Shown: piece after piece, positions 1-30,141 of the stretch | Layout: each line of letters opens with the position of its first letter | How positions within the stretch are numbered: position 1 is the stretch's first letter | Virus record (IMG/VR): IMGVR_UViG_3300006163_000012 | Coordinates: 1 to 30,141 of that record | Length of the DNA: 30,141 nucleotides | DNA from: a virus | Direction: 5' to 3' (one strand) | Notes under the pieces: generated by a model | The model's input: only the letters and a program-made list of their open reading frames with translations | Told to the model about the DNA's origin: nothing | The model's database searches: none | Position numbers and translations under genes: made by a program

Positions 1-2859
1 GCTGCTGGACTGACGGTCATTGGTATTGCCGGAGCCGTCCTTACACCGGTTATTCCGTCATTGCTAGGTCTTGGAGCTGCGCTTGTTCTAATCGGTGGTG
101 GTCTAGCTCTAGCTGGAGTAGGTGTCGCTGGGATTGGCATTGGTCTAGCAGCAATCGCCGCATCAGGCTCGGCTGCTATCGCGGTTCTTATCGGAGCTCT
201 CATGCAGCTCGCCGAGAAGATTCCGGAAGTTGCTCAGAAGACAATCCAGGGTGCTCTGGCGATTGCCAACCAGCTTGCTGCCGTTGCTCCGAAGTTCGTC
301 GATGCAATTGTCAAGATTCTCAACAGCCTTGTAGATGCGGTCATCAAGATCATGCCGAAGCTCATGGAAGCTTTCCAAGTTATCTTGAATGCCGCAATAA
401 CTGTTATTCGAAACAACGAGTCGAAGATCATCCAGGCAGGATTCAACCTTCTTCTTGCCTTGCTCAAGGGTTTGAGAGACAATCTTGGGCCTCTTGTCAG
501 TGCAGTAACGGATATTATTACCAAATTTATCACCGAGGTATCGCGTAATCTTAACAAAATTCTTACTGCTGGTGAGAATCTCCTTCTGCAATTCATCAAG
601 GGCATTCTTACAAAGATTACAGATGTTGCCAGCGCCGTAGTCGATATTATCACCAAATTTATCACTACTATTGCCAGTCAGTATGGACGACTTATCGCAG
701 CCGGTGTTTCAGCACTTGTACAATTCCTTAGCGGTATCGCGAATGCTTTGCCTAAGGTGATTTCAGCGGCTACGGACGTGATTATCAACTTTATAACGGG
801 TATCAGTAATGCTAGTGGCAGAATAGTCACTGCAGCAGTTACGGCAATGATTACTTTTATCAATACGATCGAGCAACAATCGGTCAGGTTGATCAATGCA
901 GGTATGCAGGCAATCATCAATTTCCTGAATGGTATAGCTGCTGGGATCAGGGCTCATTCAGGTGAGATGCGTGCTGCCGGTTTCAATGTCGGAATGGCGA
1001 TTATCGACGGTATGACTGGAGGACTTCTCAGCAAGGCTCAAGGTATGTATAACCAGGTATCAAGCATTATGGGCCATGCTATGAGCCTCTTCCATAAGAT
1101 TCCAGGTGTTCATTCGCCGTCGACAGTGACATACGATGTTGGTGAGAATATTATGCTTGGATTGATCAAAGGGTTGGATCAAAATACTAACCAAGCCTAT
1201 GCTTCGGCTGTTGCTGCGTCTCAGACTGTCATCAACGGATTCAACGATACATTCGAGACGCACTCTCCGTCCAAGGTTATGTATCGGATTGGTCAGTTCG
1301 TCGGTCAGGGATTCGCTCAGGGTCTCAGAGGCTCTTCGGATGATATTCGTGGCGCTTTTACCGATCTGAACACCAAATTGTCGGATGCGATGCGCGATGC
1401 TCGAGAAACGATCAAAACCGAGTCGGAGAAGCTCCAACAAGCTCAGTCGGACGAAGCCGATAAGATCGCCGAGATTAACAAGAAGAAATACAAGCATGAG
1501 GCGGATAGGGTCGCTGCAATTCAAGCAGTACATCAGCAATATGCCGATACTATCAAGAAATCCGAAGAGCTCATCGCAGAAAATCAGAGCGTCTTGGATC
1601 GTTCGGCAGCTGCTCGTACTACTTTAACGAAGAGTCTTCAGGACGAAAAGAGAGAACTCATCGGTTTGGCGAACGAGTATGATCGGACTGCTACTAAGCT
1701 CGAGTCTGCAAACAAGAAACTTGAAGATTTGAGAAAGCAGCGTTCGGACTTCATCTCGAGTACTGAAGAGCAATATGCAGCTGCTCCTGACATCAGTGAT
1801 CCGATGACCAAAGAGATCAAAGATGCTAGGGATAAGATAAACTCAGCCAAGGAAGCTTTGAAAGAAGCCAAGGGCGCGGTCGAGCCCGATATGGCGGCGA
1901 TCGACGCTGCTCACGTTGCTGTTCTGGATGCACAACAGCAATTCGACGATCTGGTCGCCGGTAAGGTGCTGAATGCCAAGGGTACTGGGGTAGACCTGTT
2001 GGCAACGTATGTCCAATCGCTCAAAACTCAGACGACAACAGTTGCTGCATATCAGTCTACACTTCAGCAGTTGAGAAAGCTCGGTCTCGACGACGTGACC
2101 TATCAGAAACTTCTCTCTGAAGGTCCAACCGATCAGAGATTTGCCGAACAGTTGCTTTCAGGCGGTAAGACAGCTGTCAATAGCTTGAATACTCTTGATT
2201 CGCAACTTACTTCTGTCTCGCAAACTCTTGCCACAAATGCAGGTAACAATCTCTACAACGCCGGTATCCAAGGCGCTCAGGGAATTGTCAAGGGTTTGCA
2301 GTCTGAAGAGTCGAACATCAAGAAAGAGATGGCCAAGATTGGTCGTCAGATGATCGCTGCTTTGAAGAAAGAGCTCAAGATCAAGTCTCCTTCAGAAGAA
2401 TTCGCTGAGATTGGTAAATTCTCGATGGAAGGAATGGCCAAGGGATTCACCGATTCTACGAAAGTCGTTGCTGATGCCGTGGACGGCGCTGCCAAGGACG
2501 CTATAACGGCGATGAAACGATCTATGAGTGGTATTTCAGACAGTATGGCCGCGGAAATCGATCCAAATCCTGTTATCACCCCAATCTTAGATCTCAGTCA
2601 AGTTCGAACCCAAGCTCAGGAGCTATCGGCATTGACGAACACAGTGCCGATTACCGCTGCAGCCTCCTATGGTCATGCTACCAGTATCTCTGCTTCGACA
2701 CCCACCACTCAAGCCGATGGAACAAATGTTTCCACACCTGCCACATCGGTGACATTCGAACAAAATAACTATTCTCCGGAGGCTTTGAGTGAAGTAGAGA
2801 TTTACAGGCAGACCAAGAATCAGATATCGCAGCTCAGAATGGCGCTCGCTCTCAACTAA
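1..2859 (+). CDS. Tape measure protein, 3' part (5' end outside window)
   Basis: The reading frame is open from base 1, so the gene starts upstream and 953 codons are visible. Tape measure proteins set tail length and line the tail tube before DNA ejection. The visible part opens with very hydrophobic Gly/Ala-rich sequence, then degenerate repeats of about 35-45 residues with the pattern ITKFITxxxxNxxxxxxAGxxLLxxFIxGI (residues about 100-320). A charged, probable coiled-coil stretch follows (about 460-680). Three copies of a SPS-x(6-8)-G-x(5)-G-x(1-2)-G motif sit near residues 371, 421 and 795; this HSPS-type motif is typical of phage tape measures. The gene ends 38 bp before the distal tail gene, the normal order. 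A TTG at 61 can be read as a start but is internal. Confidence 0.93.
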   Translation, partial: AAGLTVIGIAGAVLTPVIPSLLGLGAALVLIGGGLALAGVGVAGIGIGLAAIAASGSAAIAVLIGALMQLAEKIPEVAQKTIQGALAIANQLAAVAPKFVDAIVKILNSLVDAVIKIMPKLMEAFQVILNAAITVIRNNESKIIQAGFNLLLALLKGLRDNLGPLVSAVTDIITKFITEVSRNLNKILTAGENLLLQFIKGILTKITDVASAVVDIITKFITTIASQYGRLIAAGVSALVQFLSGIANALPKVISAATDVIINFITGISNASGRIVTAAVTAMITFINTIEQQSVRLINAGMQAIINFLNGIAAGIRAHSGEMRAAGFNVGMAIIDGMTGGLLSKAQGMYNQVSSIMGHAMSLFHKIPGVHSPSTVTYDVGENIMLGLIKGLDQNTNQAYASAVAASQTVINGFNDTFETHSPSKVMYRIGQFVGQGFAQGLRGSSDDIRGAFTDLNTKLSDAMRDARETIKTESEKLQQAQSDEADKIAEINKKKYKHEADRVAAIQAVHQQYADTIKKSEELIAENQSVLDRSAAARTTLTKSLQDEKRELIGLANEYDRTATKLESANKKLEDLRKQRSDFISSTEEQYAAAPDISDPMTKEIKDARDKINSAKEALKEAKGAVEPDMAAIDAAHVAVLDAQQQFDDLVAGKVLNAKGTGVDLLATYVQSLKTQTTTVAAYQSTLQQLRKLGLDDVTYQKLLSEGPTDQRFAEQLLSGGKTAVNSLNTLDSQLTSVSQTLATNAGNNLYNAGIQGAQGIVKGLQSEESNIKKEMAKIGRQMIAALKKELKIKSPSEEFAEIGKFSMEGMAKGFTDSTKVVADAVDGAAKDAITAMKRSMSGISDSMAAEIDPNPVITPILDLSQVRTQAQELSALTNTVPITAAASYGHATSISASTPTTQADGTNVSTPATSVTFEQNNYSPEALSEVEIYRQTKNQISQLRMALALN

Positions 2860-2897
2860 CTCTACGGGCCCTCTCCGGAGGGCCTAAGGAGGTTTAA
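2860..2897 (+). promoter_or_regulatory. Intergenic hairpin and ribosome binding site
   Basis: Between the tape measure stop and the next start there is a GGGCCCTCTCCGGAGGGCC hairpin (about 2867-2885) with no T-run after it, then AAGGAGG (2886-2892) 5 nt before the GTG at 2898. The hairpin may be a weak terminator or an mRNA-processing or stability element; the ribosome binding site fixes the GTG start. Confidence 0.6.
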
Positions 2898-3740
2898 GTG
2901 TTAACCGAAGTCAAAGCATACAGCTCGTGGGCTTCTGCTCCTACTCTTCTTCTCGACCAGGATGGCAGACCTGAAACCGATCTGGTGCAGATTCGTAACA
3001 TCGATGGACTGGAACCGGTAAAGGCTTCGGTAAATACCTCCTTATTCGGATCCGTTGACGGAGCGGCCTATACAGGTGCCAGTGTTCCAGGTCGGAACAT
3101 CGTCCTTACAATTCATCCAAACCCTGATTGGCATACCTGGAAATACGAGGATCTTCGGAAGCTTATCTACGCTTATTTCATGAGCAAGCGTCCGGTACGT
3201 CTGGTGTTCTATAGTGATGAGGATCCTCCTGTAGAGATCCTGGGAATCGTCGAGAGTGTGGACAACAGCATCTTCAGTAAGGACCAGGAATTCAACGTTT
3301 CAGTTATTTGTCCTGATCCGTACTTCATCTCGATAGATCCAAAGGTCATCACCGGTCAGACAATACGTTCTGGAGGTGCTCCGGCAACAATTACATACAA
3401 CGGAACAGTCGAAACAGGGTTCAGAGTCAAAGTCTCCTTCTCTTCAGGAACAGCTCCTACCACTATCGGCATTCAAGTCGGGGATCCGAAGGTAAGTTAC
3501 TTCAACCTGACGGCTACAGTCGGTTCTACTCTCTATCTCGACATGAGCTCAGTAGCAATGCAGAAGTACATTCAAAATGTGAGTATTGGGACAGGTGTGA
3601 TCACGAATCTCCTCTCCAAGATGCAAGAAGGGTCGACATGGCCTGTTTTTCAACCGGGAGATAATCATTTCTCCGTGATCACCGATCAGGGTGTTCAGGA
3701 TTGGGAGCTTACGTTCTATGAACGCTTCGGCGGGCTATGA
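2898..3740 (+). CDS. Distal tail (Dit-like) protein
   Basis: A 280-residue protein that follows the tape measure directly, as distal tail proteins do in siphoviruses, where they form the ring joining the tail tube to the tip complex. The family pattern is visible in the middle: RPVRLVFYSDEDPPVEI, then VESVDNS and the segment VSVICPDPYF (about residues 133-142), which matches the N-terminal domain of siphophage tail proteins, followed by a beta-rich C-terminal (galectin-like) half. The GTG start is supported by AAGGAGG. The stop overlaps the next start (ATGA at 3737-3740), suggesting translational coupling. Assignment rests on motif recall plus position, with no search run. Confidence 0.82.
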   Translation: MLTEVKAYSSWASAPTLLLDQDGRPETDLVQIRNIDGLEPVKASVNTSLFGSVDGAAYTGASVPGRNIVLTIHPNPDWHTWKYEDLRKLIYAYFMSKRPVRLVFYSDEDPPVEILGIVESVDNSIFSKDQEFNVSVICPDPYFISIDPKVITGQTIRSGGAPATITYNGTVETGFRVKVSFSSGTAPTTIGIQVGDPKVSYFNLTATVGSTLYLDMSSVAMQKYIQNVSIGTGVITNLLSKMQEGSTWPVFQPGDNHFSVITDQGVQDWELTFYERFGGL

Positions 3741-4876
3741 TGCAGCCCTATACTCTCGATCGAGGATTTCACAAGCAGGACATGATCGACGAATTCTATT
3801 CGATTATCTGGACCGAGCGATACTACGGTGACAGTGAAATCGAGATGGTTGTCGAGCCGACAAGTGAGATGATCAAGAAGCTGGTTCCAGGGACGTTTCT
3901 CGGTCTTGAAGGATCCCGGAAGACGATGATGCTCGAGACGTTCGATATCCAGCCGGAAAGTCTTAAAGTAACGGGTATCTCTCTTCTCAAATGGCTCAAC
4001 AACCGATTCATTCGAGTCTCTGCATCACATGAGGACAAATACTGGTACATTGCTGGTCAACCTCCTGGGCAAGTACTTTGGACGATCGTCTACTACATGT
4101 GCTGCCAGGGAAGTCCGTATCTAAATGGTGTGAATCCTATCGGAATCCCCAATCCGCAGCAATTCGTCATTCCAGGATTAGGTTTGAAGGATTATGACAC
4201 TGCTGGGGGAAACATTAGTGTGGGAGTACCGTACGGACCTGTCTATGATGCTCTTCGAGAGATTGCCACCACCTATCAGGTCGGAATGGAGATCACGCTG
4301 GAATCAGTGAGTGATACATCGTTCACTCTCGGTTTCAGGAGTTATCGAGGATTGGATCGCACCAGTGGACAGAGCACGAATTCCGTCGTTCGCTTCTCTC
4401 CACAAATGGACTCGTTCACGAACATCAAAGAGCTCCAATCAATCGCTTCGTTCAAGTCTTTGGTCTATGCGTTTGCACCTTCGTTCACACCACAAGAAGG
4501 TCAACCAGATTTAAGGACTGCAGCGGGAGTAAGCGCCATGTCTGATGTCAGTTACAATGGATTCGACTTGCGCGCGCTCATGGTGTTCTCAGAAGACATT
4601 ACGACCGACATGGTGCAAGGAAGTGCAACAAATCTTCTCAACATCTTGAACAGCCGGGCATATGATGCTCGTACGGACCATCGATTTGTCAAGGCTGTCG
4701 ATGGAGAGATCGTCCCACAAAACCAGTTCAAGTACGGAGTGCATTACAATCTCGGAGATGTCATCGAGGTACAAGGAAACAGCGGTGTTGTCCAGAGCTC
4801 GAGAGTCACTGAGTATATTCGAGCACAGGATTCATCCGGAGAAAGAGCATATCCTACAGTGGCAGTGCTTGCTTAA
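3737..4876 (+). CDS. Tail-tip protein, ReqiPepy6 Gp37-like
   Basis: A 379-residue protein. The N-terminal part (YTLDRGFHKQDMIDEFYSII, then DSEIEMVV, PGTFLGLEGSRKTMMLETF and WLNNRFI) matches the Gp37-like tail family described from Rhodococcus phage ReqiPepy6, which takes the place of the tail-associated lysozyme or hub protein at the tail tip in many phages of Gram-positive hosts. The C-terminal end (YGVHYNLGDVIEVQGN) fits the same family. It is coupled to the Dit gene by a 4-bp overlap. The catalytic or binding role at the tip is not established for the family. Confidence 0.82.
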   Translation: MMQPYTLDRGFHKQDMIDEFYSIIWTERYYGDSEIEMVVEPTSEMIKKLVPGTFLGLEGSRKTMMLETFDIQPESLKVTGISLLKWLNNRFIRVSASHEDKYWYIAGQPPGQVLWTIVYYMCCQGSPYLNGVNPIGIPNPQQFVIPGLGLKDYDTAGGNISVGVPYGPVYDALREIATTYQVGMEITLESVSDTSFTLGFRSYRGLDRTSGQSTNSVVRFSPQMDSFTNIKELQSIASFKSLVYAFAPSFTPQEGQPDLRTAAGVSAMSDVSYNGFDLRALMVFSEDITTDMVQGSATNLLNILNSRAYDARTDHRFVKAVDGEIVPQNQFKYGVHYNLGDVIEVQGNSGVVQSSRVTEYIRAQDSSGERAYPTVAVLA

Positions 4877-4885
4877 GGGGGAGAA

Positions 4886-5119
4886 TTGACGTCATTTCAA
4901 TGGGCCTTGGTTTCTTTTATCGTTGGGTTCATGGTCGGATTCGCTGTTAAAAGATGGCTCACTCATCGCAAAGCTTATGTAGGCACTATTCTCATAAGTC
5001 ATGAGGATGAGAAGACGTTATATTCTCTGGAACTAGACGACTATCCTGAAAAAATCGCGCTGAAGAAGGAAGTAGTCTTCAAGGTCGATACGACTCCCGA
5101 TACTCTCGATCGCGATTGA
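4886..5119 (+). CDS. Small membrane protein, unknown function
   Basis: A 77-residue protein starting at TTG 4886, chosen because AAGGGGGAGAA (4875-4884) lies just upstream. One hydrophobic helix spans about residues 7-20 (ALVSFIVGFMVGFAV), followed by a basic stretch (KRWLTHRK) and a charged C-terminal half, which suggests N-out/C-in topology by the positive-inside rule. It follows the tail gene by 9 bp and probably shares its transcript. The first cassette promoter begins inside its last codons (TCGCGA at 5110). I do not recognise the family; a minor virion or membrane role is only a guess. Confidence 0.75.
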   Translation: MTSFQWALVSFIVGFMVGFAVKRWLTHRKAYVGTILISHEDEKTLYSLELDDYPEKIALKKEVVFKVDTTPDTLDRD

Positions 5120-5134
5120 AACATTGCGTATAAT
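5110..5134 (+). promoter_or_regulatory. Cassette promoter 1 (TCGCGA-N13-TATAAT)
   Basis: TATAAT at 5129-5134 with the variant upstream box TCGCGA at 5110-5115, spaced 13 bp. It drives the gene at 5158 through a short leader with AAAGGAG. The upstream box overlaps the stop region of the preceding gene. Confidence 0.8.
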
Positions 5135-5157
5135 AGAAACTCTAGTAAAGGAGCGTA

Positions 5158-5439
5158 ATGTTCTTACGGCCGAAAGTAAGTAGTCCGGTCGAACTGGAAC
5201 TCGCCAGCTTGTTTCGTGAGCTGAAACATAACGCTGTTGATTCCAAGGAATACGCCACGATCCTTGACCATATCGTGACCTTGCACGGCTTGCAGAAAGA
5301 TGAAGAAACTACAGGCGTGAACAAGAACACGTTGGTATTGGTCGCTGGCAATCTCCTGGGGATCTTCATGATAATCAGACACGAGCATGTCAACGTCGTG
5401 ACATCCAGGGCGATCAGCCTGTTGACAACGCCGAAGTGA
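5158..5439 (+). CDS. Hypothetical protein, 93 aa
   Basis: ATG at 5158 with AAAGGAG (5147-5153) and its own promoter just upstream. The protein is helical and soluble-looking: a Glu/Leu-rich N-terminal half (VELELASLFRELKHNAVDSKEYATILDHIVTLHG) that could be a helical bundle, then a more hydrophobic stretch (TLVLVAGNLLGIFMII, about residues 60-75) that may be membrane-associated. A terminator follows at 5472, so this is a one-gene transcription unit. No family recognised. Confidence 0.82.
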   Translation: MFLRPKVSSPVELELASLFRELKHNAVDSKEYATILDHIVTLHGLQKDEETTGVNKNTLVLVAGNLLGIFMIIRHEHVNVVTSRAISLLTTPK

Positions 5440-5471
5440 CAGAAGTTTCTTGAAGAGATTCGAGATATGGG

Positions 5472-5500
5472 GGGCCGCAAACGTGGCCCTTCATATTTTT
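5472..5500 (+). terminator. Intrinsic terminator after the 5158-5439 gene
   Basis: Stem GGGCCGC (5472-5478) / GTGGCCC (5483-5489) with loop AAAC and a T-rich tail to 5500. Confidence 0.85.
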
Positions 5501-5503
5501 CTG

Positions 5504-5528
5504 TCGTATGAAAAACATCTCCTATAAT
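5504..5528 (+). promoter_or_regulatory. Cassette promoter 2 (TCGTAT-N13-TATAAT)
   Basis: TATAAT at 5523-5528 and TCGTAT at 5504-5509, the most diverged upstream box of the set, still spaced 13 bp. The transcribed start GAAACCTATC matches the other mRNA promoters. Confidence 0.78.
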
Positions 5529-5549
5529 GAAACCTATCAAAGGAGTTGT

Positions 5550-5762
5550 ATGGATATCAATGATGAGACACTCGTCAAGATCTTTGAAAGTCTCATGAGC
5601 GGAGAACCAGTCACTTTCGGAACAGTCACAGGTCGAATTCCTCTCGTTGAAGTGAACGAGAAGGACGAGACCGTGGTGCATTTCGAAGTGACTATCGAAG
5701 ACGCTCCCGAGCCTCTCAGAGCAACACTGATCGTCCACAAAGAAGAATCCAACAAAGTTTGA
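5550..5762 (+). CDS. Hypothetical protein, 70 aa
   Basis: I place the start at ATG 5550, just after AAAGGAG (5538-5544), although the frame is open further upstream through the promoter; an upstream start at 5508 would lie before the -10 box. The product is acidic and soluble, MDINDETLVKIFESLMSGEP followed by a likely beta-sheet (VTGRIPLVEVNEKDETVVHF, VTIEDAPEP, ATLIVHKEE). It is a single-gene cassette between promoter 2 and the terminator at 5776. Family not recognised. Confidence 0.85.
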   Translation: MDINDETLVKIFESLMSGEPVTFGTVTGRIPLVEVNEKDETVVHFEVTIEDAPEPLRATLIVHKEESNKV

Positions 5763-5775
5763 TAGATTCAAAAAG

Positions 5776-5803
5776 GAGAGTCCTAACACGGATTCTCTTT
5801 TTT
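5776..5803 (+). terminator. Intrinsic terminator, GAGAGTCC/GGATTCTC type
   Basis: Stem GAGAGTCC (5776-5783) / GGATTCTC (5790-5797) with one G-U pair, loop TAACAC, then six T. The same stem recurs at 6218 and 7251. Confidence 0.92.
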
Positions 5804-5841
5804 CATCCTGAAAAAACCCCGGGGGAAAATTTCTGCCCAAG

Positions 5842-5866
5842 TCGCAGTTATTACTTCGCTTATAAT
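5842..5866 (+). promoter_or_regulatory. Cassette promoter 3 (TCGCAG-N13-TATAAT)
   Basis: TCGCAG 5842-5847 and TATAAT 5861-5866, 13 bp apart, followed by GAAACCTATGAAAGG. Confidence 0.85.
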
Positions 5867-5889
5867 GAAACCTATGAAAGGAAGAATTC

Positions 5890-5994
5890 ATGATTTATCT
5901 GAAACTCATTGTGGCCAAAATCCTGCATCCCAGGACTCAGGTTCGCATCAAGAGACTTCGGAATCAAGACGTGATTATGTACCGTCCTAGGTAA
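5890..5994 (+). CDS. Tiny basic protein, 34 aa
   Basis: ATG 5890 follows AAAGGAAG (5877-5884) and promoter 3. The product is MIYLKLIVAKILHPRTQVRI followed by KRLRNQDVIMYRPR: a short amphipathic or hydrophobic N-terminal helix and a strongly basic tail. It could bind membrane or nucleic acid, but nothing identifies a function. It forms its own promoter-gene-terminator cassette, and that context is the main support for its being a real gene. Confidence 0.72.
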   Translation: MIYLKLIVAKILHPRTQVRIKRLRNQDVIMYRPR

Positions 5995-6003
5995 TTCAAG
6001 AAA

Positions 6004-6031
6004 GGGGATCCTACCAGGATTCTCTTTTTTT
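6004..6031 (+). terminator. Intrinsic terminator after the 5890-5994 gene
   Basis: Stem GGGGATCCT (6004-6012) / AGGATTCTC (6016-6024) with G-U pairs, a 3-nt loop and seven T. Confidence 0.9.
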
Positions 6032-6040
6032 CCCTGCAAA

Positions 6041-6065
6041 TCGCAGGATTTACTGGGTCTATAAT
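6041..6065 (+). promoter_or_regulatory. Cassette promoter 4 (TCGCAG-N13-TATAAT)
   Basis: TCGCAG 6041-6046 and TATAAT 6060-6065, 13 bp apart. TGCAAATCGCAGGATTTACT upstream is repeated at promoter 8. Confidence 0.88.
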
Positions 6066-6087
6066 GAAATCTAACAAAGGAGTAATT

Positions 6088-6207
6088 ATGAATTACGGAC
6101 TCGGAAAGTTCGCCATCGATTGTGCCCTGACCTTCATCACAGGAGGGTTCTGGCTGATCTGGGTGTTCGTCCGCGAGATGCGTAAGCGTAATACCAGCTT
6201 TGCCTAG
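6088..6207 (+). CDS. Single-helix membrane protein, 39 aa (family with 10317-10454)
   Basis: ATG 6088 follows AAAGGAG and promoter 4. One transmembrane helix (about residues 12-28) runs into a conserved signature, GFWLIWVFVREMRKRN, which recurs almost unchanged in the 45-residue protein at 10317-10454. The basic tail after the helix predicts a cytoplasmic C-terminus. Two copies of one tiny membrane family in one phage point to a selected role, possibly host-membrane modulation, though this is inference. Terminator at 6218. Confidence 0.83.
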   Translation: MNYGLGKFAIDCALTFITGGFWLIWVFVREMRKRNTSFA

Positions 6208-6217
6208 TTTCAAGAAG

Positions 6218-6245
6218 GAGAGTCCTGACACGGATTCTCTTTTTT
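6218..6245 (+). terminator. Intrinsic terminator, GAGAGTCC/GGATTCTC type
   Basis: Stem 6218-6225 / 6232-6239, loop TGACAC, then six T. Nearly identical to the terminator at 5776. Confidence 0.92.
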
Positions 6246-6246
6246 C

Positions 6247-6271
6247 TCGCAGAATTTACGGGGTGTATAAT
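6247..6271 (+). promoter_or_regulatory. Cassette promoter 5 (TCGCAG-N13-TATAAT)
   Basis: TCGCAG 6247-6252 and TATAAT 6266-6271, 13 bp apart; it begins 2 bp after the previous terminator's T-run. Confidence 0.88.
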
Positions 6272-6294
6272 GAAACCCACTACAAGGAGTCATC

Positions 6295-6444
6295 ATGTTC
6301 AAGAAGTTGAAAAGGATTAGGCGCCGTGAGCGCGTTTGGCAAATTCTGAAAGAAAGAAACCCAGAGTTGACCAAGGAGCGCTTCGACGCCGCCTACGACA
6401 ACATCAACTACACGATGCAAATCGTAGCAGAGATTCAGAAGTAA
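6295..6444 (+). CDS. Small basic helical protein, 49 aa
   Basis: ATG 6295 with CAAGGAG upstream and promoter 5. Sequence begins MFKKLKRIRRRERVWQIL and ends YTMQIVAEIQK. The N-terminus is very basic (KKLKRIRRRER) and the rest is predicted helical, compatible with RNA or DNA binding or with membrane-surface binding. Its stop codon lies inside the 5' arm of its own terminator (6440-6449), so termination and translation end may be linked. No family recognised. Confidence 0.8.
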   Translation: MFKKLKRIRRRERVWQILKERNPELTKERFDAAYDNINYTMQIVAEIQK

Positions 6445-6472
6445 GGCCCACACGGGCTTTACTTTTCTTTTT
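6440..6472 (+). terminator. Intrinsic terminator overlapping a stop codon
   Basis: Stem AGTAAGGCCC (6440-6449) / GGGCTTTACT (6454-6463), loop ACAC, and a tail of TTTTCTTTTT. The TAA stop is within the 5' arm. Confidence 0.9.
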
Positions 6473-6474
6473 GC

Positions 6475-6499
6475 TCGCAGAATTTACGGGGTCTATAAT
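6475..6499 (+). promoter_or_regulatory. Cassette promoter 6 (TCGCAG-N13-TATAAT), no CDS behind it
   Basis: TCGCAG 6475-6480 and TATAAT 6494-6499, 13 bp apart. TTGCTC at 6471-6476 also makes a fair -35 at 17 bp. No convincing gene follows before the next promoter at 6641. Confidence 0.87.
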
Positions 6500-6638
6500 G
6501 AGACCTGGCGCTTCAATGCATGGAGCTGACTCGTCTCAAAAAGGAAATCGTAACCGATGATACCTGACACTCGATAGCCCGCTGCTGATCACAGTAGGGA
6601 AGAGAAACTTGATGTCTTGAGGAACGATTTTCTTTTTT
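6500..6638 (+). ncRNA. Promoter-driven structured RNA unit, about 130 nt
   Basis: Between promoter 6 and promoter 7 there is no gene-sized ORF. The sequence can fold into a hairpin GAGAC (6500-6504) / GTCTC (6533-6537) enclosing GCTTC (6510-6514) / GGAGC (6522-6526). A second domain is closed by AAATCGT (6545-6551) / ACGATTT (6624-6630) and followed by TCTTTTTT, a terminator. A 6-codon ORF (ATG 6557, MIPDTR) with AAGGA upstream lies inside the second domain. I interpret the unit as a short non-coding or leader RNA. The transcription start may lie a few bases inside the first stem, which would weaken that hairpin. Confidence 0.6.
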
Positions 6639-6640
6639 GC

Positions 6641-6665
6641 TCGCAGGATTTACGGGGCATATAAT
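6641..6665 (+). promoter_or_regulatory. Cassette promoter 7 (TCGCAG-N13-TATAAT)
   Basis: TCGCAG 6641-6646 and TATAAT 6660-6665, 13 bp apart, followed by GAAACCTATTTAAGGAG. Confidence 0.9.
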
Positions 6666-6689
6666 GAAACCTATTTAAGGAGATTTGTA

Positions 6690-6812
6690 ATGAAGAAGTT
6701 CATGCGTCTGTTTAGGTCGTTCATGATCGGTTTCGCTAAGGGTTTTATCCTTGGCGTAATCTTGATCGTGATCACCGAAGCACTTGCAGCACTATTCAGC
6801 AGGTCGAACTAA
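6690..6812 (+). CDS. Single-helix membrane protein, 40 aa
   Basis: ATG 6690 follows AAGGAG and promoter 7. The N-terminus is basic (MKKFMRLFRSF), followed by a hydrophobic helix from about residue 12 to 34 (MIGFAKGFILGVILIVITEA) and a short polar tail (SRSN). It looks like an N-in single-pass membrane peptide, the size of phage antiholin or host-takeover peptides, but no family is recognised and no function should be assumed. It stands as a separate cassette with a strong terminator. Confidence 0.8.
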   Translation: MKKFMRLFRSFMIGFAKGFILGVILIVITEALAALFSRSN

Positions 6813-6819
6813 GGTTCGG

Positions 6820-6850
6820 AAACTAGAGTCTACACAGACTTTAGTTTTTT
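6820..6850 (+). terminator. Intrinsic terminator, 12-bp stem
   Basis: Stem AAACTAGAGTCT (6820-6831) / AGACTTTAGTTT (6836-6847) with one G-U pair, loop ACAC, and T to 6850. Confidence 0.92.
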
Positions 6851-6858
6851 CCTGCAAA

Positions 6859-6883
6859 TCGCAGGATTTACTAGGCGTATAAT
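6859..6883 (+). promoter_or_regulatory. Cassette promoter 8 (TCGCAG-N13-TATAAT), drives a structured RNA
   Basis: TCGCAG 6859-6864 and TATAAT 6878-6883, 13 bp apart. The downstream GAGAAGG belongs to the RNA-type group rather than the GAAACC mRNA-type group. Confidence 0.88.
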
Positions 6884-7014
6884 GAGAAGGAAGAAGTAAG
6901 ATACGAGAGTTGTCGGAAAAAGGGTGAAAGGGCCCGGTGAGGTGAAAACCAATACGCCAATGCCGACTGCTCTCAGGACAGCTCGTTACTCGTCCTGAGC
7001 CTTCTCTTTTTTTT
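6884..7014 (+). ncRNA. Structured RNA with paired ends, about 120 nt
   Basis: No gene-sized ORF or ribosome binding site is present between promoter 8 and promoter 9. GAGAAGG (6884-6890) pairs with CCTTCTC (7000-7006), followed by eight T, so the closing stem doubles as a terminator. Inside, GAGAGTTGTCGG (6905-6916) pairs with CCGACTGCTCTC (6963-6974) apart from two central mismatches. CTCAGGAC (6972-6979) pairs with GTCCTGAG (6992-6999) around a 12-nt loop; this stem shares three bases with the previous one. The result is a compact multi-helix RNA with a G/A-rich loop near 6917-6950. No known RNA family recognised. Confidence 0.75.
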
Positions 7015-7038
7015 CGCAGAATAAACGGGGCGTATAAT
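7014..7038 (+). promoter_or_regulatory. Cassette promoter 9 (TCGCAG-N13-TATAAT)
   Basis: TCGCAG 7014-7019 and TATAAT 7033-7038, 13 bp apart; the upstream box starts on the last T of the preceding terminator. Confidence 0.9.
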
Positions 7039-7061
7039 GAAACCTACTTTAAGGAGTACAC

Positions 7062-7238
7062 ATGTATTTCAGAATCGGTCTTGCACTGATCCGTCTGATC
7101 AATGCGACGATCCTGAGCTTCGTTTGGTGGACGGTCGCTACTGTCCTCTGGAACAAGTTCATTGGACCGTTCGTGTTGACCGTCGCACGGACCCTCAAGT
7201 CCCGGCTCGGAACACTCGTGCCGCTGCTGAAAAGCTGA
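7062..7238 (+). CDS. Membrane protein, 58 aa
   Basis: ATG 7062 with AAGGAG (7051-7056) and promoter 9. Hydrophobic from residue 3 to about 43 (IGLALIRLINATILSFVWW, then TVATVLWN and IGPFVLTVA), enough for one long or two short membrane helices, ending with a basic amphipathic tail (RTLKSRLGTLVPLLKS). The Trp pair in the centre suggests an interfacial segment. Function unknown; single-gene cassette with its own terminator at 7251. Confidence 0.82.
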   Translation: MYFRIGLALIRLINATILSFVWWTVATVLWNKFIGPFVLTVARTLKSRLGTLVPLLKS

Positions 7239-7250
7239 GGTATCGAAAGA

Positions 7251-7282
7251 GAGAGTCCCAACATGGATTCTCTTTTTTTTTT
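7251..7282 (+). terminator. Intrinsic terminator, GAGAGTCC/GGATTCTC type
   Basis: Stem 7251-7258 / 7265-7272, loop CAACAT, and ten T. Third copy of the stem seen at 5776 and 6218. Confidence 0.93.
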
Positions 7283-7286
7283 CGGC

Positions 7287-7311
7287 TCGCAGGAAAAACA
7301 TGCTCTATAAT
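7287..7311 (+). promoter_or_regulatory. Cassette promoter 10 (TCGCAG-N13-TATAAT), followed at once by a terminator hairpin
   Basis: TCGCAG 7287-7292 and TATAAT 7306-7311, 13 bp apart, with the RNA-type downstream sequence AGAAG. Confidence 0.88.
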
Positions 7312-7359
7312 AGAAGAGGTGAACTATGATCCCAGATGTGGATCGACCTCTTCTTTTTT
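7312..7359 (+). ncRNA. Short hairpin RNA / promoter-proximal terminator with leader ORF
   Basis: AGAAGAGGT (7312-7320) pairs perfectly with ACCTCTTCT (7346-7354), which runs into TTTTTT. An inner stem GATCC (7328-7332) / GGATC (7340-7344) caps it. The 5' arm begins on the base after the -10 box. A leader ORF (ATG 7326, 18 codons, MIPDVDRPLLFSLHRGGL, stop TAG at 7380-7382) sits behind GAGGTG and reads through the terminator. If transcription starts 7 nt after the -10 box, most of the 5' arm is missing from transcripts made here, and only read-through from upstream would form the full terminator. Confidence 0.65.
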
Positions 7360-7371
7360 CTTTGCACAGGG

Positions 7372-7516
7372 GAGGTTTGTAGAGAGATAGTTGAATTGTA
7401 AAGAGGCGACAATAGCGAGAAACGTGGAATACTCGTTACAAATCGTCTGCCTGTCCACGCAGGAACGTGGCGCTGTGGCCAAAGTGCCGCGCTCGAACTA
7501 TCTCTCTACAAGTCTC
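7372..7516 (+). ncRNA. Structured RNA element, family A/B copy 1
   Basis: Lies in the 527-nt gene-free stretch 7239-7765. A 19-bp terminal stem (7372-7390 with 7498-7516, G-U pairs only at the base) encloses three further helices. These are AGGCGA (7404-7409) / TCGTCT (7443-7448), within it AGCGAG (7414-7419) / CTCGTT (7432-7437), and CCACG (7455-7459) / CGTGG (7466-7470). The core ACAAATCGTCTGCC (7438-7451) is identical in the second copy at 9118-9131, where the helices are kept with different bases. No promoter lies directly before it, so it probably comes from read-through past 7359. No known RNA family recognised. Confidence 0.85.
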
Positions 7517-7521
7517 TCTTG

Positions 7522-7606
7522 TGGGCCGTGGATCAAGGTTCGCATCGACGGAGTCCTTGATTTTATCTGAATGTTCAATCGCGTATGCATAGTTCAGAGC
7601 GGCCCA
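7522..7606 (+). ncRNA. Possible three-way-junction RNA
   Basis: TGGGCCG (7522-7528) pairs with CGGCCCA (7600-7606). Inside are two hairpins: ATCAAGG (7532-7538) / CCTTGAT (7555-7561) and CTGAA (7567-7571) / TTCAG (7593-7597). The 85-nt size and 7-bp closing stem recall a tRNA, but the T-arm, anticodon arm and invariant positions are absent. It starts 5 nt after the first A/B element ends. No family recognised. Confidence 0.65.
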
Positions 7607-7615
7607 TATATCTCT

Positions 7616-7722
7616 GCAACCCTAACGGAATAGAAAGGATCGGCTGACTACGATAGTCTAAGAGCTATGAGCGTAGGAGAGTTTCTAGAGACTCGCCAAC
7701 TACCGGATCGCCGTTAGGGTTA
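7616..7722 (+). ncRNA. Structured RNA element upstream of the 7766 gene
   Basis: An 11-bp perfect closing stem, AACCCTAACGG (7618-7628) / CCGTTAGGGTT (7711-7721), encloses two hairpins. One is CTACG (7648-7652) / CGTAG (7672-7676) with inner ATAG/CTAT; the other is GAGTT/GACTC around TCTAGA (about 7679-7694). It ends about 30 nt before the ribosome binding site of the next gene, so it may be a 5' UTR element of that gene or a processed RNA. No tRNA or known riboswitch core is visible. Confidence 0.65.
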
Positions 7723-7765
7723 CAAAGGTATTTTAGTCAATTTAAACAAAATAGAAAGGGTTAGA

Positions 7766-8179
7766 GTGCCTACTATCGAACACAAGGTATCATTTGACAA
7801 GGTATTTGATGGTGTTACCAATCATGTCAAACGGCATAAGGTAGCATATTCTTTTGGCGCTGGAGTTGCAATCGTAGGGATAACTTGTCTTGTGACGAGA
7901 GGTACCAGTCTAGGCATTAGTGAACTTCAAAGTGGACTATCTAATGCCGTTTCCTTTGAAAAGAACGCAACTCTGAACAATGTGTCGTTTATTTTCTCCA
8001 ATCGCCAAGGCCCTCCGAGTTGGGTTGTGCGTTGCCTCGAAACTGGAGAGATTTTTTCATCACAACGTGCTGCAGCAGCGTTTAAAGGAATTAGTGCTAG
8101 CGATCTTTCTACTCATCTTAACGGTATGCATGAAAATGCAAACGGTCTTCATTTTGAACGACTCTTCTTGTCGATTTAA
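7766..8179 (+). CDS. Membrane-anchored protein with NUMOD1-like C-terminal domain
   Basis: GTG 7766 with GAAAGGG 5 nt upstream; 137 residues. A hydrophobic helix (about 27-44, AYSFGAGVAIVGITCLVT) is followed by a polar linker. The C-terminal module (about 90-135: WVVRCLETGEIFSSQRAAAAF, then GISASDLSTHLNG and LHFERL) has the beta-hairpin plus helix-turn-helix pattern of NUMOD1-type DNA-binding domains, usually attached to homing endonucleases. No nuclease domain is present. A membrane anchor with a DNA-binding module is unusual; the helix could instead be buried in a soluble fold. The domain call is from pattern recognition only. Confidence 0.75.
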   Translation: MPTIEHKVSFDKVFDGVTNHVKRHKVAYSFGAGVAIVGITCLVTRGTSLGISELQSGLSNAVSFEKNATLNNVSFIFSNRQGPPSWVVRCLETGEIFSSQRAAAAFKGISASDLSTHLNGMHENANGLHFERLFLSI

Positions 8180-8204
8180 TCGCAGTAAAAACTTCTCCTA
8201 TAAT
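8180..8204 (+). promoter_or_regulatory. Cassette promoter 11 (TCGCAG-N13-TATAAT)
   Basis: TCGCAG 8180-8185 starts on the base after the upstream stop codon; TATAAT 8199-8204, 13 bp apart, followed by AGAAG. Confidence 0.88.
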
Positions 8205-8296
8205 AGAAGATTGTTTGTGAGGCTGTTGCGTTTGCGTAGCCTATGGACCGGAAACTGCAGATACTCTGGTTACCACGCAATCTTCTATTATTTTTT
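8205..8296 (+). ncRNA. Three-way-junction RNA with terminator tail
   Basis: AGAAGATTG (8205-8213) pairs perfectly with CAATCTTCT (8278-8286), followed by ATTATTTTTT. Inside lie AGGCT (8220-8224) / AGCCT (8238-8242) and ACCGG (8247-8251) / CTGGT (8266-8270), giving a three-way junction of about 82 nt. The 5' strand of the closing stem starts immediately after the -10 box of promoter 11. The ribosome binding site of the next gene begins right after the T-run, so the element may act as an attenuator for 8314-8888 or be a free small RNA. Confidence 0.72.
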
Positions 8297-8313
8297 CAAA
8301 AAAGGAGTCAATT

Positions 8314-8649
8314 ATGCGAGGAACTTTGATCAACGCTATTCTGATCTATATTCGCCTTCAACCTGGAGTAAGAGGTTCAGAAATTGTAGCTACTTTTGGG
8401 AACTCACCGAAGACTTCTGTTTCGAACACTATCGGAAAACTCAAGCGTATGGGGTTGATCGAGAATCGGGGTCGAGGTGGTCGTTGGTCTGAATGGTATC
8501 CCGTCGAAGTGGAGCCTGTCGATCCTGAGTTCCTCGAGATCGCCCAGACACTTCTCAAAGATCTAAATAAAATCTTGAAGTCTGAACGTGAAGTTTTTCT
8601 GGCCAAAAGATTGAAAGAGCTATTTCCCTCGATAAAGGAGGAAGTATGA
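8314..8649 (+). CDS. Winged-helix DNA-binding protein
   Basis: ATG 8314 with AAAGGAG upstream; 111 residues. The N-terminal 60 residues read as a winged helix: helix 1 (TLINAILIYIRLQP), helix 2 (GSEIVATFG), recognition helix (TSVSNTIGKLKRMGLIEN) and a Gly/Arg-rich wing (RGRGGRWSEWY). This resembles MarR/ArsR-like transcription regulators. The rest is helical (LEIAQTLLKDLNKILKSERE) and could dimerise. It is the best candidate in this region for a regulator of the repeated promoters, on position only. The stop overlaps the next start (ATGA at 8646). Confidence 0.82.
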   Translation: MRGTLINAILIYIRLQPGVRGSEIVATFGNSPKTSVSNTIGKLKRMGLIENRGRGGRWSEWYPVEVEPVDPEFLEIAQTLLKDLNKILKSEREVFLAKRLKELFPSIKEEV

Positions 8650-8888
8650 AGATCACGTTGGGAAAAGCTACCGGTCTCGATCTGATCAGGACGGACGTAT
8701 ACAGGGGGTTCATCCTGATGATTCGAGGGTGGGAAGTCTCTTACGTGCACTTTCTCGAAGACTACATCGGTATCGCTTGGAACCGTACCTTGATCATCGG
8801 TGAGCGCAAGTGGTGGTTCACCGAATCTTGGAAGTTGTGGGCCAAGAAGACGCCGATTGGTATTAGATATGCACTCAGCAGGAAGTAA
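8646..8888 (+). CDS. Hypothetical protein, 80 aa
   Basis: ATG 8646 is inside an ATGA overlap and is preceded by AAAGGAGGAA (8635-8643), so it is translated from the same message as the winged-helix gene. The product is rich in Trp and aromatics (GWEVSYVHFLEDYIGIAWN, KWWFTESWKLW) and basic at the end; it looks like a small beta-sheet domain. No family recognised. The frame ends 17 nt before a strongly structured RNA region. Confidence 0.82.
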   Translation: MKITLGKATGLDLIRTDVYRGFILMIRGWEVSYVHFLEDYIGIAWNRTLIIGERKWWFTESWKLWAKKTPIGIRYALSRK

Positions 8889-8904
8889 CCTGACTATCAG
8901 TTGG

Positions 8905-9041
8905 GTTACTAAGACACAGGCCCAAATCCTAAACGCAGCGCAAGAGGTTCTAGCCGACTTCTGGTGGCGACAACGGGGCGAAACCGGTTAGGTGCCAAAT
9001 CACCAGGCTAGGGTGACCGCACAAGCCTGTGTCTTAGTAAC
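8905..9041 (+). ncRNA. Structured RNA closed by a perfect 17-bp stem
   Basis: First element of the 340-nt gene-free stretch 8889-9228. GTTACTAAGACACAGGC (8905-8921) is perfectly complementary to GCCTGTGTCTTAGTAAC (9025-9041). Inside, CTAGC (8950-8954) pairs with GCTAG (9007-9011) and, after a bulge, CTGGTG (8961-8966) pairs with CACCAG (9001-9006), leaving a G/C-rich apical region. No T-run follows. There is no nearby promoter, so it would come from the 8180 promoter by read-through or processing. A 17-bp duplex is a potential RNase III substrate. Confidence 0.8.
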
Positions 9042-9050
9042 TTAATTGGA

Positions 9051-9212
9051 GAGGTTTACGGGAGCGGGGACTGTATTTGAGAGACGACAAAGAATGAGAA
9101 GCTGGCGCTCTCATTATACAAATCGTCTGCCCTTCCAGCGGGGAACGCGGCGAGGATAGATAGGTTCCTTTGACTACTAACCATCGCTCCAGTCTCCGTT
9201 CCCGTAAGCCTC
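9051..9212 (+). ncRNA. Structured RNA element, family A/B copy 2
   Basis: A continuous 23-bp terminal stem (9051-9073 with 9190-9212, three G-U pairs) encloses the same architecture as the copy at 7372-7516. AGACGA (9082-9087) pairs with TCGTCT (9123-9128), AATGAGA (9093-9099) with TCTCATT (9109-9115), and CC-GCG with CGC-GG (9135-9150, one bulged A). ACAAATCGTCTGCC (9118-9131) is identical in both. The helices differ in sequence but keep pairing, which argues for selection on RNA structure. The 3' strand ends 3 nt before the AAGGAG of the 9229 gene, so it could also control that gene. Confidence 0.86.
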
Positions 9213-9228
9213 TACAAGGAGTATATTT

Positions 9229-9468
9229 ATGCCCGATTTTGTTGTTTTGCGTCAGATTCCAGAAGGTCATTGGGCTGATATGTTCGAGGTCATCTACGTA
9301 AACGTGACAGGTGAAACCGCAGTAGATGCGATCCGAGAAACTGCCACGGATGAGAACAAAGGTGGAGAAGGTCGTTACATCGCAATTCCGAATGAATGGT
9401 GGATCGCTCAGAACGTAACGGTGAAGAAAATCGCAGAAGTCAACATGGAGCCTCAGGAGATGGTTTGA
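9229..9468 (+). CDS. Hypothetical protein, 79 aa
   Basis: ATG 9229 with AAGGAG at 9216-9221. The protein has an alpha/beta look (PDFVVLRQIPEGHWADMFEV, then YVNVTGETAVDAIRETATDE and GRYIAIPNEWW), with a short strand, a helix and a conserved-looking IAIPNEWW end. Similar small phage proteins are often annotated only as hypothetical. It begins a tightly packed run of five small genes (9229-10092) with overlapping starts and stops, so they are probably co-translated. Function unknown. Confidence 0.83.
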   Translation: MPDFVVLRQIPEGHWADMFEVIYVNVTGETAVDAIRETATDENKGGEGRYIAIPNEWWIAQNVTVKKIAEVNMEPQEMV

Positions 9469-9608
9469 TGGACGACGATCGTGAAGAGTTGTTGCCCGAA
9501 GATCAAATCCATATCGAAGATTGTACGTGCGAACATGAGCCTAGTGAGCACGGTTGGGGATATTGCAAGGTCGAGGGATGTCCTTGCGAGGGAGGTTGGA
9601 CTGAATGA
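9468..9608 (+). CDS. Small Cys/His-rich (zinc-binding?) protein, 46 aa
   Basis: ATG 9468 overlaps the upstream stop by one base (TGATG) and has AGGAG 8 nt before it; the in-frame upstream extension has no ribosome binding site. After an acidic N-terminus comes CTCEHEPSEHGWGYCKVEGC followed by PC, five Cys and two His in 22 residues, a likely single zinc site. The same C-x-C-x-H/C-x(n)-C style recurs in the 44-residue protein at 10172-10306. A role in DNA, RNA or protein binding is inference. Confidence 0.82.
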   Translation: MDDDREELLPEDQIHIEDCTCEHEPSEHGWGYCKVEGCPCEGGWTE

Positions 9609-9745
9609 GCTCTGACATATTTCCTCCGATTTACGATTGGTCCGACATGCCAAAATTCTTACCTCAAGAGAAAAAAGAGGAGAAGGACGGAGATCCAAAG
9701 AAGGAAACAACGGAGAAGCAAAAACCCACGTATGCAAAGGAGTAA
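9605..9745 (+). CDS. Small charged protein, 46 aa
   Basis: ATG 9605 overlaps the previous stop (ATGA) and is preceded by GAGGGAGG (9588-9594). The N-terminus is aromatic and proline-rich (MSSDIFPPIYDWSDMPKFLP) and the rest is a low-complexity Lys/Glu tail that is probably disordered. Its support comes from ribosome binding site and spacing rather than similarity, so it is less certain than its neighbours. Unknown function. Confidence 0.68.
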   Translation: MSSDIFPPIYDWSDMPKFLPQEKKEEKDGDPKKETTEKQKPTYAKE

Positions 9746-9749
9746 AATC

Positions 9750-9944
9750 GTGTTTTTCTTCCTTCGTGATGACAGAAAGATCCAAGAAAATCATGATCGT
9801 CGAGTTCGCCGAGCTCTGAGGATGTACGAGTTCGGATATTCGAACGCTGAGATCGCCGATATCATGGGTATTAATGAGAGCGATGTTCGCGATCTTTTGC
9901 AGGAAAGAATAAAGGAGGCCCATGAGCTGGACTCAGCAAGTTGA
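9750..9944 (+). CDS. Helix-turn-helix protein, 64 aa
   Basis: I take GTG 9750 as the start because AAAGGAG (9736-9742) is correctly spaced before it. The sequence has a basic helix (RRVRRALRMYEFGYS) followed by a classic helix-turn-helix (NAEIADIMGINESDVRDLL), like the DNA-binding part of sigma-like or resolvase-like regulators. Nothing else is in the protein, so it is probably a small DNA-binding regulator. A 23-bp overlap with the next gene suggests coupling. It is the second candidate regulator for the repeated promoters. Confidence 0.8.
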   Translation: MFFFLRDDRKIQENHDRRVRRALRMYEFGYSNAEIADIMGINESDVRDLLQERIKEAHELDSAS

Positions 9945-10092
9945 ATTGAAGTGCGGACATTCTGTTGTCTTCACAGTTGAGTCTCTGAAGCACAATGGAT
10001 ATCCTCATCGATGGTGGTGCCCTGTTTGCCGTACAGCCTCAGATGTCTCTTCAGATAGGCTAGCCGGAAAAACCTATCAGGAATCGCAGTAG
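9922..10092 (+). CDS. Zinc-ribbon protein, 56 aa
   Basis: ATG 9922 follows AAAGGAGG (9911-9918) inside the previous gene. Metal ligands: C and H in ELKCGHSVVF and the knuckle CPVCR near residue 33-37. This is a small zinc ribbon, an N-terminal Cys-Gly-His and a C-terminal Cys-x-x-Cys. Such proteins are frequent in actinobacteriophages and have no assigned role. The stop codon lies between the upstream box and the -10 box of promoter 12. Confidence 0.83.
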   Translation: MSWTQQVELKCGHSVVFTVESLKHNGYPHRWWCPVCRTASDVSSDRLAGKTYQESQ

Positions 10093-10108
10093 AAACATTC
10101 CGTATAAT
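10084..10108 (+). promoter_or_regulatory. Cassette promoter 12 (TCGCAG-N13-TATAAT)
   Basis: TCGCAG 10084-10089 is inside the last codons of the upstream gene; TATAAT 10103-10108, 13 bp apart, followed by AGAAGGAGG. Confidence 0.88.
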
Positions 10109-10160
10109 AGAAGGAGGCACTTTGAAGTCCGTAACAGGACGCTTCCTTCTTTATTTTTTT
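10109..10160 (+). ncRNA. Short hairpin RNA / promoter-proximal terminator with leader ORF
   Basis: AGAAGGAGGC (10109-10118) pairs with GCTTCCTTCT (10141-10150, one G-U), followed by a T-rich tail to 10160. The inner stem is GTCC/GGAC (10127-10140). The 5' arm carries an AAGGAGG ribosome binding site for a 17-codon ORF starting TTG 10122. That ORF crosses the hairpin and T-run and stops at TGA 10173-10175, overlapping the next ATG (ATGA). This is the layout of an attenuator with a leader peptide. As at 7312, the true start site decides whether the 5' arm is transcribed. Confidence 0.62.
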
Positions 10161-10171
10161 CGGGAGGTGAG

Positions 10172-10306
10172 ATGACTGCAGTTACGTGTAAATGTGGTCA
10201 CCCAGATTACGATCATTACAAGGGTAAGTGTTACGGTTGGAAGTTGCTGTCCAATGGCAACGTAAAGCATTGCTCTTGTTCGAAACCAAGGTGGATACAA
10301 CCATAG
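10172..10306 (+). CDS. Small Cys-rich protein, 44 aa
   Basis: ATG 10172 with GGAGGTGA upstream. The motif CKCGHPDYDHYKGKC near the N-terminus and HCSCS near the C-terminus give five Cys and several His, a likely zinc-binding knuckle. It resembles in style the protein at 9468-9608, and similar C-x-C-G-H-x(2)-DH pieces are common in actinophage small proteins. It may be coupled to the upstream leader ORF. Function unknown. Confidence 0.82.
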   Translation: MTAVTCKCGHPDYDHYKGKCYGWKLLSNGNVKHCSCSKPRWIQP

Positions 10307-10316
10307 GAGGTGAGAT

Positions 10317-10454
10317 ATGATCGTTTACGTCGTAGAGCGGAGACGTTACAGTTTCTGGAAATTCGTAGGTGATTGTCTGATGACGATATTCACCTGGGGT
10401 TTCTGGCTCATCTGGGTGTTCGTTCGTGAGATGCGAAATCGAAACTCCTGCTAG
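10317..10454 (+). CDS. Single-helix membrane protein, 45 aa (family with 6088-6207)
   Basis: ATG 10317 with AGGAGGTGAGAT upstream. A basic N-terminal segment (ERRRYSFWKF) precedes one membrane helix that ends in GFWLIWVFVREMRNRN, the signature shared with the protein at 6088-6207. The DNA of the two copies is also close over this segment, so they are duplicates within the genome. Function unknown; the conserved part includes the membrane-cytosol boundary. Confidence 0.82.
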   Translation: MIVYVVERRRYSFWKFVGDCLMTIFTWGFWLIWVFVREMRNRNSC

Positions 10455-10467
10455 AAAAGGAGGTGAT

Positions 10468-10551
10468 TTGCAGCTTCATACAGTTTTGATCCTCTTGGGT
10501 CTATTTCTCTGCGCAATTGTAATTGGGGCTTTCATCGCATTATTGAGATAA
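10468..10551 (+). CDS. Membrane peptide, 27 aa
   Basis: TTG 10468 follows AAAAGGAGGTGA (10456-10467), one of the strongest ribosome binding sites in the window, though the spacing is short. The peptide is almost entirely one hydrophobic helix (LHTVLILLGLFLCAIVIGAF) ending in a single Arg. It could be a small membrane effector or a leader peptide; its size makes the call tentative, but the site and the frame agree. Confidence 0.65.
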   Translation: MQLHTVLILLGLFLCAIVIGAFIALLR

Positions 10552-10561
10552 GTAAAGAGAA

Positions 10562-10723
10562 ATGATGCAGAAAAAGCTAATGTATAGAGTAACTCTTCGT
10601 GCAAAAAATGGCCTGATGTGGTCTGTATTCATTAGGGCATATTCTCGTGACGAAGCTGAAGATCGAGCACTGAAGCGTAATCCCGGTACTCGAATCGATC
10701 GTTCACCTTTTCCACAAAGTTGA
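10562..10723 (+). CDS. Small basic protein, 53 aa
   Basis: Two in-frame ATG codons (10562 and 10565) follow AAAGAGA; the second gives slightly better spacing. The sequence (KKLMYRVTLRAKNGLMWSVF, then RAYSRDEAEDRALKRNPG) reads as strand, strand, helix, resembling small phage proteins with a short beta-alpha domain. No family is recognised with confidence. It ends 10 bp before the large membrane protein gene. Confidence 0.75.
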   Translation: MMQKKLMYRVTLRAKNGLMWSVFIRAYSRDEAEDRALKRNPGTRIDRSPFPQS

Positions 10724-10733
10724 AAGGCTAACT

Positions 10734-11558
10734 ATGTTGATTGGTTTGGCTCAGAGGCTTCACCATGTGAAGTTCCTGTTGAACGAACATTCTCCGACCA
10801 TTCTAACTGGTGTGGGAGTAGTCGGTACCGTCTCAACCGCATTTTTGACAGGACGTGCGACTGTCAAAGCGGTGAAGATCATCGAAGAAAACAGCAAGGA
10901 ATACGACCCCGAGTACAATCCGGTCATCGCTGAGACTTATTACGAGCCTCGCAAAATCGAGTTGTCGACTTCACGCAAGCTTCGACTGGTCTGGAAGTTC
11001 TATATTCCGCCGGTTGGTGCAGGTGCTACGACCATTTCAGCTATTATCCTGGCCAACAAGATCTCTTCGAAGAGAATCGCTGCTTTGGGTCTTGCCGCCG
11101 GGCTCTCGGAAAAAGCTCTTCAGGAGTATAAGGACAAGGTCCTCGAGAAGATCGGTGAGCGTCAGAACACGGCTATTCACGATGAGATCGCTCAGGATCG
11201 AGTGAATCAGCATCCTGTGAACTCTCGTGAAGTCATTCTCGCTGGTACGGGCGAGGTTCTCTGTTTTGACATGTCATCTGGACGATATTTCCAGAGCACC
11301 GTCGAAGAGATCAAGCGGGCGGAGAACAAGATCAATTTCAATCTCGTCAACTACATGCACTCTAGCCTAAGTGAATTCTACGACGAGATCGGTCTTCCTC
11401 CGACGTCATATTCTGACACGGTCGGATGGAATCTGAACAACAAGCTCGAAGTAAGGATCTCAACAGTCCTGTCCACTGACAATCGGCCGTGTCTCGCGAT
11501 TGATTTCGCAAATCCGCCGTATACCGATTACGACAAAAAGGCCTGGGATGCCCCCTGA
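10734..11558 (+). CDS. Membrane protein, paralogue of 13872-14795
   Basis: A 274-residue protein. Two hydrophobic segments sit near residues 22-40 (SPTILTGVGVVGTVSTAF) and 92-110 (VGAGATTISAIILAN), with charged sequence between them. The C-terminal half is soluble and includes NYMHSSLSEFYDEIGLPPTS followed by VGWNL. The paralogue shows the same layout (SPGILLGVGIVGMVGSTV; VYDMLGIPRSKAGAVVGWVL). I recall this as a conserved phage protein of unknown function seen in several phages of Gram-positive hosts. The two copies flank the 11.5-13.9 kb segment. A membrane platform near replication or assembly is possible but unproven. Confidence 0.82.
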   Translation: MLIGLAQRLHHVKFLLNEHSPTILTGVGVVGTVSTAFLTGRATVKAVKIIEENSKEYDPEYNPVIAETYYEPRKIELSTSRKLRLVWKFYIPPVGAGATTISAIILANKISSKRIAALGLAAGLSEKALQEYKDKVLEKIGERQNTAIHDEIAQDRVNQHPVNSREVILAGTGEVLCFDMSSGRYFQSTVEEIKRAENKINFNLVNYMHSSLSEFYDEIGLPPTSYSDTVGWNLNNKLEVRISTVLSTDNRPCLAIDFANPPYTDYDKKAWDAP

Positions 11559-11913
11559 AGAGACCAGTGGCCCAGAGGATGCTGTGACGCCATCAATTTT
11601 CTCGAGTGATCTCAGAGCTATTGAGGACACCATTAAGTTGATGGCGCCATATCTTGAACAGAACCATCTGACTGATGCCCAAGCCGCCCGGATTGGTCGA
11701 ACCTTATGGGCTAATCTTCGACAAGAAAAACGAAAAAGACGAGACAAGGTGTTCACTATCGGAGATGCAATTCGTTATTCTCAATTTGGAGAATGGCGAG
11801 ATGGAACTGTAATCAATCTGGGAGTAGGAGGGTTTCTCGTAGAGATCAAAGATTCAGAAACGCACAAGACTACTTGGCGAAACACAAACTTCCACGAGAT
11901 TGTCCATGCCTGA
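11548..11913 (+). CDS. Hypothetical protein, 121 aa
   Basis: I place the start at ATG 11548, inside the end of the previous gene, because AAAAAGG lies about 7 nt before it; an upstream TTG has no such site. The N-terminal half is helical (IFSSDLRAIEDTIKLMAPYL, DAQAARIGRTLWANLRQEKRKRR). The C-terminal half is a small beta-barrel-like domain (VFTIGDAIRYSQFGEWRDGT, VINLGVGGFLVEIKD, TTWRNTNFHEIVH), reminiscent of SH3-like or Tudor-like phage domains. Function unknown. Confidence 0.78.
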   Translation: MPPEETSGPEDAVTPSIFSSDLRAIEDTIKLMAPYLEQNHLTDAQAARIGRTLWANLRQEKRKRRDKVFTIGDAIRYSQFGEWRDGTVINLGVGGFLVEIKDSETHKTTWRNTNFHEIVHA

Positions 11914-12130
11914 AGAACCAACGAATAAACAGCTTGCCAATTTCGCCTGCGTCATGACGTATGGATCCATCCTTCCGTCGTATAGAGATCTTATTGAGGC
12001 AATGCTCAACAAGTCCCCTGTCATGCGTGATCAATGGCTTCGTAATCACGCTGATTTTCAGGAAAGGCTAGATGAAATTGCTCAAGAAGACCATAACGTA
12101 CGAGGACTTCAACGGAGAGATGACGAGTGA
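11906..12130 (+). CDS. Hypothetical protein, 74 aa
   Basis: ATG 11906 overlaps the previous stop by 8 bp; the ribosome binding site is weak (ACGAGA). The product is helical and acidic (NKQLANFACVMTYGSILPSY, RDLIEAMLNKSPVMRDQWLR, FQERLDEIAQEDHN). Its last 59 bp overlap the next gene in another frame, an unusually long overlap for this genome, so either its end or the next start could be misassigned. No family recognised. Confidence 0.68.
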   Translation: MPEEPTNKQLANFACVMTYGSILPSYRDLIEAMLNKSPVMRDQWLRNHADFQERLDEIAQEDHNVRGLQRRDDE

Positions 12131-12602
12131 AGATCTCTTCTTTCACCTCTCGAAAGCTGAGCTAGTCGAGCTCGAAATGAGTCATGAAGGCGGTCTGTCA
12201 GTTTCTCTACAAAAGATCGTCGATGCGAAAGACGGTAAGGCTATTATCGCCGAGTTCAAGAGCATCATCTTGGGCTCGTATGGAAAGAAATCGGAAGATG
12301 GGCGTCGATTCATCAAAAACCAGGCTTTGAGAGATGAATTCGAGTCATCTGAGGCATATTCCACTCTCTTCATGGAGTTGGTAACGGACACGGATGCCGC
12401 GGTCGAGTTCATCAATGGAGTCATTCCCAAGGGAATGGTAGAGGAGGCAGAGAGAGTATCCCAAGCCCCTACTCTTACTGCTGTAGCAGAGAATCCCGAG
12501 AAGAAGACTGTCACCAGGCAAGATTTGGTTGAAATGTCTACGGACAAATTCGTCGAAACTCAGAAAAAAATACAGTTAGGCGAAGTTACTCTAGTCGAGT
12601 AA
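12072..12602 (+). CDS. Conserved phage protein, possibly tail-assembly-chaperone-like
   Basis: A 176-residue protein. ATG 12072 follows GGAAAGG. The first 120 residues (TITYEDFNGEMTSEDLFFHL, SKAELVELEMSHEGGLS, LGSYGKKSEDGRRFIKNQAL, AYSTLFMELVTD, AVEFINGVIP) match a pattern I recall from many phages of Gram-positive bacteria, where related genes sit before the tape measure and are called tail assembly chaperones. Here it lies about 9 kb from the end of the tape measure gene, so that label is uncertain. The C-terminal tail is variable. It is followed directly by promoter 13. Confidence 0.72.
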   Translation: MKLLKKTITYEDFNGEMTSEDLFFHLSKAELVELEMSHEGGLSVSLQKIVDAKDGKAIIAEFKSIILGSYGKKSEDGRRFIKNQALRDEFESSEAYSTLFMELVTDTDAAVEFINGVIPKGMVEEAERVSQAPTLTAVAENPEKKTVTRQDLVEMSTDKFVETQKKIQLGEVTLVE

Positions 12603-12627
12603 TCGTAAGAAAAACACGCCGTATAAT
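12603..12627 (+). promoter_or_regulatory. Cassette promoter 13 (TCGTAA-N13-TATAAT)
   Basis: TATAAT 12622-12627 with TCGTAA at 12603-12608, 13 bp apart; the box starts on the base after the upstream stop codon. Confidence 0.83.
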
Positions 12628-12650
12628 AGAACCCATAGTAAGGAGTATAA

Positions 12651-12899
12651 ATGTCCAACGTTGCTCTTCTGAAGGGTGCCGTACATATCGTAGGGGCACT
12701 CGGTGTGCAGAAGGTCGTCGGCGACATCATCAAGAACAACACTGTGGTCGTGAGCACGGCTGACAAAGTCCTGGTCTCGGCTGGCAGTCTTGTTCTCGGA
12801 TCGATGATCGGCGAGCAGGCCACCAAGCACATCTCGCACGTCTTTACGCTCATGAAGGCATCCTTCAACGACAACGACAACGATACCCCGAACACGTAA
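12651..12899 (+). CDS. Hydrophobic small protein, 82 aa
   Basis: ATG 12651 with AAGGAG and its own promoter and terminator, a detached member of the cassette set. Two hydrophobic helices (ALLKGAVHIVGALGVQKVVG and ADKVLVSAGSLVLGSMIG) with many small residues suggest a helical hairpin in the membrane or an amphipathic pair, followed by an Asn/Asp-rich, probably disordered tail (NDNDNDTPNT). No family recognised. Confidence 0.83.
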   Translation: MSNVALLKGAVHIVGALGVQKVVGDIIKNNTVVVSTADKVLVSAGSLVLGSMIGEQATKHISHVFTLMKASFNDNDNDTPNT

Positions 12900-12905
12900 G
12901 TTCAA

Positions 12906-12939
12906 AGACTAAGGTCCCAACACGGACTTTAGTCTTTTC
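12906..12939 (+). terminator. Intrinsic terminator, 12-bp stem
   Basis: Stem AGACTAAGGTCC (12906-12917) / GGACTTTAGTCT (12924-12935) with one G-U, loop CAACAC and TTTT. Similar in sequence to the terminator at 6820. Confidence 0.9.
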
Positions 12940-12955
12940 TATCTTAAGGGGATGA

Positions 12956-13600
12956 ATGGATAATCCTGAATTTCCGTCTAACAGCAACGTCAGTAAGAAC
13001 GCTAACATCGAGGAAAAAGACCTCCAGAGAGTTACTTCTGGACCGGCTACTCGAAGAAAGAAGTCTCTTGGAAGAAAATTCAAGGAGACATTCATCGCTG
13101 GAGATGCAAAAACAGCTGTTTCGTATGCTCTGGTGGACATATTGCTTCCTATGGCGAGGGATACGATCGTTGAGGCAGCACAAGCGGGTATCGAGAGGCT
13201 GATCCTTGGGGATTTTCGCCGGTATAGAGGAATAAATCGTCCTCCGTCAGGTCCAACTGGCGTAGTGAACTATAATCGTTACTCGACGCAGATGGGTACC
13301 AATAGTGGATGGACGCCTCTTTCCTCTCCTCAAAGGACATTGAGTCGTAGAGCACGTTCTCAGCACGATTTCGATGAACTTCTACTAGATTCAAGATCAG
13401 AAGCAGAACAAGTAATCGACCAACTATTCGACGTGGTGAGTCGCTATGACACAGCAACAGTCGCAGATCTTTATGAACTTGTTGGCCTCGCCGGTAACCA
13501 TACGGATCATAAATGGGGTTGGACCGACCTTCGAGGGGCTGGGGTTACGAGGACTCGTGATGGCTACCTTCTGGATCTCCCAGATCCAATCCCCCTCTGA
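12956..13600 (+). CDS. Conserved phage protein, 214 aa
   Basis: ATG 12956 follows AAGGGG (12946-12951). The N-terminal third is polar and basic (ATRRKKSLGRKFKETFIAG), then a helix (AVSYALVDILLPMARDTIVE) and a Pro/Gly/Tyr linker. The conserved C-terminal domain includes SRSEAEQVIDQLFDVVSRYD, TVADLYELVGLAGNHTD, KWGWTDLRGAGV and GYLLDLPDPIPL. I recall close relatives of this C-terminal domain in other phages of Gram-positive hosts, always without a function. A structural role is possible but not shown by the sequence. Confidence 0.8.
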   Translation: MDNPEFPSNSNVSKNANIEEKDLQRVTSGPATRRKKSLGRKFKETFIAGDAKTAVSYALVDILLPMARDTIVEAAQAGIERLILGDFRRYRGINRPPSGPTGVVNYNRYSTQMGTNSGWTPLSSPQRTLSRRARSQHDFDELLLDSRSEAEQVIDQLFDVVSRYDTATVADLYELVGLAGNHTDHKWGWTDLRGAGVTRTRDGYLLDLPDPIPL

Positions 13601-13676
13601 GAAAGAGGTAGTAAAGGAATTGGAGAAAGCACTGAAGGAATTTCCAGCCACCCTTGACGATGACTCAGAAAGTTGA
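13560..13676 (+). CDS. Hypothetical protein, 38 aa
   Basis: I choose ATG 13560 because GAGG (13549-13552) precedes it at 7 nt; a longer version from 13446 would lie mostly inside the previous gene. The product is MATFWISQIQSPSEKEVVKE and a helical, charged end (LEKALKEFPATLDDDSES). It overlaps the previous gene by 41 bp and the next by 17 bp, filling the gap between them, which supports it weakly. Unknown function. Confidence 0.6.
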   Translation: MATFWISQIQSPSEKEVVKELEKALKEFPATLDDDSES

Positions 13677-13875
13677 CATCAAAGAATTCGCCATTCGTGT
13701 AGAGCGCCTGTGTGATTTTCTTCTGGCCAAGATGGACAAAGATGGCTCGAATGATGTCGTAGCGCTGCAAAATCTGAAAGAAGAAGCAGCCAATATTCAG
13801 ATCAATAACACAAACGTGGTCTCCGAATCTATATTTGGTCTCTCGGAGTATATGAAGGGAGTCAATGTACCATGA
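13660..13875 (+). CDS. Hypothetical helical protein, 71 aa
   Basis: ATG 13660 is the best start visible, though no good ribosome binding site precedes it; a TTG at 13654 is the alternative. The product is helical (KEFAIRVERLCDFLLAKMDK, VVALQNLKEEAANIQI, SIFGLSEYMKGVNVP), typical of small phage proteins co-transcribed with structural or replication genes. Its stop overlaps the next ATG (ATGA at 13872), so it is coupled to the membrane protein that follows. Confidence 0.75.
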   Translation: MTQKVDIKEFAIRVERLCDFLLAKMDKDGSNDVVALQNLKEEAANIQINNTNVVSESIFGLSEYMKGVNVP

Positions 13876-14795
13876 GCCTCGTTCCGGAAGCGATTAATAA
13901 TGTAGTCGCCCGTAACGCTCTGCTCGCTCAGAGAAGTTCTCCTGGCATTCTTCTTGGAGTGGGCATTGTCGGCATGGTGGGAAGCACTGTTCTAGCCTGT
14001 CGGGCAACGTTGAAGATGGAAGAAGTCCTGGATGAGACGAGGGGTAAGCTCGAGATGGCAAAGACACTCGAGCACGTAGAGTATAGCGAGAAAGATCGCA
14101 AAAGGGATATCTCGCTGATCTACTTCCAGACGGGAGTAAAGGTCACCAGGCTCTACAGCCCGGCTATCATCGTGGGCGTAATCTCGATCGCTGCTTTGAC
14201 GAAGTCGCACAATATCCTGACCTCACGGAATGCAGCTTTGACTGCAGCATACACTGCTCTCGACAAAGGTTTCAATCAGTATCGGGCTCGTGTGATCGAG
14301 AAGTACGGTGAGGATCAGGATCGTGATTTCCGTTATGGCACGGAACAGGTGGAAATTGTAGATCCAAAGACAAACAAGAAGAAGATCGTAAAACGAGTGA
14401 GCTCTGATGAGCCATCGATTTACGCTCGTTTCTTCGATCAGTCTTCTTCGTCTTGGAGCAAAGAGCCCGAATACAATTTGATCTTCCTCAAAGCACAACA
14501 GAACTACGCAAACGACCTACTCCATGCTCGTGGACATGTTCTTCTGAACGATGTCTATGACATGCTGGGGATTCCAAGATCGAAAGCAGGAGCTGTAGTA
14601 GGTTGGGTTCTGTCAAGGAATGGTACCACCGACGATTTCGTCAATTTCGGCGTATTTGAAGACAGATCGGACAAAGTTCGTGATTTTGTCAACGGTCGTG
14701 AAGGAGCTATTCTTCTCGATTTCAATGTTGACGGCATTATTTATGACAAGATCGATCATCCTGTGGAGGGTTTGTCGTGGCAGCGGAACAGGTAA
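13872..14795 (+). CDS. Membrane protein, paralogue of 10734-11558
   Basis: A 307-residue protein. Membrane segments near residues 25-42 (SPGILLGVGIVGMVGSTV) and 94-112 (YSPAIIVGVISIAALTKSHN). Between them lies a helical region (KMEEVLDETRGKLEMAKTLE). The soluble C-terminal half contains YDMLGIPRSKAGAVVGWVLS, DFVNFGVFEDRSD and AILLDFNVDGIIYD, matching the arrangement of the 10734 protein (YDEIGLPPTS, TVGWNL, CLAIDFANPP). It overlaps the 14777 gene by 19 bp. Function unknown; the two copies are diverged enough to be an old duplication. Confidence 0.83.
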   Translation: MSLVPEAINNVVARNALLAQRSSPGILLGVGIVGMVGSTVLACRATLKMEEVLDETRGKLEMAKTLEHVEYSEKDRKRDISLIYFQTGVKVTRLYSPAIIVGVISIAALTKSHNILTSRNAALTAAYTALDKGFNQYRARVIEKYGEDQDRDFRYGTEQVEIVDPKTNKKKIVKRVSSDEPSIYARFFDQSSSSWSKEPEYNLIFLKAQQNYANDLLHARGHVLLNDVYDMLGIPRSKAGAVVGWVLSRNGTTDDFVNFGVFEDRSDKVRDFVNGREGAILLDFNVDGIIYDKIDHPVEGLSWQRNR

Positions 14796-15652
14796 CAGAG
14801 CAGGTAGCCCAGGGTCTTGAAGAAGCGGCAAGAGGTTTTGAACTGGCAGCAAGAGATGTGCGTCGCATCAATATCAAAAACATCAGTCTTGTTTCCGGAG
14901 GTCTTGCCGTCGGAGTGGTCGTTGGGTTCTACTTCGGTTATCGGTGGAACAAGGAGAAGATCCGTGCCGAAGAGTTCAGAAGGAGCGAAGAGGAAATCGC
15001 CGCTATGCGAGCGGTCTACCAGGCCAGGGAAGCTCGTCACGAAGCCGCCAGAACAAGAGAAGCAGCAGCGTCAAATCCAGTCCAAGAAAAGCCTGCTGTT
15101 GACGACCTGGTAAAGGAAAAGGGATACATCAGAAATTACTCTGCGCCATCCCAGACAGATGTCGGAGAGCGTCCTCTTCCTTCTCCAGTTCCTGGCGTTG
15201 TATCTCCCCCTCGTCGTCCTGTCGCCAAGCCCATCGACGCTGGTTCACTCCCCAAAGACCAGCTCGGAGAAGAGCATTTCTCCAAGAGAACCGAGGAAGG
15301 CGAGAAGGATAAGAACGATGGATGGGTCTACGCTCAGGAACTGACCCAGAGGTCTACGAATCGTCCGTACATCATCCATCAAGACGAGTTTGCTACGAAC
15401 GAGAGTGAGTATCAGCAGGTAACTTATACTTATTACGCTGGCGACGACACTCTCACCGACGAAGACGACACGGTGCTCAACAATCGAGAGAATCTGATTG
15501 GAGTGAACACTCTTCGATGGGGACATGGGGCGGACGACATCAATCTCGTGCATATTCGTAATCCTCAATTGGAGCTCGAATTCGAGATCTGTCGTACGCC
15601 CAGAAGTTTCGAAGAAGAAGTTCTAGGACTACAGAATGAAGAATCAAGCTGA
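14777..15652 (+). CDS. Membrane-anchored conserved phage protein, 291 aa
   Basis: GTG 14777 follows GTGGAGGG. An N-terminal helical region (VTEQVAQGLEEAARGFELAA) leads to one transmembrane helix (about 37-55, ISLVSGGLAVGVVVGFYFGY). A basic coiled-coil segment (KEKIRAEEFRRSEEEIAAMR) and a Pro-rich linker (PSPVPGVVSPPRRPVAKP) follow. The acidic C-terminal domain (RPYIIHQDEFATNESEYQQV, YAGDDTLTDEDDTVLNN, HIRNPQLELEFEI) looks conserved. It is probably a single-pass protein with a large cytoplasmic part. It sits with the paralogous membrane proteins directly before the replication gene; the link is inference. Confidence 0.8.
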   Translation: MAAEQVTEQVAQGLEEAARGFELAARDVRRINIKNISLVSGGLAVGVVVGFYFGYRWNKEKIRAEEFRRSEEEIAAMRAVYQAREARHEAARTREAAASNPVQEKPAVDDLVKEKGYIRNYSAPSQTDVGERPLPSPVPGVVSPPRRPVAKPIDAGSLPKDQLGEEHFSKRTEEGEKDKNDGWVYAQELTQRSTNRPYIIHQDEFATNESEYQQVTYTYYAGDDTLTDEDDTVLNNRENLIGVNTLRWGHGADDINLVHIRNPQLELEFEICRTPRSFEEEVLGLQNEESS

Positions 15653-16145
15653 ACAGCAGTACTTTGAATGGTTGATCTCGCAAATCAATATTCGAGGTAC
15701 TCGTACATTCTATGACCTGTTCGAGACGTTGTTCATGATTGAATTCGACTGGACAGTTCCACACGATCGCAATCGACAACAAGACGGACTCGATTTAAGA
15801 ACAGAATTCTTTAATGGGAAAAAGATCCCTTTGAACAAAAGGGCAACCATTCTCGAAGTTCTGATAGCTCTCAGTCGACGTCTTGCCTTCACAGCAGGGG
15901 GAAGAGCCGAGGATTGGGCATGGCAATTGCTCGTAAATCTTCGGTTGAACAAGATGACTGATCCTTTCACGGAGAACAAAGCGCGAAGAGTAAACAATAT
16001 TCTCGAAACGCTTATCTGGCGTCAATATCGTGATGATGGTCTCGGAGGATTTTTCCCTCTGAATTGGCCAGACACGGATCAGACTAAAGTTGAGATCTGG
16101 TACCAAATGCAGAAATACGTCAACGAGATTCAAGAAGTTTCTTAG
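15636..16145 (+). CDS. Conserved phage protein, 169 aa
   Basis: ATG 15636 with AGGA about 7 nt upstream and a 17-bp overlap with the previous gene. The sequence starts YFEWLISQINIRGTRTFYDL and continues FETLFMIEFDWTVPHDRNRQ, DGLDLRTEFFN, VLIALSRRLAF, FPLNWPDTDQTKVEIWYQMQ. This is a helical phage protein family I recognise only as conserved and uncharacterised. Its place between membrane proteins and the polymerase is its only functional hint. Confidence 0.8.
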   Translation: MKNQAEQQYFEWLISQINIRGTRTFYDLFETLFMIEFDWTVPHDRNRQQDGLDLRTEFFNGKKIPLNKRATILEVLIALSRRLAFTAGGRAEDWAWQLLVNLRLNKMTDPFTENKARRVNNILETLIWRQYRDDGLGGFFPLNWPDTDQTKVEIWYQMQKYVNEIQEVS

Positions 16146-16172
16146 ATCTTAGGGGTTGGGAAAGGGGATCGG

Positions 16173-19100
16173 ATGGACTTTTATCAGATCCGAACCCGAG
16201 AGTTGAAAAATGGGCGTTGTGAGATGTTCCCCGATTTCATTATCGGTCGCTCTCAGGATCTGATGGTTCAAGGACGAACCTTTTATGCCATTTGGGACGA
16301 GAAAAAGGGTCTTTGGTCTCGTGACGAGTACGATGTTCAACGGCTTGTTGATGAGGACCTGGAAGCCGAAGCGGAGAGGAGCCATAAGGAAACCGGAATA
16401 GACTACGACATACGGTACATGCGATCGTTTCAAAGTACTTCGTGGACGCAATTCCGGAAATTCCTGGCAAACATAAGTGATAACAGCAAACCACTCGATT
16501 CCAAAATCATATTTGCCGACACGCCTATCAAAAAGACCGACTATGCGAGTAGGCGGTTAAGCTATGCAATCGGCGGAAATGATATTTCGGCTTGGGACGA
16601 GCTCATCGGGACATTGTATTCAGTCGAAGAGAGGGCAAAGATAGAGTGGGCTATCGGGTCCATCATCGCTGGAGATTCGAAGAAGATTCAAAAGTTCTTC
16701 GTATTCTACGGCCCTGCTGGATCCGGTAAGTCCACCATTTTGAACATCATGGAGAAGCTGTTCGAGGGGTATACGACTACTTTCGACGGGAAGGCTCTTG
16801 GTCGTTCAGATGCAGCATTCTCCACGGAAGCTTTCAAGCACAATCCACTCGTCGCCATCCAGCACGACGGTGACTTGTCGAAGCTTGAAGATAACACTCG
16901 GTTGAACTCAATTGTCTCTCATGAGTACATGTTGATGAACGAGAAGTACAAGCCGAGTTACACAGCAAGGGCGGACGCGCTCTTATTTATAGGCTCGAAT
17001 CAACCGGTGAAGATCAGTGATGCAAAGTCCGGAATCATTCGCCGATTGGTCGATATTCATCCGACTGGAGTACGGATTCCTGTCAGGCACTATCAAGTTC
17101 TTTTAGATCGGATAGATTTCGAGCTGGGCGCAATAGCTGCTCATTGCTGCGCGACATATTTAAAGATGGGTAAGAACTACTACAGTGCCTATCGTCCACT
17201 CGAGATGATGCTTCAAACGGATATTTTCTTCAACTACATCGAGGCTTACTACGACGTATTCAAGTCTCAAGATTACACGACCTTGAAGCAGGCATATGCG
17301 TTCTACAAAGAATTCTGTGCGGAAAGCGGTATAGAGAGGCCTCTTCCTCAGTACAAGATGCGTGAAGAGCTCCGTAACTACTTCAATGAGTTCAAAGACA
17401 AGGCAGAAGTAGACGGAGAGAAAGTACGAAGTTTCTACTCCGGCTTTAACGCAGAGAAATTCAAGATGCCGGTGGATAGAGGTGAAGATGCTCCGGCTTT
17501 CTCTTTGGTAATGGATGAAACCGAATCTCTTTTAGATATTGAGTGGGGTAAGAGATCGGCTCAATACGCGAATAAGGACGAGGCGCCTATTCTCAAATGG
17601 GCCAATGTGACGACCAAGCTCGAAGATCTCGATACAACACGATTGCATTTCGTAAAAGTACCGAGAAAGCATATCGTCATCGACTTCGACTTGGAAGGGC
17701 TGAACGGAGAGAACAGCCTCGAAAGAAATCTGGAAGCAGCCAGTCGTTGGCCAGCTACCTATGCAGAGATCAGCAAATCCGGAGAAGGTGTACATCTTCA
17801 TTACGATTATGAAGGAAATCCCTCTGAGCTTGCAACAGTATATTCAGACGGTATCGAGATCAAGGTCTTCACCGGCGATGCGTCTCTGCGTAGAAAACTA
17901 TCCAAATGTAATGCGGTAGCCGTAGCGACGATAAATAGTGGGCTGCCACTTAAACAAAAGAAGGAGAAGATGCTTAAGGTTCAAACTATCAAAAGTGAAA
18001 AAGGCCTTAGGCAGCTGATCGAACGAAATCTGAAGAAAGAGATACACCCAGGAACCAAGCCCTCGATTGATTTCATCTATCATATTCTCGAGGAAGCCAA
18101 CAACGATGGTCTGAAATACGACGTTACAGACTTACGCCCTCGAATCATGGCATTCGCCAACAACAGCACCAATCAAGCATCTACCTGTCTGAAGGTTGTT
18201 CAGACAATGCGTTTCCAATCCGAGCCAGAGCTTGATGCTGACACTGTCTTGAATGTCGATGACGAGCGCATGGCTATATTTGACGTCGAGGTTTATCCGA
18301 ATCTTTTCGTCATCTGCTGGAAATTCCGTGGAGACGACAAAGTTGTTCGGATGATCAACCCGAAAAGATCAGAAGTCGAAGCCTTGTCGAAATTGAGACT
18401 GGTGGGTTTCTACAATCGACGATTCGACAATCATATTCTCTATGCAGCGATTATGGGTTACACAGTAAGGCAATTGTTCGAACTGTCTCAAAAGATCGTC
18501 GTGGACAACAATCGCAATGCGATGTTCGCGCAGGCGTACAACTTGTCCTACGCCGATGTCTGGGACTTTAGCTCGATCAAGCAGGGTTTGAAGAAGTTCG
18601 AGATCGATCTCGGAATACATCATATGGAGTTGGATATACCGTTGGATCAGCCTGTCGACGAGAAAGATTGGCCTCGAGTCGTCGAATACTGCGTCAACGA
18701 TGTTCGAGCAACTGAAGCTGTGCTCGAAGACCGTTGGGAGGATTTCGTCGCCCGTCAGATCTTAGCCGAATTAAGTGGCTTGAGTATCAACGACACTACT
18801 CAAAGACATTCCGCGAAGATCATATTTGAAGAAGAAAAGAACCCGCAACAATACTTCGTCTATACGGATCTGAGTCAAGAGTTCCCAGGCTATACGTTCG
18901 ACGCGGGTAAGAGCTCCTATCGAGGAGAAAATCCTGGAGAAGGTGGGTACGTATATTCTGAACCGGGAATCTATACCAATGTAGCCTTGCTGGACATTGC
19001 TTCGATGCATCCTACCACTATCGAGATTCTAAATTTGTTTGGGAAGTACACCCAACGTTACAGTGAGCTCAAGAAAGCTCGGATTGCAATCAAGCAGAAA

Positions 19101-19922
19101 GCGTTCAAAAAGGCTCGAAAGATGTTCGGTGGTCGTTTGGCTCTATATTTACAAAACGAAGATGGAGCAGACAAGCTGGCTTATGCTTTGAAGATTGTTA
19201 TCAACATCGTCTACGGACTGACAAGTGCCTCATTCCCCAACCCTTTCCGTGACAATCGCAACAAGGATAACATCGTAGCCAAGCGTGGAGCTCTCTACAT
19301 GATAGATCTCAAACACGATCTGATCGACAAGGGCATCCAAGTTGTTCATATCAAAACCGATTCAGTGAAGATCCCTAACGTAGATAAAGGAGCGGTTGCC
19401 TTTGTCATAGCCCATGGGAAACGTTACGGTTACGACTTCGAGCATGAGATCACGTATGACAAGTTCTGTCTCGTGAACGACGCCGTCTATATTGCTCGTA
19501 AAGGTAACGAATGGACTGCCGTAGGAACCCAATTCCAACACCCTTATATCTTCAAGACTCTGTTCTCCGGTGGAGAACTGACCTTCGACGATTTCTGTGA
19601 AAGTAAAAACGTGGTTCAAGGCACTATGTACCTAGACAGAGAGGAGCGTGAAGACGGTGAAGCGCTTGATTTTCATCGGATGCGGCATCTTGGGCGTACT
19701 GGCAGGTTCGTACCTGTTCAAGAAGGCGGAGGAACCCTCTATCGCGTCAAAGATCAAAAATATTATGCCGTAGCAGGAACGAAGGGGTACAAGTGGATCG
19801 AGGCTGAGATCGCTCAGTCGATGGATAATCTGAAGATCGACATGTCATATTTTGAGAAGTTAAAAGTTGACGCTGTGAAAACCATCGAAGAGTTCGGGTC
19901 TTATGAGGAGCTTGTTGCTTAG
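16173..19922 (+). CDS. Replication protein: SF3 helicase + primase-like domain + family B DNA polymerase
   Basis: A 1249-residue single ORF; ATG 16173 with AAAGGGG. Domain 1 (about 150-330) is an SF3/D5-type helicase: Walker A GPAGSGKST (180-188), Walker B-like VAIQHDGDL (227-235), sensor LLFIGSNQP (270-278) and RR (290-291). Domain 2 (about 470-590) has the three archaeo-eukaryotic primase motifs: DFD (504-506), SGEGVHLH (536-543) and IEIKVFTG (561-568). Domain 3 (about 695-870) is a DnaQ-like 3'-5' exonuclease: DVE (704-706), NRRFD (to D752) and YCVND (839-843). Domain 4 is the PolB palm: DIASMHP (941-947), KxxxNxxYG (1007-1015) and KTDS (1061-1064). Motif C has Lys where most PolB enzymes have the first Asp; the catalytic Asp1063 is kept. 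It would unwind, prime and copy phage DNA. Confidence 0.9.
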   Translation: MDFYQIRTRELKNGRCEMFPDFIIGRSQDLMVQGRTFYAIWDEKKGLWSRDEYDVQRLVDEDLEAEAERSHKETGIDYDIRYMRSFQSTSWTQFRKFLANISDNSKPLDSKIIFADTPIKKTDYASRRLSYAIGGNDISAWDELIGTLYSVEERAKIEWAIGSIIAGDSKKIQKFFVFYGPAGSGKSTILNIMEKLFEGYTTTFDGKALGRSDAAFSTEAFKHNPLVAIQHDGDLSKLEDNTRLNSIVSHEYMLMNEKYKPSYTARADALLFIGSNQPVKISDAKSGIIRRLVDIHPTGVRIPVRHYQVLLDRIDFELGAIAAHCCATYLKMGKNYYSAYRPLEMMLQTDIFFNYIEAYYDVFKSQDYTTLKQAYAFYKEFCAESGIERPLPQYKMREELRNYFNEFKDKAEVDGEKVRSFYSGFNAEKFKMPVDRGEDAPAFSLVMDETESLLDIEWGKRSAQYANKDEAPILKWANVTTKLEDLDTTRLHFVKVPRKHIVIDFDLEGLNGENSLERNLEAASRWPATYAEISKSGEGVHLHYDYEGNPSELATVYSDGIEIKVFTGDASLRRKLSKCNAVAVATINSGLPLKQKKEKMLKVQTIKSEKGLRQLIERNLKKEIHPGTKPSIDFIYHILEEANNDGLKYDVTDLRPRIMAFANNSTNQASTCLKVVQTMRFQSEPELDADTVLNVDDERMAIFDVEVYPNLFVICWKFRGDDKVVRMINPKRSEVEALSKLRLVGFYNRRFDNHILYAAIMGYTVRQLFELSQKIVVDNNRNAMFAQAYNLSYADVWDFSSIKQGLKKFEIDLGIHHMELDIPLDQPVDEKDWPRVVEYCVNDVRATEAVLEDRWEDFVARQILAELSGLSINDTTQRHSAKIIFEEEKNPQQYFVYTDLSQEFPGYTFDAGKSSYRGENPGEGGYVYSEPGIYTNVALLDIASMHPTTIEILNLFGKYTQRYSELKKARIAIKQKAFKKARKMFGGRLALYLQNEDGADKLAYALKIVINIVYGLTSASFPNPFRDNRNKDNIVAKRGALYMIDLKHDLIDKGIQVVHIKTDSVKIPNVDKGAVAFVIAHGKRYGYDFEHEITYDKFCLVNDAVYIARKGNEWTAVGTQFQHPYIFKTLFSGGELTFDDFCESKNVVQGTMYLDREEREDGEALDFHRMRHLGRTGRFVPVQEGGGTLYRVKDQKYYAVAGTKGYKWIEAEIAQSMDNLKIDMSYFEKLKVDAVKTIEEFGSYEELVA

Positions 19923-19943
19923 ATGGTATGTAAAGGAGTATAG

Positions 19944-20411
19944 ATGCCGCAAGCTGATAATACAGTTATGATGGAAGGTGTCCGAATTATCTTCCGTAAT
20001 TTCGCCGGTAAGGAAGGGCAATACAATCGCGAGGGTGATCGCAATTTCGCCGTTCTTCTCGATGAGAAGGTCGCCACAGCCATGGCCGAAGACAACTGGA
20101 ATGTCAAATGGTTGAAGCCTCGCAGCGAAGACGAGGAAGAAGCTCCGCAGGCATATCTTCCCGTCTCGGTCAATTTCAAAGGTCGTCCGCCTCGAATTGT
20201 ACTCATTACGTCTCGTGGGCGTACCAACCTCGATGAAAGCACAGTCGAAATGCTCGATTGGGCTGACATCATCAACGTTGATCTGATCATTCGTCCTTAC
20301 GAGTGGACAGTCAACAACAAGAGCGGCGTCAAAGCATATCTTCAGAGCATCTACGCCACGATCGATGAAGATCCTCTGGAGGTAAAGTATAATCAGCTAG
20401 ATCAGGCATGA
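19944..20411 (+). CDS. Probable single-stranded DNA-binding protein
   Basis: A 155-residue protein 21 bp after the polymerase; ATG 19944 with AAAGGAG. The sequence (VRIIFRNFAGKEGQYNREGD, NFAVLLDEK, WNVKWLKPR, AYLPVSVNFKGRPPRIVLIT, LDWADIINVDLIIRPYEW, GVKAYLQSIYATIDEDP) is a beta-rich OB-fold-like protein matching phage proteins usually annotated as ssDNA binding. Position next to the polymerase agrees. It would coat single strands at the fork. The family assignment is by memory of the pattern and was not tested. Confidence 0.82.
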   Translation: MPQADNTVMMEGVRIIFRNFAGKEGQYNREGDRNFAVLLDEKVATAMAEDNWNVKWLKPRSEDEEEAPQAYLPVSVNFKGRPPRIVLITSRGRTNLDESTVEMLDWADIINVDLIIRPYEWTVNNKSGVKAYLQSIYATIDEDPLEVKYNQLDQA

Positions 20412-20509
20412 TCACTGTTATAGTAACGATTATCGTAACGTCTATTGTGGTTCTGGTCAGTATTGCTTTTGGATATTTCCTTGGCATAACCCGAAATCGA
20501 AACGAATAG
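20408..20509 (+). CDS. Single-helix membrane peptide, 33 aa
   Basis: ATG 20408 overlaps the stop of the ssDNA-binding gene (ATGA), the usual coupling signal here. The product is one hydrophobic helix (ITVIVTIIVTSIVVLVSIAF) and a basic tail (GITRNRNE), an N-out single-pass peptide similar in build to the peptides at 6690 and 10468. No upstream ribosome binding site is obvious, so translation would depend on the preceding gene. Function unknown. Confidence 0.7.
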   Translation: MITVIVTIIVTSIVVLVSIAFGYFLGITRNRNE

Positions 20510-20514
20510 GACAC

Positions 20515-20880
20515 ATGGAAAATACAAGCATTACTACCAAGTATGTCCGAAAGCCGCTATTCGTGGATGCTGTACAGGTGACTGAGCAGAATTTTGCCGA
20601 TATCGCAAGGTGGTGCTTTGGTGAGGTCGGCAACATCGATGAGTCACCGGTAGACAGGTCGGCGCCTATTCAGCCGAATAAGCAGTATATCCATGTGCGT
20701 GTGCATAACCCGAAGAACCCAAGGCAGACGAAAGCATTCGTGGGAGACTGGATTCTCTACACAGAACGTGGTTACAAGGTCTATACAACTAAGGCATTTC
20801 AAGCAAATTTCGACCTTGTAGATGAACTTCAACGAGACGAAGATCCAAATTTCTCGTTTGTAGACAGAAAAGTAGACTGA
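20515..20880 (+). CDS. Conserved phage protein, 121 aa
   Basis: ATG 20515 lies 5 bp after the previous stop with a weak AGGA site. The sequence (YVRKPLFVDAVQVTEQNFAD, IARWCFGEV, QYIHVRVHNPKNPRQTKAFV, GDWILYTERGYKVYTTKAFQ) belongs to a pattern common in phages, a small beta-rich protein with a GDWIL core; similar genes are annotated hypothetical. No catalytic residues are evident. It sits in a small-gene run after the replication genes. Confidence 0.8.
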   Translation: MENTSITTKYVRKPLFVDAVQVTEQNFADIARWCFGEVGNIDESPVDRSAPIQPNKQYIHVRVHNPKNPRQTKAFVGDWILYTERGYKVYTTKAFQANFDLVDELQRDEDPNFSFVDRKVD

Positions 20881-20882
20881 TC

Positions 20883-21092
20883 ATGTCCGTTCAAGAAACA
20901 ATACCCTTCGAATACGAGCTTCTCTCAGAAGATGACGTACGTAGTCATATTCGTGCTTGTGAAGGGCAACACGTTCAGCAGGTCATATTCAGTACCTTCA
21001 TGGATACCTTGACCCAGATCTGTTTCACGGAAAAGAAAATTCGCAGCAGCATTATGTGGGAGGGGAATAGATCCTGGAAAGTTAAGGCCTGA
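20883..21092 (+). CDS. Hypothetical protein, 69 aa
   Basis: ATG 20883, two bases after the previous stop. The product is soluble and mixed in character (IPFEYELLSEDDVRSHIRAC, HVQQVIFSTFMDTLTQICF, IRSSIMWEGNRSWKV), probably a small helix-strand domain. Ribosome binding site is weak, so translation probably reinitiates from upstream. No family recognised. Confidence 0.72.
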   Translation: MSVQETIPFEYELLSEDDVRSHIRACEGQHVQQVIFSTFMDTLTQICFTEKKIRSSIMWEGNRSWKVKA

Positions 21093-21119
21093 TTGAACCA
21101 TAGTAAAGGGGAGGTGAAC

Positions 21120-21305
21120 ATGGCGGAGCAGAAGTCGTTCGTGAAGGCAGCTATCGAGTTCTTCGGTGATCCTCCCTATGGTAGGAAGGTTCATATCCCG
21201 GAGTTCAAGGAGTTGACGACTCAGGACAAAATCGAGCTGAGTCAGATGCTGAACGCGGTGCCGGGCTACGAGCACGTTCTTTACACAGGCGAGAGGACAA
21301 CGTAG
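21120..21305 (+). CDS. Hypothetical protein, 61 aa
   Basis: I place the start at ATG 21120 after AAAGGGGAGGTG (21105-21116), a strong site; the frame extends upstream to a TTG at 21093 without one. The protein (AEQKSFVKAAIEFFGDPPYG, KVHIPEFKELTTQDKIELSQ, LNAVPGYEHVLYTG) is a compact helical protein, similar to small phage proteins of unknown role. It is the last gene before the non-coding stretch at 21306-21645. Confidence 0.82.
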   Translation: MAEQKSFVKAAIEFFGDPPYGRKVHIPEFKELTTQDKIELSQMLNAVPGYEHVLYTGERTT

Positions 21306-21645
21306 TTCACGAAGAAGTGCTCACAAAGTGGCTGGGACCTAAAATAAACTTTGTGAGAGTGAGTGGTGGTTGATCAACCCAGAGAAGTCAATCGCACGAT
21401 TCGCAGCATGTCCGTCTCAGAGCATATACCTCAGGCATATGGCAGTGGGGTATCAATAGGACCACTTACGGACATTGAGTCTGATTGTAGTAGTCTGAGA
21501 ATCTACAATCAGCACATCTAGCTCACGGGCGGGAATCTAAAGGCAAACGTGAGAGAGCATGGTAGGTCGAATAAATGTGCCCGCTTAGAAACGCACTCGG
21601 CTACGCGATGCTCACATTAATTTAAACTATAGGTAAGGAGAGTAC
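21306..21645 (+). ncRNA. Large structured non-coding region (RNA or UTR)
   Basis: A 340-nt stretch without a supported gene holding several strong hairpins. CTCACAAAGT (21320-21329) pairs with ACTTTGTGAG (21348-21357). ATGTCCGT (21408-21415) pairs with ACGGACAT (21468-21475), enclosing CATAT/ATATG (21423-21441) and AGTGG/CCACT (21444-21465). CTGATTGTAG (21481-21490) pairs with CTACAATCAG (21503-21512). CTCACG (21522-21527) pairs with CGTGAG (21548-21553). GTGAG near 21358 could pair with CTCAC at 21611-21615 to close the whole. It ends just before AAGGAG of the 21646 gene. No tRNA or known riboswitch core recognised. Confidence 0.75.
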
Positions 21646-21894
21646 ATGCCCGAAGAAGTTACCAACATCAACGAAGTTAAGAGATCGAGTGATGGAAGTG
21701 TCAAGATCTCGGTCGAGACATATAACGATTTGCTCGCTAAGGCAGTCGCCAAGCCTGCGCAGATCAATCGGACTACCGTCATTAAGACGGCTGAAATGGC
21801 TGCCAAGGAGTATCGGGTGTGGGGCGGTAGTCTTATGGGAATCGGCGCGACCATATTTGTTGTTGGCGCAGCTATCTACAGAGCGGGCATGTAA
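21646..21894 (+). CDS. C-terminally anchored membrane protein, 82 aa
   Basis: ATG 21646 with AAGGAGA upstream. The N-terminal 55 residues are polar and helical (VKISVETYNDLLAKAVAKPA), followed by one C-terminal transmembrane helix (about 60-80, GGSLMGIGATIFVVGAAIYR). It would be a tail-anchored protein with its soluble part in the cytoplasm. Family and role unknown. A weak promoter-like TATAAC follows at 21925. Confidence 0.8.
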   Translation: MPEEVTNINEVKRSSDGSVKISVETYNDLLAKAVAKPAQINRTTVIKTAEMAAKEYRVWGGSLMGIGATIFVVGAAIYRAGM

Positions 21895-21942
21895 TAAAAA
21901 TGCTCTGGACTCCCGAAATCGCGGTATAACGGAAACCGGCTG

Positions 21943-22125
21943 TTGAGTAAGGAGTTGAAAACCAGAGACAGGGGCGGGGTTCTACTAGTGAGATACTTCG
22001 GTTCTCCGATTACCGTTGGCACTAGACCATTTCCCCAAACCGAGCTGGAATTTATCCTCGAGGGTATGATTCTAGAGTCCGTGGAGCTTGATAAACTCGC
22101 GACGGGCATATTTACAAATGTATAA
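21943..22125 (+). CDS. Hypothetical protein, up to 60 aa
   Basis: The frame is open from TTG 21943, but the start is uncertain: AAGGAG (21949-21954) lies inside it and is too close to TTG 21955, while GTG 21988 follows a G-rich stretch. The likely core is VRYFGSPITVGTRPFPQTEL, EFILEGMILESVELDKLA, a small beta-sheet domain. It may be real, but it has the least secure start in this part of the window. Confidence 0.55.
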   Translation: MSKELKTRDRGGVLLVRYFGSPITVGTRPFPQTELEFILEGMILESVELDKLATGIFTNV

Positions 22126-22151
22126 GGTGTCGAGGTATGATCAAGCCCTAA

Positions 22152-22192
22152 GTTACAACTCCTCGCCATGACTCCTCCGCGGTAGTTGTAGC
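22152..22192 (+). promoter_or_regulatory. Hairpin in the leader of the lysin gene
   Basis: GTTACAACT (22152-22160) pairs with AGTTGTAGC (22184-22192, one G-U) around a 23-nt loop. It is in the 127-nt gap before the lysin and could affect its expression; no T-run follows. Nothing else definite is seen in the gap. Confidence 0.5.
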
Positions 22193-22252
22193 GTACAAGA
22201 CCGGTCTTCGGCCCGGAGCGGCACCTTCTTGTCCCCCATCAGGAGGTATCGC

Positions 22253-22801
22253 ATGAGACTGCTCGTGACCCTCATTGCTATGCTCGTGATTGTCGCGCCG
22301 TCATATTCTGCGACATCTACGCAGCTACACAAGAGAGAGCACCGGCAGATTCACTCGCTTCACCGGTATGTAGGCACTGTCACTTTCTTTGAGAATCATC
22401 CTTGGTTGTTAAAACATGGATCTATGCGACATCGAAAGATCGCTCATAAGGAACTGCGTAAAGCTCATATTTGGGTCCCCATACTCAAACATGAGCTTGC
22501 GGAAACACGACATGTTCTTTATCCACCTGTGCAACACGTCGTGAGCGGAGTCGTATCGCATGATGCAATGTGGGAGTGTATTCACAACAAAGAGGGAGAC
22601 TGGGCTACTGGCTACAATCCGGCGGGTCCATATTATGGTGGACTACAAATGACCTGGGGTTGGGGCGAGCTTAATGGCGATCCACGGAAATACTCTGCAA
22701 CTGAGCAAAAGCTTGCTGCTGAGCATGAATGGGCGAAAAACGGATATTCTATCTCATTTATGCGACATCAATGGCCTCAAACATCCTACGGATGTATTTA
22801 A
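22253..22801 (+). CDS. Secreted peptidoglycan hydrolase, Rpf/transglycosylase-like
   Basis: ATG 22253 with AGGAGGT (22241-22247); 182 residues. Residues 1-20 form a Sec signal peptide (basic start, then LLVTLIAMLVIVAPSYSA). A His-rich linker follows, then a lysozyme-like domain from about residue 100. Its signature runs WECIHNKEGDWATGYNPAGP, YYGGLQMTWGWGEL, AAEHEWAKNG. This resembles the transglycosylase fold of resuscitation-promoting factors, with Glu108 or Glu114 as the likely catalytic acid. It would cut glycan strands outside the membrane. As a secreted lysin it may not need a holin for export; a separate endolysin outside the window remains possible. Confidence 0.82.
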   Translation: MRLLVTLIAMLVIVAPSYSATSTQLHKREHRQIHSLHRYVGTVTFFENHPWLLKHGSMRHRKIAHKELRKAHIWVPILKHELAETRHVLYPPVQHVVSGVVSHDAMWECIHNKEGDWATGYNPAGPYYGGLQMTWGWGELNGDPRKYSATEQKLAAEHEWAKNGYSISFMRHQWPQTSYGCI

Positions 22802-22814
22802 CTGGGAGAATTGA

Positions 22815-22985
22815 ATGGCAGAGCCTAAATTGCAAGTTGATCAACGACTAGATCGAATTGAACTAGCTGTCGGAACAATGGCGCAATGGCTCGTACAAGC
22901 GCAGACAGGTTTTAGTGCAAAAGATGCTGAAGGAATCGAGAAGATCCTCCGAGGGGAGACAGTAAGTGCCAGTAAAGAAGACTAG
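22815..22985 (+). CDS. Small helical protein, 56 aa
   Basis: ATG 22815 with GGGAG upstream, 13 bp after the lysin. Sequence: VDQRLDRIELAVGTMAQWLV then QAQTGFSAKDAEGIEKILRG. The heptad pattern in the first half suggests a short coiled coil. Proteins of this build often lie next to lysins in phages, but no membrane helix is visible, so it is not an obvious holin. Overlaps the next gene by 20 bp. Confidence 0.78.
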   Translation: MAEPKLQVDQRLDRIELAVGTMAQWLVQAQTGFSAKDAEGIEKILRGETVSASKED

Positions 22986-23103
22986 CGGAGGCGGATACAA
23001 GTTCGGCCCCACTGGTAAGGAGTACAAAGGTAAGGGCGCAAAACAGAAGGCCACCAAGCAAGGACGAGCTATCCAAGCAAGTAAGAGAGCAAGAGGGAAA
23101 TAA
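22966..23103 (+). CDS. Small basic phage protein, 45 aa
   Basis: GTG 22966 with GGGGAG about 8 nt upstream. Sequence starts MPVKKTSGGGYKFGPTGKEY and ends with KQGRAIQASKRARGK: very basic, Gly-rich, with the ending common to a family of tiny phage proteins often found next to tail or replication genes. Nucleic-acid binding is plausible from charge alone. Its spacing and start agree with a co-transcribed gene. Confidence 0.8.
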   Translation: MPVKKTSGGGYKFGPTGKEYKGKGAKQKATKQGRAIQASKRARGK

Positions 23104-23112
23104 CTTTTAAAG

Positions 23113-23169
23113 TTCTGGAGGAAATCTACTCGACGGGTGCTGGGATATCCAGAGTAGACGAATCCAGAA
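23113..23169 (+). promoter_or_regulatory. Stem-loop after the small basic gene
   Basis: TTCTGGA (23113-23119) pairs with TCCAGAA (23163-23169), and TCTACTC (23125-23131) with GAGTAGA (23152-23158), around an inner CTGG/CCAG. No clear T-run follows, so it may be a weak terminator or RNA-processing site. Confidence 0.6.
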
Positions 23170-23172
23170 AAA

Positions 23173-23230
23173 CCCCGGGGGATAAATCTGTCCAAACTTT
23201 CCTGAGTTGAGTTTGGATAGATCCCCGGGG
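23173..23230 (+). repeat. Long inverted repeat (hairpin) with CCCCGGGG arms
   Basis: CCCCGGGG (23173-23180) and ATCTGTCCAAACT (23186-23198) pair with AGTTTGGATAGAT (23210-23222) and CCCCGGGG (23223-23230): more than 20 bp of pairing around an 11-nt loop. No T-run follows. Each CCCCGGGG is itself palindromic. It may be a protein-binding or processing site or a transcription barrier. A related sequence without the second arm lies at 5805-5838. Confidence 0.8.
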
Positions 23231-23271
23231 TATTACCCACGCCAAAATTTAGATATTAGTCAGGAGATGTC

Positions 23272-23502
23272 ATGGCGAACGAGACTGTAAGACCGTATAG
23301 AGATCCTGTTCCAGGCCGTGGGTCGATTGAGCTTCGTAGAACGGCCGCTGGTGTATATTCTTGGGTAATCACGATTTGGACGGACGCGATCGTGACGGAC
23401 AACCATCTGATTGGCATGGTCGACTCGGCGCAGCGTGTGGACGACGAGCTTCGCAAAAGGTATCCGGACGCCGGTGGAAAAACTGAAGAAACAAAAAAGT
23501 AG
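23272..23502 (+). CDS. Hypothetical protein, 76 aa
   Basis: ATG 23272 with AGGAG. The product (IELRRTAAGVYSWVITIWTD, HLIGMVDSAQRVDDELRKRY) has two strands and a helix. It resembles the small phage proteins that accompany DNA metabolism genes in Gram-positive phages, without a known role. It opens a tight eight-gene run that ends with the helicase (23272-26447). Confidence 0.78.
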   Translation: MANETVRPYRDPVPGRGSIELRRTAAGVYSWVITIWTDAIVTDNHLIGMVDSAQRVDDELRKRYPDAGGKTEETKK

Positions 23503-23508
23503 ATAGAC

Positions 23509-23829
23509 ATGGAGATCATCATCGGTGCCAGGCAAACCGGTCGTACGAACAAGCTGATAGAGCTTTGCCACGAGGCAGAGAATCGTCGAGAGGTCAGTTA
23601 TATCGTTGTAAGAAATCATCAAGAAGCTTACCGAGTCGCGACGAAAGCCGAAGAGCTCGGAATGTCTATCGCTTTTCCAATCACTTATGACGAATTCTGG
23701 CATGGTCAGTATGCTGGTAGCAATATCACGAATTTCTTCATCGATAACGCAGAGCTGCTTCTCCAATTCATGTGCAAAGGTAAGTCGAAGGTAGCTGCCA
23801 TAACAATCACAAGAGAATCCGATATTTAG
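23509..23829 (+). CDS. Small P-loop-like protein, 106 aa
   Basis: ATG 23509, 6 bp after the previous stop with a weak ribosome binding site. An N-terminal P-loop-like motif GARQTGRTNK (residues 6-15) has Arg12 where Walker A normally has Lys, followed by a helix and a Walker B-like strand NFFIDNAELLL (about 83-93). The fold reads strand, P-loop, helix, strands, as in small P-loop ATPase domains. With Arg instead of Lys, nucleotide hydrolysis may be lost. Family not recognised; role unknown. Confidence 0.78.
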   Translation: MEIIIGARQTGRTNKLIELCHEAENRREVSYIVVRNHQEAYRVATKAEELGMSIAFPITYDEFWHGQYAGSNITNFFIDNAELLLQFMCKGKSKVAAITITRESDI

Positions 23830-23836
23830 GAGAGAT

Positions 23837-24157
23837 ATGGGCCGAATCGAAGTGCAAGGAATTGTTGCCGCGGCAGATGGTATGCCTTGGGTGCAATTCC
23901 GGCAGCTGGATGAAAACGGACGTCTCGAGCTGCAATTCCAGATCACTCCCGAGGAATCCCGAGAATTAGCTATTAACATCATCGGTGCTTCGATGAATGC
24001 GATCTATGACGCTGCTATTGTCACTTGGGCAAAAGAAGTGGATCCAGAGGGCTATCAAGAGATGGCTTCGAAAATGCTCATCTTGATCCGACAACATCGT
24101 GCAGACATGTGGGGACTTCCAGACCAGCCGGAGGATTGGAGGAATACACCTGAATGA
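23837..24157 (+). CDS. Hypothetical protein, 106 aa
   Basis: ATG 23837 with AGGAGAG upstream. The N-terminal half is beta-rich (VQGIVAAADGMPWVQFRQLD, LELQFQITPEES), the rest helical (RELAINIIGASMNAIYDAAI, GYQEMASKMLILIRQHRADM). It overlaps the next gene by 4 bp (ATGA at 24154). Unknown function, conserved-looking in size and layout. Confidence 0.8.
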   Translation: MGRIEVQGIVAAADGMPWVQFRQLDENGRLELQFQITPEESRELAINIIGASMNAIYDAAIVTWAKEVDPEGYQEMASKMLILIRQHRADMWGLPDQPEDWRNTPE

Positions 24158-24432
24158 AATTGTTCAAACGCAGACCTAAGAATTGGTCGGATGTCGCTAG
24201 CGACCCTCATACTTCTTATATGATTGGCCGTCTGTTGGGTGCAAACGAGATGGCGATAGTCGTCTTGTCACAAGAAGACAATCAGTCGGCAAAGAACGTC
24301 GCTCAGGTTCTTGATAGAATTCAAGATTATTTCATCGAAGAGGGAACGATGATGGTTCCGACAAGGAATCGACAGGGGCAAGAATGGGAAGAGAAGACAA
24401 CGGTTGTAAAGAAGACGGATCAACGAGGATGA
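24154..24432 (+). CDS. Hypothetical protein, 92 aa
   Basis: ATG 24154, coupled to the previous gene. A basic start (KLFKRRPKNWSDVASD) is followed by a helical region (MIGRLLGANEMAIVVLSQED, NVAQVLDRIQDYFIEEG) and a charged tail. No domain recognised. Context: the run of small genes before the SF2 helicase. Confidence 0.78.
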   Translation: MKLFKRRPKNWSDVASDPHTSYMIGRLLGANEMAIVVLSQEDNQSAKNVAQVLDRIQDYFIEEGTMMVPTRNRQGQEWEEKTTVVKKTDQRG

Positions 24433-24435
24433 GCT

Positions 24436-24600
24436 ATGGTCAAGAAAAAGGCTCCAATCATAGAGTTGATCCCGAACTGGCCTAACGTACGCTGCGATAA
24501 TTGCCGCAGAGTATCAGCTATAAGTCCAACTACAGAGATGCATCCTTGGAGTTGCCCACTTTGTGGTCATGATCATTTCTCGACAAGGATGAGGGTTTAA
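24436..24600 (+). CDS. Zinc-ribbon protein, 54 aa
   Basis: ATG 24436 after CGAGGATGAG. Two Cys pairs, CDNC (about residue 20-23) and CPLCG (about 40-44), form a four-Cys zinc ribbon, followed by HDHF. It is the fourth zinc-binding small protein in the window. It overlaps the next ATG by one base (TAATG). DNA or RNA contact is possible; no specific family. Confidence 0.82.
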   Translation: MVKKKAPIIELIPNWPNVRCDNCRRVSAISPTTEMHPWSCPLCGHDHFSTRMRV

Positions 24601-25022
24601 TGGAGTGGCAGGAATACAAGCCTTCTAATCGTCCTCCAAAAGCTGGATATTACCTGATAACCTGGGCTACCAAGGAATCGAGAGTGATCGACGGTCGTCG
24701 TATAGCGGATGGACGTCAAGTATCGGAGGTATGGTACAACCCGGACGCGATCGTGCCTTGGTGGTGGAGCCGGAGATACACGAACATGCCTCATCTGGGA
24801 ATCGAGATGGCAGTCTTGCACAAGGTAATTGCCTGGATGGAGTTACCCAAACCTTATAGAGAAGGCTCGAACGACAATATCAAGACAGATAAGGAACTCT
24901 CGGACGAATTCGGTGAATTAATCGCGGAGATGGCTATTCGCACTGAGAAGACTGAGCAGCAGATTATGTACGAGCTGGCTCGGAACTACTGGGATATTGT
25001 ACCGTTCGAAGAGGAGTCATAG
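24600..25022 (+). CDS. DUF551-like protein, 140 aa
   Basis: ATG 24600 overlaps the previous stop by one base. The pattern EWQEYKPSNRPPKAGYYLIT, VWYNPDAIVPWWW and VIAWMELPKPY matches the short phage domain often annotated DUF551 (strand-rich, ending in a W-M-x-L-P-x-P motif). A helical C-terminal extension (ELIAEMAIRTEKTEQQIMYE) follows. Function of the family is not established. Domain assignment is by pattern recall. Confidence 0.75.
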   Translation: MEWQEYKPSNRPPKAGYYLITWATKESRVIDGRRIADGRQVSEVWYNPDAIVPWWWSRRYTNMPHLGIEMAVLHKVIAWMELPKPYREGSNDNIKTDKELSDEFGELIAEMAIRTEKTEQQIMYELARNYWDIVPFEEES

Positions 25023-25023
25023 C

Positions 25024-25236
25024 TTGTTCATCGCTACATCAACGGAAGGTGAGAGAAATACTCTCGTCATAGGTCTTGAATCGGATAACATCAAGCAACT
25101 TCTTAACGACAAGCCGATAAAAAAGAATTTCAGTACGGATATTCCACCAGGGTCGGGTCTAGAAGAGTGGGATCTCATAATCCTGGGCCCAGAAGATCTC
25201 GTACGCTTTGTAGCCCACTATGGACTTAAACCGTGA
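25024..25236 (+). CDS. Hypothetical protein, 70 aa
   Basis: I place the start at TTG 25024, just after GAGGAG (25010-25015); the frame is open to 24997 without a better site. The product ([54 protein letters not shown]) looks like a small alpha/beta domain. It overlaps the helicase start by 4 bp (GTGA at 25233), so it is translationally coupled to it. Confidence 0.75.
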
Positions 25237-26447
25237 ACACATACCAAGAGACGATAGATCATCAGTTGAAGATGCTCGATCTGGAGCCTCATCAGGAGAA
25301 GGCTTTGAGCGAGTTGGCCAACGGTAAGATATTGTGGGGTGGCGTAGGAAGCGGTAAGTCTCGAGTTGCTGTAGCCTACTATATTCAACATCTCCATGAT
25401 ATTGATATCTACGTAATAACTACTGCGAAGAAACGAGATTCCCTCGATTGGAACAAGGAGTTCGCACGAGCAGCCATCGGTATGCATGCAGATGCTACCA
25501 CACGCGGGATCCTGACTGTCGACAGCTGGAACAACATCGACAAGTACAAGGACGTAGAGGATGCTTTCTTCATATTCGACGAGCAAAGGCTGGTAGGTAG
25601 TGGCAAATGGGTGCGGTCATTTCTCCAGATCGCGGAGAACAACCATTGGATTCTGCTCAGCGCGACTCCTGGCGACACGTGGATGGACTATATTCCCGTG
25701 TTCATCGCAAACGACTTCTACAAGAACCGTACGCAGTTCAAGCGTGAGCATGTGGTGTATGCACCGTTCTCCAAGTTCCCCAAGGTCGATCGATATTTAG
25801 CTACTGATCGTCTGAACAAGCTGAAGAATCGGATACTGGTTCACATGCCGTACCCGAAACTGACGGTGAGACACTCTTTCACCAGGCATGTCGAATACAA
25901 CGAAGAACTTGTGCAAAGCGTGGTCAAGAACCGCTGGCATATTTACCAGAACCGGCCGATCAGGGACATCACGGAGCTGTTCTTTGTTCTGAGACGAATC
26001 ATCAACAGCGATCCCAGCCGCGTCCGTACAGTTCTGGAACTGCTCGAGGAGCATCCGAAACAGGTCATATTCTACAACTTCGACTACGAGCTCGAGCTGT
26101 TGCGGAATCTCGGTAAAGATGTCGAAATAGCGGAATGGAACGGTCACAAGCACGAGGATATTCCCAGCAGTGGCGACAGCTGGCTGTATCTGGTACAATA
26201 CGTCGCTGGATCCGAAAGCTGGAACTGCACAGAGACCGATACGATCCTTTTTTACTCCCTGACATATTCGTACAAGAACTGGGAACAGGCGCATGGACGG
26301 ATCGACAGAATGGACACTCCGTTCACAGATCTGTACTACTACGTTCTAAGGAGTAAGAGCGTGATCGACAGGGCAATCTGGAGAAGTTTGAGCGCAAAAA
26401 AGAACTTCAACGCCGCTAATTTCCCGCTCGAGATGCTCAAAAACTGA
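25233..26447 (+). CDS. SF2 (SNF2-like) helicase/ATPase
   Basis: GTG 25233; 404 residues. Helicase motifs: a Q-motif-like HQEKAL (20-25), Walker A GGVGSGKS (36-43), Walker B FDEQ (115-118), motif III SATP (143-146) and motif [10 protein letters not shown] (353-360). DEQ in place of DEAD or DEAH and the QAHGRIDR ending place it with SNF2-like phage helicases, which remodel or unwind DNA during replication or repair. It is compact for this class but both RecA-like lobes seem present. The stop at 26447 directly precedes the AT-rich repeat region. Confidence 0.88.
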
Positions 26448-26452
26448 CCAAG

Positions 26453-26877
26453 AAAAATCTTGGCAAAAATCTTGGCAAATGGGATAATAACTTAAAAGGG
26501 GTCAAAATGAGGGTCAAAACGGGGTCGAAAAAGTGTCAAAACGTGATTTTTTTGGGCGATTTCGACCATGAATTTTTTAGTCATTTTTAGGCCCTTTTTA
26601 GTTATTAGTCAATTTGCCAAGATTTTTCTTTGGCAAAATTTAGAAGGGTAATATCTAAGATAACTAAATTTTTTTTTCTCATTTTCCCTGCAAATCGATA
26701 CTTTTTCAAAATGTTGTCTACGTAGACAACTTAGAGATTTCGTTGCCAAGATTTTTTCCAAAAAGTTTTTTATATTGTGCTAATTCCTTACTGTACGCGT
26801 AACTTGTTTACAAAATAGACAACATTAGATATTAGTCGTTTCATATGAAAAAGTTTTTGGCCAAAAATCTTGGCAAA
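26453..26877. repeat. Iteron-like 15-bp repeats in an AT-rich gene-free region
   Basis: AAAAATCTTGGCAAA occurs at 26453-26467, 26465-26479 (overlapping, 12-bp period) and 26863-26877. It occurs on the other strand at 26613-26627, with a near copy at 26743-26756. Two more AT-rich half-copies (for example TTTGGCAAA at 26629) make inverted pairs. The whole gap 26448-26964 is AT-rich, with T-runs and an 18-bp palindrome, and holds no gene on either strand. This fits a replication origin, partition or repressor-binding site; which one cannot be told here. Confidence 0.85.
26713..26730. repeat. Perfect 18-bp palindrome
   Basis: GTTGTCTACGTAGACAAC is its own reverse complement. Half-sites TAGACAAC (26816-26823) and CAGACAAC (26888-26895) follow, so a dimeric DNA-binding protein could recognise them. 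Confidence 0.88.
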
Positions 26878-26964
26878 GTTTTCTAATCAGACAACACGTG
26901 CTTTTCACCCATCTTCCGCAAGGCCGCGCGCTTTTCCCAAGGGCTCTTTAAAGTTTGGAGAAAT

Positions 26965-27483
26965 ATGGAACAGATGACCCTTTTTGAGAATGAAGAGTGG
27001 AGAGTCATAGAGCAATTTCCTGATTACAGTGTCAGCAATCGTGGGAGGATTCGTTCTGACAAATTCGATAGGATCATGGTACTTTCTGAAAATCAGTTTG
27101 GGGTAGTGCAGGTAGGTCTTATGCGAGATGGTCAACAAAAACACCGATCTGTGCCACTTTTGGTCGCCAAAGCCTTTCTAGTGCCTTCTGAGCCTTCATT
27201 TGACACACCCATTAACCTAGACGGGGATAGGCATAACAACGCCTTAGAGAACCTTACATGGCGTCCTAGGTGGTTTGCTGTTCGATATAACCAACAGTTC
27301 CGATACCCTCGTCAATACACAATCGAGGAGCCGATTATCGATCTCAAGACCGGTTATATCAGCGAGAACTCGTTTGAGTGCGCCAAGAGATACGGTTTAC
27401 TCGAGGAAGATCTCGTAAATGCCATTTTCAATCGAACCTATGTTTGGCCTACTTATCAAGAGTTTGGTATATATGAGGAGTAG
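26965..27483 (+). CDS. NUMOD4/HNH-type protein, catalytic His apparently missing
   Basis: ATG 26965 with TTTGGAG upstream; 172 residues. NUMOD4-like start (EEWRVIEQFPDYSVSNRGRI), then VPLLVAKAFL, and an HNH-like segment TPINLDGDRHNNALENLTWR. In active HNH_3 proteins the first His sits in VNHxDG; here the residues are INLDG. A C-terminal NUMOD1-like part (PIIDLKTGYISENSFECAKR) would add DNA binding. I recall many phage relatives with the same INLDGDR, so the change belongs to the subfamily. It may bind DNA without cutting it. Confidence 0.82.
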   Translation: MEQMTLFENEEWRVIEQFPDYSVSNRGRIRSDKFDRIMVLSENQFGVVQVGLMRDGQQKHRSVPLLVAKAFLVPSEPSFDTPINLDGDRHNNALENLTWRPRWFAVRYNQQFRYPRQYTIEEPIIDLKTGYISENSFECAKRYGLLEEDLVNAIFNRTYVWPTYQEFGIYEE

Positions 27484-27630
27484 GTAAATCTCGCGAAATT
27501 TAGATAAAAGGGGTGAAAAAACAAATTAGTTATTAGTTAGTTCTACAATCGTGGATTATAACAGAAGGAATAGAATGTGCATCTCTTATTTTTTTGCATT
27601 TATTGATTCGCAAGTGGTGAGAGGAGGATC
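27484..27630 (+). promoter_or_regulatory. Leader region of the tail-fibre genes
   Basis: An AT-rich 147-bp gap. A promoter-like TATAAC at 27557-27562 is followed by AGAAGGAA and a small ORF (ATG 27575, 30 codons, MCISYFFAFIDSQVV). GAGGAGG precedes the 27631 start. The TCGCAG box is absent. Treated as a regulatory region; the small ORF may be a leader peptide but is unproven. Confidence 0.5.
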
Positions 27631-28011
27631 ATGGCAAACCAAATCAATCTCCAGCCGCAAGTTTTGAACCTTTCTTTGTATGCTGGAGATGGGGTTGAGT
27701 TCAGATTAGTGTGCAAAGATGGCAGCGGTGATCCTATCGACATCACTGGCACAGTAACTGCACAAATTCGGTTGGATCGTTTAGAAGCGACTGACCCAAT
27801 AGTTGAGTTTACAGTTGGTATGGTAGACTCTTATCAAGGAATTGTGGTACTTTCATTGACTGAGGATCAGACCAGAGCTTTGGTAACTGATCCATCGGCA
27901 AAGGCTGGTAAGTTTTTAGGAGTATGGGATATTCAATGGTCACCGGCTAATACACCACCACGAACGTTGTGTCAAGGAACTGTCGAGTGTGTTGCCGATG
28001 TTACTAGATGA
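27631..28011 (+). CDS. Tail-associated protein with Ig-like/BppU-like fold
   Basis: ATG 27631 with GAGGAGG. The 126-residue product (QVLNLSLYAGDGVEFRLVCK, DITGTVTAQIRLDRL, GIVVLSLTEDQTRALV, GVWDIQWSPANTPP) is all-beta, like the N-terminal domain of baseplate upper proteins that attach fibres to the tail tip. It is followed immediately by the collagen-repeat protein. Base composition looks lower in G+C than the early genes. Confidence 0.75.
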   Translation: MANQINLQPQVLNLSLYAGDGVEFRLVCKDGSGDPIDITGTVTAQIRLDRLEATDPIVEFTVGMVDSYQGIVVLSLTEDQTRALVTDPSAKAGKFLGVWDIQWSPANTPPRTLCQGTVECVADVTR

Positions 28012-29077
28012 AGTACTCATAATAGTTGAAACAAAAGAAACTGACGTCTTTGTTCAGGATATATCAGATGTAAATTTATCTGTTAAATCCGTTACAGATG
28101 TTGATGTCATAGTTTCGAATGAGTTAGATATTGGAAATGTGATTGTTGAGGTAGCTGAAGCTCAGATCAAGCTCGAGAAACTAGACGACATTGATATTTC
28201 AGTTTACCAAGCTCCAGATATCATCATCTTGACTGCGGCTAATGTAGGTGCACAAGGAGATCAAGGTCCGCCTGGAGAAACAGGAGCAACTGGACCCCCA
28301 GGTCCACAAGGTCCAGCAGGAGCATCTCTTGCTTCATATCCGTATCGATGGAAGACAGCTACCGATGCTAGTGATCCTACTCATGGTTTCATGAAGATGA
28401 ATGGACCAGTTCTGACAGCAACTCAACTGTATGTGTCTAAATATGACCAGCAAGGTCAGGCTATTCTTGGAATTGGTCTTATGAAATCTGGGGATGATCT
28501 GTATGTATACGAAGCTAGTCAATTGGATACTTGGAATCGGTATACAGTTTCCACAAAAGTAGATAATGGTGAATGGCTTACTATTGGAATTTCTTACGAT
28601 GACTCTGGAGCATTACCATTAACTCCTAGTCAAAATCAAGATATGCAACTTGTTATTCCAATGCGTGGTACACCTGGACCACCGGGTCCAACAGGTCCTC
28701 CAGGCCCATCTGGTCCTGCTGGTCCAACGGGTCCTCCCGGTCCTGCATCAACTGTTCCAGGTCCTCCCGGTCCTGTGGGACCTGCCGGTAGTGTGGATGT
28801 ATACGAGCAGCCCAATACTCCAACTGAGCCGACTGAAATTGGATCTCTTTGGATTGACACCGATGCTTCTCCGCCAGGTGTTTCACCTACATTTATATTT
28901 ACACAAAGTTCACCTTCCGCTACTTGGATAATTGTTCATAATTTGAATAAGTGGCCATCGGTAACAGTTGTCGATTCTGGAAATAGCGTCATTATCCCTA
29001 GTATTCATTATGATAGTGTAAATCAAATTACGGCAACATTTGGTTCCGCGACTTCTGGGAAGGGTTACCTTAACTGA
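27995..29077 (+). CDS. Collagen-repeat tail fibre protein
   Basis: I start it at ATG 27995, inside the previous gene; a TTG six bases upstream is the alternative. A 360-residue protein with an N-terminal beta-rich region ([20 protein letters not shown]), a first collagen-like stretch from about residue 90 ([19 protein letters not shown]), a receptor-binding-like middle domain (about 115-225), and a second collagen stretch ([20 protein letters not shown]). A C-terminal beta domain follows. Gly-X-Y repeats form triple-helical spacers in phage fibres. It is a probable receptor-binding protein. Confidence 0.83.
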
Positions 29078-30141
29078 TGCCAACTCTTGGTAACGCACTC
29101 GACTTTTCCAAGTATGAGGCGCGAAACATTAGAGCGCATCAGCTTGGTGCTGCACCTTCATCGCCTGTAACCGGGCAGTTATATTACAACAACGTTGACA
29201 ATACGCTCTATTGGTGGGATGGAACTACTTGGCAGTCAGCCAAAGGTGGCGTGAGCTCTATTCCAGATGCGTCAACAACCACCAAAGGTATCATTCAGCT
29301 TGCGGGTGATCTTACAGGTACTGCCACAAATCCTCAGATTGCCACCGGTGTGATTACGGATGCCGATGTCAACGCTGCGAACAAAGATGGTCTTACCACT
29401 ATTCCATCTTTACGCACTCTGAGTTTTCAGCCACAAGCTGCTATGCCGGGTAATGCTCGTCTCGATCAGATTGCGCAACCAACAGTTTCAGTAGGATTTG
29501 GTAGCCAGAAAATTGTCAATCTTGGTACTCCTACCGCTGCCTCGGATGCTGCAACCAAAGGTTATGTAGATGGGTACGTTCAAGGTCTAGATTCTCATGC
29601 ATCAGTCAAAGCTGCTTCCACTGTGAATTTGACTCTTTCGGGTACACAAACCGTTGATGGAATTGCGCTTATTGCTGGTGATCGAGTTCTAGTCAAGGAT
29701 CAGACTACTCAAGCTCAGAATGGTATTTACTCTGTATCCGCAACAGCTTGGTCTCGTGTCACCGACATGGACACTTGGGCAGAAGTTCCAAACGCATATG
29801 TTTGGGTTGAGCAAGGAACGGTTCAAGCAGATACAGGCTGGGTGGTAACGTCGGATCAAGGTGGTACTCTTGAATCCACGGCTATTACTTGGGTCCAGTT
29901 TTCAGGAGCTGGTCAGATCATTGCCGGAGCTGGTCTAACAAAAACTGGTAATACTCTGGATGTAGGCGGAACCACTAATCGTATTACTGTAGGAGCTGAT
30001 ACTATTGATATCGCCGCTACTTATATTGGTCAAGCTAGTATCTCAACTCTTGGTACTATTACTTCTGGCGTTTGGAATGGTACTCCCGTTCCTGTTACCT
30101 ACGGTGGTACTGGACAGGCTACGGCGAAAGCTGGTCGTGAA
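29077..30141 (+). CDS. Tail fibre/minor tail protein, 3' end outside window
   Basis: ATG 29077 overlaps the previous stop (TGATG), and the frame stays open for 355 codons to the window edge. The N-terminus [20 protein letters not shown], then GQLYYNNVDNTLYWWDG, GIIQLAGDLTGTATNPQIAT, AATKGYVDGYVQGLDSH, VKDQTTQAQNGIYSV and YGGTGQA match the modular N-terminal and shaft repeats of long phage tail fibres. It would continue with a host-binding tip beyond the window. Confidence 0.88.
   Translation, partial: MPTLGNALDFSKYEARNIRAHQLGAAPSSPVTGQLYYNNVDNTLYWWDGTTWQSAKGGVSSIPDASTTTKGIIQLAGDLTGTATNPQIATGVITDADVNAANKDGLTTIPSLRTLSFQPQAAMPGNARLDQIAQPTVSVGFGSQKIVNLGTPTAASDAATKGYVDGYVQGLDSHASVKAASTVNLTLSGTQTVDGIALIAGDRVLVKDQTTQAQNGIYSVSATAWSRVTDMDTWAEVPNAYVWVEQGTVQADTGWVVTSDQGGTLESTAITWVQFSGAGQIIAGAGLTKTGNTLDVGGTTNRITVGADTIDIAATYIGQASISTLGTITSGVWNGTPVPVTYGGTGQATAKAGRE

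Follow-up and report, generated by a model that had tools for sequence, protein, structure and literature searches.

The small pRNA of phage phi29 has a terminal helix as well as two hairpin loops whose sequences are complementary to each other, and in the purine riboswitch aptamer the hairpins of one junction are docked through loop-loop pairing. RNA C and RNA D of phage T4 (species 1 and 2, of 139 and 119 nt respectively, annotated in L294) are stable RNAs encoded in a phage tRNA cluster. GOLLD and ROOL are structured phage RNAs of unknown function, often found by tRNA islands and forming multimers via kissing loops, and Rfam includes both of them (PMC12286853). Orphan RNAs in the tRNA islands of phages are, as a broader niche, already known.

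The window (the whole 30,141-nt stretch of DNA analysed, a 30-kb virus record, IMGVR_UViG_3300006163_000012) carries two RNA elements, both on the + strand, whose family resembles each of these systems in part. Like GOLLD and ROOL, the family is phage-encoded, has predicted kissing loops and, in a minority of its members, is found near tRNA islands: three phage groups have it within a tRNA array and a fourth has it behind a phage tmRNA; it differs by its size of about 150 nt, many GOLLD RNAs exceeding 800 nt, and by having no convincing copy in GTDB by the pattern used. As in phi29 pRNA, two of its hairpin loops are mutually complementary; what differs is the four-way junction, to which P5 adds a further hairpin, and the conserved internal loop. 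Two groups have it close to portal or neck genes and the others elsewhere. The docking of hairpins from one junction recalls the purine riboswitch aptamer, from which the family departs by the four-way junction, by other conserved bases and by varied downstream genes. An Rfam match is lacking in all three comparisons. T4 RNA C and RNA D were rejected as members, no model match being obtained even with the filters off and the predicted folds being different. Our preferred reading, with a probability of about 0.6, is that the elements encode a stand-alone phage non-coding RNA of ~145–165 nt, folded as a kiss-locked four-way junction, transcribed from a promoter, released or terminated at P1 and acting in trans on a conserved partner.

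Architecture of the two elements

Both copies have a long closing stem P1, followed by P2, P3, P4 and P5, as follows.

7365–7523, + strand: copy 1, whole (P1 to P1'); inverted repeat, fold, match of model R1 at 7395–7468 with 69.5 bits
7365–7392, + strand: copy 1, 5' arm of P1, partner of 7496–7523; inverted repeat, compensatory change in orthologue L124
7404–7409, + strand: copy 1, 5' strand of P2 (AGGCGA), then CAA at 7410–7412; sequence, P2 covariation
7414–7437, + strand: copy 1, hairpin P3 (AGCGAG/CTCGTT), kissing sequence CGTGGA at 7423–7428; sequence, fold, loop comparison
7438–7448, + strand: copy 1, conserved ACAAA and 3' strand of P2 (TCGTCT); sequence, loop and cluster comparison
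7450–7463, + strand: copy 1, hairpin P4 (CCTG/CAGG), kissing sequence TCCACG at 7454–7459; sequence, fold, loop comparison
7466–7491, + strand: copy 1, hairpin P5 (CGTGGCGCT/AGTGCCGCG); fold
7496–7523, + strand: copy 1, 3' arm of P1; inverted repeat
9050–9213, + strand: copy 2, whole (P1 to P1'); sequence, fold, match of model R1 at 9073–9148 with 67.2 bits
9050–9073, + strand: copy 2, 5' arm of P1, 24 nt, partner of 9190–9213; fold, permutation analysis
9082–9087, + strand: copy 2, 5' strand of P2 (AGACGA), then CAA at 9088–9090; sequence, homologue comparison
9093–9115, + strand: copy 2, hairpin P3 (AATGAGA/TCTCATT), kissing sequence GCTGG at 9101–9105; sequence, fold, loop comparison
9118–9128, + strand: copy 2, conserved ACAAA and 3' strand of P2 (TCGTCT); sequence, cluster comparison
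9130–9143, + strand: copy 2, hairpin P4 (CCCT/GGGG), kissing sequence CCAGC at 9135–9139; sequence, fold, loop comparison
9149–9188, + strand: copy 2, hairpin P5, approximate boundaries; fold
9190–9213, + strand: copy 2, 3' arm of P1, 24 nt; fold, permutation analysis

An earlier note on this DNA had placed two elements here with a shared 14-base core; both are present on the + strand with slightly longer stems, and the window holds the core ACAAATCGTCTGCC only two times, once in each copy. The note had listed P1, P2 and P3, all of which are found, and had missed hairpins P4 and P5 and the kiss between P3 and P4. The P1 arms of copy 1 measure 28 nt with a complementarity of 86%. P2 is a 6-bp helix (NNNCGA/UCGNNN), formed by AGGCGA in copy 1 or AGACGA in copy 2 with UCGUCU, and encloses a CAA(A)-[hairpin P3]-ACAAA internal loop below P3. 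P3 and the terminal stem P1 change on both sides between the copies, as the note had claimed, whereas the P2 difference that it also took for compensatory is one-sided, a G.U pair becoming A-U. Compared with dinucleotide shuffles, the folding of copy 1 gives a z of -6.5; the value of -1.8 for the stretch 9051–9200 of copy 2 is weak because that stretch cuts P1, and the whole copy 2 element folds at -77 kcal/mol.

A family of covarying RNAs

A covariance model of 11 sequences (R1) was seeded with a pattern-found relative, with tail-protein and polymerase relatives and with two-helix pattern matches. The search for further homologues envisaged in the earlier note returned many: R1 together with two wider patterns gave 63 matches in IMG/VR contigs with E under 0.01, which represent about 45 distinct members. 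L255, the sole GTDB match reaching E 0.009, overlaps a 378-aa ORF and was rejected as chance, and L204 was left out for the same kind of overlap although a model R2 gives it 27.5 bits. The bare 14-mer ACAAATCGTCTGCC was discarded as a search tag, its matches in viral contigs being mostly chance.

Outside IMG/VR, one pattern run on the GTDB species genomes gave 20 matches and no convincing copy, this pattern being one that would miss members ending in AACGYGG. A blastn comparison with 50,697 named phages returned no credible relative, the queries being the region, individual members and a 3.4-kb concatenation whose L219 member had its end completed with a relative's sequence. Nor did the covariance model find a credible match in 19 named phages, T4, ReqiPepy6, HTVC008M, P-SSM2 and Gordonia phages among them; part of these scans used strict filters and had no internal positive control, and the same model yields matches elsewhere. 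The expectation that no known family would match held: Rfam 15 (4227 models) gave no match in the window and, in nine homologue loci, nothing where the elements lie, at the curated gathering thresholds, and nothing at the elements at relaxed thresholds. The motif description was not found in the literature searched, a body that excludes subscription papers and most preprints. We regard the elements as new as an RNA family, the novelty lying in the family and not in the mechanism.

In an alignment of 44 members, the structure is paired in 88.8% of cells against 63.4% after shuffling, double changes number 166 against 53.8, and both-sided changes are present in all three helices. The covariation score of 0.641 is to be compared with 0.188 for shuffled alignments and 0.06–0.12 for slid structures; it was reached by none of 500 shuffles and all slid structures were lower too, and the separation is very large for controls that leave some relatedness and an alignment that is fitted to the model. 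P1, P2, P3 and P4 each gave 0 of 20,000 permutations, and P1 is not evident in the marine T4-like members. Between the window and its orthologue L124 (94% identical), two changes are compensatory, GATAGTT/AACTATC to GATAGCT/AGCTATC in P1 and GCGAG/CTCGT to GCGGG/CCCGT in P3. The occurrence of G.U pairs at several alignment positions fits an RNA of the + strand better than a DNA cruciform. The selection on RNA structure that the earlier note had put forward is thus borne out, and the alignments point clearly to an RNA family under selection. Among the unpaired bases, CAA is constant and ACAAA is found in 33 of the 34 clusters, partly because the search patterns require them; P5 comes next as AAAGCGG or AACGYGG and differs greatly among members. 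The most conserved unpaired bases are identical across phages of 35–64% GC.

In both copies the loops of P3 and P4 are complementary (CGUGGA/UCCACG in copy 1, GCUGG/CCAGC in copy 2), and the homologues keep this pairing in other letters (CUGCCA/UGGCAG, CUGACA/UGUCAG, CUACCA/UGGUAG, CACAAC/GUUGUG, UCGUGGGA/UCCCACGA and others). Over 34 clusters at 80% similarity, the mean complementarity of a member's own loops is 5.42 compared with 3.86 for swapped loops, a level reached in none of 100,000 permutations, and it is at least 5 in 25 clusters. The covariation of the predicted P3-P4 kissing loop across the family is supported by these values. Six members (L222, L217, L226, L037, L152 and L165) have a short P3 or are without a clear kissing loop; in L197 and L233, which scored weak, hand inspection outside the permutation test suggests that six loop pairs could form with one bulged base. 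Two copies in one genome can differ in their loop pair, with CGUGGA and GCUGG in the window and CUGCAA and CGUGGA in L130.

The main rival explanation, which we consider unlikely, is that the P3 loop of one molecule pairs with the P4 loop of another, thereby building an RNA-only oligomer, a ring or cage like those of phi29 pRNA or the GOLLD/ROOL nanocages. The covariation of two complementary hairpin loops and the different loop pairs carried by the two copies of one genome would agree with such an assembly, as would the precedent of GOLLD and ROOL, phage RNAs near tRNA islands that multimerise via kissing loops and other contacts (PMC12286853). Intramolecular and intermolecular pairing, however, look alike in sequence, and P3 sits next to P4 in the junction, an arrangement in which an intramolecular kiss is geometrically plausible.

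Carrier phages and genomic neighbourhood

The carriers are very different phages: relatives of the actinophage-like siphovirus of the window, marine T4-like phages with baseplate-wedge, gp13, gp14 and gp15 genes, a group with a podovirus-type portal gene, tRNA-rich phages and further carriers of 35–64% GC with other replication genes. Most of them have one copy and some have two. The tail genes of the window include a Dit-type and a ReqiPepy6 Gp37-like one, and its primase-polymerase has its nearest named relatives in Gordonia and Rhodococcus phages (~60% identity), so that the host is likely to be actinobacterial. Element presence and module order vary among close relatives.

The members that lie by tRNA or tmRNA genes are placed as follows.

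L198: element occupies all the space from tRNA-Leu to tRNA-Arg
L199/L279: element after tRNA-Leu
L217/L287: element between tRNA-Pro and tRNA-Ala
L201 and L203/L277: element ~150 nt after the phage tmRNA

A tRNA or tmRNA lies no more than 2 kb from 7 of 47 members, compared with 2 of 118 control positions, a count in which the L201 distance used ARAGORN's second, overlapping and probably spurious tmRNA call; within 200 nt there are only members and no control positions. Most members are not adjacent to tRNA genes. For the phages concerned, at least, the tRNA-array and tmRNA positions favour a free-standing RNA gene over an mRNA leader. The tmRNA genes of L201 (8107–8491) and L277 (1721–2105) have an identical tag peptide, L228 also carries a tmRNA (5777–6076), and L217 (contig IMGVR_UViG_3300037307_000569) has 28 tRNA genes in 14 kb of phage contig. 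Downstream of the member in L037 (~1410–1510) and just past the element in L152, a common structured stretch, CTCAGGTGGGTT...GGAAGTCATA, is possibly another unlisted RNA.

The earlier note had put forward a packaging RNA, an RNase III substrate and a riboregulator of the downstream genes as candidates, and a cis-acting leader or spacer with a role in the stability, processing or control of the phage mRNA that follows it would be the general form of the last. Copy 2 lies between two small ORFs and ends 15 nt before the start codon of the next one (9229), and the marine T4-like members are part of the leader that precedes the gp13 neck gene; these are points against the stand-alone reading, and a cis role is possible there. 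In L142, 15 bp of possible pairing over the gp13 ribosome-binding site go in the same direction, but this pairing is not evident in the relatives of L142, and a translation switch formed from its P1 was rejected as not conserved; P1 of copies 1 and 2 is clear of the start region and seemingly too stable for a switch. Neighbour genes differ among the phages, and the combination expected of a cis riboswitch or leader, a constant position before one gene class together with an expression platform, was not observed among the members. Because members occur in tRNA arrays or after a tmRNA, and because phages and neighbour genes differ, cis-control of the downstream gene is disfavoured and the cis-acting element as a whole appears quite unlikely.

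The element near the portal gene in L193 and those upstream of the neck genes in the marine T4-like group, together with two complementary hairpin loops as in pRNA, could also suggest a packaging or virion-assembly RNA working with the portal or neck. We hold this to be very improbable: head genes are not nearby in the window, in the tRNA-array phages or in the tmRNA group, and the element is absent from several polymerase relatives, many of whose records are fragments.

Proposed mode of action and surroundings of the copies

For the stand-alone RNA preferred here, we infer transcription, processing, stability, action in trans and a partner as follows: (i) the RNA would be transcribed from phage promoters; (ii) it would be freed from longer transcripts by an RNase III-like cleavage at the long P1 duplex or, in members where a U-run follows P1, end there by termination; (iii) it would fold as a four-way junction (P1, P2/P3, P4, P5) locked by the P3-P4 loop kiss; (iv) the conserved unpaired or junction bases (AG before P2, CAA(A), ACAAA and AAAGCGG or AACGYGG) would form a rigid platform binding a conserved partner; and (v) the folded RNA would act in trans, the partner being most plausibly a part of the host translation or tRNA apparatus or a host defence factor. 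Such a conserved target is favoured by the tRNA/tmRNA company and the breadth across phages. Action in trans could instead be that of a base-pairing regulatory RNA whose seed would be in one of the variable loops, for instance in P5, which is indeed highly variable among members, pairing being common among small phage RNAs. The P3 and P4 loops would be occupied by the kiss, and, since the most conserved unpaired bases are identical from 35 to 64% GC, they suit contact with a protein or the ribosome better than with mRNA targets; this alternative seems most unlikely.

A further-reaching idea, which is doubtful and advanced as tentative, is that the family constitutes a class of small phage RNA machine not known before, a 'tRNA-island'-like gene of unrelated lytic phages, kiss-locked as a monomer or homo-oligomer and disabling or rewiring host translation or a tRNA-targeting defence. 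To the few function-orphan phage RNAs of tRNA islands, the family adds a widespread RNA with a tertiary contact supported by covariation, and, being small, strongly conserved and predicted to kiss, it lends itself directly to tests by probing, pull-down and cryo-EM. Should it target translation or defence, it would rank as a rare case of a phage takeover factor made of RNA.

Upstream of copy 1 lies one unit of a promoter-like repeat.

7287–7311, + strand: phage promoter-like repeat, ~50 nt upstream of copy 1; repeat count

This repeat, TCGCAGRAWWWACNNGSNNTATAAT, has 11 near-identical + strand copies between 5842 and 12627 of the window, 0.01 being expected by chance, and a short hairpin with a U-run lies at 7310–7363 between it and copy 1. 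Directly after copy 1, two long-stem structures (7524–7606 and 7612–7731) are not found in L124 and are reordered in L125, which suggests that such modules may be shuffled, movable RNA cassettes. Directly before copy 2, the stretch 8895–9044 forms a multi-hairpin structure with a 20-bp stem (z -4.5) that is conserved in L130; its assignment as a third family member was not supported. Some of the TCGCAGRAWWWACNNGSNNTATAAT repeats precede small ORFs or structured intergenic stretches, and three units (6859–7010, 7287–7363 and 8180–8296), each with the promoter repeat, a hairpin-closed RNA and a U-run, look like complete small-RNA genes.
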